Assembly (NCBI RefSeq): GCF_001509555.1
Contig: NZ_LMAS01000001.1
Coordinates: 32,971-96,970 of the forward strand
Length of the DNA: 64,000 bases
Reading direction: 5' to 3'
DNA from: Bacillus sp. FJAT-29937
Lineage (GTDB): Bacteria > Bacillota > Bacilli > Bacillales > Cytobacillaceae
The notes beneath the pieces were generated by a model that saw only the letters and a list, made by a program, of their open reading frames with translations, was not told where the DNA came from and did no database searches. Positions 1-64,000 of the stretch are shown here, one piece after another (positions within the stretch are counted from its first letter, which is position 1; the number at the start of each line of letters is the position of its first letter). The position numbers and the translations under genes are program-made.

Positions 1-1
1 T

Positions 2-736
2 ACTAGAACAAGAGCCGTGCTTGATGGTGACGAATGGGTTATTAATGGTGAAAAATGCTGGATTACGAATGCTGGCTATTCTGGGCAAGTAATTGTAACC
101 GCTGTCACTGGCAAAAAAGACAATGGACGCAATATTGTCTCTGCGATAATCGTGCCAACTGATGCACCGGGCGTAAGGATTTCCTGTAATTATGACAAGA
201 TGGGTGTCCGCGGTTCCAATACGTGTGAAATTGTCCTTGAAAATGTAAGAGTACCGAGGGAAAACTTGCTTGGCGATGAGAAAAAAGGCTTCAGCCAATT
301 TTTATATACGCTAGATGGAGGCAGAATTTCGATTGCAGCCCTATCTGTCGGCATCGCGCAGGCTGCCTATGAGAAGGCTCTTCAATATTCAAAGGAGAGA
401 CAGCAGTTCGGAAAATCCATTTCTAACTTCCAGGCCATCCAGTTCAAATTGGCGGATATGGCTATGGAAATTGAATTGGCGCGCAATATGGTTTATAAAT
501 CGGCATGGCTAAAGGATCAAGGTAAACCATTTGGTAAGGAATCCGCCTATGCAAAGCTATTTGCATCAGAGGCTGGTTTCCGCGTCTGCAACCAGGCAAT
601 CCAAATTCATGGCGGCTACGGCTATATGAAAGAATATGATGTTGAACGCCATTTGCGCGACATCAAATTAATGGAAATCGGGGAAGGAACATCCGAAATC
701 CAGCGTTTGGTCATTGCGCGCCATTTAGGTTGTTAA
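2..736 (+). CDS. acyl-CoA dehydrogenase, 5' end cut by window
   Basis: C-terminal part of an FAD-dependent acyl-CoA dehydrogenase, which oxidises acyl-CoA to the 2,3-enoyl-CoA and passes electrons to ETF. The reading frame is open from base 2, so the true start lies outside the window; a GTG at 17 is internal. Visible family features are the WITNAG stretch near the left edge, the RQQFGKSISNFQ helix, the QIHGGYGY segment, and the C-terminal IGEGTSEIQR with the Glu that is catalytic in most of the family. It lies 18 bp upstream of the acyl-CoA synthetase, in the position of B. subtilis yngJ. From the operon (leucine/isovalerate degradation) the substrate is probably isovaleryl- or another short branched acyl-CoA, which is inference. 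Confidence 0.9.
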   Translation, partial: TRTRAVLDGDEWVINGEKCWITNAGYSGQVIVTAVTGKKDNGRNIVSAIIVPTDAPGVRISCNYDKMGVRGSNTCEIVLENVRVPRENLLGDEKKGFSQFLYTLDGGRISIAALSVGIAQAAYEKALQYSKERQQFGKSISNFQAIQFKLADMAMEIELARNMVYKSAWLKDQGKPFGKESAYAKLFASEAGFRVCNQAIQIHGGYGYMKEYDVERHLRDIKLMEIGEGTSEIQRLVIARHLGC

Positions 737-754
737 AAGGCAGGAGGAACAAAG

Positions 755-2392
755 ATGACCGAATTAATCCGGAAAAGTGTAGGACAGCTTTTAGCAGATA
801 GAGCAGAGGAAATGCCAGACCATGATGCCCTTGTTTATCCTGATCGGGGCCTCCGTTACTCATACCGTGAATTTAATGATCTATGTGAGCAGGTAGCAAA
901 GGGCTTAATGGCACTTGGTATTCAAAAGGGAGAAAACGTTGCTGTTTGGGCGACAAATGTCCCGGAATGGGTAAGTCTGCAATTTGGCACAGGAAAAATG
1001 GGTGCGGTTTTAGTCACAGTCAACACAAACTATCGTTCCTCGGAACTTGAATACCTATTAAAACAATCAGACAGCACCACCATCTTCCTAATTGAAGATT
1101 ATAGAGGAAATTCCTATATCGATACGATTTATGAGCTGTGTCCAGAGCTGAAAACATCAGAACCAGGGAAACTTGAATCGAAGAGGCTGCCACTATTGAA
1201 AAACGTGGTTATCCTTGGTGAAAAGAAGTACGATGGGGCCTACAACTGGTCCGATATTATTGAAATGGGTAGTCAGGTTACTGATGAAGAATTAGAGGAA
1301 AGAATGGCTACTTTGGAGCCAGATGATGTTATCAATATGCAATACACATCCGGCACGACCGGTTTTCCAAAAGGAGTCATGCTGACACATAGCAATTTGA
1401 CGAATAATGCTTATAACATTGCGAAGTGCATGGAGTTAACGAAGCAGGACCGGCTTTGTATTCCTGTTCCATTTTTCCACTGCTTTGGGTGTGTCATCGG
1501 AACGCTAGCCTGTATCAGTGTTGGGGCAACGATGGTCCCTGTTCAGGAATTCGACCCTGAAACGGTGCTGAGAACAGTTGAACAGGAAAAATGTACTGCC
1601 CTTCACGGGGTACCAACCATGTTTATTGCTGAGTTAAACCATCCTAATTTTGAAAAATATGACCTTTCCACACTTCGTACAGGTGTGATGGCTGGTTCCA
1701 ACTGCCCAGTGGAAGTGATGAAAGCGGTTATGAATAAAATGAATATGGCGGAAATTACGATTTGCTACGGCCAAACCGAAGCATCTCCAGTTATTACTCA
1801 GACCCGGACAGATGATCCGATCGAGCTAAAGGTAGAAACGATTGGCAGAGCTCTTCCGAATGTGGAAGTAAAGATTGTGGAACCTGGAACGAGCAACGAA
1901 CTGCCAGCTAATCAACAAGGCGAGCTTTGCACGAGGGGTTACCATGTAATGAAGGGTTATTACAAGAATGATGATGCAACAAGGGAAGCCATTGATAATG
2001 ATGGCTGGCTGCATACTGGCGATTTGGCTGTTATGGATGAAAATGGCTATTGCCGGGTTACGGGCCGCCTGAAGGATATGATTATTCGCGGGGGAGAAAA
2101 CATCTATCCGCGGGAAATTGAAGAGTATCTTTATACCCATCCAAAAGTGCTTGACGCTCAAGTAATCGGGATTCCTGATGAGAAATATGGCGAGGAAGTA
2201 ATGGCTTGGCTGATTTTGAAGGATGGGGAAATGGCTACGGCTGAAGAAATTAAGGAGTATTTTAAAAGTAAAGTGGCACGCCACAAGATTCCTAAATATA
2301 TAAATTTTACAGATTCCTACCCTATGACCGCCTCAGGGAAAATCCAGAAGTTCAAGCTTCGAGAGCAGTCTATTAGTCTATTAACAATTTAA
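755..2392 (+). CDS. yngI: AMP-forming acyl-CoA synthetase (YngI-like)
   Basis: Member of the ANL superfamily (545 aa) that activates a carboxylic acid with ATP and CoA. The AMP-binding P-loop YTSGTTGFPKG sits near residue 196, the hinge segment GRLKDMIIRGGENIYP near residue 437, and the C-terminal catalytic Lys in MTASGKIQKFKLR near residue 525. The RBS AGGAGG precedes the ATG. The gene follows the acyl-CoA dehydrogenase and precedes a biotin carboxylase, matching the order of the B. subtilis yng operon read from yngJ towards yngE. The substrate is probably a short or branched fatty acid, or acetoacetate produced by the HMG-CoA lyase step; the sequence does not decide this. Confidence 0.9.
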   Translation: MTELIRKSVGQLLADRAEEMPDHDALVYPDRGLRYSYREFNDLCEQVAKGLMALGIQKGENVAVWATNVPEWVSLQFGTGKMGAVLVTVNTNYRSSELEYLLKQSDSTTIFLIEDYRGNSYIDTIYELCPELKTSEPGKLESKRLPLLKNVVILGEKKYDGAYNWSDIIEMGSQVTDEELEERMATLEPDDVINMQYTSGTTGFPKGVMLTHSNLTNNAYNIAKCMELTKQDRLCIPVPFFHCFGCVIGTLACISVGATMVPVQEFDPETVLRTVEQEKCTALHGVPTMFIAELNHPNFEKYDLSTLRTGVMAGSNCPVEVMKAVMNKMNMAEITICYGQTEASPVITQTRTDDPIELKVETIGRALPNVEVKIVEPGTSNELPANQQGELCTRGYHVMKGYYKNDDATREAIDNDGWLHTGDLAVMDENGYCRVTGRLKDMIIRGGENIYPREIEEYLYTHPKVLDAQVIGIPDEKYGEEVMAWLILKDGEMATAEEIKEYFKSKVARHKIPKYINFTDSYPMTASGKIQKFKLREQSISLLTI

Positions 2393-2400
2393 CTAAGTGC

Positions 2401-2416
2401 AGGGGCAAGTGCCCCT
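2401..2416. other. short perfect hairpin between yngI and yngH
   Basis: AGGGGC-AAGT-GCCCCT forms a perfect 6-bp GC-rich stem with a 4-base loop in the 67-bp gap between the synthetase and the biotin carboxylase. No T-run follows, so it is not a typical terminator. It could be an RNA-processing or stability element inside the operon mRNA. Confidence 0.4.
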
Positions 2417-2459
2417 AATCACGGTTTGATCTACCTAGCAACCGGAAGGAGTGATGTTC

Positions 2460-3818
2460 TTGTTTTCAAAAATATTGATCGCAAATCGCGGCGAAATCGC
2501 TTTAAGGGTCATTCGTACATGCCAAAAGCTTGGGATTAAAACAGTTGCCATTTATTCAGAGGCTGATGCCGATTCCCTTTTCGTTCGAAACGCGGATGAA
2601 GCCTATTGTGTTGGAAAGCCTCCTGTAAACCAAAGTTATTTAAATATGGATGAAATTATTCGAATTGCTAAAGAAAGCGGGGCAGAGGCCGTTCATCCAG
2701 GCTACGGCCTTTTGTCGGAAAATGCCGTATTTGCAGCAAGATGTAAAAATGAAGGCCTTGTATTCATTGGTCCATCACCAGAAATTATTGCTTCAATGGG
2801 CAGCAAAATCGAAGCACGCAAGATGATGAAGGAAGCGGGAGTACCGATTATTGAAGGGATAAACACTCCTTTAGCGGACGAAGAAGAAGCCAAATTGGCT
2901 GCCGAAAAGATCGGTTATCCGCTTATGCTGAAGGCATCTGCGGGCGGCGGTGGGATCGGTATGCAGCTCGTCCATTCAGAGGAAGAGCTTGTCAAAGCTT
3001 TTGCAGGCAATAAAAAGCGTGCGGAGTCCTTTTTCGGCAACGGGGCGATGTTCCTGGAAAAATATATTGCTGAACCTCATCATATTGAAGTTCAAATTCT
3101 GGCTGATTCGTTTGGAAATATTGTACCGCTTTGGGAGAGGGAATGCTCTATCCAGCGCCGAAATCAGAAGGTAGTCGAAGAAGCGCCATCACCTTTTATT
3201 AGCGAAGACACACGCATGAAGATGCTGGACGCCGCTGTGACAGCTGCTAAGCATATTGGCTATTCGAATGCAGGTACGATTGAGTTTTTAGTAGATAAAG
3301 AGCAAAACTATTATTTCCTTGAAATGAATACTAGATTGCAGGTTGAGCATCCGGTTACAGAGGAAATCACCGGACTTGATCTTGTAGAGGAACAGCTGAA
3401 AGTGGCCGCGGGTCAACCGCTTTCTTTTACCCGTGAAGAGGTAGTAAGGAAGGGGCATGCGATTGAAGTCAGGATCTATGCGGAAGACCCAAAAACCTTT
3501 TTCCCATCACCTGGAAAAATAACTGAATTCCAGCTGCCGGATGGGGAAGGAATCCGGAACGAATGTGCGATTGAAGCAGGTTCTCAGGTGACACCATTCT
3601 ATGATCCGATGATCGCTAAATTAATTGCATGGGGTGAAACAAGGGATGAGGCTGCAGCCCGAATGAAGGCGGCTCTCGAAAATTATAAAATTGAGGGAAT
3701 TAAGACTAATATCCCAATGCTGATTAACACTGTAGCCCATGAGCAATTTTTATCAGGATACACAACGACCCAATTTGTGAACGATCATTATTTACCATTT
3801 ATTACATCAACTAAGTGA
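2460..3818 (+). CDS. yngH: biotin carboxylase subunit of an acyl-CoA carboxylase
   Basis: ATP-grasp biotin carboxylase that carboxylates the biotin carrier, using bicarbonate and ATP. The glycine-rich ATP loop KASAGGGGIGM is near residue 160, and the catalytic stretch EMNTRLQVEHPVTE is near residue 290. Length (about 452 aa) is normal for AccC-type proteins. In-frame GTG (2451) and ATG (2454) overlap or abut the GGAAGGAG ribosome site, so I choose the TTG at 2460, about 10 bases downstream. That gives MFSKILIANRGEIA, the usual N-terminus. With the small biotin carrier and the downstream carboxyltransferase it forms a methylcrotonyl-CoA (or related acyl-CoA) carboxylase for leucine breakdown. 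Confidence 0.9.
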   Translation: MFSKILIANRGEIALRVIRTCQKLGIKTVAIYSEADADSLFVRNADEAYCVGKPPVNQSYLNMDEIIRIAKESGAEAVHPGYGLLSENAVFAARCKNEGLVFIGPSPEIIASMGSKIEARKMMKEAGVPIIEGINTPLADEEEAKLAAEKIGYPLMLKASAGGGGIGMQLVHSEEELVKAFAGNKKRAESFFGNGAMFLEKYIAEPHHIEVQILADSFGNIVPLWERECSIQRRNQKVVEEAPSPFISEDTRMKMLDAAVTAAKHIGYSNAGTIEFLVDKEQNYYFLEMNTRLQVEHPVTEEITGLDLVEEQLKVAAGQPLSFTREEVVRKGHAIEVRIYAEDPKTFFPSPGKITEFQLPDGEGIRNECAIEAGSQVTPFYDPMIAKLIAWGETRDEAAARMKAALENYKIEGIKTNIPMLINTVAHEQFLSGYTTTQFVNDHYLPFITSTK

Positions 3819-3831
3819 GGAGAAATGACAG

Positions 3832-4044
3832 ATGGCGAAAATTGAAGCAAGCATGGCAGGTAACGTTTGGAAGGTATTGGTTAAAGAAGGAGACGAGGTA
3901 AAGGCGGGCCAGGACGTGGTCATCCTTGAGTCCATGAAAATGGAAATTCCGATTGCGGCTGAGGAAGATGGAATCGTGACAAAGGTCCATGCCCACGAAG
4001 GGGAATTTGTGAACGACTCTGATTTACTTGTAGAGACCGAGTAG
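3832..4044 (+). CDS. yngHB: biotin/lipoyl attachment carrier protein
   Basis: A 70-residue single-domain biotin carrier. The biotinylation site ESMKMEIPI is near residues 33-41, with the modified Lys in MKM. It begins 13 bp after the biotin carboxylase, consistent with a subunit of the same carboxylase. Small stand-alone carriers of this size are known in the B. subtilis yng operon, where the gene is called yngHB. Confidence 0.93.
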   Translation: MAKIEASMAGNVWKVLVKEGDEVKAGQDVVILESMKMEIPIAAEEDGIVTKVHAHEGEFVNDSDLLVETE

Positions 4045-4123
4045 AGTACAAGCTTCTAAGCTTCAGAGTGGACTTGAAGAACGTTCGTAAAAGGGTCAAA
4101 AAGCTTGAACAGGGGGCGGAATA

Positions 4124-5026
4124 TTGAAACTGCCAGAAAAAGTTACGATTAAGGAAGTTGGACCGAGGGATGGGCTGCAGAATGAAAAAATGCTGGTTTC
4201 AACGGAAGGTAAAGTCTCATGGATTGATTCGCTTTCAGAAACGGGTCTATCCTATATCGAGGTTAGCTCTTTTGTCCACCCGAAGTGGATTCCGCAGCTG
4301 GCCGATGCCTACGATGTACTTAAGACGATAAAAAGAATACAGGGCGTCACTTATGCCGCCCTTGTTCCTAATCTTAAAGGGCTTGAACGTGCACTAGAAG
4401 CAGGTGTCGATGAAGTGAGCGTCTTCATGTCCGCAAGTGAGGGCCATAACCGAAGCAATATCAATAAGTCGATAGAGGAAACATACCCAATTCTTGAGGA
4501 AGTAGTCAAGGAAGCAAAGCAAGCAGGAAAATCTGTCCGAGGCTATGTGTCTACGGTGATTGCCTGCCCGTATGATGGAGCAGTTGCACCATCGAAGGTT
4601 AGGGAAGTGGCGGGCCGACTTTTTTCAATGGGTATTGATGAGGTTTCCCTCGGAGAAACGATTGGGGTTGGTGTACCTAATCAAGTTGAAGCCCTATTGG
4701 AAGAGCTTTTGCCGCATTTTGATGCTAGAAAGCTTGCGATGCATTTCCATGATACAAGGGGCACGGCACTTGCCAACATAGTAAAATCCCTTGAAATGGG
4801 CATAACCACTTTTGACAGTGCACTTGGCGGATTGGGCGGCTGCCCTTATGCAAAAGGGGCGTCAGGGAATGTCGCTACAGAGGACTTATTGTATATGCTT
4901 CATGAAATGGGGATTGAAACAGGGATTAAGCTTGATCAACTTTTAAAATCGGCCATGCTAATTGAAGGAACACTTGGTAAGCGATTAAAAAGTCGGCAGA
5001 TGGATATATTTCACGCAGGAGAGTAG
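4124..5026 (+). CDS. yngG: hydroxymethylglutaryl-CoA lyase
   Basis: HMG-CoA lyase of the DRE-TIM metallolyase family (300 aa). It splits HMG-CoA into acetoacetate and acetyl-CoA, the last step of leucine degradation. The metal/substrate motif GPRDGLQNE is near residue 13, FHDTRG near residue 205, and the catalytic cysteine loop GGLGGCPYAKGASGN near residue 237. The start is a TTG at 4124 preceded by a G-rich ribosome site (GGGGGCGG). The gene following it in B. subtilis, yngF (methylglutaconyl-CoA hydratase), is missing here; a repeat array takes its place. Confidence 0.93.
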   Translation: MKLPEKVTIKEVGPRDGLQNEKMLVSTEGKVSWIDSLSETGLSYIEVSSFVHPKWIPQLADAYDVLKTIKRIQGVTYAALVPNLKGLERALEAGVDEVSVFMSASEGHNRSNINKSIEETYPILEEVVKEAKQAGKSVRGYVSTVIACPYDGAVAPSKVREVAGRLFSMGIDEVSLGETIGVGVPNQVEALLEELLPHFDARKLAMHFHDTRGTALANIVKSLEMGITTFDSALGGLGGCPYAKGASGNVATEDLLYMLHEMGIETGIKLDQLLKSAMLIEGTLGKRLKSRQMDIFHAGE

Positions 5027-5046
5027 GAGTGCTTCTTGTGAATGAC

Positions 5047-5469
5047 GAGCGTTTTACTTGAGTACAGGTAAAACGCGCACAATGAAGGATTCATTATGGT
5101 CGTTTTGCTAGGGTCCAGGTGGAAACGCTCACTATGGGAAGTTCATAACGATCGTTTTTCAAGGGACAAGGTGAAAACACGCACTATGAAGTCTCCATAA
5201 CGCTCGTTTTTCAAGGTACTAGGTGAAAGCACGCACTATGAAGTGTTCATAACGCTCGTTTTTCAAGGTACTAGGTGAAAACACGCACTATGAAGTCTCC
5301 ATAACGCTCGTTTTTCAAGGAACCAGTTGGAAACACGCACTATGAAGAGTTCATACCACTCGTTTTTTAAGGAATTTGGTGAAAACGCTCACTATGAAGT
5401 GTTCATAACACTCGTTTTGCAAAGGTACTGATGAAAACACAAACTATAAAGCGTTTAATGAACGACTAT
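5047..5469. repeat. tandem array of about eight 52-bp hairpin units
   Basis: The 545 bp between the HMG-CoA lyase and the carboxyltransferase contain no gene but about eight head-to-tail copies of a 52-bp unit. Middle copies read roughly CGTTTTTCAAGG, then GGTGAAAACACGCAC, then TATGAAGTGTTCATAACGCT. Within a unit the CGTTTT(T)CA half can pair with TGAAAACacG. In the first copy the arms change together (CGTTTTAC with GTAAAACG), which suggests the stem is maintained. Outer copies are more diverged than the central ones. This is not a CRISPR array, because the units abut without unique spacers. I see no remnant of an enoyl-CoA hydratase gene. Confidence 0.85.
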
Positions 5470-5571
5470 CATAACTTAAGTAAGTAGAACACGAAGTTCA
5501 GGTAATGCATTGATTCTACAATGGATCTAATGATGCCAGTTTCATAAGGTAGAAATTAAGGAGGGGGCAAA

Positions 5572-7110
5572 ATGAACGAAACCGAAGCAAAATCTGAATA
5601 TCAAATTAAAAAAGATTCTGTCCTGCAGGGTGGCCATGAAAAATATCATGAAAAAAATCAGGAGAAGGGGAAACTCTTTGTCCGCGAGCGCCTGAATATG
5701 CTGTTTGATAACGGTTTGCAGTCTGAGGATGGAATGTTTGCGAATATCCTTGCGGGTGATCTTCCGGCAGACGGGGTTGTCACTGGAATTGGCAAAATTC
5801 ATGGGCGCACGGTTTGTGTTATGGCGAATGACTCGACCGTTAAGGCCGGTTCTTGGGGGAAAAGGACGGTAGAAAAAATTATCCGCATTCAGGAGACGGC
5901 TGAAAAGCTTCGCTGCCCGCTGCTATATTTAGTGGATTCAGCTGGTGCCCGTATTACTGATCAGCTGGAAATGTTTCCAGGTCGCAGAGGGGCGGGGCGA
6001 ATTTTCTACAATCAAGTTAAGCTATCAGGAAAAGTGCCACAAATTTGCCTATTGTTTGGACCTTCTGCAGCTGGCGGTGCTTACATTCCGGCATTTTGCG
6101 ACATTGTCGTCATGGTTGAAGGCAATGCTTCCATGTACCTTGGATCCCCACGCATGGCTGAAATGGTAATCGGGGAAAAAGTAACGCTTGAGCAAATGGG
6201 CGGGGCCAAAATGCATTGCTCTATTTCTGGCTGCGGCGATGTGCTTGCAAAAACGGAAGAAGAAGCTATTGCTTATGCCCGCAAATATTTAACTTATTTT
6301 CCAAATAATTTTTCCGAAAAGCCTGTAAAAGCAGAAGCAAAACCACCAGCGGCATTCGAAAAAACAATTGAGGAACTGATTCCTGAAAACCAAAATGCGC
6401 CATTTGATATGTACCAGCTGATTGATCGCTTAATCGATGAGGGGTCCATGTGTGAAATTAAAAAGCTGTTCGCGGCTGAACTAATCACCTGTCTTGGTAG
6501 AATTAATGGCCAGCCAATTGGGATCATCGCCAACCAGCCGCGTGTGAAAGGCGGAGTCCTGTTCCATGACAGTGCTGATAAGGCGGCGAAATTTATCAAT
6601 CTTTGCGATGCCTATCACATTCCGCTTCTTTTCCTTGCTGATGTGCCAGGTTTTATGATTGGCACAAATGTGGAGAAAGCAGGAATCATTCGCCATGGTG
6701 CGAAAATGATTTCCGCGATGAGCGAGGCGACTGTTCCGAAGATGACTGTTATTGTCCGTAAGGCATATGGGGCTGGGTTGTACGCAATGGCCGGACCTGC
6801 CTTTGAACCGGACTGCTGTATTGCGCTTCCGACAGCTTCCATTGCCGTTATGGGTCCTGAGGCGGCCGTCAATGCCGTTTATGCGAATAAAATCGCTGAG
6901 CTGCCAGAAGAGGAACGAGCAGCCTTTATTGCGGAAAAGCGTGAAGAATACCGTGAAGATATCGATATTTACAGACTCGCTTCTGAATTGATTATTGACG
7001 ATATCGTCGAGCCAAACCGTCTGCGCGATGAACTTGCAGCCAGACTAGATGTTTATATGTCTAAATATCTTGTGTTCACAGAGCGCAAACATGGAGTATA
7101 CCCTGTATAA
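5572..7110 (+). CDS. yngE: acyl-CoA carboxylase carboxyltransferase subunit
   Basis: Carboxyltransferase (512 aa) of the crotonase-like fold that moves CO2 from biotin to the acyl-CoA. The N-half holds LYLVDSAGARITDQ and FGPSAAGGAYIPAFCD near residues 122-190. The C-half holds FLADVPGFMIGTNVEKAGIIRHGAKM near residue 350 and the AYGAGLYAMAGPAFEPD segment. This is the standard layout for methylcrotonyl- or propionyl-CoA carboxylase beta subunits. The RBS GGAGGGG precedes the ATG. It ends the yng-type operon, being followed by a terminator. The operon favours methylcrotonyl-CoA as substrate, which is inference. Confidence 0.92.
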   Translation: MNETEAKSEYQIKKDSVLQGGHEKYHEKNQEKGKLFVRERLNMLFDNGLQSEDGMFANILAGDLPADGVVTGIGKIHGRTVCVMANDSTVKAGSWGKRTVEKIIRIQETAEKLRCPLLYLVDSAGARITDQLEMFPGRRGAGRIFYNQVKLSGKVPQICLLFGPSAAGGAYIPAFCDIVVMVEGNASMYLGSPRMAEMVIGEKVTLEQMGGAKMHCSISGCGDVLAKTEEEAIAYARKYLTYFPNNFSEKPVKAEAKPPAAFEKTIEELIPENQNAPFDMYQLIDRLIDEGSMCEIKKLFAAELITCLGRINGQPIGIIANQPRVKGGVLFHDSADKAAKFINLCDAYHIPLLFLADVPGFMIGTNVEKAGIIRHGAKMISAMSEATVPKMTVIVRKAYGAGLYAMAGPAFEPDCCIALPTASIAVMGPEAAVNAVYANKIAELPEEERAAFIAEKREEYREDIDIYRLASELIIDDIVEPNRLRDELAARLDVYMSKYLVFTERKHGVYPV

Positions 7111-7174
7111 GCGGGGGACAGGTTAAGGCTCGCTAAGGGTGAGTAAGAGTTTTTAAATAATTTAGAGTTTATCC

Positions 7175-7213
7175 AAAGGACCGGACATGAACCCATCATG
7201 TTCGGTCCTTTAC
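7175..7213 (+). terminator. rho-independent terminator of the yng-type operon
   Basis: AAGGACCGGACATGA pairs with TCATGTTCGGTCCTT around a 5-base loop and ends in T-rich sequence. It lies 65 bp after yngE. Confidence 0.85.
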
Positions 7214-7369
7214 CTTTTGGTGATAGTGTTAACCTAGGGTCCTATTTCTTTGCTTTTAAAATCATGTAATTGATACAATATATGGTGAAAGAAGCAGATA
7301 GCAATTAGGATCGATTAGTATTATTAATTACTGACATGTTTATTAGTCCCGAAAAAGGAGAAATTTTAT

Positions 7370-8431
7370 ATGGAAATTGGAATTAGCACGTTTGTTGAGA
7401 CAACGCCAGATGTTAAAACAGGTGAGGTCATCAGTCATGCACAGCGCATCCGGGAAGTGGTTGAGGAAATTGTATTGGCGGATGAGGTAGGTTTGGATGT
7501 GTTTGGAGTGGGTGAACATCATCGTGAGGATTTTGCGGCTTCTTCACCAGCTATTATACTAGCAGCTGCCGCTTCTCGGACGGAGAAAATTCGTCTCACG
7601 AGTGCTGTTACAGTGCTTTCTTCCGCCGATCCAGTGCGTGTGTTTCAGGATTTTGCAACGGTTGATGCCATTTCAAATGGCCGTGCGGAAATTATGGCTG
7701 GCAGGGGTTCATTTATTGAATCATTTCCGTTGTTTGGTTATGATTTGAAGGATTATGATGAGTTATTTGAAGAAAAATTAGAGTTATTGCTGAAAATTAC
7801 AGCATCTGAAAAAGTGACATGGAAGGGCGGTCATCGGCCGGCTATTCATGATCGAGGTGTGTACCCACGCCCAGTTCAGGACCCATTGCCAGTATGGATT
7901 GGAAGCGGAGGAAATTCGGAATCGGTTGTTCGTGCTGGCCTGCTTGGTCTGCCCCTTGTACTCGCGATTATTGGCGGAAGTCCACTTCAATTTGAGCCGC
8001 TAGTACAGCTTTATAAAAAAGCGGCAACTCATGCGGGCCATGATTTGTCCAAGCTGTCTGTTGCTTCGCACTCACATGGTTTTATTGCGGAAACTACAGA
8101 AGACGCAGTGGATAAATTTTTCCCTTCCACTCAGCAAGTGATGAATAAATTAGGAAGAGAGCGCGGCTGGGCTCCTTATACCAAATCCACTTTCGATGCT
8201 GCCTGCAGATTAGAAGGCGCCTTGTATGTTGGCGACCCGCAAACTGTTGCTGAAAAAATCATACACTTAAGGAAAAATGTAGGCATTACTCGTTTCATGC
8301 TTCACGTCCCGCTTGGCACGATGCCTCATGATGAGGTAATGAGAGCCATTGAGCTGCTCGGAAAAGAAGTGGCCCCAATAGTAAGGGAAGAGGTTGGCAA
8401 GTGGGAAGCGGAGAGGAATGAGCGGATTTGA
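7370..8431 (+). CDS. LLM-class flavin-dependent oxidoreductase
   Basis: Bacterial luciferase-like monooxygenase family protein (353 aa, TIM barrel binding reduced FMN/F420-like cofactor). Family features are GVGEHHREDFAASSP near residue 46, the RTEKIRLTSAVTVLSSADPVR stretch near residue 70, and PVWIGSGGNSESV near residue 175. It stands alone between two terminators, so the context does not reveal the substrate. A good ribosome site (AAAGGAG) precedes the ATG. Confidence 0.85.
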   Translation: MEIGISTFVETTPDVKTGEVISHAQRIREVVEEIVLADEVGLDVFGVGEHHREDFAASSPAIILAAAASRTEKIRLTSAVTVLSSADPVRVFQDFATVDAISNGRAEIMAGRGSFIESFPLFGYDLKDYDELFEEKLELLLKITASEKVTWKGGHRPAIHDRGVYPRPVQDPLPVWIGSGGNSESVVRAGLLGLPLVLAIIGGSPLQFEPLVQLYKKAATHAGHDLSKLSVASHSHGFIAETTEDAVDKFFPSTQQVMNKLGRERGWAPYTKSTFDAACRLEGALYVGDPQTVAEKIIHLRKNVGITRFMLHVPLGTMPHDEVMRAIELLGKEVAPIVREEVGKWEAERNERI

Positions 8432-8470
8432 GAACAGCTATCCATCGGATAGGATAATAATAATAAATAG

Positions 8471-8500
8471 TAGATCTCATTTTGAATGAGGTCTATTTTT
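8471..8500 (+). terminator. terminator after the LLM oxidoreductase
   Basis: TAGATCTCATT pairs with AATGAGGTCTA around a short loop and is followed by a T-run. It lies 40 bp after the stop codon. Confidence 0.8.
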
Positions 8501-8649
8501 ATATGGAAGCTTCTGAATCGAGATTTTATACTACTACGACGGTCCTTACTGCAAGCTTCATTACTACAACAAAATTGAACAGTGAACTTGACACTATGTA
8601 CCGCATATTAATGAAGTGTAATAGCAAATTTTGAAGGGGGTACATAAAT

Positions 8650-9216
8650 ATGGACATCTTTACTGCCATTTCAACAAGAAGAAGCATTGGCGTTGTTAAA
8701 CCAGATCCTGTGCCTAAGGAGTTAATTGAAAAGATATTGGAAGCAGGTATATGGGCGCCGTCCCATTATCGTACCGAGCCATGGCGGTTTTTTGTTTTAA
8801 CTGGCGATGCGAGAAAAAATCTTGGAAGGGCAATGGCATCATTTGCAGAGAAAAGTCTAGATGAGCCACAAAGTGATGAAGGCAAAGAGAAATTGGAAAA
8901 GACTGCACAAAAAGCTTTAAGGGCTCCAGTTATTATTGCAGTTTCAGTGGAACCAACTATAAATGAAAAGGTATTAGTAAACGAAGAACATGCTGCGGTC
9001 CATGCTGCGATTCAAAATATGCTTCTTGCTGCACATGCCCTTGGTTTAGGAGCGATCTGGAGAACAGGTAAGGTTTGTTATTCCCCTGAAATAAACCAAT
9101 TTTTTGGGCTTGAAGATCATGCTTTGATGCTTGGTTTTATTTACATCGGCTATCCAAATATGAAAGAATTGACAGGGAAAAGAAAAAGTATTACCGAAGT
9201 AACAAAATGGATGTAG
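8650..9216 (+). CDS. nitroreductase family protein
   Basis: FMN-binding nitroreductase-fold protein of 188 aa. The N-terminal STRRSIGVVKPDPVP and the WAPSHYRTEPWRF segment near residue 37 are the flavin-contact regions typical of the YdjA/YfhC type. LLAAHALGLGAIWRTG near residue 120 is the usual second flavin-contact region. It reduces an unidentified nitro or quinone-like substrate with NAD(P)H. It is a single gene with the ribosome site GAAGGGGG. Confidence 0.85.
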   Translation: MDIFTAISTRRSIGVVKPDPVPKELIEKILEAGIWAPSHYRTEPWRFFVLTGDARKNLGRAMASFAEKSLDEPQSDEGKEKLEKTAQKALRAPVIIAVSVEPTINEKVLVNEEHAAVHAAIQNMLLAAHALGLGAIWRTGKVCYSPEINQFFGLEDHALMLGFIYIGYPNMKELTGKRKSITEVTKWM

Positions 9217-9376
9217 AAACTTATTGAATATAATAAAAGCAATCCTTTAAACCACTCAATGTTCCTGCATGAAAGGTATAATAAACTTAGAGAGGCAGAC
9301 ATTAAATAGGCAGGATTATTAGTTTATGATGTTCTTTTTTTATCGAAATGATTAGTAAAGGAGGGATGGTGACTAT

Positions 9377-10846
9377 ATGATAACTAAAGGAGCTGCAGCT
9401 GGTTGGAATTTTAACAATAGTTATGCTAAATTGCCGCTGCCACTTTTTACCAGCCTTAAACCAACACCTGTTCGCTCACCGAAAATGGTCATTTTTAATG
9501 AAGCATTGGCTAAAGTCCTAGGGTTAAATGCTGCGACACTGAAAAGTGAAGAAGGTGTTGCCGTGTTTGCTGGAAACCACGTTCCTGAAAATGCGTATTC
9601 CCTTGCACAAGCCTATGCAGGTCATCAATTTGGACATTTTACGATGTTGGGAGATGGACGTGCCATTCTGATTGGCGAACAAATAACCCCAAAAGGTGAG
9701 CGATTTGATGTACAGCTTAAGGGATCAGGGAGAACCCCATACTCCCGCGGTGGTGATGGACGAGCGACACTTGGGCCGATGCTTCGTGAATACATTATCA
9801 GTGAAGCTATGCATGCACTAAGGATTCCAACAACCCGAAGTCTAGCTGTTGTGACAACGGGGGAAAAAGTGGTTCGCGAAACGGATCTTCCTGGTGCGAT
9901 TCTTACCCGTATCGCTGCCAGTCACTTGCGCGTTGGAACCTTTCAATTCGCTGGAAACTGGAGACCTGTAGAAGAATTAAGAATCCTTGCCGACTATACG
10001 ATCAATCGTCATTACCCAGAGATTGAACAGGATGAAAATCGATATCTTGCACTTCTTCAGCAATTGATCAAACGTCAGGCCGCATTGATTGCTAAATGGC
10101 AGTTAGTTGGTTTTATTCATGGGGTGATGAACACTGATAATATGACTATTAGTGGTGAAACGATCGATTATGGTCCCTGTGCATTTATGGATGAGTATGA
10201 TCCAGATACAGTGTTTAGTTCTATTGATAGACAAGGGCGCTATGCTTACCGCAATCAGCCAATTATTGGAGGTTGGAACCTTGCACGTTTTGCGGAGGCT
10301 ATTTTGCCATTGCTGGATAAGGATGAGGAAAAGGCTCTTCAGCTGGCGCAAGATGAGATTTCGAAATATAGTGAAATCTATCAATCCTATTGGCTTGCTG
10401 GCATGAGGGCAAAACTTGGGTTAACCAATGAGGAACCAGGAGATACATTATTAATAGAAAACCTTTTGAGCATCATGCATAAGGTAAAGGCAGATTATAC
10501 GAATACATTCCGTGCTTTAACAATAGATAAAATGGAGGATACTCCGCTTTTTGGCACGCCTGATTATAATCTGTGGCGTGAGCTCTGGGAGGCGAGATTG
10601 ACGAGGCAGCAAACATCGAAGGAAGCCTCACTACAGTTGATGCGTAACAGTAATCCCGCTGTTATCCCGCGGAATCATCGGGTGGAAGAGGCGCTTGAAG
10701 CTGCAGTTAACAATGGGGACTACAGTGTAATGGAACGATTGCTCAAAGCTCTTTCAAATCCATTCGACTATACAACCGAACAGAATATATACTGTACAAT
10801 ACCTGAATCATCAAATCTTCCGTACAGAACATATTGTGGAACTTGA
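9377..10846 (+). CDS. selO: SelO/YdiU protein adenylyltransferase
   Basis: SelO family pseudokinase (489 aa) that transfers AMP from ATP to protein hydroxyl groups. Visible family blocks are the [20 protein letters not shown] segment near residue 75, [18 protein letters not shown] near residue 113, and the metal-binding region [19 protein letters not shown] near residue 250. The C-terminus ends in a cysteine-containing CGT. Some family members carry selenocysteine near the C-terminus; this one reads as a Cys form with an ordinary TGA stop immediately after CGT. It is a stand-alone gene. Confidence 0.93.
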
Positions 10847-10960
10847 TGCATTGCGAAAATAGTGTCATATGTAATTTGTAAAATCAATCAAATGAGGGTA
10901 ATTTTTATAAATTCATGCAAAATAAGAGGGTGTGTTAATTGAATTTTTTAGGGAGGTTTT

Positions 10961-11104
10961 TAGGCGGCAAAAAACAAGCAAACACCCTCAAGTCAAGTCG
11001 ATCAAAAGCAATTACTTGAGGACAAAGTAGAAGCTCGGCGGAAAAATGGATTTGAAGACAATCATGTTCGCCGGGTAACATCTAATGGGGCACAGGGTCA
11101 ATAA
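10961..11104 (+). pseudogene. small conserved-looking ORF that has lost its start codon
   Basis: A 46-codon frame (10964-11104) has normal coding character and ends ...NGFEDNHVRRVTSNGAQGQ. It is preceded by a strong GGGAGG ribosome site, but no ATG, GTG or TTG lies between that site and the frame; a TAG sits just upstream. Re-inserting a single T into the sequence TTTTTAGGCGGC would give TTTTTATGGCGGC, restoring an ATG at ideal spacing. So this is either a one-base deletion or a sequencing error in a small Bacillus protein. I do not recognise the family. Confidence 0.5.
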
Positions 11105-11122
11105 TTAGGGTATAAGGTACAA

Positions 11123-11156
11123 CACGGGCACCTTTTGGATGCCCGTGATTATTTTT
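11123..11156 (+). terminator. terminator after the small broken gene
   Basis: CACGGGCA and TGCCCGTG form an 8-bp stem followed by ATTATTTTT. It indicates that the small upstream frame was a transcribed gene. Confidence 0.8.
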
Positions 11157-11235
11157 GCCAATGTGATAAGGTAGGAAGCTATAAGGAGTGTACTTCTTAA
11201 CATGTACAAGCTAGTAACAGTCGAATCTTAGCCCT

Positions 11236-12165
11236 TTAATTTTCGATAAACATAAAGGTTTTTTTCAGCAATTGAAAATCAAGGCTCATTTTCTCAAATT
11301 CCTTATATTCAATACTGTCTGGGCGATCTGCATACTGATTTTCACTTACAGGCAAAATCGCATATACAAAACCATTTTTGACACCAAGCTTTTGATATAA
11401 GCTGTCCTCATAGCCATCTTCCCATATTTGCTCCTTTATTTTCTCAATGGAAAACAGCGTTCTTTCAGAGATTGCTTTATTTTTCGGCACATAGCTGAAA
11501 ACTAACTGACCATTCTTCTCAGCAGAGCGGTATTTTGTATCCCATTCTACAGGAATTGAAAATGCATATTCTGTTGCTCGATAAGTAAATAGCTTCTGAG
11601 GAATATAAGGTGTTCGCTCCCAAATATCTGCTGCCTTCTTCACATCTACTTTATCAATGAACCAGTTAGCATCAGCCTTACTCACAGTTAAGTTTGCTGT
11701 CTCGGTCCCAAAAGGTCCCGTAGATGTTGCTAGCTGTAATTCAACTACATAGGTGTTAGTATGGCTATTTACTTTCTTTTCATTTTTGATTTTATAGCTG
11801 CTAATCCAAGGACTTGATGTACCAGTTACCCAACCATTGATATCAAAATAAGTTTTCGTATTCTCCTTAAGTTCTGGAGTGAAAAGTGCGTATTGGTGTG
11901 CACCATTGCGGTTGGTAAGTGCTTTTCCCCATTGGTTTACAGCGTCTGAAGAAGACACGGGTGCAACGGCATTTTCTAATAAAGAAATTTGAAGCTTAAG
12001 CATTTCTATTTCTTGTTTTTGACTTTCTACTATTGGCAGTTTCTGATTGTTGCTGGCAAATTCAATTTTTGTTGTTTCTTTTGGAGTTTCAAATGCATAA
12101 GTAGCGCTTGCTAGCATGGCCGTTAATGCAACAGCCCCTGTGATGGAAACAAGTTTCTTTTTCAT
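11236..12165 (-). CDS. secreted protein of unknown function
   Basis: A 309-aa protein with a clear Sec signal peptide (MKKKLVSITGAVALTAML... cleaved after ATYAF). A short Lys/Glu-rich stretch follows (residues 40-60) that could form a coiled coil. Residues of about 75-165 look like an NTF2-like fold (WGKALTNRNGAHQYALF, then alternating strands). The C-terminal half is unassigned. Single gene, no informative neighbours. The fold suggestion is weak and no function can be given. Confidence 0.75.
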   Translation of the reverse strand: MKKKLVSITGAVALTAMLASATYAFETPKETTKIEFASNNQKLPIVESQKQEIEMLKLQISLLENAVAPVSSSDAVNQWGKALTNRNGAHQYALFTPELKENTKTYFDINGWVTGTSSPWISSYKIKNEKKVNSHTNTYVVELQLATSTGPFGTETANLTVSKADANWFIDKVDVKKAADIWERTPYIPQKLFTYRATEYAFSIPVEWDTKYRSAEKNGQLVFSYVPKNKAISERTLFSIEKIKEQIWEDGYEDSLYQKLGVKNGFVYAILPVSENQYADRPDSIEYKEFEKMSLDFQLLKKTFMFIEN

Positions 12166-12384
12166 GTTTTTTCCTTCTTTCCTAAATGATGTACCTTTAT
12201 TGTATATTGGTTAGGTTGGAAAGTAGTTAAGGAAAGATTAATTAAGGTTACAAACAAGATACAATGATCTTAATATGGAGTATCGTTGTTTTTGCAAGAT
12301 TGGTCTTTTTAGAAATTCATTTAGTGCTATAATAAATCAGTAATGGTTTTGCCAAATTCTTCAGCAGGAGGTATATAAAGGGAT

Positions 12385-13059
12385 ATGTTTTCACGAAATA
12401 AAGCATTTTATTTTATTTTTGCGATAATGGTTTCAGCTTTCGTTTTGACTGGCTGTGGAACACAGACGGAAAATGAGAAGACAAATGAAAATACAGCGAA
12501 GGAATCTGCTGAAAAAACAGATTACCCGTTGTCTGTTAAAGGAAAACCGATTGTAACCATAACAATGGAAGATGGAAAAGAGATTGTGGTTGAATTGGAC
12601 CCGGCTGCAGCACCAAATACGGTTGCCAATTTTATTTCATTAATTGAAGACGGTTTTTATGATGGCCTTATTTTCCATCGGGTTATCCCTGATTTTATGA
12701 TTCAAGGGGGAGATCCTGAGGGGAATGGCTCTGGTGGTCCCGGTTACTCGATTGAAGGTGAATTTTCGTCAAACGGATTTGAAAATAACATCTCACATGA
12801 GCGTGGGGTCATTTCAATGGCACGGACTCCCGACCCAAATTCAGCTGGATCGCAATTTTTTATTATGGTTAAGGAAGCCCCACATCTCGATGGTGAATAT
12901 GCAGCTTTCGGCAAAGTAATTGAAGGAATGGAAACAGTTGATGCAATTGTGACTGCTGAACGAGGGGATATGGACAAGCCATTAGAAGATCAGAAAATGA
13001 AAACGGTGAAAGTGGATACAAAAGGCTTTGACTACCCAGAGCCAAAAAAAGTTCAGTAA
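12385..13059 (+). CDS. cyclophilin-type peptidyl-prolyl isomerase lipoprotein
   Basis: A lipoprotein (lipobox VLTGC, lipidated Cys near residue 23) with a short charged linker and then a complete cyclophilin domain. The domain includes the catalytic-site FHRVIPDFMIQGGDPEGNGSGGPGY near residue 93 and ISMARTPDPNSAGSQFFI near residue 143. It is anchored outside the membrane and probably assists folding of exported proteins, unlike the cytoplasmic PpiB. The length of 224 aa fits lipid-anchored cyclophilins of Bacillaceae. Confidence 0.92.
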   Translation: MFSRNKAFYFIFAIMVSAFVLTGCGTQTENEKTNENTAKESAEKTDYPLSVKGKPIVTITMEDGKEIVVELDPAAAPNTVANFISLIEDGFYDGLIFHRVIPDFMIQGGDPEGNGSGGPGYSIEGEFSSNGFENNISHERGVISMARTPDPNSAGSQFFIMVKEAPHLDGEYAAFGKVIEGMETVDAIVTAERGDMDKPLEDQKMKTVKVDTKGFDYPEPKKVQ

Positions 13060-13064
13060 TATAT

Positions 13065-13124
13065 AGCGCCTGACTCATGTACGTTAATGAAATAACGCGG
13101 CAGGGGTCAGGCTATTATTATTAA
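13065..13124 (+). terminator. terminator after the cyclophilin gene
   Basis: GCCTGAC and GTCAGGC enclose a loop that itself contains an inner CGTTA/TAACG stem. ATTATTATT follows. Confidence 0.65.
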
Positions 13125-13304
13125 CTGTATTTTCTATCTCATAATATTATTATGTAAACTAATGATGTTTAATATCACTATATTACTTGATACCTGTCCT
13201 TGCTATTTAAACTGAGACACTTAAAAATAAATAATTAAATAATTTAGAGAAATGGGAATTAAACAGTCATCTCGTGTCCCTACGTCCCATTGTAAGGGGA
13301 ATTT

Positions 13305-14117
13305 ATGAAAAGGTTCATTATAGGTATAAGTGGTTTTTTATTTTTGAACATTTATTTTAATGGAACAACCCATTTTATTTCTAATAGCGTCATTCAATTT
13401 ATTTGTCTCTTACTCTTTTTCCCGATTGCCTCATTTGTTGCAAAAATAAATGGATTTCCAGGTTTAAAAGGGATTGGTTTAGTGAAAACACGCCATTGGA
13501 TGAGACATTTTATTGTTAGTTTTTTTATTGGATTTGGATTTTGGGCACTTATGTATATTGCATATTGGGAGCTTGGAAAATTTGAAATAATAGGTATCAA
13601 AACTGGAATAGAAGCTATAAGTATCATCGTTCAAGTATTAGTAGGGTTCTTTTTGGGGTCAATAATAAACGATTTGATCACAAGAGGATATGTTTTAAAT
13701 TTATTAAAAGGGAAAATACCAGCATATGCATTAGCTGGAATAAGCATTTGTATTTATGCAGTGGATGATTTTTGGAATGGAGACTTGACCACGACCAATT
13801 TTGTTTTTTCAATTATTTTAGGCTGTTCATTTACCTACTCTTTTCTTAAAACTGGATCCGTGTGGGCTAATACAGGAATTCACTTTGGACTAAATGTGGC
13901 TTATGGAATCATCTATGGGCTCTCTGGAGAATATGGTGGTGGGCTTATCCTTACAGTCAAAGGGGAAATTAATCCGATATTAAATAATTTTATCGTATTA
14001 GCAGCGGCGACAATCATGTTTTTGGCCGTATTTTTATATTATCGAAAAAAAAGTGATGAGAATTATAGCATTGTTGGGGTGGAACAACACGACCAAGAAG
14101 CCAGACAAATTACCTAA
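13305..14117 (+). CDS. CPBP-family membrane protein with degenerate active site
   Basis: A polytopic membrane protein (270 aa, about eight hydrophobic segments) resembling the CAAX-protease/bacteriocin-processing (CPBP, Abi) family. Motif 1, normally EExxxR, reads NDLITR here near residue 125, so both glutamates are replaced. Motif 3, HxxxN, is intact as HFGLN near residue 197. The loss of the paired Glu suggests a non-proteolytic member. AT content is higher than in its neighbours. The stop codon lies 23 bp before the methyltransferase start, so the two may be co-transcribed. Confidence 0.65.
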   Translation: MKRFIIGISGFLFLNIYFNGTTHFISNSVIQFICLLLFFPIASFVAKINGFPGLKGIGLVKTRHWMRHFIVSFFIGFGFWALMYIAYWELGKFEIIGIKTGIEAISIIVQVLVGFFLGSIINDLITRGYVLNLLKGKIPAYALAGISICIYAVDDFWNGDLTTTNFVFSIILGCSFTYSFLKTGSVWANTGIHFGLNVAYGIIYGLSGEYGGGLILTVKGEINPILNNFIVLAAATIMFLAVFLYYRKKSDENYSIVGVEQHDQEARQIT

Positions 14118-14139
14118 GACCAACGAAAGGAAATTTCAA

Positions 14140-14751
14140 ATGAACATACGAAACAAATGGAACATGAAACATCAGGAGCGCATTAAACAGTTAAGGACAT
14201 CTGCCTTTAATCCAAGATTAGAGAAGATGTCTGACTATCTTCTTGGAGGCACTGCTCTCGATCTTGCGTGTGGTCTTGGGGGAAACAGTTCGTTCCTTGC
14301 GCGAATGAACTATCAAGTTCAGGCGATTGACATTTCAGACGTAGCCATTCAATTTGTTAATGAACAAGCTGCAAAAGATCATCTTGATATCGAAACACAT
14401 ATTGGAGACCTTACAGAATCGCTTGATCAGAATTGGGTGAAGGAGCCTTTTAATCTAATTATCATTACATATTATCTGGATCGCAAGTTGTTTCCGATTG
14501 TAAAGAACCTTATTAAAAAGGATGGGTATTTCTTCATGGAAACATACTTCCAATCACCGCAAAGTGAAAAAAGGCAAGTCTCTGACCGATATAAATTAAA
14601 GCCGAACGAGTTAATAAAAGAGTTTAGAGATTGGGGCATCCTATATTTCGAAGAAAATGAACAAGAGGGGCGGCAAACAATATTTTGTCGGAAAGATGTG
14701 CATGCAGCTGCTCAGTCAACTTTCAATACTGGGATCAATTCACTTTCATAG
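14140..14751 (+). CDS. class I SAM-dependent methyltransferase
   Basis: A 203-aa protein with the SAM-binding motif I ALDLACGLGGNSS near residue 43 and motif II VQAIDIS. The frame is open further upstream into the preceding gene. The ATG at 14140 has a ribosome site (GAAAGG) 10 bases upstream and gives the expected length. The C-terminal half resembles small TehB-like methyltransferases (FMETYFQSPQ...). Substrate unknown. Confidence 0.8.
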   Translation: MNIRNKWNMKHQERIKQLRTSAFNPRLEKMSDYLLGGTALDLACGLGGNSSFLARMNYQVQAIDISDVAIQFVNEQAAKDHLDIETHIGDLTESLDQNWVKEPFNLIIITYYLDRKLFPIVKNLIKKDGYFFMETYFQSPQSEKRQVSDRYKLKPNELIKEFRDWGILYFEENEQEGRQTIFCRKDVHAAAQSTFNTGINSLS

Positions 14752-14780
14752 CAACATTTTTATACTCACATTAAATAACA

Positions 14781-14807
14781 TTGAAATAGAAATTATTATG
14801 TTATAAT
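14781..14807 (+). promoter_or_regulatory. candidate sigma-A promoter of fabI
   Basis: TTGAAA and a perfect TATAAT are separated by 15 bases, slightly short, about 75 bp upstream of the fabI start. I looked for a FapR operator pair here and found only a TACTAA half-site, so FapR control is not supported. Confidence 0.45.
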
Positions 14808-14883
14808 GAATATTTAAGAGCAGATACTAAGATTTGCTTAAATTATTTTTTACATTACTTTATTTTTTGCTTTGGAGGCTAAT

Positions 14884-15663
14884 ATGGAAGATTTACTTAA
14901 ATTAAAAGACAAGAATATAGTAGTTATGGGAGTGGCAAATGAACGAAGCATTGCTTGGGGAGTAGCAAGATCTCTTTATCAAGCAGGGGCGAATGTCATT
15001 TTTACATATCGGAAAGAACGCTCGCTTGGAAAACTGACAAAACTTCTAAGTGATCATAACTTAGAAGCGAAATTAATCGTACAATGCGATGTGAACAGTG
15101 ATGAAAGCATAGCAGAAGCCTTTAATAAAATTGGAGAGGAAGCAGGTACCGTTCATGGAGTGCTCCATTCCGTTGCTTTTGCGCATGCTGAAGATTTAAA
15201 GGGAGATTTTATCGATACGACTAGAAGTGGTTATGCTTTTGCCCAAGACACAAGTGCGTACTCATTAATTGCTGTTGCGAAAGCGGCCAAGCCTTTCATG
15301 ACTGAAGGGGGCACCATAATTGCGATGTCTTATCTTGGTGCAGAGCGTGTCGTTTCTGGGTATAATGTGATGGCGATTGCCAAAGCGTCTCTTGAAGCAT
15401 CAGTGAAGTATTTAGCTTCTGAATTAGGACAAGACAATATCCGTGTCAATGCCATTTCGGCTGGCGCCATTCGTACGCTTGCTGCAAAAGGAGTTCCGTC
15501 CTTCAACCAAATCCTTCATAAAATTGAAGAGACAGCACCTCTGAAAAGAAATGTTTCGCAAGAAGAAGTTGGGGATATGACACTTGCCTTAATGAGCCAT
15601 CTTTCAAGAGGGGTTACGGGTGAAATTGTTTATGTAGATGCTGGATATAATATTATGGGATAG
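14884..15663 (+). CDS. fabI: NADH-type enoyl-ACP reductase
   Basis: FabI reduces trans-2-enoyl-ACP in the last step of each fatty acid elongation cycle. It is an SDR-fold protein with the cofactor segment VVMGVANERSIAWG near residue 14 and the FabI-specific active-site spacing Tyr-x6-Lys in YNVMAIAK near residue 157. A TTG at 14872 is in frame but lies within the ribosome site; the ATG at 14884 follows GGAGG by 6 bases and is chosen (259 aa). Close to B. subtilis FabI in layout. Confidence 0.93.
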   Translation: MEDLLKLKDKNIVVMGVANERSIAWGVARSLYQAGANVIFTYRKERSLGKLTKLLSDHNLEAKLIVQCDVNSDESIAEAFNKIGEEAGTVHGVLHSVAFAHAEDLKGDFIDTTRSGYAFAQDTSAYSLIAVAKAAKPFMTEGGTIIAMSYLGAERVVSGYNVMAIAKASLEASVKYLASELGQDNIRVNAISAGAIRTLAAKGVPSFNQILHKIEETAPLKRNVSQEEVGDMTLALMSHLSRGVTGEIVYVDAGYNIMG

Positions 15664-15868
15664 TGTTTTAAATAGTGGGAGATTCTCGTTGGTCAAACTG
15701 ACAACTTGAATCTCCTCTTTTACTTTGAAGGGTGTGGTTATAGAGTAAAAAAATAAAGATTTCCCTTGCCGTTTGCAAAAATTAAAAGTATAATCAAATC
15801 AGGAACATACGTTCTTAAAGTTTGTTTTAGAAATCCTTACATTTTTAAGAAAAAGGTGGAAAAAAAAG

Positions 15869-16495
15869 TTGAACGGTACTTCACATACAGTCATCGGTGC
15901 AGCAACCGGCTTTTTAACTGCTAATTTGCTGCAAACAAATCCAACCGGAACCGTTTTATTAATAGGAATAGGGGCAATTTCTGGTTTAATGCCTGATATT
16001 GATATTGACGGTAAGCTAAGTAATAAAATTACCATTTCACATAAGATCATAAGAACAGCAGCGCAATTCATTGCTGTACTGCTTATTTTGTATAGTTATT
16101 TTACTGGTTCAGAAATAATCAAATGGATAGGTATTGGGATAGGAATGCTTATTATCATAATATCCTCGTTTATCACACAAAGACGAATGCTGACAATTAC
16201 CGGCATTGGTATCCTATTTGGAGGTATATCACTTCAAGAAAATTGGTTATGGTTATTAGGACTCTATATTATTGCAGCTTCATTTGTTCCTCATAGAAGC
16301 TATACGCATTCATTATTAGGTGTACTCTTTTTTGCTTACATATCCTTTCATTTAGAAACATCACTTGAGCACGAAGGTGTATTTATTACCTGTCTAATGG
16401 GCTATGTAGGTCATTTAATTGCCGACATGAAGTTGCTGCCCTTTAACAAGAGAGGGATTAAATTCTTTTTGCCATTTTCTAAGAAGGAATTTTAA
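15869..16495 (+). CDS. YdjM-type membrane-bound metal-dependent hydrolase (DUF457)
   Basis: A 208-aa membrane protein with the family's histidine/aspartate motifs: SHTVIGAATGF near residue 5, SGLMPDIDIDG near residue 38, and HRSYTHS near residue 142. Several hydrophobic helices lie between them. These metal-binding motifs define the YdjM/DUF457 family, whose members are often SOS- or stress-linked; the substrate is not established. The start is a TTG after a run of A with GGTGG upstream. Confidence 0.8.
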   Translation: MNGTSHTVIGAATGFLTANLLQTNPTGTVLLIGIGAISGLMPDIDIDGKLSNKITISHKIIRTAAQFIAVLLILYSYFTGSEIIKWIGIGIGMLIIIISSFITQRRMLTITGIGILFGGISLQENWLWLLGLYIIAASFVPHRSYTHSLLGVLFFAYISFHLETSLEHEGVFITCLMGYVGHLIADMKLLPFNKRGIKFFLPFSKKEF

Positions 16496-16500
16496 TGTTC

Positions 16501-16537
16501 AAGAAGGAGCCGATATACTAAATACCGGCTCCTTCTT
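16501..16537 (+). terminator. strong terminator, probably bidirectional
   Basis: AAGAAGGAGCCG pairs with CGGCTCCTTCTT between the YdjM-like gene (+) and the small gene on the minus strand. Confidence 0.85.
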
Positions 16538-16552
16538 CGTTATTATTGCTTC

Positions 16553-16762
16553 TCAATCATCCTCAAAGAAATCTCTAAACTCCTTTATATCTGTTGTTTT
16601 ATCATCTCCATAATAGGGATTATCGACTGTTGAGTCTTTTGGATCTAGGTTTGTTTTTATGACTAAGGTAGGTCCGGATGTTCGTTGTTCGGCTATTATT
16701 CGATCATCTAGCTTATCAAAGTCCGGCATCTTTTTGCTTCCTGGCTGGCTTGGTTCTGTCAT
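16553..16762 (-). CDS. small acidic protein of unknown function
   Basis: A 69-aa hydrophilic, acidic protein (MTEPSQPGSKKMPDFDKL...) without Cys or membrane segments. A strong AGGAGG ribosome site 7 bases before the ATG and flanking terminators show it is a real gene. I do not recognise it; similarly small acidic proteins are common in Bacillaceae spores, but nothing here proves that role. Confidence 0.7.
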   Translation of the reverse strand: MTEPSQPGSKKMPDFDKLDDRIIAEQRTSGPTLVIKTNLDPKDSTVDNPYYGDDKTTDIKEFRDFFEDD

Positions 16763-16915
16763 CTTTGCACCTCCTGTATCAATAGGTTGCTTCTGATATG
16801 GAAAAATATAAGCATTAAAAATGCTTATTAAGGAAGATGATTTCTAAGTATAAAAAGAGGTATGCATCAGTGTGAAGGCACGTAAAGGCATTAAAGAAAG
16901 AGGAATTAGAAAAAG

Positions 16916-16957
16916 AATGGCCTGATTCTCCAAGAATGAAGAGATCAGGCCATTTTT
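16916..16957 (-). terminator. terminator of the ring-cleaving dioxygenase gene
   Basis: AATGGCCTGAT and ATCAGGCCATT form an 11-bp stem with A/T runs on both flanks. It is placed just after the minus-strand stop. Confidence 0.8.
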
Positions 16958-16971
16958 CAAAGGTCTAAAAC

Positions 16972-17952
16972 TTAATATTCCTTTTCTATTTCCAGCGTAC
17001 TTCTAATTGTATCAATTGGTCTGACCATTTTTTCAATTTGTTCCCGTTTTCCTTCTAAGAACGGAGGTAAAGATAATTTTTCGCCAAGTGTTTCATACGG
17101 TTCATCTCCCATAAATCCTGGTCCATCTGTGGCGAACTCAAATAATATTTGGGGTGCCACTCTTGAGTATAAAGATCCGAAAAAGAAGCGGTCAATGAAA
17201 CCTGATGTTGGGATTCGGAAGCTACGAAGTCGTTTATCCCATTCTTCTAAAACGGAACTGTCCTCGACTCGAAATGCCGCATGGTGAACGGTTCCAAAGC
17301 CTTGTTGCGCTTGTGGAAGATTTGGATTATCTTCCACAATTACCTGGGCTCCATTTCCGCCTTCACCCACTTCAAATAAATGAAACGCACCTTCCTGACC
17401 GATTTTGTTAAATATCAGAACCTTTTCCAGTATTTCTTTAAAATAATCAAAATTTGCGATTCGGACAAAAACAGGACCTAATCCGGTAATGGCATATTCT
17501 AAAGGAATGGGTCCTTTTTGCCAAGGCGTTCCCGATGCCACTCCTTCATTATGTTCATCAGAAATCAATTGATATTGCTGGTCATCAAAGTCGATGAAGG
17601 AAAGCGTCTTTTTCCCGAATTGTTCTTTAATTCCAGTATGCTTCACCTCAAGACGATCAAAACGCTTGACCCAGTAGCCTAAAGCAGTATCGCTCGGAAC
17701 GCGAAAGGATGTTTTTGAGATTTCGTTCGTTCCATGTATTCCTTTAGGAATGCCAGGGAAGTCAAAGAATGTAATATCTGTTCCTGCATTCCCTTTATCA
17801 TCTGCGAAAAACAGATGATACGTTCTAATATCATCCTGATTAACTGTTTTCTTTACTAAGCGCATCCCTAAGACGTAAGTGAAGAAATCATAATTCTTTT
17901 CCGCACTGCTTGTAATGGCTGTTACATGATGTATTCCTTTTAATTCGTTCAT
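16972..17952 (-). CDS. MhqO-like ring-cleaving dioxygenase (glyoxalase fold)
   Basis: A 326-aa vicinal-oxygen-chelate protein built from two glyoxalase-like halves. The metal ligands are visible in GIHHVTAI near residue 6, TVHHAAFR near residue 223, and ILFEFATDGPGF near residue 273. This is the family of B. subtilis MhqA/MhqE/MhqO, induced by quinones and hydroquinones and thought to open hydroquinone rings. A palindrome matching the MhqR operator lies upstream (see 18060-18077), supporting a quinone-stress role. Confidence 0.88.
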   Translation of the reverse strand: MNELKGIHHVTAITSSAEKNYDFFTYVLGMRLVKKTVNQDDIRTYHLFFADDKGNAGTDITFFDFPGIPKGIHGTNEISKTSFRVPSDTALGYWVKRFDRLEVKHTGIKEQFGKKTLSFIDFDDQQYQLISDEHNEGVASGTPWQKGPIPLEYAITGLGPVFVRIANFDYFKEILEKVLIFNKIGQEGAFHLFEVGEGGNGAQVIVEDNPNLPQAQQGFGTVHHAAFRVEDSSVLEEWDKRLRSFRIPTSGFIDRFFFGSLYSRVAPQILFEFATDGPGFMGDEPYETLGEKLSLPPFLEGKREQIEKMVRPIDTIRSTLEIEKEY

Positions 17953-18059
17953 GATATATCCTCCATTTTTCTATCGTTCATTTTCATAGTATTTCTTTTT
18001 TGCTTTATCCCCACTAACATTAAATAATAAATATTAAGTAAATCTCATTTAATTCATAC

Positions 18060-18077
18060 ATCTCTAATTCGAGATAA
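18060..18077 (-). promoter_or_regulatory. candidate MhqR operator
   Basis: ATCTCtAATTcGAGAT is a near-perfect palindrome that matches my recollection of the B. subtilis MhqR box (ATCTcgaAtTCgAGAT). It sits 108 bp upstream of the MhqO-like dioxygenase. MhqR is a MarR-type repressor released by quinones. Confidence 0.65.
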
Positions 18078-18328
18078 ATATATCATGAACATAATTTACT
18101 GTCAATTTTTGATTTTGTCATTGAGGAATTGTTCATTCGTCAATGAGCATGATGATAAGGGGCAGTCACGAAATTTAAGAAATATTTTACAAGAAATCTT
18201 TTTCATTTTTAGTTCTTTTGCAAATAGTAAAGGGGAACATGAATAACCTTTTAAATAATTTGTTTCTTAGTGCATTAAAAAGTTAACGTTTTTATATGAT
18301 ATAATAACTAAAGAATTATATATAAATT

Positions 18329-18375
18329 CCGCGTATGCGGTAGAGGTTCTAGCTACCCTCTCAAAAAAACTAAGG
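18329..18375 (+). ncRNA. preQ1-I riboswitch aptamer
   Basis: The sequence AGAGGTTCTAGCTACCCTCT followed by CAAAAAAACTAAGG matches the preQ1 class I aptamer consensus (stem AGAGG/CCTCT, loop TTCTAGCTAC, A-rich pseudoknot tail). A perfect CCGC-GTAT-GCGG hairpin lies directly in front. A TATAAT at 18300 may be the promoter. It precedes queC, queD and queE, whose pathway makes preQ1 precursors. Confidence 0.95.
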
Positions 18376-18414
18376 AAAACAGTGCTGCTTTCTTAGTGGT
18401 GCTGTTTTTTCTTT
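18369..18414 (+). terminator. expression platform of the preQ1 riboswitch
   Basis: ACAGTGCT pairs (with G-U pairs) to GGTGCTGT followed by TTTTTT, a terminator. The aptamer tail ACTAAG can instead pair with CTTAGT (18391-18396), which would disrupt that hairpin. This gives the usual ligand-bound-terminate, ligand-free-read-through logic. Confidence 0.7.
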
Positions 18415-18435
18415 TTTACAAAGGAGATTTTCAAA

Positions 18436-19095
18436 ATGAAAAATGATAAAGCCGTTGTTGTTTTCAGCGGAGGCCAGGATAGTACGACTTGTTTATTCTG
18501 GGCATTAGAAAATTTTAATGAAGTGGTTGCCGTTACATTTGACTATAATCAAAGACATGTTTCAGAAATTGTATGTGCCAAAAACATTACAAAAGAGCTT
18601 GGGATTAAGCATTATATTCTGGACATGAGTCTATTAAATCAATTAGCTCCTAATGCTCTAACAAGGGAAGATATCGAGGTGAAGGATGGAGAGAATGGGG
18701 AGTTGCCATCTACCTTTGTACCAGGGAGAAACCTGCTATTCATTTCTTTTGCTGGCGTATTAGCAAGTCAAGTTGGGGCTAAGCATATCATAACTGGTGT
18801 GTGTGAGACAGACTTTAGCGGCTATCCTGACTGCCGGGACGTCTTTATTAAATCCTTAAACGTCTCTTTAAACCTATCAATGGATCAAAGCTTTGTTATC
18901 CATACTCCTTTAATGTGGTTAAATAAAGCTGAAACGTGGAAGCTTGCTGATGAGCTTGGCGCATTCGATTTTGTCCGTGAAAAAACTTTAACATGCTATA
19001 ACGGAATGATTGCAGATGGCTGTGGAGAATGCCCAGCTTGTGTGCTCAGAAAAAATGGTTTAGAAGAATACTTACTGGAAAAAGGGGAGTTATAG
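18436..19095 (+). CDS. queC: 7-cyano-7-deazaguanine synthase
   Basis: QueC converts 7-carboxy-7-deazaguanine to preQ0 with ATP and ammonia. The PP-loop [13 protein letters not shown] is near residue 8. The zinc cysteines are in LTCYNG and [13 protein letters not shown] near residues 188-206. The length of 219 aa is normal. It is the first gene of a three-gene operon under the preQ1 riboswitch, 4 bp before queD. Confidence 0.97.
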
Positions 19096-19098
19096 ACC

Positions 19099-19572
19099 AT
19101 GTATGGATTCCGCATAGTAGATAAACTTCAAAAGATAGATTTTGATATTAAGAGAGATCAATTGAAATACCATAACAAGCGTGTACTAGTAAGTAAAGAA
19201 TTTACTTTTGATTCCGCACACCACTTGCATGACTATGAAGGAAAGTGTAAAAACCTTCATGGTCACACATATAAAGTAATCTTTGGTATTAGCGGGCTTG
19301 TGGATCACCGCGGATTATTAATCGATTTCGGTGATATTAAAGAAATTTGGAAAAATGACATTGAAATTTATTTAGATCATCGATATTTGAACGAAACGCT
19401 ACCTCCAATGAATACGACCGCTGAGAATATGGTTGTATGGATCTATGAAAAAATGCAAGAGAGTCTAGATATCCGAAAATACAACGACGCTGCAAGAGTT
19501 GAATTTGTTCGATTATATGAAACTCCTACAAGTTATGCAGAGGCAAGAAGGGAGTGGATGATCATTGAGTAA
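19099..19572 (+). CDS. queD: 6-carboxy-tetrahydropterin synthase
   Basis: QueD makes 6-carboxy-5,6,7,8-tetrahydropterin from dihydroneopterin triphosphate. The zinc histidines and catalytic Cys are in SAHHLHDYEGKCKNLHGHTY near residues 40-60; the LLIDFGDIK and YLDHRYLNE motifs follow. At 157 aa it carries an N-terminal extension of about 25 residues compared with the shortest QueD proteins. It overlaps queE by 8 bp. Confidence 0.96.
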   Translation: MYGFRIVDKLQKIDFDIKRDQLKYHNKRVLVSKEFTFDSAHHLHDYEGKCKNLHGHTYKVIFGISGLVDHRGLLIDFGDIKEIWKNDIEIYLDHRYLNETLPPMNTTAENMVVWIYEKMQESLDIRKYNDAARVEFVRLYETPTSYAEARREWMIIE

Positions 19573-20281
19573 AATTCCAGTGATGGAGATCTTTGGGCCA
19601 ACGATACAAGGAGAAGGGATGGTAATAGGCCAGAAAACGATGTTTGTAAGAACTGCAGGCTGTGATTATTCCTGTGCTTGGTGTGACTCCTCTTTTACTT
19701 GGGATGGTTCAGGCAAGGATTTAATCACACAAATGGACGCAGAGGAAATTTGGGCAGAACTCAAACGAATGGGAGAAGAACGATTTTCATTCGTTACCAT
19801 TTCAGGAGGCAATCCTGCTCTATTGAAAAATTTAAGTGAATTGGTCGATCTGTTAAAGGAAAATTCGATTAAAGTCGGCCTTGAAACACAAGGGAGCAAA
19901 TGGCAAGAATGGTTTTACAATATCGATGAATTAACGATATCTCCTAAACCGCCAAGCTCGAAAATGGTTACTAATTTTGACATGTTGGATGAGATTATTG
20001 GCAAACTTCATACTCGCCAGATTAGCTTAAAAGTAGTAATCTTCAATGATGAAGATTTTAATTATGCAAAAAAACTTCACAAGCGATACCCTGAGGTACC
20101 GTTCTTTTTACAAGTGGGGAATGATGATATTGCCACAGTCGATCAAGATACACTTGTACATCAATTACTAGAAAAATATTCTTGGTTGATTGACAAGGTT
20201 GTCGAAGACCGTGATTTAAATAATGTAAAGGTCCTTCCGCAACTTCATACGTATATTTGGGGTAATAAACGAGGGGTGTAA
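19565..20281 (+). CDS. queE: 7-carboxy-7-deazaguanine synthase (radical SAM)
   Basis: QueE is a radical SAM enzyme forming the deazapurine ring. The cluster motif is CDYSCAWC (Cx3Cx2C, residues 33-40), and the glycine-rich SAM motif TISGGNPAL is near residue 79. The length of 238 aa fits the Bacillus type. The fourth gene of the classical operon, queF (preQ0 reductase), does not follow; a terminator does. Confidence 0.96.
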   Translation: MSKIPVMEIFGPTIQGEGMVIGQKTMFVRTAGCDYSCAWCDSSFTWDGSGKDLITQMDAEEIWAELKRMGEERFSFVTISGGNPALLKNLSELVDLLKENSIKVGLETQGSKWQEWFYNIDELTISPKPPSSKMVTNFDMLDEIIGKLHTRQISLKVVIFNDEDFNYAKKLHKRYPEVPFFLQVGNDDIATVDQDTLVHQLLEKYSWLIDKVVEDRDLNNVKVLPQLHTYIWGNKRGV

Positions 20282-20348
20282 ATTTTTGTTCTTGATTTAC
20301 CATAAATTTATTATGTAAACAAAAAATAAGTGGCACCAATAAATTTTT

Positions 20349-20388
20349 GGCTCCTTCCATAATAAAAGACGAAGGAGTCATTTTTATT
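20349..20388 (+). terminator. terminator of the queCDE operon
   Basis: GGCTCCTTC pairs with GAAGGAGTC across a 13-base loop, followed by ATTTTTATTTT. Confidence 0.8.
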
Positions 20389-20628
20389 TTCGAATACTGG
20401 GTTTTCATTAGCTAGGTTTTTGCCTTAGATATTTTAATCACTAATGTGTCCTATAAACCTCAGTTAAAGGACATACTTAGATAAATTCATCCCTTATATG
20501 TGCTTAAAAAGTGGATTAACGAGGTAAATTATAATAATATGTCTATAGTATAGTTATAAAATGATAGTAGAAATGCTAGAATGCCTTTTTTAAAAGGATT
20601 AGGCTTCAGCACCAAGAAAGGAGACAAC

Positions 20629-21141
20629 ATGAAATTACGAATGGTTATGCTGACACTAGCAGCAGTACTATTTCTTGCTGCTTGTGGTCAGAAGGGTTTA
20701 GAAGAACCGATTACGTTAGCAGATCAGGATAACAATGAAGTTACATTTCCGTTAGAGAAGCCAGCATTGTTCTTTTTTATTACAACATACACCTGAGGAC
20801 TTTGTCAGCAGCAACTAGTTGAGTTGCATGGAAATCTTGACAAGTTTAATGACATGGATATGGAAATGTTTATTATCAGCCATGATACACCTGAACAGCA
20901 AAAGGAATTATACAGCCATCTAAAGGACTATTTTGGTACAAGTTTGCCGTTTATTTCTGACCCGAAATTGGAATTGATTGACCGTTTTGGAATGAAGAAT
21001 GGGGATGTTGCTTATCGCGGCTACGGAATTTTGGATCAAAATGGGGAAATCATTTTCAAGAAAGTAAATGATCATTGGGGTGAAGAGATCAAACAAACTT
21101 TTCAGGATATTGAAAAGGAATATAAAAAAATCAAAGAATAA
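20629..21141 (+). CDS. candidate selenoprotein: thioredoxin-like lipoprotein read through an internal TGA
   Basis: Reading through one in-frame TGA (20794-20796) gives a 170-residue protein. It has a lipoprotein signal ending in FLAAC (lipid Cys near residue 19) and a thioredoxin/AhpC-TSA-like domain. The TGA is codon 56, in TYT-U-GLCQQQL, so it occupies the first position of a CxxC-type redox motif (UGLC), the place where selenocysteine replaces the nucleophilic cysteine in many bacterial selenoproteins. The downstream part (FISDPKLELIDRFGMKNGDVAYRG) keeps the fold's conserved regions with no further stops, so it does not look like decaying sequence. The ATG at 20629 follows AAAGGAG by 6 bases. 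A hairpin starts 4 bases after the TGA. Alternatives are a nonsense mutation or a base-call error. No selA, selB, selC or selD lies in the window. Confidence 0.72.
20797..20844 (+). promoter_or_regulatory. candidate bacterial SECIS hairpin
   Basis: Directly after the TGA, CTTTGTCA (20800-20807) can pair with TGACAAG (20838-20844) apart from one bulged T. Above an internal loop, GCAACT (20811-20816) pairs perfectly with AGTTGC (20822-20827) around the loop AGTTG. The apical loop starts 21 bases after the TGA and has G in its second position, consistent with my recollection of the bacterial SECIS pattern bound by SelB. Confidence 0.6.
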
Positions 21142-21145
21142 AATA

Positions 21146-21194
21146 AAGCCAGCCCCGTGTACAACAAATACTAACGGGCTGGCTATTATTTTTG
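21146..21194 (+). terminator. terminator after the candidate selenoprotein
   Basis: AGCCAGCCC pairs with GGGCTGGCT and is followed by ATTATTTTT. It sits directly after the read-through stop (21141), supporting that the mRNA extends through the TGA. Confidence 0.85.
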
Positions 21195-21226
21195 TTACTT
21201 AAAAAATACACCGATTGCAACAAACC

Positions 21227-22093
21227 TCACAATCTAAATTCCATCCCATCCTCCGCTATATGAAAGCCACGATCCTCCAATTGCCGTCTAATTTGACGAT
21301 CAGAGTCAATAACAGGGTTCGAATGATTTAGATGAGTAAAATAGATTTCCTTTTCTCCAACCAAATCTTGAAGCCTATCCATTGTTTCTGTCATAAGTGG
21401 GTGGGGGATTTCCCGAAAATCCCGGCCGATTTTTTCAAGGTCTTTCGATGAATGGAAGGTCCCATCAAGCAGGCAGATGTCAACCTCTTGACATACCATA
21501 TATATGTCCTCGTTCCACTCATCCCAGCGGTCGATATCTGGAATGTAGAGGACTTTTTTATTTGGCCCCTTTATCACAAATCCAAATGTCTCAGAAAATT
21601 CATTTCGATGTGGAACATCCATTGGAATAATTGAAACGTGCTCGGATATCGGTAGGGATTTTCCATTCCGAATTTCATGGGTTACGATGTTCTTAAGCTT
21701 AGTTAATTGACTCCATGGCGCCTGTTCATGCAGCAGCTGACTCATTTTTTCACCTGCAAACACTGGAGTTCCCGTGGCACCAATTGCTTCACGCCCCAAA
21801 AAGAGCAACCCAGGATAATGACCTAAATGGGCATGGGTTAAAAAGATGCTATCCATAAGCTGGCCCTGCAAGCCGTATTGTAATTGCAGCTTTACCATCT
21901 GTTCTTTTAAATCAGGCGTCGCATCAATCAAATGCCATTTTCGCACATTCGGTAGAACGATGGCCAGTGAGGCAGCAAGGCGCCGAAGCTTAGGATTGTT
22001 AATCGCCTCTGTACAATTTTTACAAAAACAATTTGGATGTGGCAGTCCAGCATCTTGTGCTGTTCCTAACACATGTAAAATCACTTCGCTCAT
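21227..22093 (-). CDS. PqqB-like metallo-beta-lactamase-fold hydrolase
   Basis: A 288-aa metallo-hydrolase resembling PqqB. The N-terminal zinc-type motif CFCKNC (residues 22-27) is a PqqB hallmark. LTHAHLGHYPGL near residue 84 is the family's variant of HxHxDH, and HLNHSNP near residue 253 is also family-like. The ATG at 22093 follows GGGGAG and is preferred to an upstream TTG. No other pqq genes are present, so a PQQ role is not implied; the substrate is unknown. Confidence 0.82.
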   Translation of the reverse strand: MSEVILHVLGTAQDAGLPHPNCFCKNCTEAINNPKLRRLAASLAIVLPNVRKWHLIDATPDLKEQMVKLQLQYGLQGQLMDSIFLTHAHLGHYPGLLFLGREAIGATGTPVFAGEKMSQLLHEQAPWSQLTKLKNIVTHEIRNGKSLPISEHVSIIPMDVPHRNEFSETFGFVIKGPNKKVLYIPDIDRWDEWNEDIYMVCQEVDICLLDGTFHSSKDLEKIGRDFREIPHPLMTETMDRLQDLVGEKEIYFTHLNHSNPVIDSDRQIRRQLEDRGFHIAEDGMEFRL

Positions 22094-22113
22094 TGTAAAA
22101 TTTCTCCCCAATC

Positions 22114-23514
22114 TTATAGAAGCTTTGTTTCTTCTTCATGATAATTCTTCTTCGAAATTGTCCAGCCAGTGAAGCCGAATAGGATATTGATAAGCGGGAC
22201 TAGGAAAACAAAGAAAGCGTACGGAATAAATTCGCCAGGTGAAACGCCAAGGATGCTCATGGCAAATACAGCAGGGACTCCCCATGGTACGAGGTTAATT
22301 CCAACCGTTCCAGCCGCTTCTACACATCTTGAAAGGTTTTTCGTATCAATTTCCATATTTTTATATTTACTTACAAAGGTTCTGGCCGGTAAAATAATCG
22401 CCAAAAATTGTGCACCGCTTGCAAAGGCTACAACAAAAGTAGCAAGAATCGTTGAACTAATTAACGTTCCAGCAGATTTGACTTTCGCCATCATTTTTCG
22501 TGTTAATACTTCAAAGGCTCCTGTATCTTCTAATATCCCTCCAAGCGCCGTCGCGATGATTAATAAAGCAATCGTACCAAGCATCGACATCATGCCGCCG
22601 TTATTTAACAAGGAATCTAACGCTGCAACTCCAGATTCAGCGGAATAGCCTTTTGTCATGACTTGGATAATGGAAGAAACGGTTGCCCCTTGCACGAAGA
22701 TAGCAAGCACACCGCCTAATAGACTAACACCCATTAATGCAGGGATGGCTGGTGTACGTAATATCATTAGGATGATTGTCAGTACGGGCATCAGCAATAG
22801 TAGCGGATGAATGGTAAATACATCATTAAGACCAACCTTTACCGTTTCAATGACACTTGCATCCGCAACAACACTTGCCGCTCCGGAATTACTAACAATC
22901 CAATACAATAGTATGGATAGAAAAAAGGCAGGGAGTGTATCCCAAAGCATATGTTTAATATGGCTAAATAAATCCGTTTCAGCCATGGCGGGTGCAATAT
23001 TTGTAGTGTCAGAAACGGGTGATAATTTGTCTCCAAAATAAGCGCCTGAAATGACTGCTCCAGCAACAAGGCCCGGGGAAAATCCAAGCCCTTCCCCAAT
23101 CACCATGAAAGCAAGTCCGATTGTTGCTATAGATGTGAAGGAGCTTCCTAATGTTACGGACACAATACCGGTGACAAGTGCAACAATAGGGACGAATAAT
23201 TCTGGTTTAATGATGGATAGACCATAGTAGATAATGGTTGGGATGACTCCGTTTGCGATCCATGAGCCAACTATCATGCCAATAATGAGCAGAATAAATA
23301 CAGCTGGTAAAGCTCTAGCGACTCCTTGAACCATCATATTTTGGATTTCATCCCAGCCCCAGCCGCTAACCTTCGCAACAATTGCTGCTAAGATCACTCC
23401 AATCATTAATGGGATATGCATGCCTGCTTTCCATATAAATATCGATAAAGCTGCAGAAATGATTAATGCAAGTATTGGAATGACCGACATCCCAATGCTA
23501 AGTTCCTTTTTCAT
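22114..23514 (-). CDS. NhaC-family transporter under T-box control
   Basis: A 466-aa, roughly 12-segment membrane protein of the NhaC Na+/H+ antiporter family (GSSFTSIATIGLAFMVIGEGLGFSPGL near residue 145; SGAYFGDKLSPVSDTTNIAP near residue 175). The ATG at 23514 follows AAAGGAG; earlier in-frame starts lack a ribosome site. A T-box leader lies immediately upstream, so expression responds to an uncharged tRNA. That fits an amino acid transporter better than a pH-homeostasis antiporter; the B. subtilis YheL type is predicted to be tyrosine-linked. Confidence 0.88.
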   Translation of the reverse strand: MKKELSIGMSVIPILALIISAALSIFIWKAGMHIPLMIGVILAAIVAKVSGWGWDEIQNMMVQGVARALPAVFILLIIGMIVGSWIANGVIPTIIYYGLSIIKPELFVPIVALVTGIVSVTLGSSFTSIATIGLAFMVIGEGLGFSPGLVAGAVISGAYFGDKLSPVSDTTNIAPAMAETDLFSHIKHMLWDTLPAFFLSILLYWIVSNSGAASVVADASVIETVKVGLNDVFTIHPLLLLMPVLTIILMILRTPAIPALMGVSLLGGVLAIFVQGATVSSIIQVMTKGYSAESGVAALDSLLNNGGMMSMLGTIALLIIATALGGILEDTGAFEVLTRKMMAKVKSAGTLISSTILATFVVAFASGAQFLAIILPARTFVSKYKNMEIDTKNLSRCVEAAGTVGINLVPWGVPAVFAMSILGVSPGEFIPYAFFVFLVPLINILFGFTGWTISKKNYHEEETKLL

Positions 23515-23593
23515 GTTATCTTTCTCCTTTCCTGCCATCCAGCATCGCTGCATGGACTTTTTGAACGACTACTTCCCTTGAAATGAGCAAAAA

Positions 23594-23766
23594 ACAAAAA
23601 AAGCCCCATCCCAAAAAGGGACGGAAGCTCCGCGGTACCACCCTAGTTAGCAGATTACTCTGCTCTCTTATTAGATAACGGCCGAAACCGGATAAACAGC
23701 TCCCTAACTGTATTTCACTATACACCTTGCCTGATTTTCACCACCATCAAGTCTCTAGTCTTTCAA
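23594..23766 (-). ncRNA. T-box leader, probably tyrosine-specific
   Basis: Read on the minus strand, the T-box core AGGGTGGTACCGCGG is perfect and is followed by a terminator (CGTCCC/GGGATG then TTTTTTT). Upstream lies a stem I with AGAGA, a distal GGTGGTGAAA loop, and on its 3' side GAAATACAG. There the likely specifier is TAC (Tyr) followed by A. The specifier was assigned by eye. Confidence 0.9.
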
Positions 23767-23995
23767 GAATGTATGAGCTACTTAAATAGTTCAACGCTTT
23801 TGTGCTTTTATGCTTTTGTGTAGTTAAGTATAAAACTATCATAATATTAATATCAATTATAAGTCAATATTTTTTCTTATTTATAAAATAAAACTCATTA
23901 ATTCAGAATTATTTAAAAATTAGAGGGTTTTTAGTAAAAGTATAGAAGTAGTAATTGTATGCAGGATAAATATAGAATTTATTAGGAGGATGATC

Positions 23996-25162
23996 ATGCG
24001 AAACAAAGAAATGCTGTTAATTCCAGGACCAACACCAGTTGTCGATTCTATTTATGATGCACTTGCTGAGGAAACGAGAAGCCATACAGATCCAAGATTT
24101 ACGGCTATTTATCGGAGTGCAATTGAAAAAACTAGGGAAATGTTTAAAACTGATGGAGAGGTACTCGTGATCGCAGGATCAGGTACAATTGCAATGGAAA
24201 TGGCTATAGTCAACACCGTGGAAGCTGGCGAAAAAATTCTTGTAATAAGCCAAGGATTTTTTGGTGACCGCTTCATCAAAATAGGGGAAGCCTTTGGGAT
24301 TGAGGTAGAGGTCATTCAAGCGGAGTGGGGAAAACAGGTTAATCCTAATGATGTAGAAGAAAAACTGAAGGCAGGAAATTTCAAGGCAGTTACGATTACA
24401 CATGCCGATACTTCGACAGGTGTGGCAGCCAATTTGGATGTGCTTGTACCAATCATTAAAAAGCACGGAGCACTTGTCATTCTTGACGGCGTTTGCGCTA
24501 CAGCAGCAATGGAAGAGGATATGAGTAAGTCTTATGGGAATGAAGATGCGAAGATTGATGTTATTTTAACAGGTTCGCAAAAGGCAATTGGCGTTCCGCC
24601 GGGGGTCGCAATTGTTGCCTTTAATAAAACGGCATTGGCCGCTCGTGAACAAATTAAACGAGTGCCTGCTTATTATTGTGATATTAACAATTGGATTCCA
24701 ATTATGAATGACCCTTCTAAATATTTTGCTACCCCACCAGTTAATCTTATTTATGCATATGACGAAGGGATGAAGCTCGTACTGGCTGAAGGGATGGAAA
24801 ATCGCTTTAAACGTCATAAAGCGTTTGGGAAAGCGGTTCGCTCTGCCCTTGCTGTATATGGAATGAAAGCTTTAGCAGAAGAAGAGGTGGCGGCTGATAC
24901 ATTAAGCTGTATTCTTTATCCAGAAGGCATGGATGATGCTTCTTTCCGGGCTGCTTTAGCAGAAAAGGGGTTAATCGTAGCGGGAGCTCTTGCCCATTTG
25001 GCTGGTAAAGCATTTCGAATCGGCCATATGGGAAATACGACCGATCAAATGCTTGAAAAAGCAATCGTCCTAATTGGAGAAACGCTAAAGGAACAAGGCT
25101 TTGCAGCTGATACCGACAAGGCGGTAGAGCGTTTTAGAGAGTTTGCTTTACCGGTTGTGTAA
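23996..25162 (+). CDS. class V PLP-dependent aminotransferase (alanine-glyoxylate type)
   Basis: A 388-aa fold-type I PLP enzyme of the serine-pyruvate/alanine-glyoxylate aminotransferase group. ILLIPGPTPVV-like N-terminus (LLIPGPTPV near residue 6), VIAGSGTIAMEMA near residue 58, ILDGVCATAAMEED near residue 160, and the PLP lysine in TGSQKAIGVPPG near residue 195. The ATG at 23990 overlaps the AGGAGG site, so the ATG at 23996 is chosen. In B. subtilis a related enzyme (PucG) acts on ureidoglycine; nothing here tells which acceptor is used. Confidence 0.88.
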   Translation: MRNKEMLLIPGPTPVVDSIYDALAEETRSHTDPRFTAIYRSAIEKTREMFKTDGEVLVIAGSGTIAMEMAIVNTVEAGEKILVISQGFFGDRFIKIGEAFGIEVEVIQAEWGKQVNPNDVEEKLKAGNFKAVTITHADTSTGVAANLDVLVPIIKKHGALVILDGVCATAAMEEDMSKSYGNEDAKIDVILTGSQKAIGVPPGVAIVAFNKTALAAREQIKRVPAYYCDINNWIPIMNDPSKYFATPPVNLIYAYDEGMKLVLAEGMENRFKRHKAFGKAVRSALAVYGMKALAEEEVAADTLSCILYPEGMDDASFRAALAEKGLIVAGALAHLAGKAFRIGHMGNTTDQMLEKAIVLIGETLKEQGFAADTDKAVERFREFALPVV

Positions 25163-25221
25163 GAAACAGGCCCTTGCAGTTGTAATTTATGAGGTTCATT
25201 TTAGAAGAGAATCTTAGCAAT

Positions 25222-25260
25222 AAAAAAGTGCGACAGCTGTTAATTTGTCGCACTTTTTTT
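25222..25260. terminator. bidirectional terminator
   Basis: AAAAAAGTGCGACA pairs with TGTCGCACTTTTTT between convergent genes (aminotransferase + and dehydrogenase -). Confidence 0.9.
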
Positions 25261-25297
25261 CGTTTAGCAAGGCAATGGGCGAAAAATCAAAAATTTT

Positions 25298-26266
25298 TCA
25301 CATCGTGATAACCACTTTTCCTTGAGAGTGACCTTCTTCAAAGTACCTAAAAGCTTCCGTTATTTCACTCAATTTATAGCATCTATCAATAACTGGTTTC
25401 ACTTTGCCGGCTTCAAGAAGTTCTTTCATATAAATTAGATCATTTTGATTTGCTCTTTGCAAAAAGCTACCCATTTTCTTGCTCCCGGTCATTGAGAACC
25501 AAGTCCCTAAAGTCATAGCCTGAAACATTTGGTGTCCAGAACCACCAATCATCACATAAGTTCCATTTTTTGTGAGTGCCCGTTTGTAGGATGTAATCGG
25601 GTGATAGCCATTGCATGCGATAATCAGATCATATTGCTGAGATTTTTTTGTAAAATCATCCTTTGTATAGTCAATCATATGATCTGCCCCTAATGATTGC
25701 AATATATCTATATTTCTCGTACTGCAAACACCCGTTACTTCGGCCCCAAAGGATTTAGCAATTTGTACGGCGAATGTTCCGACACCACCAGAGGCACCAT
25801 TAATTAATACCTTTTGTCCCGATTGAATCTTGCCTTTATCCCTAAGCCCCTGTAAGGCTGTAACACCTGCCATTGGTACCGCAGCAGCTTCTTCAAAAGA
25901 GATATTGGCAGGTTTTAATGCTAGAGCCTTTTCTGGTACAGATACATATTCGGCAAATCCACCCCAGCCACTGCGGGATAGGTCCCCAAATACCTCACCA
26001 CCAGGCTTAAACTCCTTCACATTGACACCAACGGCTTCAACCCGGCCAGCTATATCACCACTGGGTATGGGGTATTTTGGTTTCAAAAGCCCGAACGCAA
26101 GCCTTGATAAGAACGGTTCACCTTTTAAAAGAACTAGGTTCCCATAATTCAAGGATGCAGCATGAACTTTTACCAATACTTCATCGTCATTAGGTACAGG
26201 TTTTTCAATCTCTTTTAGTTCAAGAACATCGGGCGTGCCATATTGCTTATAAACGACCGCCTGCAT
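25298..26266 (-). CDS. zinc-independent MDR alcohol dehydrogenase/quinone oxidoreductase
   Basis: A 322-aa medium-chain dehydrogenase/reductase. The N-terminus KQYGTPDVLELKEIEKP is typical, the NAD(P) motif is INGASGGVGTFAVQIAK near residue 149, and no structural-zinc cysteine cluster is present. This points to the quinone oxidoreductase-like branch that uses NADPH. Single gene, AGGGATAAT leader. Confidence 0.85.
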   Translation of the reverse strand: MQAVVYKQYGTPDVLELKEIEKPVPNDDEVLVKVHAASLNYGNLVLLKGEPFLSRLAFGLLKPKYPIPSGDIAGRVEAVGVNVKEFKPGGEVFGDLSRSGWGGFAEYVSVPEKALALKPANISFEEAAAVPMAGVTALQGLRDKGKIQSGQKVLINGASGGVGTFAVQIAKSFGAEVTGVCSTRNIDILQSLGADHMIDYTKDDFTKKSQQYDLIIACNGYHPITSYKRALTKNGTYVMIGGSGHQMFQAMTLGTWFSMTGSKKMGSFLQRANQNDLIYMKELLEAGKVKPVIDRCYKLSEITEAFRYFEEGHSQGKVVITM

Positions 26267-26509
26267 AATTATCCCTCCAAATTTCCTGATTTTAAGCTAA
26301 TAAAAATATTAAAAAGACACAATCTAGTGGAAAAATTTTTAAGTATCGAATCCATCTTTTAGCCAATCAGAATTATCTGCATAAGGAATTTGAAGGGATA
26401 AAAAAATGTTAGAGGTTTAAGAATTCTTGACCATTTTAAAGGGGAGTTAGATAATTCCTACTATTAATATGACTCTGTACCTAAAAAGATACAATATTTA
26501 AAGAATGAA

Positions 26510-26705
26510 ATTTTTTTAGCGGACATTAAATCCGTTATTTGTATAAAATGACAATAATTAAAGGGCTAAGCGGACACAGAATACGCTATTAACGAAAAAA
26601 CACAGGAAATCTATGCATAACAACAAAATAGAGGAACCTGTGTCCATAAATATATGAAATTAGCCCATTTTTCCTCAAATAAAGGAACCTGTGTCCGCAA
26701 AGCTT
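26510..26705. repeat. cluster of degenerate GCGGACACAGG-type repeats
   Basis: The 460 bp between the MDR dehydrogenase and the MFS transporter hold no gene. Four related elements occur: AGCGGACATTAAATCCGTTATT, AGCGGACACAGAATACGCTA, and, inverted, AGAGGAACCTGTGTCC and AAAGGAACCTGTGTCCGC. The shared core is GCGGACACAGG(T/A)TCC, present in both orientations. Similar elements recur at 60305-60490. Confidence 0.65.
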
Positions 26706-26730
26706 AGGGGACCTAGTTTTATATTTTCTT

Positions 26731-27936
26731 CTATCCGCTAACTGCCCGTGTACGGCTTCTTGCTACAATATACAAGTAAAGAATAATAGAAAAAAGTACG
26801 GATACTGCTGCCACTAAATAAATCGTACCATATCCAAACCAGTGGCCAATTTGGCCGAAAGCAATCGCTCCAATTCCTATCCCTAAATCAAAAAATGAGT
26901 AAAAGGTTGCGTTGGCCATTCCTCGCCGATGAATTGGAGCTGTCTTTATTGACCAAGCTTGCAGGGCAGGCTGAACGGTGCCAAAGCCTAAGCCATAAAG
27001 AATAGCAGCTATGTAGAGGACCATGCTATTTGGCAGCCATGATAGGAATACCATCGAGATCAATACAAGAACAGCTCCTGGAATAAAAACAGCCTGATGT
27101 CCCTTCTGATCATAAATTTTTCCCGCAAATGTCCTTGATATCAATAAGGCAAAGGCATAAAGCAGAAAATACCATTGAATTCCTTCAATCCCTTTTTGCG
27201 CAGAATAAAGGGGCAGGAAAGTGGCGATTCCTCCAAAAGTGACCGTTAAAAAGAATAACAGCAAAGAAGGTGGAATCGCGCTTTTTTCATAGAAGTCCCA
27301 CTTTTTATGAGGCTGCTGGACAGCTGCGGGATCAACTTGTTTATAGCGAATTTTCATAGATAGAATGAATGCTATTAGTCCAAGAAGTGAACAAATGATA
27401 AACAACATTTTAAAAGAAATAGTCCCTGTTAAAGCGAGACCAAGAGTGGGCCCAAGTGCTAAAGCAATATTCCCCGAAAGTCCATAATATCCCATTCCTT
27501 CTCCGCGCCTTCTTGGCGGGATAAGATCAGTCGCAATCGTTCCTGAAGCGGTTGTGGAAAAGCCCCAGCCAACTCCTTGAACAATTCTAATAATGAAAAG
27601 GAAGAATAAACTTGGGACAAAACCAAATGATCCTACGGAGATTATAAATATTCCCAGTCCAAATAAGTAAACAAAACGCCTGCCTCTTGATTCTAATGCA
27701 TGCCCGGCAAAGGGACGGAGAAGCAGGGCAGAGAAAGTAAAAATTCCTACTACTATGCCGATAAGCTGATCATTTCCTCCTAATTCCTCGACAAAAAGTG
27801 GGATCGTTGGAAGCGTCATCTGAAATCCAAGGAAGATAAAAAAGTTGGACAAGACAATTAAGATAAAATCCCGCGTCCAAATCTTATCGGAACCCGTTCT
27901 TTTCCGAAGGGTATCATCTACTACATGGTGGCTCAT
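26731..27936 (-). CDS. MFS transporter
   Basis: A 401-aa, 12-segment major facilitator protein. The loop 2-3 motif reads GHALESRGRRFVYLFG near residue 77, and an internal RRRGEGMGYYGLSGNIALALGP lies near residue 145, which fits the drug:H+ antiporter-1 type. ATG at 27936 is chosen because the earlier ATG (27942) is too close to the AGGGGGA site. It stands alone; the substrate is unknown, and a multidrug or sugar efflux role is a guess. Confidence 0.82.
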   Translation of the reverse strand: MSHHVVDDTLRKRTGSDKIWTRDFILIVLSNFFIFLGFQMTLPTIPLFVEELGGNDQLIGIVVGIFTFSALLLRPFAGHALESRGRRFVYLFGLGIFIISVGSFGFVPSLFFLFIIRIVQGVGWGFSTTASGTIATDLIPPRRRGEGMGYYGLSGNIALALGPTLGLALTGTISFKMLFIICSLLGLIAFILSMKIRYKQVDPAAVQQPHKKWDFYEKSAIPPSLLLFFLTVTFGGIATFLPLYSAQKGIEGIQWYFLLYAFALLISRTFAGKIYDQKGHQAVFIPGAVLVLISMVFLSWLPNSMVLYIAAILYGLGFGTVQPALQAWSIKTAPIHRRGMANATFYSFFDLGIGIGAIAFGQIGHWFGYGTIYLVAAVSVLFSIILYLYIVARSRTRAVSG

Positions 27937-28135
27937 GATCATTTCCCCCTGTGTAACACTTAAAATGATTATTTAGTATATTTAGGGACACTAAGTATAA
28001 TGTCCATTGTACATAAGATTGGATGAAATTTCTATTTTAATGGTCTGCTTTAGTGTTATCCATTGGAGGGGATCTATTCTTTAATTGCAAGTTCACAGTA
28101 TGTAAAAATGATTGGGATTTTACTTTATCACATGA

Positions 28136-28165
28136 AAAAAACACAGCCATTAAAAGCTGTGTCAG
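28136..28165 (-). terminator. terminator of the SulP-arsR operon
   Basis: On the minus strand ACACAGC and GCTGTGT pair around TTTTAATG and end in TTTTTTT. It overlaps the arsR stop codon. Confidence 0.8.
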
Positions 28166-28509
28166 TCTGTTTCCTCATTGCTTTCCATCTCCGATAATTT
28201 ATCCAGCATTGAAATAGTATCCACAAGATGATTATTAAAAATCTGTCTTGCCACTTGAAGCAATTCAATAATCATTGGATCTCTTAATGAATAAATCACC
28301 CGGTTACCATCCTTCGTACCAGTTACAATATTTTTTGATCGTAACACTGTTAGCTGCTGGGAAACAGCAGAGCCTTCACTTCCAACGAGTGATTGAATTT
28401 CATTTACACTTTTATCTCCATCTGAGAGCAGCTCAAGAATTCGTATTCTAAGTGGATGGGCTAAAGCTTTAAAGAAATCCGCTTTGAATTTTTGCATTTC
28501 AAGGTTCAT
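28162..28509 (-). CDS. ArsR-family HTH regulator without cysteines
   Basis: A 115-aa winged-helix protein with the ArsR signature FKALAHPLRIRILELL near residue 13 and recognition region SAVSQQLTVLRSKNIV near residue 47. It contains no Cys, so a thiol-based metal or persulfide switch as in ArsR or BigR is unlikely; acidic/His residues near the C-terminus could still bind a metal. It lies 30 bp downstream of the SulP permease on the same strand, so it probably regulates that operon. Confidence 0.88.
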   Translation of the reverse strand: MNLEMQKFKADFFKALAHPLRIRILELLSDGDKSVNEIQSLVGSEGSAVSQQLTVLRSKNIVTGTKDGNRVIYSLRDPMIIELLQVARQIFNNHLVDTISMLDKLSEMESNEETD

Positions 28510-28539
28510 TTGAATAACCTCTCTTTATCTAGTGCATTT

Positions 28540-30294
28540 TTATGAAGTAAATGCCCTTTTACCAGAATGTTGTGTCATGGAGGATAGCTCCTTGCATTCC
28601 TTAAAGGCAAAGTGTTTGCAGCCAAGGCATTTCTCTCTATTTAATTCTTGTAATGCATAATTAATCGCTTCTCCAGTATGTTCGAAGAAATGATCTTCTC
28701 TAATTGAATCGTATAATCCAGTTTTTTTCATCATTTTCATCGGCTGTGGCCTTATTCCGGAGATTAAGACAGTGCCATGCTTGGAAAAGTCGTTAATGAT
28801 GTTAGCTAAAGAAGCCTCTCCAGTAGTATCCATAAATGGAACCTTTGACATTCTCAGCAGCAATACCTTTGGTTTATAATTGATTGTGCTCATTATCGTA
28901 TGTGAAAAAGTTTGTGCCGCGCCAAAGAATAAGGGACCTTCTATATTGTAAATACTTATTTGTGGACAATCACGATTATCTGAAACCATATGGGTTTGTA
29001 CTTTTTCGTGTTTGTTCTGATGATCTGGCAATGCTTTCGCAGTGACCATGATGTCACTCATTCGTTTTGTAAATAAAATGACGGCTAATAACAACCCAAC
29101 CTCAACTGCTGCCGTCAAATTTATAAATACGGTTAATAGAAACGTGACAGAAAGGACAAGGGAATCTTCCGTTTTTGTTTTTAATACATGATAGAATACA
29201 TGTCTTTCACTCATATTCCAGGCAACTACCATTAATATCGGCGCCATACTCGCTAATGGAATGCTTGAAGCATAAGGAGCAAAGAGGACTAGTATTAATA
29301 ATACCATGAACCCATGGATGATCCCAGAGACAGGAGATACGGCACCGTTTTTTATATTTGTAGCTGTGCGGGCAATTGCACCGGTTGCTGGAATCCCTCC
29401 GAATAACGGGGTAATCATATTGGCGACACCCTGACCAACAAGCTCACGATTACTGTGATGTTTGCTGTTCGTCATCCCATCCGCTACAACGGCTGAAAGC
29501 AACGATTCAATAGCACCAAGAATGGCAATGACAAAAGCAGGTCTAATAAGCTGAACGATTTTGTCCAAAGTAATGTCCGGAATGGAAAAACGCGGTAATG
29601 AGCTTGGAATGTCACCATACGTAGATCCGATCGTGGCAACTTCTCCGGGATAAAAGATAGCAGCAACAATCGTTGATAAAAGCAATCCAATTAAAGGACC
29701 GGGAACTTTCGGAAATAGCTTAGGTGTGAGAATAATAGTTATTAAGCAAATGCCAGCAGTCAACACACTAAAAATATTAATCGTTTGCAGATGACGAAAA
29801 ACTTCAACAATATTTTCGTGAAAGAATTCATGCTGCTTAACGCCATCTAATCCGAGGAAATTGGCGATTTGCCCTGTAAAAATAATGACAGCAATTCCCG
29901 ATGTAAATCCGATTGTAACAGGTCTTGGAATGAATTTTATTAATGCCCCTAAACGAAATACACCCATTAAACAAAGGATAATTCCCGCCATAAATCCTGC
30001 AATAAGAAGGTTTTCGTAGCCGTAGGTAATAACAACGCCAAATAATATCGGGATAAATGCCCCGGTTGGACCGCCAATTTGGTATTTTGATCCCCCTAAT
30101 AAGGCAATTAAGATTCCCGCAATAATCGTTGTATAAATTCCATACTCAGGCTTGACTCCTGATGCAATAGCAAATGCCATGCCAAGAGGGATGGCAATCA
30201 CGCCTACAACTAATCCAGACAAAAGATCCTTTTGGAAGCCTTGTAGAGAATACCCTTTATATCTGCCAGTGAAAAACCATTTTTCTCGCTCCAT
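28540..30294 (-). CDS. SulP-family anion permease with STAS domain
   Basis: A 584-aa SLC26/SulP transporter: an N-terminal 12-14 segment core (FQKDLLSGLVVGVIAIPLGMAFAI near residue 20, GAFIPILFGVV near residue 78) and a STAS domain (about residues 440-550, with LLLRMSKVPFMDTTG). After STAS there is an unusual tail with CLGCKHFAFKEC, a CxxC-x7-C cluster. Possible substrates are sulfate or bicarbonate; the sequence does not decide. First gene of an operon with the ArsR regulator. Confidence 0.88.
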   Translation of the reverse strand: MEREKWFFTGRYKGYSLQGFQKDLLSGLVVGVIAIPLGMAFAIASGVKPEYGIYTTIIAGILIALLGGSKYQIGGPTGAFIPILFGVVITYGYENLLIAGFMAGIILCLMGVFRLGALIKFIPRPVTIGFTSGIAVIIFTGQIANFLGLDGVKQHEFFHENIVEVFRHLQTINIFSVLTAGICLITIILTPKLFPKVPGPLIGLLLSTIVAAIFYPGEVATIGSTYGDIPSSLPRFSIPDITLDKIVQLIRPAFVIAILGAIESLLSAVVADGMTNSKHHSNRELVGQGVANMITPLFGGIPATGAIARTATNIKNGAVSPVSGIIHGFMVLLILVLFAPYASSIPLASMAPILMVVAWNMSERHVFYHVLKTKTEDSLVLSVTFLLTVFINLTAAVEVGLLLAVILFTKRMSDIMVTAKALPDHQNKHEKVQTHMVSDNRDCPQISIYNIEGPLFFGAAQTFSHTIMSTINYKPKVLLLRMSKVPFMDTTGEASLANIINDFSKHGTVLISGIRPQPMKMMKKTGLYDSIREDHFFEHTGEAINYALQELNREKCLGCKHFAFKECKELSSMTQHSGKRAFTS

Positions 30295-30316
30295 ATTATC
30301 CCTTCTTTATTTTTAT

Positions 30317-30354
30317 TATATTCATATATTAGTATATCTGATTATTTGAATATA
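30317..30354 (-). promoter_or_regulatory. possible ArsR operator upstream of the SulP gene
   Basis: The repeat TATATTCA ... TGAATATA frames AT-rich dyad sequence 23 bp upstream of the permease start, with a nested TAGTATA/TATACTA pair. ArsR-family sites are often AT-rich imperfect dyads like this. Suggestive only. Confidence 0.4.
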
Positions 30355-30402
30355 CTATAATACGAATGTATACCTAATTCTTTATCCTGTCAAAGGAAAT
30401 AA

Positions 30403-30432
30403 AAAAGGAACTAATCGCAAAATTAGTTCCTT
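30403..30432 (-). terminator. terminator of the nucleobase permease gene
   Basis: AAGGAACTAAT pairs with ATTAGTTCCTT and, on the minus strand, is followed by TTTTTATT. Confidence 0.85.
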
Positions 30433-30461
30433 CAAATTTATTTATTTGCTAAAATAATCGA

Positions 30462-31796
30462 TCATTCAATTACAGGTTCGGATGTAGAACTTTCTCTGCC
30501 AGTCGGAATGACTAAGTTTATTATGACCGTAGCAAGGGCGCCAACTGTAATTCCAGAAGATAAAATATATGTTGCCCATTCAGGTGCACTGTATAACACA
30601 TCTTTTGGCAAAACAGTTACTGCGATCGTTAAAAGAATCGGGATCCCAATAACCATCATATTACGGTCATCAATGATGATTGGCTGGATAACCTTCATGC
30701 CATTCGTCACAATCGCTACACAAACGATACCAAAGATCCCGTTAATGACAGGCTCAGGGATACAAGTGATAGCAGTAGAAAGCTTTGGTACAAGCCCTAA
30801 GCAGACGAGGATAAGTCCGCTGGCCATAATCGCTAATCGGCTGGCAACTCCAGTAATTGCAAGAAGTCCCGCATTAGATGAATAACCCGTCATAGGTGTG
30901 CTTCCAAATAGGGCACCAACAAAACATCCAAGACCTTCACCAACGGAAGCCCGGTTTAAACGCTTCTCATCAAGTTCTTTTCCTGTCACGGTAGAAACAA
31001 CAAACCACGTACCAGTCGTTTCGATCAAAATAATAAAATAAACTAAAACCATTGTAATAATCGCACTTATATTAAAAATTGGTTTCCCAAAAGGAAGAAA
31101 TGATGGCAATGAGAACCAAGCGGCTTCCTTAACAGGAGAGAAATCAACGGCTCCGAAAAAGCTTGCTGTAATAGTTCCTGCAACAATGGCAATCAATACA
31201 GAAATCAAGCGGAAAAAAGTACCGACTCCATTCATTTTCCGGCCAAGAAGCATACAAATGATTAGGACACCCGCAGAAACAGCAGCAACGATAATGTTGT
31301 CGCCTACATTGCCAGGAGCAATATAGATATTATTCATTCCGACCGGCATTAAGGCAATCCCAACAATGATAATAACGGTTCCCCCGACAAGAGGAGGAAT
31401 GACTCTTTTCACTACCTTTGCAAACCATTTCAATGGATATCCTAGTAATGCAATGATAAGTGCCCCAGGAATAAGACTTCCCGCAATCGCTCCTAATCCA
31501 AGCTTTCCCCCAATAGCTGCAATCGCTCCAATTGGTACATAGGAAGGACCCTGTACGACCGGGAGCTTAATTCCGGCACCTGTCTGAATTAAAGTAGCAA
31601 GCCCTGTTGCCAGAAAGCACATTTGAATAAAGAAAGACGTATTTTCAGTACCTAATGATAAAAGACCAGCAATGATGATTGGTGCAATATACAAATCCAT
31701 AGCTAATACGTGCTGTGCTCCAAGAAGGAGTGCCTTGCCATAACTAATTTTATCATCTACTCCAATGATAATCCCATTATTTGGTTTCTTTTCCAA
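30462..31796 (-). CDS. NCS2-family purine (xanthine/uric acid-type) permease
   Basis: A 444-aa, roughly 14-segment nucleobase:cation symporter-2. N-terminal LGAQHVLAMDLYIAPIIIAG near residue 28, QGPSYVPIGAIAAIGG near residue 83, and the signature region GSTPMTGYSSNAGLLAITGVASR near residue 315. It divides from a Rieske oxygenase across a PurR-like operator, so a purine rather than uracil substrate is favoured. Confidence 0.88.
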   Translation of the reverse strand: MEKKPNNGIIIGVDDKISYGKALLLGAQHVLAMDLYIAPIIIAGLLSLGTENTSFFIQMCFLATGLATLIQTGAGIKLPVVQGPSYVPIGAIAAIGGKLGLGAIAGSLIPGALIIALLGYPLKWFAKVVKRVIPPLVGGTVIIIVGIALMPVGMNNIYIAPGNVGDNIIVAAVSAGVLIICMLLGRKMNGVGTFFRLISVLIAIVAGTITASFFGAVDFSPVKEAAWFSLPSFLPFGKPIFNISAIITMVLVYFIILIETTGTWFVVSTVTGKELDEKRLNRASVGEGLGCFVGALFGSTPMTGYSSNAGLLAITGVASRLAIMASGLILVCLGLVPKLSTAITCIPEPVINGIFGIVCVAIVTNGMKVIQPIIIDDRNMMVIGIPILLTIAVTVLPKDVLYSAPEWATYILSSGITVGALATVIINLVIPTGRESSTSEPVIE

Positions 31797-31872
31797 AACG
31801 GTATTCCTCCTTGATATTCTGCGTTTTTCACCTTTTCAACTGGATTATATTAAAAAACAATCCGTTTGTATA

Positions 31873-31917
31873 TCAAAAACGAACATTTTTTTTAAAAAAA
31901 ATATTTTTGTTCGTGTT
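31873..31917. promoter_or_regulatory. candidate PurR operator in a divergent promoter
   Basis: AAAACGAACATT and, inverted, TTTTGTTCGTGTTT frame an A/T-rich centre, with 24 bases between CGAAC and GTTCG. This matches the paired inverted PurBoxes (core CGAA) bound by the Gram-positive PurR repressor. It lies between the purine permease and the Rieske oxygenase and could control both. Confidence 0.65.
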
Positions 31918-31985
31918 TGCAATTGACTAATGAAAACTATATTATTACAATTAAAATAGAAAATACATATTTAAAGGGGTCTAAA

Positions 31986-32960
31986 ATGATACAAGATCAA
32001 ACGTTGCTAGAAGATTGGATTGTAGCCTGCCGCTCTGTTGATGTGAAGGAAAAGCCGATTCAAGTAATCGTGATGGGAGAGCGTCTCGTTATTTTTAGAA
32101 ATAGTGAAGGAGTTCATGCATTTAAAGATTTATGCATTCATAGAGGAGCTGCCTTATCATTAGGGGAAGTTAAGAATGATTGTCTTGTCTGTCCTTACCA
32201 TGCTTGGGAGTTTCATCATAATGGCGATTGTGTAAAGATTCCTCAGCTTCCGGAAGGCAGAGCGATTCCTAAGAAGGCAAAGGCAACGGCTTATGGCTGC
32301 ACAGAAAAATATGGCTTTATTTGGGTGAACCTAGCTAATAACAATCCGGAATTCTTTAATTATAAAGAAATGGAAACAACGGATTACCATAACGTCATTT
32401 GGGGCCCGCAGTCAGTAAATGCCAAGCCCCCTCGTATCGTTGAAAACTTCTTGGATGTTGGCCATTTGGCAGTCGTCCATCAAGGATTCCTTGGAGACGA
32501 ATCTCATCGAGAAATTATCGATTATTCCGTAAATAAAGAAGGGAATCGAATATTCTCAGACGAAATCGCCATTTATCAGCCTGATCCAGATGGTTCTGGA
32601 AATCCGAAATATGTCTATTACACATATGAAATTATTCGTCCTTTAACCGTCCTTTTCACTAAGAAGGATCGTGAAAACGGGACACATATGACGATTTTAT
32701 TAACAGTCCGCCCAGAAACAGAAGATAAATCTGTAGCTTATGGAATTCTTTCATTCGACTACGAAACAGGGTTATCAGATGAAGAAATCATTAAGTTCCA
32801 GAATGAAATTTTTGCTCAGGATAAACCAGTAGTTGAGAACCAAAAGCCTGAAGAACTACCGCTTGATTTACAAGTTGAGCTTTCGCTAGTAAGCGATAGG
32901 ATGAGTATTGCTTATCGACAGTATTTAAAGGACTTAGGAGTAATCCACGGGACTAATTAG
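31986..32960 (+). CDS. Rieske non-heme iron oxygenase, alpha-subunit type
   Basis: A 324-aa oxygenase. The Rieske [2Fe-2S] ligands are in CIHRG and CPYH (CxH-x16-CxxH, residues of about 48-70). The mononuclear iron site is NFLDVGHLAVVHQG near residue 155 (Dx2Hx4H). I choose the ATG at 31986 behind AAAGGGG; the frame is open upstream but has no ribosome site. The family includes vanillate demethylase and N-demethylases acting on methylxanthines. The adjoining purine permease and PurR-like operator suggest a purine-like substrate, which is inference. No reductase partner gene is adjacent. Confidence 0.88.
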   Translation: MIQDQTLLEDWIVACRSVDVKEKPIQVIVMGERLVIFRNSEGVHAFKDLCIHRGAALSLGEVKNDCLVCPYHAWEFHHNGDCVKIPQLPEGRAIPKKAKATAYGCTEKYGFIWVNLANNNPEFFNYKEMETTDYHNVIWGPQSVNAKPPRIVENFLDVGHLAVVHQGFLGDESHREIIDYSVNKEGNRIFSDEIAIYQPDPDGSGNPKYVYYTYEIIRPLTVLFTKKDRENGTHMTILLTVRPETEDKSVAYGILSFDYETGLSDEEIIKFQNEIFAQDKPVVENQKPEELPLDLQVELSLVSDRMSIAYRQYLKDLGVIHGTN

Positions 32961-32989
32961 GTTATTAGTTCTCTGTTAAATCTACTAAA

Positions 32990-33016
32990 AGGGCTTTGCT
33001 CAGTGAGTAAAGCCCT
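32990..33016. terminator. bidirectional terminator
   Basis: AGGGCTTT and AAAGCCCT pair with an inner CTCA/GAGT stem between the convergent Rieske gene (+) and ger operon (-). Confidence 0.75.
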
Positions 33017-33179
33017 AAATAATTAAGCCAAATATAGATCCAATAATGGTTCCGCCTATTAACAAGAAGACGCCAAATGCTCCAAGTTTATTCCTTTCTT
33101 TCCAAAGTGAAATACAAAAACCTAACGAATAAAGGATGACAAGAACTAAGGTAATCCAAACGAATATATTGATATTCAA
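33015..33179 (-). CDS. small two-helix membrane protein, probable GerD-type D subunit of the receptor operon
   Basis: A 54-codon frame starting with TTG directly after the GerC stop (ribosome site GGTGAGGGA in the end of gerC). The protein MNINIFVWITLVLVIL... has two hydrophobic segments (residues 5-24 and 34-54) joined by SLWKERNKLG. Small two-helix D proteins are known at the ends of Bacillus germinant receptor operons, where they modulate receptor activity. Size, topology and position all agree; there is no sequence signature to prove it. Confidence 0.7.
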   Translation of the reverse strand: MNINIFVWITLVLVILYSLGFCISLWKERNKLGAFGVFLLIGGTIIGSIFGLII

Positions 33180-33180
33180 T

Positions 33181-34431
33181 TTAATCCCTCACCTTTTTAA
33201 TATTAGGCAATTTACTTTGTCTTCCATAATCATTAATTTTAACTTTAACGGTAACTTTTGCATCCATCGTTGGATATGATTTCATCCAATCAAATTTTTG
33301 ATAATCGGGTAGGGTGGAAAATTGCTTTCTCGCATATAATGACCATCCAAAAGGCTCACCCTTGAATTCCTCCTGTGTTTTTTTTACAAAATCATTCAAT
33401 CTCTTTTCAAGCCGTTCTTCAATTTGCCTTTTTAATTCCTCACGTTTATCCTTTTGCTTAGCGTAATTTACCATACTTTGGTCTGATAATACATCTACTA
33501 CAAGCGGAACGGTTATACGGATGGTGGAATTTCCCTTTACCAAATTCATTTGAATATCAGCTTCCGCCTGTCGCGAGATCCTTAAGCCCATATTGTAATT
33601 TTTATTGAATGGGTCTGGGAAAGAAGCAAGCATATCATTGGCATGCTTAATGTTATTTAAAAGGTAAGTCATTCGAGTTTCTTCCCCTGTCAATTTTCCG
33701 ATCATTCTTCCTTCCTTAAATACTGCTGAACCTAAAAACTCCGTTTTGTTCGTCGTTCCACTAGGATTGAATTGACCCGCAAATATATTATCTTCATTAT
33801 TCATTTCTTTCGTTCCATCCTCACCATGTTCGGTAGTTGCATAGATTCCCAAAAAGAGGTCGGCATCAGCCTCTGTTACTCTCAAGTACGAATGCAACTC
33901 GGAAAAGGGAATGAGGCCGGTTTCATTTCCCCTATGAATAATATTTTCAAAATATTTATGTACTCGAGTCTCAAGATTAGGCTTGTTTATTTCCATAAAT
34001 TTAAGAGTTTCTTCCCTTGTAACAATAAAGTAACTATCCCTGCGAATATCCTTAAGTTTTGTTAAATTAAACATCCACCTTACAAAATCATTGTCTTTCG
34101 CCAACTCCTCTGAGACCATAATTATTCTGATCATGTCAAAAGAAATTTCTCTTGCGATAATGGTGGTTGCTAAGCTTTCAGGTGTAATAAGCTCCTTCGT
34201 CTCAACAGAAATAATTTCGGTCGGAGGCTCTGAAGTTTGGCCACCCATTTGAACCGAACCTACTTCTGGATTTGTAATCAAAAAATTGACTTTAATCCCT
34301 TCAACCTCAGCCTTATCAAATCCAAGAGCAACAACGTAATCTTGTTTATCAATTTCCTTAAAATCCCAACACCCACTTAATAACATAATAATCAACATTG
34401 GAAAGAAAAGTTTAATTAGAGACGCTTTCAT
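33181..34431 (-). CDS. Ger(x)C-family spore germinant receptor lipoprotein
   Basis: C subunit (416 aa) of a GerA-type nutrient receptor: a lipoprotein with the lipobox LLSGC (Cys near residue 21) and the typical start CWDFKEIDKQDYVVALGFDKAE. It sits on the outer face of the spore inner membrane. Its start overlaps the B-subunit gene by 20 bp. The closest B. subtilis type (GerA, GerB or GerK) cannot be told from this alone. Confidence 0.92.
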   Translation of the reverse strand: MKASLIKLFFPMLIIMLLSGCWDFKEIDKQDYVVALGFDKAEVEGIKVNFLITNPEVGSVQMGGQTSEPPTEIISVETKELITPESLATTIIAREISFDMIRIIMVSEELAKDNDFVRWMFNLTKLKDIRRDSYFIVTREETLKFMEINKPNLETRVHKYFENIIHRGNETGLIPFSELHSYLRVTEADADLFLGIYATTEHGEDGTKEMNNEDNIFAGQFNPSGTTNKTEFLGSAVFKEGRMIGKLTGEETRMTYLLNNIKHANDMLASFPDPFNKNYNMGLRISRQAEADIQMNLVKGNSTIRITVPLVVDVLSDQSMVNYAKQKDKREELKRQIEERLEKRLNDFVKKTQEEFKGEPFGWSLYARKQFSTLPDYQKFDWMKSYPTMDAKVTVKVKINDYGRQSKLPNIKKVRD

Positions 34432-35515
34432 TGTTTTTTACTCCTTTTATCTTTCCAAATAACCAAATCACTATCGGGAAAATGAGAAATACCGGGGTAG
34501 TAAGGTAGATTATATGTTCACGCAGATGGATAAGTGAAAAAGAGGGACTATCGGGAATTAACCCTAGAACTATTGCCAATGCTGTCATGATCGGTATGAA
34601 ATAATTGATATCTTTTATTTTAAAAATATGGCTAAATAATAGGGCATTTATATATAAATAAATGGTAAAACGCATAAAGGCAGCAACAAGCCAAAAGGGA
34701 AAAAAGAAAATTTCAACATTAATTAAAAACCCTATTTGAAAATATCGAATGGCTTCATGAAATGGATAATTCATTGTTTTCGCACCTACATAATCAAAAA
34801 GCATAATATAACCAATAATGGAAGCTGACATTTCAATCATCACGAACAGAAGACCGATCCAAATGCCCTTTTTATAATTTTCTTTATCTTTAAGGAAAGG
34901 AAAGAGCAATGCCATATAAAATAAATCAGCAAATACTGATGTATGTGTCACACTTTTTTTAATAATCTCCCATTTGCCAGGTCCGAAAAGTGGAAACAGA
35001 AAGTTTGTTTCACCTTTAACAAAAAGCAGTAAGATAACAATCAAAAGGGTTAATTTAATATATAAAAGAAAGGCCCATGCGACTGATCCAATATTACTTA
35101 TCCCTTTTTTTGCCCCGTAGACACATAATGCCATTGACAGTCCATGAATGACTATATAAGGTGTCTTGGTAAAATACATTGAACTAACAAGATTTCCATA
35201 AATGGCTGAATCAACTGAAAGCGCACTGAATGATATCGCAAATAAAAACAAAAGAATGAAGAAACCGATATATTTACCAAAAATATCGAGAATAATTTCT
35301 GCCAAATTCTTATCTCCGTATAAGTCTAACGTCTTGTGGAGTAGGAGTAGAGGCAAAAAGGAAACAGCCCCAATAATTAATGGCGCCATCCATGCAGCAG
35401 TATTTAAATGTTTAAAAAAGATGGTAGGAGTATCATCGCTTAGCTTTGTGCCTACAGTGAGAATAATGATAGCGAATAATTCCCTGATTCCAATTTGTCC
35501 CTTTGATTGATCCAC
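34412..35515 (-). CDS. GerAB-type spore germination permease
   Basis: B subunit (367 aa, ten membrane segments) of the germinant receptor, in the APC-like endospore germination permease family (IGIRELFAIIILTVGTKLSDDTP near residue 8). It binds the germinant within its membrane core. It overlaps the C gene and is 11 bp after the A gene, giving the usual A-B-C order. Confidence 0.93.
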   Translation of the reverse strand: MDQSKGQIGIRELFAIIILTVGTKLSDDTPTIFFKHLNTAAWMAPLIIGAVSFLPLLLLHKTLDLYGDKNLAEIILDIFGKYIGFFILLFLFAISFSALSVDSAIYGNLVSSMYFTKTPYIVIHGLSMALCVYGAKKGISNIGSVAWAFLLYIKLTLLIVILLLFVKGETNFLFPLFGPGKWEIIKKSVTHTSVFADLFYMALLFPFLKDKENYKKGIWIGLLFVMIEMSASIIGYIMLFDYVGAKTMNYPFHEAIRYFQIGFLINVEIFFFPFWLVAAFMRFTIYLYINALLFSHIFKIKDINYFIPIMTALAIVLGLIPDSPSFSLIHLREHIIYLTTPVFLIFPIVIWLFGKIKGVKNNESVSN

Positions 35516-35526
35516 TTAACATTCTC

Positions 35527-37062
35527 CTAGTTTTTTTTCATGTCTTTTGGCTTCAAATATCCTGGTCGAAATACTTCATCCTTCAGCAATCTTCTGAAAA
35601 TAGTGTCGTTCGATGAGAAATATCTTGGTGTCAAAGGTGATAAATACGGAACACCAAAGGACTTTATTGAAACCATATAAAATATTCCGAGAATAAAACC
35701 GGCAGTCATGCCGTAAATGCCGAATGCGGCTGCAGTTAAAATGAAAATATAACGGCTTAAACGAATCGTATAATCCATGTTTACGTCCCCAAGTATAAAT
35801 GAACAAAGTCCTGCTAATGCAACTACAATGACGACAATTGGACTAACGATATTTGCTTGAACGGCGGCCTGTCCTAATATTAATGCTCCTACAATTCCGA
35901 TTGTTGGACCAATTGGGGCGGGGACCCTTAAGCCTGCCTCACGAATAAGATCAAAGGCTATTTCCATTAGAAATACTTCGAGAAATGCGGGTAATGGCAC
36001 TTTTTCTCTTGTGGCGGCAATTGCTAATAACAAATCCGGTGGAATCATTTCCGAATGATAGGATGTCATTGCCACATAAATGGAAGACATGAAAAGTGTG
36101 ATGAAAATCGCCAACATCCGTAGGATCCTTGTGAAATTTGCGGGTATGAAACGCATATAATGATCTTCAGCTGTATGATAGAAGGACCAAAATGTAGCTG
36201 GGACAATGAGTGCAGCAGGGGAACTATCCATGATTAAAACAATATAACCATTGTCCAAATAGGCAGTAGCACGATCAGGTCGCTCTGTATACAAAATGGT
36301 TGGAAATAAGGAAGTTTTTCGATCTTCAATATACTGTTCTAGCAATGCTATATTTTGTACGGAATCAACATCAATCTTTTCTAACTTTTTCCTGACATTA
36401 TGAAGTAATTCTTCATTTGTTAAATCCTTTATATAGACAAGAGTGGCTGTATTTCGTGCTCTTTTTGATACAGATAAATTTTCAAACATAAGGTTTTCAT
36501 TTTTAATTCTTTTTCTAATTAATGAAACATTTATATCCAGCTTTTCCGCAAAGCTCTCCTTTGGACCTTTCAATGTTAATTCATTTTCTGGTTTATCGAT
36601 TTGTCTGCTGGCCATTGCATCTGCAGCTATACCATATGCAAAGGTAAAGCCCTCGATGAAAAGGACGGCACCGCCATTATTAATTATGTTAATAGCTTCT
36701 TGAATAATCATGGCCTTAGATAACGATTGAAATTCTATTAAATCTTCAATTTCTTTAGTTGGATTCTCATTTTTTAAGAGTGGTGAGAGTAAATGCTCTT
36801 CAATCATCTTGAAATCTGCGATTGAATTGATGGCAATAGTAGCTGCTTTCCTGTCCAATCCGCCGATCGTTATCCTACGAATAATCACATCTGTATTTAT
36901 GGGAATAGAATAAATATGATTGAAAATTTCAATCATTTTTTCTAAGTTTGGGAGAATGGGCTGATTTTTTAATTCAATTTCTTTCGTATTAGACTTCTCA
37001 TGAAATGTTGTGTTCTTCTTTTTACTTACAAGCATCTTTTTGATAAGTCCGCCAATCATCAT
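35527..37062 (-). CDS. GerAA-type spore germination protein
   Basis: A subunit (511 aa) of the germinant receptor. A hydrophilic N-terminal half precedes a membrane region with PATFWSFYHTAEDHYMRFIPANFTRILR near residue 285 and ILGQAAVQANIVSPIVVIVVALAG near residue 397, both typical of the GerA family. Recent work treats this subunit as an ion channel. The ribosome site GGGAGGG precedes ATGATG; either Met could start. First gene of the ger operon A-B-C-D. Confidence 0.94.
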   Translation of the reverse strand: MMIGGLIKKMLVSKKKNTTFHEKSNTKEIELKNQPILPNLEKMIEIFNHIYSIPINTDVIIRRITIGGLDRKAATIAINSIADFKMIEEHLLSPLLKNENPTKEIEDLIEFQSLSKAMIIQEAINIINNGGAVLFIEGFTFAYGIAADAMASRQIDKPENELTLKGPKESFAEKLDINVSLIRKRIKNENLMFENLSVSKRARNTATLVYIKDLTNEELLHNVRKKLEKIDVDSVQNIALLEQYIEDRKTSLFPTILYTERPDRATAYLDNGYIVLIMDSSPAALIVPATFWSFYHTAEDHYMRFIPANFTRILRMLAIFITLFMSSIYVAMTSYHSEMIPPDLLLAIAATREKVPLPAFLEVFLMEIAFDLIREAGLRVPAPIGPTIGIVGALILGQAAVQANIVSPIVVIVVALAGLCSFILGDVNMDYTIRLSRYIFILTAAAFGIYGMTAGFILGIFYMVSIKSFGVPYLSPLTPRYFSSNDTIFRRLLKDEVFRPGYLKPKDMKKN

Positions 37063-37268
37063 TCATCCCTCCCTCTATATAAATTTTCCAATTAGGCTGG
37101 AAATTATGTACTATTTAGGTTCGGGCATATGGGAGAAAGGGGCCAGTTGGAATATTAATCCCATTAAGACAATCTTTTAGGCTTAAAACCATTGCATATT
37201 TTTGTTAATATTGTATAGAAATTTAATATCTGTTGTTTTTTGAGCAGGGGAAGGAGGCACTTGAAGAA

Positions 37269-37529
37269 ATGGAGTATGGCATTGGTTTAATATTAAGTAT
37301 CGCCATTACAGTATTTATGGTTATAGATGCACCAAAGCATGGGAAAAGCCCGGTCCTTTGGGGAATTCTTGGATTTGTTTTCGGTCTATTGGGTTTAGGG
37401 ATTTACTTAATAGTGACGGGTAGAAAAGTGTTAGGATGGATTATTGTTGCCTTATTTATTCTACTTGTAATTGGAGTCATATTATTATTTGCATTTTTCT
37501 TTTCGATGTTTATGAATATGGGCTATTAA
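37269..37529 (+). CDS. small membrane protein of unknown function
   Basis: An 86-aa protein with three hydrophobic segments (residues 4-20, 30-52 and 57-85). AAGGAGG lies 11 bases before the ATG at 37269; an in-frame TTG at 37261 is too close to it. The stretch WGILGFVFGLLGLGIYLI resembles Bacillus DUF-type three-helix proteins, but I do not recognise a family with a known role. It is divergent from the ger operon. Confidence 0.7.
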   Translation: MEYGIGLILSIAITVFMVIDAPKHGKSPVLWGILGFVFGLLGLGIYLIVTGRKVLGWIIVALFILLVIGVILLFAFFFSMFMNMGY

Positions 37530-37533
37530 TAAT

Positions 37534-37568
37534 AAGAAAGAACCCGCTTTATTTGCGGGTTCTTTCTT
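37534..37568. terminator. bidirectional terminator
   Basis: AAGAAAGAACCCGC pairs with GCGGGTTCTTTCTT between convergent genes; it reaches the stop codon of the hemolysin III gene. Confidence 0.9.
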
Positions 37569-38214
37569 ATATTACATATAAATAAACACAGAGAAAATGA
37601 GCCATGCTGCCGAGCATAATGAAAATATGAAAAATTTCATGGAAACCGAAATGATCAAATTCTAGAAATTTAGGCTTAAGCGCGTAAATGACGCCACCAA
37701 TTGTGTAAAGGATTCCCCCGGCTAATAGGAGAAGAGTACCAGCCGAGCTTAAAGACTCAGATAAAGGCGAGAAGGCAAAAACAATGATCCAGCCTACTGC
37801 TACATAAAGTACCGTTGATAACCATCTTGGACAATTAAACCAGATCATTTTAAAAAGGACGCCTAACAATGCGATTGTTGCAACAATTGAAAAGATAATC
37901 CAGCCTGTTGCTCCCTTTAAGCTAATCAGACAAAAGGGCGTATAGGATCCCGCAATTAAAACAAAAATCATTGAATGGTCGAGTCTTCTAAGAAAGACAA
38001 TGACCTTATCCTTAGCAACTACCATATGATAGGTGGCTGATGCGGAGTATAGCAGAATCATGCTAATGCCAAAAATAATAACAGAAGTGATGGCAATCGG
38101 AGATGCGGTTGTGATTGAAGCTTTAATGACCATTGCCAACAGTCCAATGAAAGAAAGAATCGCTCCTGCTAAGTGTGTAAGACCGTTAATGGGCTCTCGA
38201 ATATAAGATGTCAT
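37567..38214 (-). CDS. hemolysin III/PAQR-family membrane protein
   Basis: A 215-aa seven-segment protein of the PAQR (YqfA, hemolysin III) family. Metal-site motifs are SATYHMV near residue 60, DHSMIFVLIAGSYTPF near residue 77 and HEIFHIFIMLGSMAHF near residue 192. It is a predicted membrane hydrolase; physiological role unclear. Stand-alone gene with AGGAGGATT ribosome site. Confidence 0.9.
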   Translation of the reverse strand: MTSYIREPINGLTHLAGAILSFIGLLAMVIKASITTASPIAITSVIIFGISMILLYSASATYHMVVAKDKVIVFLRRLDHSMIFVLIAGSYTPFCLISLKGATGWIIFSIVATIALLGVLFKMIWFNCPRWLSTVLYVAVGWIIVFAFSPLSESLSSAGTLLLLAGGILYTIGGVIYALKPKFLEFDHFGFHEIFHIFIMLGSMAHFLCVYLYVI

Positions 38215-38358
38215 CAGTAATCCTCCTAATATGACCCTATGTAGTTTCTATAACTACTTATCATAATACATCCATTTCAACACATAGTCAATTGTTTACT
38301 TTGTCTTTTTTATACAGTATTATTTATTTATAAAATAAGAATATTGAGGTTTATATAG

Positions 38359-38931
38359 ATGGAAAATTTGCAAAAAATGATAGAATCACTGAATTTAACT
38401 AGCCAAATTTATTTAAATGAAATTCCTGACATTGATCTTTATATGGATCAAGTGATTCAGCTGTTTGAAAATAAATTTAGCAGCACGAAGCGCAATGAGG
38501 ATGAAAAGATCCTGACAAAAACAATGATTAATAATTATGCGAAAGGAAAGCTGCTATTTCCAATCAAAAATAAAAAGTATTCAAAAGAGCATCTCATTTT
38601 AATCAGTTTTATTTATCAATTAAAAGGGGCTCTCTCGATTAATGACATAAAAGAAACATTGTCTGGCATCAATGAAAAAATTATGAAGCAAAGCATGAAT
38701 GTAGATGATTTCTATGAAAGCTTTCTTCACTTAACTGAAAAAAACATCCATGCATTTAAAGAAGAAATAGAGCAAAAAGGAAAGGATGTTAATGAAGAGA
38801 TAAGGGGAATGAAAGAGAATGACTCCGAGGAATTAGAGAAATCGCTTATGATTGCCTCACTAGCCCATATGAGCAATCTATATCGGCGTGCAGCAGAAAA
38901 GCTCGTCGATGAACTTGTCGAAGAGAAATAA
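38359..38931 (+). CDS. DUF1836 protein
   Basis: A 190-aa soluble protein. Residues 45-110 hold the DUF1836 pattern (LTKTMINNYAKGKLLFPIKNKKYSKEHLILI), which looks like a winged or MerR-like DNA-binding helix set. The rest is Glu/Lys rich. A regulator role is plausible but unproven. It has its own terminator and no operon partner. Confidence 0.8.
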   Translation: MENLQKMIESLNLTSQIYLNEIPDIDLYMDQVIQLFENKFSSTKRNEDEKILTKTMINNYAKGKLLFPIKNKKYSKEHLILISFIYQLKGALSINDIKETLSGINEKIMKQSMNVDDFYESFLHLTEKNIHAFKEEIEQKGKDVNEEIRGMKENDSEELEKSLMIASLAHMSNLYRRAAEKLVDELVEEK

Positions 38932-38954
38932 AAATGTTTGATAAAGTACTATCA

Positions 38955-38986
38955 AAATATCCGTCATCAAAAGATGACGGATATTT
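38955..38986. terminator. bidirectional terminator
   Basis: AAATATCCGTCATC and GATGACGGATATTT form a 14-bp perfect stem with an AAAA loop. Confidence 0.9.
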
Positions 38987-38991
38987 AACTG

Positions 38992-40032
38992 CTACTCCAC
39001 TCCATTCATAATCTCTGAGACAATTTCAAAGGATCGCAGCCTTTCTTCGTGTTTATAGATTTGGGCGGTGACCATGATTTCGTTAACCTTTGTGTCTTGA
39101 ATGAAGCTTTGCAGCTGAGCTTTCACTTTGTCCGGACTTCCAATAATGGAGGAACCAAGCTGTTTTTGCAGCAGTGCTTTCTCATATTCGCTCCAATGAT
39201 CATCCATATTGTCGACTGGAGGCTGGAGCTGGCCAGGTGTATTGCGAATAAGATTAAGGAATTGCAGCTTAAGGGATGTTGCAAGCCGCTTCGCTTTTTC
39301 ATCGGTATCTGCCGTAATGATATTCAATCCAACCATTGCATAAGGTTCTTCAAGAACATTAGAAGGGCGGAAGCTGCGGTAATATAAATCAAGAGCAGGC
39401 AACGTATTCTCGGGTGAAAAATGACTGGCAAAAGAAAAGGGAAGTCCAAGCTGCCCCGCAAGTTGAGCACTGAAACCGCTTGAACCCAGCAGCCAAATGG
39501 GAATATCTAATCCCTCACCCGGCACTGCACGAACAGGCATAGATGCTGTAGTTCTGGACGGATCGAAATATGTGCGAAGCTCCTCTAGCTGTTCGGGAAA
39601 TTCTGATCCATCCGTACGGCTGCTTCTTCTTAAGGCTCTGGCGGTTAATTGATCAGTTCCCGGTGCACGGCCGAGCCCTAAATCAATTCTCCCTGGAAAA
39701 AGGGATTCCAAAGTCCCGAACTGTTCTGCAATCACGAGTGGAGAGTGATTAGGCAGCATAACACCGCCGGAACCAACCCGAATGGACGATGTACCTGCCG
39801 CAACATGCCCGATGACAACCGAAGTTGCAGAACTGGCTATTCCTTGCATATTATGATGCTCTGCAAGCCAGTATCGGTGATAGCCCCATTTTTCGGCATG
39901 CTGTGCAAGATCTAATGTATTCCGAAGAGCCTCTGATGCTGTACCGCCAACTACGATTGGGGATAAATCTAAAACAGAATAACGAATTTCGTTAAGTGAT
40001 TTATTTTCAGACTGTACTGCCATAATATTCAT
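38992..40032 (-). CDS. LLM-class flavin-dependent oxidoreductase (YwcH-like)
   Basis: A 346-aa luciferase-like monooxygenase with the MsnO8-type layout: [20 protein letters not shown] near residue 20, [22 protein letters not shown] near residue 50, [26 protein letters not shown] near residue 84, and [12 protein letters not shown] near residue 118. It uses reduced FMN; substrate unknown. It is a single gene, unrelated in sequence branch to the LLM protein at 7370. Confidence 0.87.
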
Positions 40033-40121
40033 CTACTTTCATACGATATTCACTTAAAGGTTTTGCCTATGAAAGGTATTTTATCAATGTTTATGAAAAC
40101 AGGTAAATGAAATGCTCACAC

Positions 40122-40150
40122 AAAAAACGGACTAAGGCTAGTCCGCTTTT
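40122..40150 (-). terminator. terminator of uppP
   Basis: On the minus strand AGCGGACTA and TAGTCCGTTTTTT form a stem plus T-run overlapping the uppP stop codon. Confidence 0.85.
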
Positions 40151-40985
40151 AGAAATATACGATATAAATGACTAATGCCAAAACAATTCGGTAAATGGCG
40201 AATGGCACGAGTTTTATTTTATTTATCAGTTTTAAAAAGAAACGAATCGATACAAGGGCGAAAACAAAGGCGCTAATAAATCCGGCGATGAAAAATGGCA
40301 AGGCATCGATCGTGAAATATTGCCAGTTTTTCAATAGGAAGATAAAACTTGCACCGGCCATAATCGGTACAGCCATGATAAATGTGAAATCAGCCGCTGC
40401 ACGGTGGCTTAATCCGAGCAATACACCGCCAGAAATCGTTGAACCCGAGCGTGAAAATCCAGGCCAAAGTGAAAAGCATTGAATTAATCCAATGGAAAAC
40501 GCTTGTTTATAAGTAATTTGATCCACCGTGTCCACTTTTGGCTGTTTCCCTCCAAAAATATCTGCTAGGATCATAAAGACAGCTCCAATAACTAAGCCTA
40601 TTAATACTGTTTTAGTTGAAAATAAGTTTTCATCGATATAATCCTTAAATACAACTCCGAGAATACCGGCCGGAATCAGTCCGACAATAACTTGTGTCAG
40701 CTTCAAACGTCTTTCTGGAACCGCTGAACCCTTTTTCCGTCTTCTTAGACCTAGCATGTCAATAAATCTATCTTTAAAGATGATGACAACAGCAAGTATG
40801 GATCCTAACTGTATGACTACCTTAAATGTATTTGCTGTAGAGTCCGCTAAAAAATCCTTCGTATGAAGCCACATATCATCCACGATGATCATATGCCCGG
40901 TAGATGAGACTGGGGCAAATTCTGTTAAACCTTCAACTAATCCAAGAATGATTGCTTTTAAAATCATCATAAAATCTACTATCAT
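40149..40985 (-). CDS. uppP: undecaprenyl-diphosphatase
   Basis: UppP (BacA) removes a phosphate from undecaprenyl pyrophosphate so the lipid carrier of cell-wall synthesis can be reused; it also gives bacitracin tolerance. Membrane protein of 278 aa with the catalytic motifs GLTEFAPVSSTGHM near residue 20 and PGFSRSGSTISGGVLLGLSHRAAADFTF near residue 174. An internal ATG at 40970 is an alternative start. Confidence 0.95.
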   Translation of the reverse strand: MIVDFMMILKAIILGLVEGLTEFAPVSSTGHMIIVDDMWLHTKDFLADSTANTFKVVIQLGSILAVVIIFKDRFIDMLGLRRRKKGSAVPERRLKLTQVIVGLIPAGILGVVFKDYIDENLFSTKTVLIGLVIGAVFMILADIFGGKQPKVDTVDQITYKQAFSIGLIQCFSLWPGFSRSGSTISGGVLLGLSHRAAADFTFIMAVPIMAGASFIFLLKNWQYFTIDALPFFIAGFISAFVFALVSIRFFLKLINKIKLVPFAIYRIVLALVIYIVYF

Positions 40986-41240
40986 TTTTCCTGAAATTCT
41001 CCTTTTTTGTAAGTAGGGTCCCTAATAGCTTTTTCCGCCTTCATTATAATAGACGATGATGAAAGCAAAAATCCTACACTTTTAGATTAAAAGATTAAAA
41101 AAACGGCCAATATTTATCGCTGTTAAAGTATAGCACAATTAAAACCTACATTTCCATGGAATTAGAGGACATATGGAATTAAAGCGTTTTCAAGGTTTTT
41201 ATGAATAGAAGAAGAGACTGTATGTAAGGTATGCAAATTG

Positions 41241-41259
41241 TTGTGAACATACTTCACAA
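41241..41259 (+). promoter_or_regulatory. second Fnr/CRP-like palindrome upstream of nirK
   Basis: TTGTGAA-CATAC-TTCACAA is a perfect palindrome with 7-base arms, but the TGTGA and TCACA halves are one base further apart than the standard 6-base spacing. It lies 42 bp upstream of the standard-spaced site. Confidence 0.45.
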
Positions 41260-41283
41260 ACTTTTCACAGACTCATGATCTTT

Positions 41284-41326
41284 TGTGAGGAATATCACCT
41301 ATTCGCAAGTATGGAATCGGTATGAT
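41284..41326 (+). promoter_or_regulatory. Fnr-type site and -10 box of nirK
   Basis: TGTGA-GGAATA-TCACC (41284-41299) fits the Bacillus Fnr consensus TGTGA-N6-TCAC. A -10 hexamer TATGAT starts at 41321, placing the site centre about 41.5 bases before the expected start point. That is the position of a class II Fnr-activated promoter. The nirK ribosome site AAGGAGG follows at 41350. Confidence 0.75.
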
Positions 41327-41364
41327 TAAGATGTAAAGGAAAAGGAATATAAGGAGGAATTAAC

Positions 41365-42423
41365 ATGAATAAAGGTATGAAATATCTTCTAACATCCGCA
41401 ATTGGACTAAGCTTATTAACCGCATGTAACCAACAATCTTTACAAGAAAAACCACAGCCAGAACAAAAGGTATTAGCAGCCGAGAAAAGTAATAATGAAG
41501 TTATTGCCCCGCATAAAGGATTGAATCAAGAACCGGTACCTTTAAAAATTGAAAGAGTGGGTCCTACAGAAGTAAACGTAGAAATGACTTCACAGATCAC
41601 AGACATTGAAATTGACAAAGGGTATATGTACAAAGCTTGGACATTTAACGGTGAAGCCCCTGGGCCAGTTGTAGTAGTAAATGAAGGAGATACAATTAAC
41701 TTTACATTAAAGAATATGGATCCAGCCATTCCGCATAGTATGGATTTCCATGCTGTTCATGCAGCACCATCTAAAGATTTTTCTAACGTAAAGCCTAATG
41801 AATCAGGTACTTTCAGCTATCCAGCTAATAAGCCAGGTGTATTTATGTACCACTGTGGAACAGCTCCGGTCCTTTCACATATCGCAAACGGAATGCACGG
41901 TACGATCATTGTTAAACCGAAAGATGGCTATCCAACAGATCAAGGAATTAATAAAGAATTCGTCATGATTCAAAACGAATGGTATAAATATAACGATTTA
42001 GATGATTTCACAAATGGTGTACCAAGCCAAGTCGTATTCTCAACAAAAGCTCTACATGAAGGCGACCGACATACAAATGGCGATACGTTTACACTAAAAG
42101 ATCAGCCTCTGTTAGCGAAAGTAGGAGACCGAGTAAGAATCTACATTAACAACGTAGGACCAAATGAAGTAAGCTCATTCCATGTAGTTGGTACAATATT
42201 TGATGATGTCTATATTGACGGTAACCCATATAACCATTACAAAGGATTACAAACAGTTATGCTGCCAGCCAGCGGTGGTGCTGTAGTTGAATTTACTGTA
42301 ACGAGAGTCGGAAGCTATCCAATTGTTACACACCAATTCAACCATGCTCAAAAAGGAGCCGTCGCCATTCTTAAAGTTACCGAAACAGGTGAAGACGACG
42401 GTAAGGCTACAATGAGCCATTAA
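41365..42423 (+). CDS. nirK: copper-containing nitrite reductase (lipoprotein form)
   Basis: NirK reduces nitrite to nitric oxide. A 352-aa two-cupredoxin protein with a lipoprotein signal (lipobox LLTAC). Type 1 copper ligands: His in PHSMDFH near residue 126, Cys in YHC near residue 168, His and Met in SHIANGMHG near residues 175-180. Type 2 ligands: the second His of PHSMDFH, the His of YHC, and one in THQFNH in domain 2; the catalytic His is in SFHVVGTIFDD. The YHCGTAPVLSHIANGM segment matches the Gram-positive NirK branch. It is directed by an Fnr-type promoter and followed by nos maturation genes. Confidence 0.92.
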   Translation: MNKGMKYLLTSAIGLSLLTACNQQSLQEKPQPEQKVLAAEKSNNEVIAPHKGLNQEPVPLKIERVGPTEVNVEMTSQITDIEIDKGYMYKAWTFNGEAPGPVVVVNEGDTINFTLKNMDPAIPHSMDFHAVHAAPSKDFSNVKPNESGTFSYPANKPGVFMYHCGTAPVLSHIANGMHGTIIVKPKDGYPTDQGINKEFVMIQNEWYKYNDLDDFTNGVPSQVVFSTKALHEGDRHTNGDTFTLKDQPLLAKVGDRVRIYINNVGPNEVSSFHVVGTIFDDVYIDGNPYNHYKGLQTVMLPASGGAVVEFTVTRVGSYPIVTHQFNHAQKGAVAILKVTETGEDDGKATMSH

Positions 42424-42495
42424 TAAATATATAAATCACACAACTAAAAGTATACTAGAAAAAAATAATAATGTGAACCTTAAAATTCAAAATAG

Positions 42496-42572
42496 AGGGC
42501 AGATATTCCTATCATATTTACTGAAAGTTTGAAACATGAAACGTAGGAACACTGCCCTTCAAGCTGTATAAT
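42496..42572 (+). promoter_or_regulatory. large inverted repeat and promoter before nosD
   Basis: AGGGCAG with CTGCCCT and, inside, TTCCTA with TAGGAA form a long hairpin (42496-42558) with a 28-base loop. No T-run follows, so it is not a standard terminator. A perfect TATAAT (42567-42572) lies just after it, 30 bp before nosD. I see no clear Fnr site here. Confidence 0.5.
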
Positions 42573-42602
42573 CGGAACAGTGATTGGGGAGGTGTATCCC
42601 AA

Positions 42603-43961
42603 ATGTATAAAAAAGTTCTCCTATTTATTGTATGTTCGTGGTTCATTTTTGCAGGTAAAGTACACGGGGCCGGGCTGACTGTATCCAATACAAAGGAGCT
42701 TCAGGAGGCTCTATTAAATCATTCTTGGTCTGTGATAAACCTCAAAGCAGGTGAATATAACGGGTCATTTACGATTAACCATCCCGTCCAGCTAATCGGT
42801 GAAAAAGGAGCCAAGATCATCGGTCCATATGAAAGCAATGTTATTACAATTGAAGCTGATGACGTATCAATTGAAGGTCTGCAGATAGAAGGCAGCGGTT
42901 CTCAGAACGCCGGGATTTATATTAAAGGCAATCGTTCTCATATTCATCATAATTTAATTAAAAATGTATTTCATGGGATTTATGCTCATGAAAGCTATGG
43001 CCATCGCATTGAACAAAATACGATTACAAGTTTTGACGAGAGTTCCAAACATAATGGTTATGGGATTTATTTAGTGAAGGCACCGAATACATCTGCCAAT
43101 AGTAACTTTATTTATGATACACAGGATGGAGTTTATGTATCCTATTCCGAATCTTGTGAAGTGAAAGGGAATCAAATGATCCGGACGCGGTATGGGGTTC
43201 ATACGATGGATTCCAGAAATGTCCTCATCTCGCAAAATCAAGTTCGTGAAAGTGTGAACGGGCTAATGATTATGCAAAGCTATGAAGTTTTTATTCTAGA
43301 AAATATCTTTTATTTAAATACAAAAATCGATGGGGCAGGGATGTTTATCTTTGACACTTTCGATTCAAAAATTGCCTCCAATGTCGTCATGAGCAACTAT
43401 AAGGGAATCCTGATGGAAAATGCGAAACGAAATCGGATTGAGTTTAATACTTTTCTAGAAAACGATACAGGATTGGAATTAAGAAAAAATTCCGAACAAA
43501 ATTTTGTATATTTAAATAATTTTTATAAAAATACAAAACAAATTATTTCTGATAATCAGAATGAAAATATGTTTAACAAGGACCAGTATGGAAATTATTA
43601 CGATGATCATCAATCGTTAAGCCTAAATAAAGATAAGATTGTCGATTTTGCCTATAAAAGCGGAGACGTTTTTTACAATATGACAAGTAAAGAGCCATAT
43701 TTGCAAATTTTTCATCGAAGCCCTGCGGTGGAGCTATGGAATATGATTGAAAAGTACACCCCGATCCCATCTGATACGTTTGTAATTGATGAATATCCGC
43801 TTATGAACCCGGCACCCATTTATTGGGAGAAAAGTCAAAGTGAACTGTCTTATAAAGAGAAAAGAGATATGAGTTTGTCTCAAGTATTCTCATTTTTACT
43901 CATTTTATCGGTAAGTTCCTATATTTTATTTAAGTTTGGGAGGGAGAAGCATGAAGTGTAG
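42603..43961 (+). CDS. nosD: NosD, periplasmic copper-site maturation protein
   Basis: A 452-aa exported protein: signal peptide (VLLFIVCSWFIFAGKVHG), a right-handed beta-helix of about ten coils (repeated IEGLQIEGSGSQNAGIYIKGNRSHIHHN-type turns, residues 50-320), and a C-terminal membrane anchor near residue 430 (FSFLLILSVSSYILFKF). NosD works with the NosFY ABC transporter to supply sulfur or copper for the CuZ site of nitrous oxide reductase. It overlaps nosL by 11 bp. No nosZ precedes it; nirK does. Confidence 0.88.
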   Translation: MYKKVLLFIVCSWFIFAGKVHGAGLTVSNTKELQEALLNHSWSVINLKAGEYNGSFTINHPVQLIGEKGAKIIGPYESNVITIEADDVSIEGLQIEGSGSQNAGIYIKGNRSHIHHNLIKNVFHGIYAHESYGHRIEQNTITSFDESSKHNGYGIYLVKAPNTSANSNFIYDTQDGVYVSYSESCEVKGNQMIRTRYGVHTMDSRNVLISQNQVRESVNGLMIMQSYEVFILENIFYLNTKIDGAGMFIFDTFDSKIASNVVMSNYKGILMENAKRNRIEFNTFLENDTGLELRKNSEQNFVYLNNFYKNTKQIISDNQNENMFNKDQYGNYYDDHQSLSLNKDKIVDFAYKSGDVFYNMTSKEPYLQIFHRSPAVELWNMIEKYTPIPSDTFVIDEYPLMNPAPIYWEKSQSELSYKEKRDMSLSQVFSFLLILSVSSYILFKFGREKHEV

Positions 43962-44409
43962 ATGGACGATCATACTACTTTCTGTCGTGCTATTCTTAAC
44001 TGCATGTTCTAGTAAAACAGCTGCTCCAGTTGAAATAAAAGCAAATGAGGAAGATTGCGATACTTGCCATATGGGCATTGAAGACTTACATTCGGCCGCA
44101 CAGATCATTTTAGAGAATGGGAAACCAATGTTATTCGATGATATTGGCTGTATGGTTGTTTATATGCAAGAACATCAGCCAAAGTATGAAGCAGCCTTCG
44201 TTCACGACTTCGATTCAAAGGAATGGATCTCGTTCGATAATAGCACTTTCGTCCAAAGTAAGAATATTCACAGCCCTATGAATTATGGAATTGCCGCATA
44301 TGAAACAGAGAAACAAGCATCAGATATGCAAAAGGTACAAGGCGGAGAGGTTTATACTGTAAAGGAATTGTTGGAAAAGGAGTTAAAGGATACTAAGCAC
44401 GGGCATTAA
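43951..44409 (+). CDS. nosL: NosL copper chaperone lipoprotein
   Basis: A 152-aa lipoprotein (lipobox FLTAC) of the NosL family. The Cu(I)-binding region reads CDTCHMGIED near residue 37, followed by GKPMLFDDIGCMVVYMQEH near residue 54; both Cys and Met ligands typical of NosL are present. It delivers copper to NosZ in known systems. The start at 43951 follows GGGAGGGAG. An upstream in-frame ATG exists but gives a poorer signal peptide. Confidence 0.9.
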   Translation: MKCRWTIILLSVVLFLTACSSKTAAPVEIKANEEDCDTCHMGIEDLHSAAQIILENGKPMLFDDIGCMVVYMQEHQPKYEAAFVHDFDSKEWISFDNSTFVQSKNIHSPMNYGIAAYETEKQASDMQKVQGGEVYTVKELLEKELKDTKHGH

Positions 44410-44440
44410 ATGAAGGAGATATCCATAGATTGGAGGGAAA

Positions 44441-45391
44441 ATGATGGATATTTTGTATTCAATGGTAAAACATGAGCTGCGTCTGCTCCTAAGAAGTAAA
44501 TGGTTATTGAATTTTATGATTCTCTTTATTTTTCTATCTGGACTGCTCTATTTCTATGGGTTGAACTCTGTAAAACTCGATCCCGTCAAAGTCACTTACG
44601 GTTTAGAGGGGGTTAATAGCAATATTGAAACAATGGGCGTGAATCCTGAGTATTACGGCTTAAAGGAGATCACAAAGCAACCAGAAAATACAACAAATAT
44701 AAATCAAACCGCGTATAATCGTTCTATCGCACTTCTGATTAATTTATCCCTATGGCTTTTGCCGATTATTTGTTTAATACTAGGAGCAAACTCCATTATT
44801 GGGGACAAAGAGAGCGGCAGACTGGGATTATATAATACGTATCAAGTTTCCTATTGGAAGTATATGCTCAGCAAGTTTTTATCATTAGTGATCTCCATGT
44901 TTGTCGTTATGGGTGTTTCTTATGGATTATTTGGCCTTGTTTTTTCTATCATCGGGAAATCCTTCCAAGCTTCGATCTTTCAAGTATTCCTGAGTGTGAA
45001 TATGCTGCTCATTATTGTGTTTTCTGCCGCTGCCTTGATCGTTGGGGCAATTAGCAAAACGAGGATGCAAGGTCTGTCATATGCATTGTTCTTCTGGTGC
45101 CTGACTGTTTTCATTTACGAGTTTGTCATCATGACGGTTATCAATTGGATTCCGTATGCTTTTAAACTCAAAAGTTTATTTTTCTTCATTTTGCTTAATC
45201 CGATAGAATCCATTCGAGTATGGTCCATTTCAAAGCTTAATGCAGAATACGTATTTGGTCCAGAGTTTCTAATGATTGAAAAATGGAATGAGAGCGGTAC
45301 TCTGTCCATTGCATTAATGATCTCCATTGTGCTTCTAATGTGGATTGCCATGGCCATCTCCACTAAAATGTTGAAGAAAAGGGGAGTCTAG
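44441..45391 (+). CDS. nosY: NosY-like ABC transporter permease
   Basis: A 316-aa membrane protein with six hydrophobic segments and a large extracellular loop after the first (residues 38-105), as in ABC-2 type NosY permeases. The PIICLILGANSIIGDKESGRLGLYNTYQVS segment near residue 108 is the family's elbow/coupling motif. It ends 2 bp before nosF. Confidence 0.87.
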   Translation: MMDILYSMVKHELRLLLRSKWLLNFMILFIFLSGLLYFYGLNSVKLDPVKVTYGLEGVNSNIETMGVNPEYYGLKEITKQPENTTNINQTAYNRSIALLINLSLWLLPIICLILGANSIIGDKESGRLGLYNTYQVSYWKYMLSKFLSLVISMFVVMGVSYGLFGLVFSIIGKSFQASIFQVFLSVNMLLIIVFSAAALIVGAISKTRMQGLSYALFFWCLTVFIYEFVIMTVINWIPYAFKLKSLFFFILLNPIESIRVWSISKLNAEYVFGPEFLMIEKWNESGTLSIALMISIVLLMWIAMAISTKMLKKRGV

Positions 45392-45393
45392 TT

Positions 45394-46101
45394 ATGATTC
45401 TTGAATTAAGAAATCTCTCCAAAAAATATAAGCATAAAACGGCTTTACATCCGGTAAATGCAGAAATTAATCTAGGGGATTGTGTTGTGTTATGCGGGGG
45501 CAACGGTGCAGGAAAAAGTACGATGATCAAAATGATAACAGGGATTGACCATGCCTCTTCGGGAAATGTTATCTTTCATTCAAAAAAGAAAAAGCCATTT
45601 GCCTATATGCCCGACCAAATGAATTTCCCTCCTGATTTGACGCCCATTGAAATTCTAAATTATTATGGGAAATTCCTGAAAGTGGACAAAGAAAAAATCA
45701 ATCAAGTTTTGCATGACGTCGGCTTATGGGAGGAGCGCAATCAAAAGGCTGGAGGCTTCTCGAAAGGGATGTCCCAACGCCTTAATCTTGCTCAATGTTT
45801 GCTGGCAGATACGGATATTTATATATTGGATGAGCCTACGAATGGATTGGATCCTTACTGGGTTATTCAATTTAAAAGAATTTTACAAAAGCTGAAAAAT
45901 GAACACAAAACCGTGATTGTCAGCAGTCATATTATGCGAGACGCCATTGAAATCGCCGACAAAGTCATGATTTTATTTAATGGCAGGGTACGGTCCTTTG
46001 GCACTTTGGAGGAAATTTATCGTGAGCATGCCAGTGAATCGCTGGAGGAAGTATTCTTGACCATTCATGAAAAGGAAAAAAAGGAAGTTGTTACATGCTA
46101 G
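45394..46101 (+). CDS. nosF: NosF-like ABC transporter ATPase
   Basis: A 235-aa ATP-binding subunit. Walker A is GGNGAGKST near residue 35, the signature is FSKGMSQRLNLAQ near residue 119, Walker B is DIYILDEPTNGLDP near residue 139, and the switch His is in VIVSSHI. With NosY and NosD it forms the complex needed for nitrous oxide reductase maturation in known systems. A strong terminator follows, so the operon is nosD-L-Y-F. Confidence 0.9.
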   Translation: MILELRNLSKKYKHKTALHPVNAEINLGDCVVLCGGNGAGKSTMIKMITGIDHASSGNVIFHSKKKKPFAYMPDQMNFPPDLTPIEILNYYGKFLKVDKEKINQVLHDVGLWEERNQKAGGFSKGMSQRLNLAQCLLADTDIYILDEPTNGLDPYWVIQFKRILQKLKNEHKTVIVSSHIMRDAIEIADKVMILFNGRVRSFGTLEEIYREHASESLEEVFLTIHEKEKKEVVTC

Positions 46102-46107
46102 AGTTTC

Positions 46108-46157
46108 GATAGCAAATAGCTGGAAACCTAAATGATCTCCAGCTGTTTGCTATTTTC
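46108..46157. terminator. strong bidirectional terminator
   Basis: GATAGCAAATAGCTGG pairs with CCAGCTGTTTGCTATT across a loop between nosF (+) and the CAP gene (-), and covers the end of the latter. Confidence 0.85.
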
Positions 46158-47280
46158 TAAAGAAATTTTCAGTATAGTACGGCTGGGACTTTGAATTGAA
46201 CGCAACACCCACACCTAAATATTGATATTCCGGTCTAAGGATATTCTCCCGGTGTCCAAGAGAATTCATCAGGCCTTCATGGGCAAAAATACTGCTAAAC
46301 TGACCCATTGCCAGATTCTCTCCAGCAACAGTAAAGGATATTTGGTCCTCACTCATCCGGTCAAAAGGGGATTGCCCTTCTAAATTCGTATGGGAGAAGT
46401 AATTTTTATCAGCCATATCAAGGCTATGCTTCCGTGCGGTTTCTTTTACTAGATCATCCCATTGTAACACGGATTTTCCATGTTTAACACGGTCGGCGTT
46501 CGTTAAATCAAATAATTGATATTCGAAGCCTTCCTTCAACTGCTCTGATCCATCTGTATAAAAATGATTTTTAGCCTGCTCTAAATCTTCATCAATCATT
46601 TGAATGGCTGTCACCGTATTATTGGCATGCTTATCGTAAAAAACAGTTACATAGCTCTGATCAATTGAAAATACATCATAATCCCGTTCTTTTTCAAACT
46701 GGTAAAAAACTAAGCCCTTGCGAATTTGATTTAAAGGCTTTCCAAGTTGTTGAAGTACAGCTTCCTTTGTGCTGCCAAGTTTTATCTCTTTCCCAGAGGA
46801 AATTAAGTCTTGATTTGTGTAAAGACCCGCAACGTTTTCGTTTGTATCGTATGTGACCATGAAAAAATTATAATAATTTTCATGATAAGTATACCATTTA
46901 GATCCATATTCATTATATGAAGATCTTTTCGGCGGTCCCGCTAGTTTTTCAACATTCTCCTTACTTTCCCCTAGAACAATATTATGAATCGAAAAGGTTT
47001 GGCTGGAAGGAACGGATAGTTTCGGTTTATCTATTGGGTTCGGATCTTTGTTTGGAAGAAGCTCAACCTTTTCATCCACTTTCCCAGCTAACTGATTAAT
47101 GGCGGAATAAATCGTCTCAATTGCTTCCGTAACCTGCGGATTTTCCGAAACGGCTTGAACCTCATCTTTAAACCGATCCAATATCGGGTAAAAATTAGTT
47201 TTTTCCAATTGTTTTTCGATGAAGGGCCATGATAAATATATGATCAATAATAATAATAAAGTTCGAAAAAATTTCCTCAA
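46150..47280 (-). CDS. secreted CAP (SCP/PR1) domain protein, YlbC-like
   Basis: A 376-aa exported protein: an N-terminal membrane anchor (FFRTLLLLLIIYLSWPFI), a Ser/Pro-rich linker, a CAP-associated N-terminal domain (residues 90-245, with GPPKRSSYNEYGSKWYTYHENYYNF), and a C-terminal CAP domain (residues 255-376). The CAP domain carries KHSLDMADKNYFSHTNLEGQ and GENLAMGQFSS, and ends HRENILRPEYQYLGVGVAF. This two-domain layout is that of B. subtilis YlbC. Role unknown. Confidence 0.87.
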   Translation of the reverse strand: MRKFFRTLLLLLIIYLSWPFIEKQLEKTNFYPILDRFKDEVQAVSENPQVTEAIETIYSAINQLAGKVDEKVELLPNKDPNPIDKPKLSVPSSQTFSIHNIVLGESKENVEKLAGPPKRSSYNEYGSKWYTYHENYYNFFMVTYDTNENVAGLYTNQDLISSGKEIKLGSTKEAVLQQLGKPLNQIRKGLVFYQFEKERDYDVFSIDQSYVTVFYDKHANNTVTAIQMIDEDLEQAKNHFYTDGSEQLKEGFEYQLFDLTNADRVKHGKSVLQWDDLVKETARKHSLDMADKNYFSHTNLEGQSPFDRMSEDQISFTVAGENLAMGQFSSIFAHEGLMNSLGHRENILRPEYQYLGVGVAFNSKSQPYYTENFFRK

Positions 47281-47502
47281 TGTTTCACCATCCGTCTGTT
47301 CTCAATTTATCAGGTGAATCCTCTCATGCTATCACAATTATTACCCATTCATTATAAAATTTAAAAAACAATTAATAAAATAAAATGTACTTAGTTAATT
47401 TTGGAAATGAAATTGGTATGGATTTGTTTTATAAAATTAATGGTTGGAAGTGATGTTGGGCAATATAACAATATTTCATATGTAATGAGGGGGGAATGGA
47501 TT

Positions 47503-48309
47503 TTGAGCTTAACTCCGAACGAACCAGTTGAGTTGCATGGATTTAATAACTTAACAAAATCGTTAAGTTTCAATATGTATGATATTTGTTATACAAGAAC
47601 GAAGCAAGAGCGTGAGGCTTACATCGAGTATATTGATGAAGAGTATAGCGCCGAAAGGCTAACCCAAATCCTTCAGAATGTTACTGATATCATTGGGGCT
47701 CATGTGCTGAACGTTGCCAAGCAAGATTTTGACCCACAAGGTGCCAGTGTAACTTTTCTTGTTTCTGAAGGACCGGTTGATGAGGTTCCGAGCGAATCCT
47801 TTTTAGAATCACCAGGACCATTGCCGGGTTCTGTTGTCATGCAGCTTGATAAAAGCCATATCACTGTACATACTTATCCTGAATATCACCCAACTGAAGG
47901 AATTAGCACATTTCGGGCAGATATTGATGTTTCGACCTGTGGAGAAATTTCTCCATTAAAGGCTCTAAATTTCTTGATTCATTCCTTTGATACGGATATT
48001 ATGACGATTGATTATCGCGTCCGCGGATTTACAAGGGATAAAGATGGACAAAAACTCTTTATTGATCATAATATTAGCTCAATCCAAAACTACATCCCAG
48101 ATGAAATCAAAAATGAATTTGACATGATTGATGTCAATATTTATCAGTCGCATATTTTCCATACAAAATGCCGCATTAGAGATTTCGATCTGAATAATTA
48201 CCTCTTTGGATACACGAAGGACACACTGAGTGCTGAGGAAGTAGACGAAATTACTGAGAAACTCACAACTGAAATGGATGAGATTTTTTACGGGACGAAT
48301 ATGAACTAA
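47503..48309 (+). CDS. speD: S-adenosylmethionine decarboxylase, E. coli-type
   Basis: SpeD makes decarboxylated SAM for spermidine synthesis. The proenzyme self-cleaves at Lys-Ser in [13 protein letters not shown] (near residue 115) to form the pyruvoyl group. At 268 aa it is the long proteobacterial-type SpeD ([34 protein letters not shown]), not the 126-aa form of B. subtilis. I choose the TTG at 47503 behind GAGGGGGG; an upstream extension to 47401 is unlike other SpeD N-termini. Confidence 0.9.
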
Positions 48310-48316
48310 AGCTTAA

Positions 48317-48522
48317 TTTGGACAGGTAAAAAGGGAATCCTCGAAAACTTGTCCAAAAACCATACTGATTTGGACAGGAAAAAGGGGAATCCATCGGAAC
48401 CTGTCCAAAAACCATGCTGATTTGGACAGGAAAAGGGGAATTCATCGGAACCTGTCCAAAAACCATGCTGATTTGGACAGGAAAAGGGGAATCCCCGAAT
48501 ACCTGTCCAAAAACCATCCAAA
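48317..48522. repeat. four tandem 51/52-bp hairpin units
   Basis: Four units begin TTTGGACAGG at 48317, 48369, 48421 and 48472 (periods 52, 52 and 51). Each ends its stem with CCTGTCCAAA (ACTTGTCC in the first). The unit middle is AAAAGGGGAATTCATCGGAA-like, with changes in the loop; linkers read AACCATGCTGA. A degenerate fifth half-unit follows. The array fills the gap between convergent speD (+) and the MerR-like gene (-). Confidence 0.92.
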
Positions 48523-48555
48523 TTGGGCTGGAAAAGATGAATTCATCTCATTTTG

Positions 48556-49479
48556 TTAATTCCAGAACTTCCACCATGGTTTTTCAACCTTCTCTTCAGC
48601 AGCTGCAGCTTTTCGAAAGCTGACGATTAAATCTTGAAACATCATTTCCCGCTGATGGACATCTTCCCAATATTGCTCCCGTTCACGCGTAATCGTTTCA
48701 ATATAAATTTCTCTATCAGTGTTCAGCGTTTCAATTAACGCACTTATCTCCGTATGGGTAACCTCGGCAGAACTAGAAATATAATGAATCATCGTCTTAA
48801 ATTCTTCTGAAGCCGCTTCAGATGATTCAGTCACTCGATGAACGATAGAGCGCAGCTGTTCGGAAGTGCCCTTCGAAGCTTTCGCAACCCTTTTCGATAG
48901 AGCTTCGAGCGATTCGGAAGTCAGTTCCGAAGCATTATGTATATGATTAGAAAGCTCATGGATTTCAAGCTTCGTTTTTTCATTCGACTTATATATGGAG
49001 TCAGATAGACTTTTCACGGTGTGTACAGATCCCTTCGAAATTTCTTTCTTTACCTCTTCCAAAACCTCCTTGCGAATACTTGTGCGAATTTCTGTTCTAA
49101 CATCATCAATTAACTGATTTCTAAATGATTCCATTGCCGCATAAACCATGGATATATCTGGAACTTCCTCCTTGCTGTTGACTTCCTCTGAAATCGGAGC
49201 TAATGAGGTTTCGACTGGTTCGGAAGCTGGTTCCGAAAACATATGCTGGTGAAGCAATTCCTTAATCATATCCTTACTCAGATTTTTAGTGCGCATCTGT
49301 TTAACGGTTTCAAGTAATTTAATCTCTTCATCCGTATAAAATCTTGCCCCTTGCTTAGAGCGAGGGATCACAAGCAGTCCATCTAAATCCTTTTCCCATT
49401 GCCGCAGTGTTCCAGGGGGGATATTTATCATTTTTGATACTTCTTGAATCGTATAGGCTTTAACAAATTGATTTGGCAT
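48556..49479 (-). CDS. MerR-like HTH protein with long coiled coil
   Basis: A 307-aa protein. Residues 5-75 form a MerR-type winged helix (VKAYTIQEVSKMINIPPGTLRQWEKD ... GARFYTDEEIKLLETVKQMR). Residues 130-290 are a long, repetitive Ser/Glu-rich predicted coiled coil (repeats such as SEQLRSIVHRVTESSEAASEEFK), and the C-terminus is WWKFWN. The layout recalls RacA-type or DUF3967-type chromosome or cell-division proteins rather than a metabolite sensor. The coding region carries many TTCGGAA/TTCCGAA copies. ATG at 49479 behind GGATGGAG is chosen. Confidence 0.8.
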   Translation of the reverse strand: MPNQFVKAYTIQEVSKMINIPPGTLRQWEKDLDGLLVIPRSKQGARFYTDEEIKLLETVKQMRTKNLSKDMIKELLHQHMFSEPASEPVETSLAPISEEVNSKEEVPDISMVYAAMESFRNQLIDDVRTEIRTSIRKEVLEEVKKEISKGSVHTVKSLSDSIYKSNEKTKLEIHELSNHIHNASELTSESLEALSKRVAKASKGTSEQLRSIVHRVTESSEAASEEFKTMIHYISSSAEVTHTEISALIETLNTDREIYIETITREREQYWEDVHQREMMFQDLIVSFRKAAAAEEKVEKPWWKFWN

Positions 49480-49663
49480 GTTTCTCCATCCCTTTCTGTC
49501 TTTAGTCGTTATGAATGTTTCGGAAGGCCATTCCGAGTTCATTTTTCTATGTAAGAGTTATTCAGCATCGACCACGTCTTTTTCCTGCTACATGACAAAA
49601 GCTATCAAAACAAGACGGATTTCATCAGAATCAGTAGATTTCGACAGCAAGGATTATTTTGAG

Positions 49664-49702
49664 GAGAAAAAAGAAGAGCAAACAGTGATTCCTGTTCGCT
49701 CT
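49664..49702 (-). terminator. terminator of the CGCGG two-gene unit
   Basis: On the minus strand AGAGCGAACAG pairs with CTGTTTGCTCT and is followed by TCTTTTTTC, just after the second gene. Confidence 0.8.
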
Positions 49703-49705
49703 CCT

Positions 49706-49990
49706 CTAATTATGGGGAAAATAAATATCCAACTTGCCAGTTTGATTACGCAGTGTAAAGAAATGCTGAAACGCATCATTAATAAAATATTCAGGATACT
49801 CTTTTAAAGAAATGATATACTGAAAATCGTCTTTTTTTAGAAAAATAACTTGCGAGTCATTAACAGTGATTGAGTCAAAATGAAAACCGTCCCTTTTATA
49901 AAGGAAATCGTCTTTTTCATAAAAGTTAAGAATTACCTGACCATTGTGAATTTCGGATAATACCCCTAAATGCTCGATTCTTTTTTCCAT
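49706..49990 (-). CDS. unknown 94-aa protein translationally coupled to the CGCGG gene
   Basis: A soluble protein (MEKRIEHLGVLSEIHNGQVILNF...) without recognised motifs or cysteines. Its ATG overlaps the end of the CGCGG gene by 25 bp, so the two are translated from one mRNA. It has a strand-rich, hydrophobic pattern. It could be a partner or precursor-recognition protein of the CGCGG peptide, which is inference. Confidence 0.65.
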   Translation of the reverse strand: MEKRIEHLGVLSEIHNGQVILNFYEKDDFLYKRDGFHFDSITVNDSQVIFLKKDDFQYIISLKEYPEYFINDAFQHFFTLRNQTGKLDIYFPHN

Positions 49991-50235
49991 ACCCTTAGCA
50001 CATGCCCCCCGCAGCCGCATTGATCAATATAATTGATTTGAATACTGCTGCCGAAATATAGAATTAAAGCTTCTGTCAAATAGGATTCAGGATGGTCAAA
50101 TACAGCAGGCGTCACAACATTTACATAGTAGCCCTTTTTCGTTTGCTCAACTGCATTTATCGCATCCTTTACAAGTAACTCCATATCCTCCTCATATTCC
50201 CCATGCTCCAATGTAATTGACCAGTTTTTTCCCAT
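49966..50235 (-). CDS. CGCGG-motif small protein, candidate radical-SAM-modified peptide
   Basis: An 89-aa protein with a C-terminal CGCGG (residues 73-77) in DQCGCGGHVLRVW. The N-terminus (NWSITLEHGEYEEDMELLVKDAINAVEQTKKGYYVNVVTP) is acidic and conserved-looking. I recall an NCBI protein family of exactly this kind, named for CGCGG and proposed as radical-SAM-modified RiPP precursors in haloarchaea and Firmicutes. No radical SAM enzyme other than QueE lies in the window. Its promoter has an Fnr-type site at -41.5 (50255-50297), linking it to anaerobic nitrate respiration; the nar operon diverges from the same gap. Confidence 0.7.
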   Translation of the reverse strand: MGKNWSITLEHGEYEEDMELLVKDAINAVEQTKKGYYVNVVTPAVFDHPESYLTEALILYFGSSIQINYIDQCGCGGHVLRVWKKESSI

Positions 50236-50254
50236 TCTCTCACCTCATACTTTT

Positions 50255-50297
50255 ATTTTAATATTCCGCATTAAGACAGTAGGTGATTTCAATCACA
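50255..50297 (-). promoter_or_regulatory. Fnr-type site of the CGCGG gene, shared gap with the nar operon
   Basis: Read on the minus strand, TGTGA-TTGAAA-TCACC (50297 to 50282) is followed by a -10 TAAAAT (50260-50255). The site centre to -10 distance (29.5 bases) equals that at nirK, and both sites share the same asymmetric TCACC half. The ribosome site GGTGAG and ATG follow at once. For the plus-strand operon the site lies 155 bp upstream of the hemerythrin gene, with only a weak TAGCAT-like -10. Confidence 0.7.
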
Positions 50298-50452
50298 AGG
50301 AAAATGTATTTTTCAAAACTAGCCTAGCATCTAAAACATTCACAGATTAGCCCTAAAGTTTTGATTAATAAAAGTTTTTATCACAATCAATATGGACATG
50401 CTGATGGGTAAATGTGGAAACACACCGAAAACAAGAGAGGAAGTGGACTTCA

Positions 50453-50866
50453 ATGTCTGGACCAAGCTTAAAGAAACAGGATGCGCATTCTTCCATACAC
50501 GAAGCGGCGTTAAATGAAGCAAAGGAATTAAGGGAACTTTACCGCCGATGTTTAGAGGAAGGAGACAAGGAAAAGGCACTGCATGTGGCCGAGATTACAA
50601 TTGAGCATTGGGAATCAAGAACACTTGCACATGCGGAATCCGAGGAAAATGGGTTGTACAAAGAAATGGCCAAGGAAAATCCGGAACTAAATGAATTGGT
50701 GATTCAGCTAACACGAGACCATGACCTGATGAGAAGAGTGGTTGAGGATATGAAGAAAGTCCTCTTGAATCGGGAACCAAATGAGCAATTTATTCGATTG
50801 ATTGATGGGCTCATTATTGTGGACGAACTGCATAATGAGGACGAAATGAATAAACTCCTCGCCTAA
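50453..50866 (+). CDS. hemerythrin-like protein
   Basis: A 137-aa helical protein with the hemerythrin HHE pattern. H and HxxxE ligand residues are in EHWESRTLAHAESEENGLY near residue 47, then RDHDLMRRVVEDM near residue 87 and DELHNEDEMNKLL near residue 124. It could bind a di-iron centre sensing or trapping O2 or NO. It is the first gene of the run that leads into narG, and is 50 bp before the next gene. ATG at 50453 behind GAGAGGAAG. Confidence 0.75.
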   Translation: MSGPSLKKQDAHSSIHEAALNEAKELRELYRRCLEEGDKEKALHVAEITIEHWESRTLAHAESEENGLYKEMAKENPELNELVIQLTRDHDLMRRVVEDMKKVLLNREPNEQFIRLIDGLIIVDELHNEDEMNKLLA

Positions 50867-50916
50867 AACAAATACTAACGCAGGGAAATTAAGGTAAAAG
50901 TGTAAGGAGGATGAAA

Positions 50917-51228
50917 ATGGGGGAACCTCAGCTGCAAAAAGAACAATCATTACGATTCGCTGCTCCGAATGTCTATCACAGAATGGTTGAATCCTTTAAA
51001 AAGTTAAATATACATCCTTATGATGTACAGGGAACGATTATGGCGGCCAAAGATGGCTTCGATATTACGATTAGATCTGTTGCAACTGCATCTGAAATTA
51101 CAAAAATATCAATTAGCAAGGAACAAGCTAAAAATCCAGATGAAAAAGTAGATCGGTTATTTGAGGAAGCAGCAGAGAAATGCAAAAGTCAATTAATCAC
51201 TGACTATTTCAAAATGATCAAGCTGTAA
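50917..51228 (+). CDS. unknown protein of the nar operon
   Basis: A 103-aa soluble protein (MGEPQLQKEQSLRFAAPNVYHRMVESFKK ... ISKEQAKNPDEKVDRLFEEAAEKCKSQLI). No known motif; a single Cys near the C-terminus. It lies between the hemerythrin gene and the next small gene, with an AGGAGG ribosome site, and is probably part of the nar transcript. The upstream ATG at 50911 overlaps the ribosome site. Confidence 0.65.
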   Translation: MGEPQLQKEQSLRFAAPNVYHRMVESFKKLNIHPYDVQGTIMAAKDGFDITIRSVATASEITKISISKEQAKNPDEKVDRLFEEAAEKCKSQLITDYFKMIKL

Positions 51229-51244
51229 AAGGAGTGTCAAACAG

Positions 51245-51541
51245 GTGTTTTCTTTTGAATCAGATGCAATGCTTGTAGAAGATAGAGAGGATTTAATCGC
51301 TGTTCTGCAGATGCGATTCGGGATGATTCCAGGCGAAATAATAGAGAAAATCTATGAAATAAATGATATGAACGTTCTCCAAAGATTAATTTTAGCTGCG
51401 GCCAATTCTGCCCGCTGGGAGATTTTCCTGCAGGAATTACAGGAAGGGGAGAAGGCTGTACGGATTTTAGGAGAGGATTTCAACCCGCTCGGAAAATACC
51501 TGCTAAGGAGGGACGATGACTATGGAGCAAAGGCAGAATAA
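51245..51541 (+). CDS. unknown small protein overlapping narG
   Basis: A 98-aa protein with a GTG start (AAGGAG 10 bases upstream). It has alternating helices (LQMRFGMIPGEIIEKIYEINDMNVLQRLILAAANSARWEIFLQEL) and no Cys or His clusters. Its end overlaps the narG start by 26 bp, so translation is coupled to narG. Role unknown; the position suggests an assembly or regulatory factor. Confidence 0.65.
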   Translation: MFSFESDAMLVEDREDLIAVLQMRFGMIPGEIIEKIYEINDMNVLQRLILAAANSARWEIFLQELQEGEKAVRILGEDFNPLGKYLLRRDDDYGAKAE

Positions 51542-54500
51542 GCTTGCTCACGCATTGAAGCATTTAAAGAGGGGCAATCGAATGAATGACGGCTGGACAG
51601 AAGAAAGTCCGCGGCCGCGAAATTCTGAAGATGTATACAGAAGACGGTGGCAGCACGATAAGATTGTCCGATCCACTCATGGTGTGAATTGTACGGGTTC
51701 ATGCAGCTGGAAAATCCATGTGAAGGACGGGATCATTGTCTATGAAACACAGCAAACAGATTACCCGTCAACAGGGGAAAACTTTCCAGACTATGAACCT
51801 CGCGGCTGTCCGCGCGGGGCTAGCTTTTCCTGGTATACATACAGTCCAACTCGAGTGAAGTATCCATATGTGCGCGGGGATTTATATGAATTATGGAAAA
51901 GTGAGCTGAAAACAGCTGATAATCCGGTTCAAGCCTGGGAAAATATTGTGACCAATCCGGAAAAACGGGCGAAATATGTGAAGGCCCGTGGAAAAGGCGG
52001 ATTTGTCCGAGGAAACTGGAAGGAGCTTTGCGAATTAATCGCCGCTTCAACCATCTACACAATCAAAAAATATGGCCCCGACCGCATTGTTGGTTTTAGT
52101 CCAATTCCCGCCATGTCGATGATTAGCTATGCGGGGGGCAGTAGATTCCTATCCTTGATTGGCGGAACGATTCTCAGTTTCTATGATTGGTATGCTGATT
52201 TACCTCCAGCATCTCCACAAGTTTGGGGCGATCAGACAGATGTCCCGGAAAGCGGAGATTGGTATAACTCTAAATACTTCATTATTTGGGGAACGAATAT
52301 TCCGCAAACTCGGACACCAGATGCACATTTTATGGTGGAATCCCGCTATAATGGCACGAAAGTTGTTGGAGTTAGTCCAGATTATGCCGAATATGATAAG
52401 TTTGCTGACATTTGGCTTCCGGCTAAACCAGGGACTGATGGAGCGCTCGCCATGGCCATGACACATGTCATTTTAAAAGAATTCTATGTAGATCAAGACA
52501 CCCCTTACTTTACAGATTATGCAAAACAATATACGGATCTCCCGTTTTTAATTATTTTAAATGAAAAAAATGGAAAATATCGTTCAGATCGGTTCTTAAG
52601 AGCATCGGATGTAGAGAGTGGGCATGAACTGGGTGAATGGAAAACGGTTGTCTGGGATGACTTATCTAACAAAATAGTTATTCCTATCGGCAGCCAAGGA
52701 TTTCGCTGGGATAGCGGGAATAAGTGGAATCTTGATTTACAGAGCGAGGATAGGAAAAATATCAATCCTAAGCTCAGTTTTATTCAAGATTCTGATGATG
52801 TGGCAATGGTTGAATTCCCATATTTCGCTGAAAAAGAAGGGGGAACCGTGGCACGCGGTGTTCCTGTAAAAAGAATCAAGGATCAATCGGATAATGAGCT
52901 TGTCGTTACAACTGTTTATGATTTAATGATGGCACATACCGGGATTAATCGAGGGCTTCAAGGGGATTACCCTGCTGATTACAATGACCCGAATAAGCCG
53001 TATACACCAGCATGGCAGGAAAGCATTACAGGGGTCAAAAAAGAACATGTTATTCAAGTAGCTAGAGAATTTGCGGATAATGCTGCGAGAACAAATGGAA
53101 AATCAATGATTGCCATGGGTGGCGGGACAAACCATTGGTTCCATAGTGATCAAATCTACCGTTCCATCCTGAATCTCATTCTTTTAACAGGGTCTCAAGG
53201 TGTGAATGGCGGGGGATGGGCTCATTATGTTGGACAAGAAAAGGTCCGTCCAATTGAAGGATTCTCACAAATTGCCTTTGCAAACGATTGGGTTAAATCT
53301 CCTCGATTCATGAATGGAACGTCCTTTTTCTATTTTGCAACGGAGCAATTCCGCTATGAGTATCAAGCGGAGGAAATGGAAACAGAGTGGGGCAGTAAAT
53401 ACAGTCATGTTCATCCTGCTGATTTTAATGCCTTATCTGCCCGCTTAGGCTGGCTGCCAAGCTTTCCGCAATGGTCAGAAAATTCCCTTGATGTCATGAA
53501 AGAGGCCCGTGAGCGATTAAAAGAGGATGACCAGGCAATTATTAAGGATGTTGCCAAGCAGATAGCAGACGGAAAAATAAATTACGCGATTGAAAATCCG
53601 AATGATCCGCGAAATTTCCCGCGTATTTTCTTTAATTGGCGCTCCAATTTATTAGGGGATAGCGGGAAAGGCCATGAATATTTCGTTAAGCACTTAATCG
53701 GAGCAGACGATTCCGTTCTGACGGACACAGAAAATTCATGGCAGCCACATAACGTCAACATTGATGAGAAGCCGCCTGAAGGAAAAACCGACCTATTTGT
53801 AGCGATGGATTTTCGGATGACAAGCTCCGGGCTATTTTCAGATATTATTCTTCCTGCCGCCACTTGGTACGAGAAGTTTGATATTAGCAGCACGGATTTA
53901 CATCCCTTTGTCCATCCCTTTAACGCGGCCATTTCCCCTCCATGGGAGACAAAAAGTGATTGGGATGCCTTTAGAGAAATTGCGAAAGTTTTCTCTGAAC
54001 TAGCAGAAAAACATCTCCCAGCTCAAGAGGATTTGATCATGTCACCGCTTGCACATGATACGATCAATGAAATTGCACAGGAATTTGGCAAAGTTAAAGA
54101 TTGGCGAAAAGGGGAAGCTGAAGCTATCCCTGGGAAAACGATGGGTAATTTAACAATCTTGAAACGGGATTATCCAAATGTCTTTAACATGTGGTCAACA
54201 GTTGGAGAAAATATTCGCAATGGCTATGGAACGAAAGGCGTAAAGGTAAATGGAGAGAAGACGTATCAGGAGCTGTTAAATCGATTGGGTGTTTCAAATC
54301 GTGAGGGCATCGGCAAAGGACATCCGGAGCTTTATTCTGATAAACAAGCTATTAATGCGATTCTTCTTATGTCTGGTGCAACGAATGGAAAACGGGCAGT
54401 AGAAGGCTGGAAATCAATGGAGGAAAAGACCGGTAAGAAACTTGGTCATATCTCCGAAGGCCGGGAAGAGGAAGATTACACGCTGGATGCTCTGACTGCA

Positions 54501-55205
54501 CAGCCTCGCCAAACGATTTCTACACCTGTTTGGAGCGGTTTGGAAAATGATAATCGGCGCTATTCGCCTTTCACTGTCAATAAGGAATATAACATTCCTT
54601 GGCACACACTGACTGGACGACAAAGCTTCTACCTGGATCACGAGGTCATGCTTGATTTCGGAGAAGGACTTCCACTTTATTTGCCGCCTGTTAATGTGGG
54701 GCCGTTTTTAAAAGGGGAAAAAGAGGTTGAGAACTCCGGAAAATCGCTTACTCTTCGTTATATGACTCCCCATCAGAAGTGGGGAATCCATACGATGTTC
54801 ACGGATACGAACCAAATGTCTCAGCTATTTAGAGGCTGGCAAGTTGTATGGCTGAATGAAAAGGATGCCGCTTCGGCTGGAATTAAGGATAATGATTGGA
54901 TTGAAGTATATAACCGTAATGGGGTAGTTGCAGCTAGAGCGATTCTTACTTACCGGCTGCCAAGAGGAGTTGCCTATATGTACCACGCGCAGGATCGGAC
55001 GATGGGTGTTCCGGGGAACACGATCAATAAGAAACGCGGCGGGACACATAATAGTGTGACAAGAATTAATCCAAAGGCGACACATATGGTTGGAGGCTAT
55101 GCACAGCTAAGCTATGGCTTTAATTATTACGGTCCTACCGGCAGCAACAGGGATACAATGGCCGTTATTCGCCCGTTGAAGGAGGTCGATTGGCTTGAGA
55201 ATTAA
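51516..55205 (+). CDS. narG: respiratory nitrate reductase alpha subunit
   Basis: Membrane-bound, cytoplasm-facing catalytic subunit (1229 aa) that reduces nitrate to nitrite. The N-terminal [4Fe-4S] FS0 ligands are H and three Cys in HGVNCTGSC and GCPRGASFSW (about residues 57-105). The molybdenum ligand Asp is in SFYDWYADLPPASPQ near residue 228. The bis-MGD domain fills the rest, with TGRQSFYLDHEVMLDF near residue 1032 and the C-terminal domain GGTHNSVTRINPKATHMVGGYAQL. It is co-transcribed with narHJI; the start overlaps the upstream small gene. An ATG at 51522 is equally placed. Confidence 0.96.
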   Translation: MTMEQRQNKLAHALKHLKRGNRMNDGWTEESPRPRNSEDVYRRRWQHDKIVRSTHGVNCTGSCSWKIHVKDGIIVYETQQTDYPSTGENFPDYEPRGCPRGASFSWYTYSPTRVKYPYVRGDLYELWKSELKTADNPVQAWENIVTNPEKRAKYVKARGKGGFVRGNWKELCELIAASTIYTIKKYGPDRIVGFSPIPAMSMISYAGGSRFLSLIGGTILSFYDWYADLPPASPQVWGDQTDVPESGDWYNSKYFIIWGTNIPQTRTPDAHFMVESRYNGTKVVGVSPDYAEYDKFADIWLPAKPGTDGALAMAMTHVILKEFYVDQDTPYFTDYAKQYTDLPFLIILNEKNGKYRSDRFLRASDVESGHELGEWKTVVWDDLSNKIVIPIGSQGFRWDSGNKWNLDLQSEDRKNINPKLSFIQDSDDVAMVEFPYFAEKEGGTVARGVPVKRIKDQSDNELVVTTVYDLMMAHTGINRGLQGDYPADYNDPNKPYTPAWQESITGVKKEHVIQVAREFADNAARTNGKSMIAMGGGTNHWFHSDQIYRSILNLILLTGSQGVNGGGWAHYVGQEKVRPIEGFSQIAFANDWVKSPRFMNGTSFFYFATEQFRYEYQAEEMETEWGSKYSHVHPADFNALSARLGWLPSFPQWSENSLDVMKEARERLKEDDQAIIKDVAKQIADGKINYAIENPNDPRNFPRIFFNWRSNLLGDSGKGHEYFVKHLIGADDSVLTDTENSWQPHNVNIDEKPPEGKTDLFVAMDFRMTSSGLFSDIILPAATWYEKFDISSTDLHPFVHPFNAAISPPWETKSDWDAFREIAKVFSELAEKHLPAQEDLIMSPLAHDTINEIAQEFGKVKDWRKGEAEAIPGKTMGNLTILKRDYPNVFNMWSTVGENIRNGYGTKGVKVNGEKTYQELLNRLGVSNREGIGKGHPELYSDKQAINAILLMSGATNGKRAVEGWKSMEEKTGKKLGHISEGREEEDYTLDALTAQPRQTISTPVWSGLENDNRRYSPFTVNKEYNIPWHTLTGRQSFYLDHEVMLDFGEGLPLYLPPVNVGPFLKGEKEVENSGKSLTLRYMTPHQKWGIHTMFTDTNQMSQLFRGWQVVWLNEKDAASAGIKDNDWIEVYNRNGVVAARAILTYRLPRGVAYMYHAQDRTMGVPGNTINKKRGGTHNSVTRINPKATHMVGGYAQLSYGFNYYGPTGSNRDTMAVIRPLKEVDWLEN

Positions 55206-56697
55206 GGCTCAAGTAGCAATGGTAATGCATCTCGATAAATGTATTGGCTGCCATACTTGTTCGGTCACGTGCAAAAACGTGTGGACAAATAGGCCAGGTA
55301 TGGAATATGTCTGGTATAACAACGTGGAAACCCGGCCAGGTCCGGGCTACCCGAAGGAATGGGAGAATACAGACCGTTATAAAGGCGGGTGGACATTAAG
55401 GAATGGGAAGCTTCATTTAAGAGCTGGCGGTCCCATCTCAAAGCTTGCGAATATTTTTTACAACCCAAATATGGCAACGATCGATGATTTCTATGAACCG
55501 TGGACATATGATTTTGAGCATCTTCAAAAAGCGCCGAAGAAGGAAAGTTTACCGGTTGCTCGTCCGAAATCAATGATTACCGGAAAATTTATCGATAAAC
55601 CTGAATGGGGATCGAACTGGGATGATGACCTTGCGGGCGGAAGTGAAATTGTTCCAATGGACCCGAACGTTCAAAAGCTTCAGGAACATATCAAGATGGA
55701 ATATGAAAAAACGTTCATGATGTATTTGCCAAGAATTTGTGAACATTGCCTGAATCCATCATGCGTAGCTTCATGCCCATCAGGTGCTTTGTACAAAAGG
55801 GATGAGGACGGAATTGTCCTTGTTGATCAAGATGCATGCCGGGGCTGGCGCTTCTGTATGAACGGCTGTCCATATCACAAGGTGTACTACAACTGGAACA
55901 CACATAAGGCAGAGAAATGTAATTTCTGTTATCCGAGAACAGAAGCAGGACTGCCGACAGTATGCTCGGAAACATGTGTAGGGCGTATTCGTTACATTGG
56001 AGTTGTCTTGTATGATGCTGACCGTGTAAAAGCAGCAGCATCTGTAGAGGACCCGAAAGATTTATATGAATCACAGCTTTCTGTTTTCTTAGATCCCAAT
56101 GACCCTGAAGTGATTGAAAAGGCCCGTGAAGCAGGCATCAATGATAGCTGGATAAAGAGTGCACAAGAATCGCCTATTTATAAAATGGCGATGAAATGGA
56201 AGATTGCGCTACCGCTTCATCCGGAATATCGGACATTGCCAATGGTGTGGTATGTGCCGCCGCTTAGTCCGATTATGAATCATATAACAAATGAGCATGA
56301 GCTGAGCATGGACGGATGGATTCCGGCAGTAGACGATATGAGAATACCTATGGAATATTTGGCTTCGCTATTATCTGCTGATGATACGAACGTCATTCGC
56401 AGAGTTCTCTTGAAAATGGCTGCGATGCGTGTTCATATGCGGGCTAAAACAGTTGGGGGCATTGATGAAATGGAAAAAAGCAAATTGCTTCAGGAGGCCA
56501 ATACTACCGTGGAAGAACTGGAAGAAATGGCACGACTGCTTGGAGTAGCAAAGTATAATGAACGGTTTGTGATCCCAACCGGCAGACGGGAAATGGATAA
56601 TAATTTACACTACCGTCAAGGTTCTTGCAGTATTGAGGACATTGCACCCCCTGAAGGAATGGTGACGTACCCTTATGAAAGAAGGGAAAACGCATGA
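55195..56697 (+). CDS. narH: respiratory nitrate reductase beta subunit
   Basis: Iron-sulfur electron-transfer subunit (500 aa) of nitrate reductase. It carries four clusters: cysteines in CIGCHTCSVTCKNVW near residue 16; CEHCLNPSCVASCPSGAL near residue 182; CRGWRFCMNGCPY near residue 215 (the Trp replaces Cys, giving the [3Fe-4S] cluster); and CNFCYPRTEAGLPTVCSETC near residue 242. TTG start after GGAGG, overlapping narG by 11 bp, and ending 4 bp inside narJ. Confidence 0.96.
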   Translation: MRIKAQVAMVMHLDKCIGCHTCSVTCKNVWTNRPGMEYVWYNNVETRPGPGYPKEWENTDRYKGGWTLRNGKLHLRAGGPISKLANIFYNPNMATIDDFYEPWTYDFEHLQKAPKKESLPVARPKSMITGKFIDKPEWGSNWDDDLAGGSEIVPMDPNVQKLQEHIKMEYEKTFMMYLPRICEHCLNPSCVASCPSGALYKRDEDGIVLVDQDACRGWRFCMNGCPYHKVYYNWNTHKAEKCNFCYPRTEAGLPTVCSETCVGRIRYIGVVLYDADRVKAAASVEDPKDLYESQLSVFLDPNDPEVIEKAREAGINDSWIKSAQESPIYKMAMKWKIALPLHPEYRTLPMVWYVPPLSPIMNHITNEHELSMDGWIPAVDDMRIPMEYLASLLSADDTNVIRRVLLKMAAMRVHMRAKTVGGIDEMEKSKLLQEANTTVEELEEMARLLGVAKYNERFVIPTGRREMDNNLHYRQGSCSIEDIAPPEGMVTYPYERRENA

Positions 56698-57296
56698 AGA
56701 AGGAAAGAGCGTTAACCCTTTTGTTTATTTCACGTTTTCTGGATTATCCCGAACAGGACTTCTATGAAGAATGTGTAAGTGTCGACGAGTATGTGAAAAA
56801 GAACATCTCGGATAAAAAATTACAGAAAGAGATTTCGAGCCGGTTAAAAATCCTTTTTGACAGATCACTAATAGAACTCCAAGAGCTTTATGTTGAGACA
56901 TTCGACTATAAAGAAAAAACTGGCCTGTATTTAACTTCTCAAGAACTGGGAGATAGCCGCAGACGTGGCACTGCTCTCATTCAATTACAAAAGTTAATTG
57001 AGAAACTTGGATTTGAGCCTGTCGGTAAAGAATTAGCCGACTACATCCCAATGCTGCTAGAACTTATTGCCGTTGCTCCAGAAACAGAGGAAACGCTCAA
57101 ACTAGAGAGAAGACTGGCTTATGCGATTAATCGGATCTTTACAAATCTGCCTAGCAGCAATCCTTATTATCACGTTTTCGATTTGTTTATGACCTATATT
57201 TTTGAAGCTCCCAATCAAGAAGAAATTGCCCGGCTGGAAAAAGATCGAGAGGATGCGGATCTGGATGAGCTGCCATATCCAATGCTGTACGGGTAA
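56694..57296 (+). CDS. narJ: nitrate reductase molybdenum cofactor assembly chaperone
   Basis: NarJ/TorD-type helical chaperone (200 aa) that holds immature NarG while the cofactor is inserted. It starts with KERALTLLFISRFLDYPEQDFYEEC and contains ELYVETFDYKEKTGLYLTSQELGDSRRRGTALI near residue 63, the family's recognisable segment. It overlaps narH by 4 bp. Confidence 0.93.
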   Translation: MKKERALTLLFISRFLDYPEQDFYEECVSVDEYVKKNISDKKLQKEISSRLKILFDRSLIELQELYVETFDYKEKTGLYLTSQELGDSRRRGTALIQLQKLIEKLGFEPVGKELADYIPMLLELIAVAPETEETLKLERRLAYAINRIFTNLPSSNPYYHVFDLFMTYIFEAPNQEEIARLEKDREDADLDELPYPMLYG

Positions 57297-57335
57297 GTTT
57301 CAAAAGACTTCCATAACTAACAAAGGAGGACAGAC

Positions 57336-58031
57336 ATGGATGGATTATTCTGGTGGGGGATTTTTCCTTATATCGTTGGGACGATTTTAATTGTCGCCTC
57401 ATTTTATCGGTTTGTTTTTCGAGGCAAAAGCTGGCATGCCCCTTCAACTGAAATATTTGAGAAAAAATGGCTGCGAGCCGGCTCATTGCTTTTTCATTGG
57501 GGAATCCTTTTTGCCTTTATTGGTCATGTGATGGGTGTGTTGATCCCAAGGAACTTCTATTTATCCTTGGGAGTAACTGATCATTTATACCATTTCTTTG
57601 CAATAGCGGGCGGTGGAGTAGCAGGGCTAATGGTTGTAGCTGGGTTGATTATTTTGCTAATAAGAAAGTTTTCCAACCCAAGGGTCAGTGCCCATGCATC
57701 TTTTGCAGATTATTTTACAGTGATTTGGCTATTAATTGTAGCAGGAATTGGCACCTATATGACGCTTGTCTATAACACAACTGTTGTTGCATATGAATAT
57801 CGCATGACGATTGGTCCTTGGTTTCGGAGTTTATTTACCTTTCAGCCTGACTATCAGCTGATGACAGGAGTGCCGCGCCTTTTCCAAATTCATGTGATCA
57901 CTTCATTCATTTTATTTGCGGCCATTCCATTTACACAATTAGTTCATATGTTCAGTTTTCCAGGACGTTATCCAGCAAGAGCCCCGCAGCAATATCGGGC
58001 CCGGGATGAGTATAAAAATAGCAGGCAATAA
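57336..58031 (+). CDS. narI: respiratory nitrate reductase gamma subunit (cytochrome b)
   Basis: Membrane diheme cytochrome b (231 aa, five segments) that oxidises menaquinol and passes electrons to NarH. Heme ligands are the histidines in LFHWGILFAFIGHVMGV near residue 52 and in FQIHVITSFILFAAIPFTQLVHMFSFP near residue 185. GGA ribosome site, 39 bp after narJ; operon end. Confidence 0.94.
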   Translation: MDGLFWWGIFPYIVGTILIVASFYRFVFRGKSWHAPSTEIFEKKWLRAGSLLFHWGILFAFIGHVMGVLIPRNFYLSLGVTDHLYHFFAIAGGGVAGLMVVAGLIILLIRKFSNPRVSAHASFADYFTVIWLLIVAGIGTYMTLVYNTTVVAYEYRMTIGPWFRSLFTFQPDYQLMTGVPRLFQIHVITSFILFAAIPFTQLVHMFSFPGRYPARAPQQYRARDEYKNSRQ

Positions 58032-58045
58032 GAAAAATTCGCAAA

Positions 58046-58082
58046 CAAAAAATCACTTTCTGAAATCGAAAGTGATTTTTTG
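58046..58082. terminator. bidirectional terminator
   Basis: AAAAAATCACTTTC pairs with GAAAGTGATTTTTT between convergent narI (+) and the narK-like gene (-). Confidence 0.92.
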
Positions 58083-58085
58083 CTT

Positions 58086-59579
58086 TTATTTTGAAATATC
58101 GCTAAACATCCCAATGTATTTTTTGAGATCTCCATTTTCATCCTTCAACATGCTAATCGTTAGCCATTCTTTATAAACCTCGCCATTTTTTCGCTTATTC
58201 CAGATCTCGCCTTGCCAATACCCGTCTTCATCAATTGTCTTCCACATATGTTCATAGAAAGCTGCATCATGTTTTCCAGATTGCAAAATCCTAGGCGTCT
58301 TTCCTATCACCTCTTGAGGGGTATATCCGGTTACTCTTGTAAAGGAAGGATTGACACTTAATATCTTTCCATTTAATTCGGTAACCATAATTCCCTCGCT
58401 TGTACTTTCTATAATCTGGCTGGCAAGAGAAAGTTTATCCTGGTAATACAGCCAAACAACCAAAATGGTGCTTGCTAATGCAAATTCAGAAAGGGCCATA
58501 AATCCAATGGCATAGTGGCCAGTCCAATTAAACAAAATCGTTAAAATGAGAGGAGGGAAAAACCCGCCAAGACCACCCATCGCTGAAACAATCCCGTTCA
58601 CAATTCCAGCTTGTTTCGAGAAATACATAGGCACAAGCTTAAAAATCGTTCCATTTCCAATTCCGGCGCAAATCGCCACTGCTAGGCAGCCGACAGTATA
58701 AATGGGCAGAGATGGGGTAAACGAAAGGAGAAAGCCGGAAAAGGTGAGACCGGAAAACACGAAAACTAATATGAGAAATGAATTGAATTTATCCCCAAGC
58801 CATCCCCCAAAAGGTCTCAAAAAGGTAGCTATTGCAATAAATCCAGCTGTTCTGAAACCTGCATCCACTTTTTCTAGCCCAAAATGATTGACAAGAAAAT
58901 TAGGCAAATAAATGGTGAATGCGACAAAGGAACCAAAAGTAATAAAATAAAATAAGCTCAGCAGCCAAAGTTTTGGATTTTTGTATACACTTTTAAATTG
59001 CTGTGAGAAAACAGCCTTGACCTTTTTTTCTTTACGATCGCCAAGCATTAAATTTAGGATAGCCACTGCAATCATTAAGATAATATAAAATTGAATGGTT
59101 AATCTCCAGCCAAATGAGTTTGCCAATACAGGCGCAAGAAAGGATGTTACGGCTGTACCAATATTCCCCGCCCCGTAAATCCCGTTGACAAAACCATGTT
59201 TTTCCTTAGGGTAATACTTAGGAAGGGCAGTGACCCCAACAGAGAAAACCGCTCCGCCAATACCTAACATTAATCCGCCAAGAATCAAGGTGAAGAAGGA
59301 ATTGGCCGTACTAATAATGAAAACTGGCAATACAAGAAGGAGAAAACTTATCGTAAAGATTACCCTTGCTCCGTAACGGTTTGTCCAAAAACCAATCGGA
59401 ATGCGAAGCAATGAACCAAGAATAACAGGCGCTGCGGTAACCCATGCGATCTCATTTTCTAAAAGATGAATATCGGCTTTAATAAAGGGCATTAAGGAAG
59501 AGAGGATTACCCATACCATAAAACCTGCAACTAAGCTTCCCGTTTGTAATGTTAATTGAAAACCTTTACTTTGCATCAT
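58086..59579 (-). CDS. NarK-type nitrate/nitrite transporter fused to a C-terminal PAS domain
   Basis: Residues 1-385 form a 12-segment NNP-family MFS transporter with both nitrate signatures (GIYGAGNIGTAVTSF near residue 140 and AGIGNGTIFKLVPMYF near residue 300). Residues of about 390-495 form one PAS/PAC domain (IIESTSEGIMVTELNGKILSVNPSFTRVTGYTPQEVIGKTP ... YIGMFSDISK). The protein ends there, with no kinase, GGDEF or HTH output. PAS domains usually sense ligands or redox, so it may modulate transport or signal nitrate flux; this is inference. It lies convergent with narGHJI, matching a nitrate-respiration role. Confidence 0.9.
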   Translation of the reverse strand: MMQSKGFQLTLQTGSLVAGFMVWVILSSLMPFIKADIHLLENEIAWVTAAPVILGSLLRIPIGFWTNRYGARVIFTISFLLLVLPVFIISTANSFFTLILGGLMLGIGGAVFSVGVTALPKYYPKEKHGFVNGIYGAGNIGTAVTSFLAPVLANSFGWRLTIQFYIILMIAVAILNLMLGDRKEKKVKAVFSQQFKSVYKNPKLWLLSLFYFITFGSFVAFTIYLPNFLVNHFGLEKVDAGFRTAGFIAIATFLRPFGGWLGDKFNSFLILVFVFSGLTFSGFLLSFTPSLPIYTVGCLAVAICAGIGNGTIFKLVPMYFSKQAGIVNGIVSAMGGLGGFFPPLILTILFNWTGHYAIGFMALSEFALASTILVVWLYYQDKLSLASQIIESTSEGIMVTELNGKILSVNPSFTRVTGYTPQEVIGKTPRILQSGKHDAAFYEHMWKTIDEDGYWQGEIWNKRKNGEVYKEWLTISMLKDENGDLKKYIGMFSDISK

Positions 59580-59659
59580 GTTCTCCTTTCAAAAATTGGT
59601 GACAGACCTTTTTCATTTTCTTTTATAGTATTAGCAATTTATGTTTATCCTATAGATGA

Positions 59660-59706
59660 AAAAAAGTACTGAATTTGTCTCGATGACGGGACAAATTCTG
59701 TACTTG
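59660..59706 (-). terminator. terminator of the OsmC-family gene
   Basis: On the minus strand AAGTACAGAATTTGTC pairs with GACAAATTCAGTACTT, followed by TTTTTTC. The stem is 16 bp with one mismatch. Confidence 0.85.
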
Positions 59707-59765
59707 ATTTAAAGGTTGAAAATATTGGTCAACTAATTGTTTCTTAACTTAAAGGACAGACGCCA

Positions 59766-60212
59766 CTACTGTCTATTAATTGTTGTCTCCAATTCAATTT
59801 CTACATTGCCTTTTAATGCTCGCGAGATCATGCAGGATGTTTCTGCTTTTAGGGCTAATTTTAGAGCTAATGCTTCGTCCCTTTCTGTTGCTTCGGATTT
59901 TAAAGTGATGACAGGGCGGTGAATAATTTTTTTGTATGTAATCACACCCTTTGTCACATCTACAATCCCTACAGATTCCATTGATAAATCAACCTTTTCT
60001 AGCTTACTGCGTTCCATCATTGCGGCCAAAGTAATGATATAGCAAGTAGCAGCGGCTCCAAGCAGCATTTCATCCGGGTTTGTCCCAATTCCGGGACCAT
60101 CCATTTCTGGCGGAATGGAGACCTTAGTTCTCAATTGACCAGCTTCGATTTCTCCCACATCGTTTCTAAGCCCCGGCCAATGTGCTTTTAAATGAAAATG
60201 GTGTTCAGCCAT
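59766..60212 (-). CDS. OsmC/Ohr-family thiol peroxidase-like protein
   Basis: A 148-aa OsmC-fold protein with two conserved redox cysteines: LLGAAATCYIITLA near residue 57 and ETSCMISRAL near residue 129. It probably reduces organic or fatty-acid hydroperoxides. The length and the second Cys fit the SACOL1771/YhfA subgroup. Single gene. Confidence 0.88.
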   Translation of the reverse strand: MAEHHFHLKAHWPGLRNDVGEIEAGQLRTKVSIPPEMDGPGIGTNPDEMLLGAAATCYIITLAAMMERSKLEKVDLSMESVGIVDVTKGVITYKKIIHRPVITLKSEATERDEALALKLALKAETSCMISRALKGNVEIELETTINRQ

Positions 60213-60304
60213 TGTAAAATCCTCCTTGGAAATTTACTCTTTGTATTTATTTTACGATAGTTTGATGAAAAGTTGTAATTTGGTGTAAAAGGGAGGCTTT
60301 TAGA

Positions 60305-60490
60305 GGACTGTAGTTCCGTTATTTATCTGAAAAGACTGTTTTTTACTAGGTTGCGGACCCTGGTTCCGTTTTTGCATAAAAAGAAGGGTATTTTTTCGTG
60401 TTTTTGATGAATAACTGATTCTGTGTCCTATCAATCGCGAAATATACCAACTTTAAGGTAATAAGGGATTCTTTGTCCGCTCTCTAGCAT
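60305..60490. repeat. second cluster of GCGGACACAGG-type repeats
   Basis: The 350-bp gap before exoA contains TGTAGTTCCGTTATTT, GCGGACCCTGGTTCCGTT, ATTCTGTGTCC and GGATTCTTTGTCCGC. These are direct and inverted copies of the same degenerate core as at 26510-26705. No gene is visible in this gap. Confidence 0.6.
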
Positions 60491-60561
60491 TTCTATCGCA
60501 CACAACCTAGTTCCATGATATTCTATTAATCTAGAGCTTTTAAAAAAGGAGCCATAACAAC

Positions 60562-61317
60562 ATGAAATTTGTGTCGTGGAATGTGAATGGAATACGAGCC
60601 TGTGTGAAAAAAGGCTTTTTAGATTATTTTCATGAAGTTGATGCGGATATATTCTGCATTCAAGAGTCGAAGCTTCAGGAAGGGCAGATCAATCTTGAGC
60701 TTGAAGGCTATTACCAATATTGGAATTACGCGCTCAAAAAGGGCTATTCGGGGACGGCGGTTTTTACGAAAAAGAAGCCTCTATCCGTAAAATATGGTGT
60801 AGGAGAGAATGAAACGGAGCCAGAGGGAAGAATCATTACGTTAGAGTTTGAATCTTTTTACTTGGTCAATGTTTATACGCCGAATTCACAAAGAGATTTG
60901 GCCAGGCTTTCCTATCGTATGGAGTGGGAAAATGAACTTCTTCAATATCTTCGTGAGCTCGATCAAATCAAACCAGTTATTTACTGTGGCGACCTGAACG
61001 TCGCACATAATGAGATTGATTTAAAAAATCCGAAATCGAATGATGGCAACTCTGGCTTTACAACAGAAGAAAGGAATAAAATGACGCGCTTGCTTGATTC
61101 GGGCTTCATTGATTCCTTTAGATACATCTATCCCGATGCAGAGGGTGCCTATACATGGTGGTCTTACATGGCTAAAGTAAGAGAACGGAATATTGGCTGG
61201 CGGATCGATTATTTTATCGTTTCTGAACGAATGAAAAATGCAATAAAAGCTGCACAAATTCACTGTGACGTCATGGGTAGTGACCATTGTCCGGTTATGC
61301 TGGAGATGGAAATATAA
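60562..61317 (+). CDS. exoA: exodeoxyribonuclease III (AP endonuclease)
   Basis: Base-excision repair nuclease (251 aa) of the EEP family. Metal and catalytic residues are in FCIQESKLQ near residue 31, YCGDLNVAHNEIDL near residue 139, and the C-terminal GSDHCPVML near residue 239. WNVNGIRAC at the start is the usual N-terminal motif. Ribosome site AAAAGGAG. Confidence 0.95.
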   Translation: MKFVSWNVNGIRACVKKGFLDYFHEVDADIFCIQESKLQEGQINLELEGYYQYWNYALKKGYSGTAVFTKKKPLSVKYGVGENETEPEGRIITLEFESFYLVNVYTPNSQRDLARLSYRMEWENELLQYLRELDQIKPVIYCGDLNVAHNEIDLKNPKSNDGNSGFTTEERNKMTRLLDSGFIDSFRYIYPDAEGAYTWWSYMAKVRERNIGWRIDYFIVSERMKNAIKAAQIHCDVMGSDHCPVMLEMEI

Positions 61318-61324
61318 AAAAATT

Positions 61325-61369
61325 AAGCCGACTTCCATCTGTTACACGAACAGGAAGCCGGCTTTTTTT
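61325..61369 (+). terminator. terminator of exoA
   Basis: AGCCGACTTCC pairs with GGAAGCCGGCT, followed by TTTTTT. Confidence 0.85.
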
Positions 61370-61394
61370 GACCCGGTTGTTGGGTAAAAATCCA

Positions 61395-62966
61395 CTACCC
61401 TTGTCTCCTTTGATATTCCTTATAATTCAAATGCCACTTCCGGAACCTTTTCCAAGCCTCTTCAAAATCCGGCTGAATAATTGAGAGTTGAAGCCAACCT
61501 CTTTCCGATAAATAGGCACTTTTAAAATGAAGATCAAATCCTGACAGGGCGGCATCCTCAGCCATGTTTGTACAGCTGTCGTCTCCTTTTAATGTGACAA
61601 TCATCGGATAGCCATATGGAGTTAAAAATGCCATTTCCTCATTTTTCTCTGCAGAAAGGATTTGTTCATAGCGATTTTTCAATAGAGTATACCGATCCTC
61701 GTCCATATAATACTGTAATGCACTCTCTAAGCTTTTTAAAGCTTGAGAAGAATACGTAAATGGAATATTTCCATTCGCATATAGTCCTAAATCAAGATAG
61801 GATGGGAGGGCTAAATCTTCTTCCATTTCATGGTTTGAGAAAACAAATGAAAGCCCGCTCATTGTTCCAATTGCTTTCCCGCTTACCCCAGTGGCCAAAT
61901 AAATCTCCGCAAGCGAGAACGGGAGGGAACCAAAGGAGCTGACACAATCAAGACAAAGCTTAATATCATGGATTTTACATAGCTCTTGGATCTTTTCTAA
62001 TTGATTGAGCATTCCAGTGGAAGTTTCGCCATGCGCCATTAAAATCCATTCAAAATTCGATTGTTCCAGTTTTAGAGAAATTTGATGTTCATCGAAGGGC
62101 TTTCCCCATTCATAGCTTAAACAATCAAAGGTTAATCCCCATCTGTTTGCTTGATTCACTAATCGATCCCCGAATGCTCCATTTGTTAAAATTAACCCTT
62201 TCCCGGGAAGTCGTTTCAATTGAGCAATCATCGCTTCATTTGCAAGAGTTCCGCTGCCATTTAATAAATGAACATATGCTGCCTTGCTCATGGATAACAG
62301 CGTTTGCTTTACTTTTTCAAGCGTCATCGAAAAATCGTATGAGCGATGGGAGACAGGCTCTTCAGTTAGGGCAGTACGAATATTGTCTTTTAAAACGACT
62401 GGTCCCGGATAAAATGAGTATCTTTTTTGCTTTAATCTAGAAGCAATTGACCTCTCATATTGCTTTCTAGTTAACACCATAGGGACGAACTGGGCATCAT
62501 CCGTTCCAACCGTACCGGCAAAAGCTTCAAAGCCCATTTGTTTATACAGCTTTTGTTCACGAATTGTACCTGAAATAACAGCAGCACTATACCCCTGTTC
62601 ATAAGCATACTCGGATAAAGCACTGACAAGCATGAAAAATACTCTTCCATTTCGATGCTCTTTTCTTACGGCAAGCAGCCTAATTTCACAAAGCTTACCT
62701 GATAAGGCGTCTTCCGAGAGCAAGTTTTCTACAGGCCCGACTTTCTTGTCCAAGGAGAAAGGCCGCTGATCACGGATCGCAATCATTCCAGCAAGCTCTT
62801 GATCTTTTAAAACAATAATATATTTATTTTCATGATGAAAGGGATCCACACGAATGCCATTTTCGTCTGGTTCATGCTGGGGGATCTCTTCAACAAAGGT
62901 TTCATAATTTAATTTTGCAATTTCTGCAAATTCTCTTTCTGTGCGAGCTATTTTACACCAATACAT
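61395..62966 (-). CDS. GNAT-like acyltransferase fused to a class V aminotransferase
   Basis: A 523-aa two-domain protein. Residues 1-175 form a GNAT-like fold (LNYETFVEEIPQHEPDENG near residue 19, then CEIRLLAVRKEHRNGRVFFMLVSALSEYA near residue 95). The start recalls the acyl-homoserine-lactone-synthase/FeeM-like branch. Residues of about 180-510 form a class V aminotransferase with an intact PLP lysine in GVSGKAIGTMSG near residue 370 and the LDCVSSFGSLPF segment near residue 345. The combination suggests coupled transamination and N-acylation of an amino acid-like product. Substrate unknown; stand-alone gene. Confidence 0.85.
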   Translation of the reverse strand: MYWCKIARTEREFAEIAKLNYETFVEEIPQHEPDENGIRVDPFHHENKYIIVLKDQELAGMIAIRDQRPFSLDKKVGPVENLLSEDALSGKLCEIRLLAVRKEHRNGRVFFMLVSALSEYAYEQGYSAAVISGTIREQKLYKQMGFEAFAGTVGTDDAQFVPMVLTRKQYERSIASRLKQKRYSFYPGPVVLKDNIRTALTEEPVSHRSYDFSMTLEKVKQTLLSMSKAAYVHLLNGSGTLANEAMIAQLKRLPGKGLILTNGAFGDRLVNQANRWGLTFDCLSYEWGKPFDEHQISLKLEQSNFEWILMAHGETSTGMLNQLEKIQELCKIHDIKLCLDCVSSFGSLPFSLAEIYLATGVSGKAIGTMSGLSFVFSNHEMEEDLALPSYLDLGLYANGNIPFTYSSQALKSLESALQYYMDEDRYTLLKNRYEQILSAEKNEEMAFLTPYGYPMIVTLKGDDSCTNMAEDAALSGFDLHFKSAYLSERGWLQLSIIQPDFEEAWKRFRKWHLNYKEYQRRQG

Positions 62967-63167
62967 TTTGAAAACCTCTCTTCGTTCAAGCTCTTTCTAT
63001 ATCATATGCCAACTGACTAAAATCTATTTTCGCATAATTTTAGATTGAAAGAAATATTTTTCTCCTAAATATTGTAATAGCGGGGATTAAATATAAATGT
63101 GTGGTAAAATTGGTATGATTTAGAAAAGTAAGAATGATAGTTTATAAATATTTCAGGGAGTTTAATT

Positions 63168-63809
63168 ATGAATAATTATATGCAGATTTTTCTTATTATT
63201 TCTGGCCTATTCGCATCACTATTAAGCTTATATGAGGCTTACAGAGTATATAAATATCGGGGGATCTCAGCTAAGTCAAAGCTGGAGGCTATTTACACCT
63301 TTTCATTTTTCATTATTCAAACGGTTCTCTCCGGCTATTATATCTTTAATGAGAATTTCTTTTATCCCCTTATTATTAGCTTAATTATCGTTTTCGCCAT
63401 TATTTTATATAGATTTTTTGTGACTGGGCAAGTCATAGTCATTAAACATACTTCTAAAAATATCCTAGTTGAACGTGTACGCTCGGAATTAAATCGTCTA
63501 TCCATTTCTTTTACAGAGGAAGGATTTGATTTTTCAGATTTGCATCAATTTCATCTAGAGGATCAAACCATTATAAAGGTGTACAGTCCTTGGGGAGGAG
63601 AAAAGGAATTCAAGACGTATCAAATAAACTTAATTAAATGGTGGCGTCTATATGAATACGAAGAAATCAAGACAAATATTATTGAAAAATATCGGGAGGA
63701 AAGGGAAAATGAGATTTATTGGAAAAAAATACTTGTTTCCATTGGATCTGGAATAGGGGGCTTAATTTTCATGGGATTTCTAGCTTGGAATTGGAACCTT
63801 ATTTACTAA
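63168..63809 (+). CDS. membrane protein of unknown function
   Basis: A 213-aa protein with hydrophobic segments near residues 5-22, 42-62, 66-86 and a last one at 190-210. A soluble middle (95-185) lies between them, with FTEEGFDFSDLHQFHLEDQTIIKVYSPWG. The middle could form a small alpha/beta domain facing the cytoplasm. I do not recognise the family. Ribosome site AGGGAG; single gene. Confidence 0.75.
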   Translation: MNNYMQIFLIISGLFASLLSLYEAYRVYKYRGISAKSKLEAIYTFSFFIIQTVLSGYYIFNENFFYPLIISLIIVFAIILYRFFVTGQVIVIKHTSKNILVERVRSELNRLSISFTEEGFDFSDLHQFHLEDQTIIKVYSPWGGEKEFKTYQINLIKWWRLYEYEEIKTNIIEKYREERENEIYWKKILVSIGSGIGGLIFMGFLAWNWNLIY

Positions 63810-63902
63810 CTATGGACTTTAAAAGTATAAGAAAAGCAGAGAATGATGGAGATAGAAGGAATTTGGCTAGAATTTAAAGGGGATAACAGGAAATAGTAAC
63901 TC

Positions 63903-63930
63903 TTGCACATCGTTTCAATTCTTATATAAT
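63903..63930 (+). promoter_or_regulatory. sigma-A promoter of the riboswitch transcript
   Basis: TTGCAC and TATAAT with a 16-base spacer lie about 27 bp upstream of the guanidine-I aptamer. Confidence 0.6.
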
Positions 63931-63956
63931 AAAAGGAAATGAATAAAAAAATGTTT

Positions 63957-64000
63957 TCTAGGGTTCCGTAGCTCTTGCTGGTCTGGTCCGAGAGAAAACT
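63957..64000 (+). ncRNA. guanidine-I (ykkC) riboswitch, cut by window end
   Basis: TCTAGGGTTCCG, then CTGGTCCGAGAGAAAAC, are the two conserved blocks at the 5' half of the guanidine-I riboswitch (as in B. subtilis ykkC). The rest of the aptamer and the gene it controls (typically a guanidine exporter, carboxylase or hydrolase) lie beyond the window. Confidence 0.88.

Follow-up and report, generated by a model that had tools for sequence, protein, structure and literature searches.

Our analysis points strongly to a selenoprotein gene in Bacillus sp. FJAT-29937: in the window (the whole stretch of 64,000 nucleotides analysed here, whose positions we use), the in-frame TGA at 20794..20796 (+) is very probably a selenocysteine (Sec) codon, at which a downstream hairpin would direct Sec insertion into an exported lipoprotein with a peroxiredoxin (Prx) fold. 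Ordinary ORF calling cuts the gene in two at this codon, giving a 71-aa piece that ends at the TGA (20581-20796) and a 105-aa piece (20824-21141), as the initial annotation had described. With its single TGA read as a residue (codon 56), the frame at 20629..21141 (+, 170 codons and a stop) encodes the complete 170-aa lipoprotein that had been proposed. A ribosome-binding site identified by sequence reading (aaaggag, 20617..20623, +) lies 5 nt 5' of the ATG, and the first codons (20629..20685, +) specify a lipoprotein signal peptide with the lipobox LAAC at residues 16-19, which marks Cys19 (20683-20685, +) as the predicted lipid-bearing residue. The TGA does sit at the first position of a CxxC-like motif, in the context FFFITTYT-U-GLC-QQQL, and the second residue of the UxxC pair is Cys59, encoded by TGT at 20803..20805 (+). 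The terminator placed after the distal stop was also recovered, as an intrinsic terminator at 21147..21193 (+): the stretch 21139-21197 folds at -21.6 kcal/mol (z -4.41) and has a T-rich tail. A consensus terminator scan did not report it, probably because that scan accepts loops of 3-8 nt only.

Both sides of the TGA are under purifying selection, and the claim that the distal part shows no decay held up. Compared with the nearest relative (L018), pS is 0.27 and pN 0.03 beyond the hairpin, with values of 0.26 and 0.02 before the TGA, and pN is well below pS 3' of the TGA in all five pairs compared. The Pfam AhpC-TSA domain spans the TGA, scoring 54.6 bits (cut-off 26) over residues 29-142 when Cys is written in place of Sec. 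There are 13 AhpC-TSA matches in the source genome, and this lipoprotein's gene is the only one of them with an internal stop.

The TGA is present in every homologue in which the site was read. Across 61 related genomes, the source included, we found 34 TGA-holding matches at E below 1e-20, spread over 32 genomes; four of these matches contain TAA as well, and the copy in G011 is frameshifted. At the 30 loci from these genomes, one of which is the window's own, the site is TGA at the same codon without exception. A scan of named genomes with two peptide seeds omitting the Sec position returned 84 relatives, and all 80 that were kept have TGA at the site, at identities down to 34%. One of the two seeds covers the hairpin-coding residues, so the scan favours conserved amino acids there, not codons, and the 80 loci partly overlap the 30. 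With TGA at this codon in 30/30 and 80/80 loci, its position is not due to chance. The UxxC motif is likewise universal among the 80, as UGLC (45), UGIC, USHC and UTLC (6 each), UGTC (5), USLC (4), UTHC (3), UGVC and USIC (2 each) and UGHC (1). These loci include members of Cytobacillus, Neobacillus, Mesobacillus (with M. selenatarsenatis), Niallia, Robertmurraya, Planococcus, Aquibacillus, Salinibacillus, Halalkalibacter and Alkalihalophilus, the nearest named locus being that of C. depressus at 79% identity, which makes Cytobacillus the most likely genus of the source. The sequence sets used below are A1 (21 of the 30 loci), A3 (all 80 loci and the window) and the 65-row alignment A4, which holds the window and 64 of the 80 loci; 68 had passed a similarity filter, and L073, L076, L102 and L110 were left out by hand.

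Wider sampling gave a similar picture. When 397 genomes of the order were searched with a profile, 77 matches were returned from 74 of them; 76 contain TGA, counted anywhere within the match (with TAA or TAG too in six), and the remaining one is a fragment without the site. Among six regions from this sample, the UxxC site was read in four (L161, L163, L164 and L165), each with a similar hairpin. In 398 genomes sampled across the phylum there were four matches. Two have TGA, namely the source's own and another from its family; the other two are plain canonical AhpC. The initial annotation had envisaged homologues with Cys at the TGA position, and here the data went the other way: no Cys form was found in the 61 genomes, in the named collection (80 of 84 relatives kept), in the phylum sample (E up to 1e-10) or in the order sample (E up to 1e-15). 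The 61-genome search also gave weak TGA-less matches with E from about 1e-7 to 1e-3 and, for the most part, 24-28% identity, which we take for other AhpC/TSA proteins, and plasmid records gave no match to the Sec lipoprotein.

The family has some notable variants. Two relatives carry a second Sec copy with 54% identity to the window's (G019:C1:2761118-2761624 and G022:C38:347697-348203). The loose lipobox pattern is present in 73 of 80 loci, and in three of the seven misses the Cys is still there. In a subclade with a KUTLC motif (L045, L098, L102, L110 and L112) the lipobox Cys is replaced by Phe, and these proteins may be secreted or membrane-embedded rather than lipid-anchored. In another family of the order, a weak match (G051:C13:4189-4536, 28% identity, E 3.8e-4) has one in-frame TGA and is possibly a separate Sec redoxin. 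A 33-residue match (G034:C46:7460-7558) and a copy split over two frames (G011:C1:1666991-1667480) appear to be losses of the gene; both genomes have selA, selB and selD.

The source genome contains the complete machinery for Sec insertion, all of it on the window's contig (C1, of which the window is 32971-96970): selA (C1:297858-299240), selD (C1:299820-300746), which itself has a UGA in the motif AGUGCK, selB (C1:351307-353169) and a tRNA-Sec with anticodon TCA, UCA in RNA (C1:378503-378595), the last searched for in the source genome only. The assembly (4.55 Mb, 21 contigs) has an estimated contamination of 9.28%, which has no bearing on these genes because they share the window's contig. 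Thus, neither an absence of selABCD nor an unrelated residue at the site in homologues was found, two of the outcomes that the initial annotation had named as telling against its selenoprotein reading; this reading is now supported by the machinery, by the TGA in every homologue read and by a covarying hairpin. The accompanying remark that selenoproteins are rare in Bacillales fits our sample poorly: the cut-offs for both selA and selB are exceeded in the same 47 of 61 genomes (own included), although 36 of the 61 come from the same genus as the window. Of the 47 selA/selB-positive genomes 32 have the TGA gene, as against 0 of the 14 negative ones (Fisher p 3.4e-6, uncorrected for kinship). 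One genome (G002) has two selA matches (C12, C16) and two selB matches (C14, C16) over cut-off, and in another that has selA and selB, selD was matched as two separate pieces (G031:C5:34134-35056).

A hairpin of the bacterial SECIS type lies 20 nt after the TGA, at 20811..20827 (+), with the sequence GCAACU-AGUUG-AGUUGC; 20811-20816 pairs with 20822-20827 (6 bp) around a 5-nt loop, AGUUG (20817-20821). Over 81 sequences, 73 of them distinct, the stem pairs in 436 of 438 cells, versus 13.5-39% of cells for slid versions of the stem. The basal pair is absent in two of the 73 distinct rows, and four rows have a G-U. One stem pair is variously A-U, G-C or G-U and has changed 20 times on the protein tree; in a tree-controlled covariation test of 13 independent comparisons an average of 11.1 changed both sides together, none went in the opposite direction and 1.9 were without difference (median p 0.001). 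Codon usage under the stem is similarly uniform: codons +9 and +10 each end in G in 81/81 sequences, codon +7 is CTN in 81/81 and codon +5 ends in G in 79/81. Codon choice, as read from these sequences, is bent to the pairing of the stem.

The published bSECIS model gives a loop of 3-9 nt, a stem of 4-16 bp, a spacing of 16-37 nt, a G in the first two loop positions and an energy of -7.5 kcal/mol or lower (PMC13188914). The 5-nt loop AGUUG, 6-bp stem and 20-nt spacing all agree with this geometry. The energy threshold is reached only when a small lower stem is counted (-9.3 kcal/mol for the 37-nt stretch from the UGA, versus -5.5 for the hairpin alone), and flanked stretches are no more stable than shuffles (z -0.10 and -0.93), so the case for the hairpin rests on its conservation. 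Comparable hairpins can be drawn elsewhere in the genome, 18 nt after the UGA of FdhA (GUUGCC-GGUCU-GGCAAC) and 32 nt after that of SelD (GACGCA-AGUUU-UGCGUC), and the same stem/loop architecture is possible in 7/7 FdhA and 8/8 SelD loci examined; this comparison is partly post hoc, as only hairpins fitting the published model were reported, and the source genome's SelD hairpin is absent from the predicted minimum-energy fold of its stretch. Among the 2486 TGA triplets on both strands of the window, a 6-bp stem with an RGUYN loop follows one, the lipoprotein's, by a loop rule that is itself partly post hoc, having been set after the hairpins of the lipoprotein gene, FdhA and SelD had been seen. 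The strict RGUYN rule holds in 71 of 81 homologues; in the rest a wobble, a mismatched pair or a different loop base breaks the rule.

The description of the protein as a thioredoxin/AhpC-TSA type stands for its AhpC-TSA domain and needs amending for its fold, which is predicted to be a whole peroxiredoxin and no plain thioredoxin. When the protein is aligned to AhpC through the profile, the peroxidatic Cys corresponds to Cys59 and the Thr/Ser of TxxC to Sec56; given this placement, Sec56 may be the attacking residue but is a candidate only, and if Cys59 is peroxidatic then the motif's Thr place holds Sec. Arg130 (21016..21018, +), invariant like Cys59 in the 65-row alignment, aligns in the profile with an Arg of AhpC that is catalytic in Prx. 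PxxxTxxU, the complete Prx motif, is absent, with Phe rather than Pro at U-7 in 80/80 loci; at U-3, 53 of the 80 have Thr and 11 have Ser (64 with either), and the window's protein has TxxU.

The window's protein stays under cut-off for all the NCBIfam redox and selenoprotein models that it matches, with sub-threshold matches to the SelL-related redox protein NF040769 (30.9 bits, cut-off 120) and the TUGYCR motif (seleno)protein NF053656 (14.6 bits, cut-off 100); the 64 remaining A4 members were compared by E-value alone, the best being 6.1e-13. UxxC, the lipobox and Sec distinguish the family from PrxQ/Bcp, AhpE and AhpC. In Bacillus, the redox proteins of the SCO1 type and ResA/StoA form different subfamilies, with Cys in place of Sec; the ResA and StoA models are weakly matched by 15 and 5 of the 65 members. 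Tables in PMC13188914 and PMC9312934 list two related selenoprotein groups. With the first, a Prx-like thiol:disulfide oxidoreductase (PF00578, UxxC/UxxU), the family shares the PF00578 domain, Sec in UxxC and a hairpin after the UGA, a likeness at the level of domain, motif and hairpin. With the second, a selenoprotein peroxiredoxin (PF00578, TxxU), it shares Thr/Ser at U-3 and the Prx fold, but it lacks the Pro of PxxxTxxU and, at the third residue beyond Sec, has an invariant Cys. The kind is therefore already known from these reviews, in their Prx-like PF00578 UxxC group; what is new here is the lipobox, the restriction to Bacillales in the searched samples and the absence of any Cys form found. 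Among the open-licence PMC titles and starts of abstracts listed, we found no description of this Sec lipoprotein family.

Genomic context varies with lineage. The window's gene stands alone, with its upstream neighbour 348 nt away and its own terminator. In 14 of 80 loci, from a Halalkalibacter-type clade, the order is ctaG, a gene for an SCO1-type lipoprotein and the Sec gene, and in eight of the Neobacillus type a cytochrome c551 lipoprotein is encoded 138-164 nt upstream; neither ctaG/SCO1 nor cytochrome c551 was found within the 6-kb flanks of the other loci, the window's included. Over the 80 loci and the window, the flanks contain DoxX in six loci, an MhqD-like esterase in seven (its MhqD match, at 209.8 of 325, is under cut-off) and a ring-cleaving dioxygenase family in seven, the window counted, which we named from sequence reading and which has no NCBIfam match. 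DoxX lies directly upstream in four loci (17-31 nt) and the dioxygenase in three (-7 to 34 nt). Genes of this type form part of a quinone-stress regulon in B. subtilis. We did not find one operon shared across the loci. In the window, a protein of the dioxygenase family is encoded at 16972-17952 (-), and in two Salinibacillus loci and one Salirhabdus locus a gene of this family is the immediate upstream neighbour of the Sec gene. Three genes just upstream of the Sec gene (18436-20281), on the same strand, are presumably queC, queD and queE.

How else might the TGA be explained? If it were a true stop that had broken a Cys-containing redoxin gene, or a sequencing error, an ORF caller would yield two fragments, as it does, and decayed copies do exist in two relatives (G011 and G034). 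The same-codon TGA in every locus down to 34% identity, the purifying selection 3' of it and the conserved hairpin all speak against this, and we rejected it on the conservation of the TGA together with that of the distal frame; its probability is negligible. Readthrough of the UGA with another residue, independently of the Sec system, or a regulated partial readthrough giving a short lipopeptide and some full protein, deserves slightly more weight, as ribosomes of Bacillus do read through UGA. Even in true selenoproteins, insertion of Sec has to compete with termination, and recoding of 30-40% in vivo is reported (PMC4513850). Against readthrough, the gene's occurrence is nested within genomes that have selA and selB, the TGA opens a CxxC-like pair, and a hairpin of this kind can also be drawn for the genome's own FdhA and SelD; we consider it very unlikely. 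The sequence data are best explained by selenocysteine, with SelB and Sec-tRNA(UCA) binding the mRNA hairpin (6-bp stem, RGUYN loop) so that the ribosome would put in Sec at the TGA instead of terminating.

The function of the product is harder to assign. The 170-aa protein would be exported and, judging by its lipobox, anchored via Cys19 on the external side of the membrane, where the predicted Prx fold would present Sec56-x-x-Cys59 and Arg130 as its active site. A selenenylsulfide cycle between Sec56 and Cys59, re-reduced by a membrane thiol donor, could then reduce peroxide or a protein disulfide at the cell surface. A competing idea keeps Sec and makes the protein a thiol:disulfide reductase that acts on copper or haem centres, in the maturation of CuA or cytochrome c beside SCO1/CtaG, with no peroxidase activity. 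The 14 ctaG/SCO1 loci and the eight with cytochrome c551 just upstream fit this idea, as does the profile alignment, which puts Sec56 at the Prx Thr/Ser position to form a thioredoxin-like UxxC pair; however, the remaining loci, the window's included, are without these neighbours, and the Prx fold and the position of Arg130 are kept. We regard such a reductase as possible though improbable. Because the gene adjoins ctaG/SCO1, cytochrome c551 or DoxX/dioxygenase/MhqD-like genes according to lineage, settings that share extracytoplasmic electron transfer or thiol-reactive stress, we slightly favour a role for the Sec lipoprotein in protecting envelope redox proteins or maintaining their thiols. 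As the neighbourhoods depend on lineage and the window's gene is isolated, this functional part of our explanation is weak.

Finally, we surveyed other uses of Sec with a single formate dehydrogenase model (TIGR01591, E below 1e-50, listed matches ending near 311 bits). Among the matches listed, UGA-bearing FdhA occurs in 16 of the 61 genomes (the source's own at C5:77311-79335), ten of which also have the Sec lipoprotein, and 22 of the 32 lipoprotein genomes (one copy frameshifted) are without such a match. In those 22 genomes, the lipoprotein gene and SelD are the Sec users known of. It is possible, though less likely than not, that this is an obligate-Sec, outer-surface Prx-like family of Bacillales without a Cys counterpart, which together with SelD may sustain the Sec machinery in Bacillaceae without a Sec formate dehydrogenase, and which would act on the outside of the membrane, for the respiratory chain or in defence against quinone stress, in hosts exposed to oxygen. 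If confirmed, the gene would be a further example of one cut in two by ordinary ORF calling. The host group has many oxygen-exposed species, and the family has no Cys form in the 80 named loci or the 77 order-wide matches and carries an export signal; confirmation would make the question of why Sec is kept testable in culturable strains.
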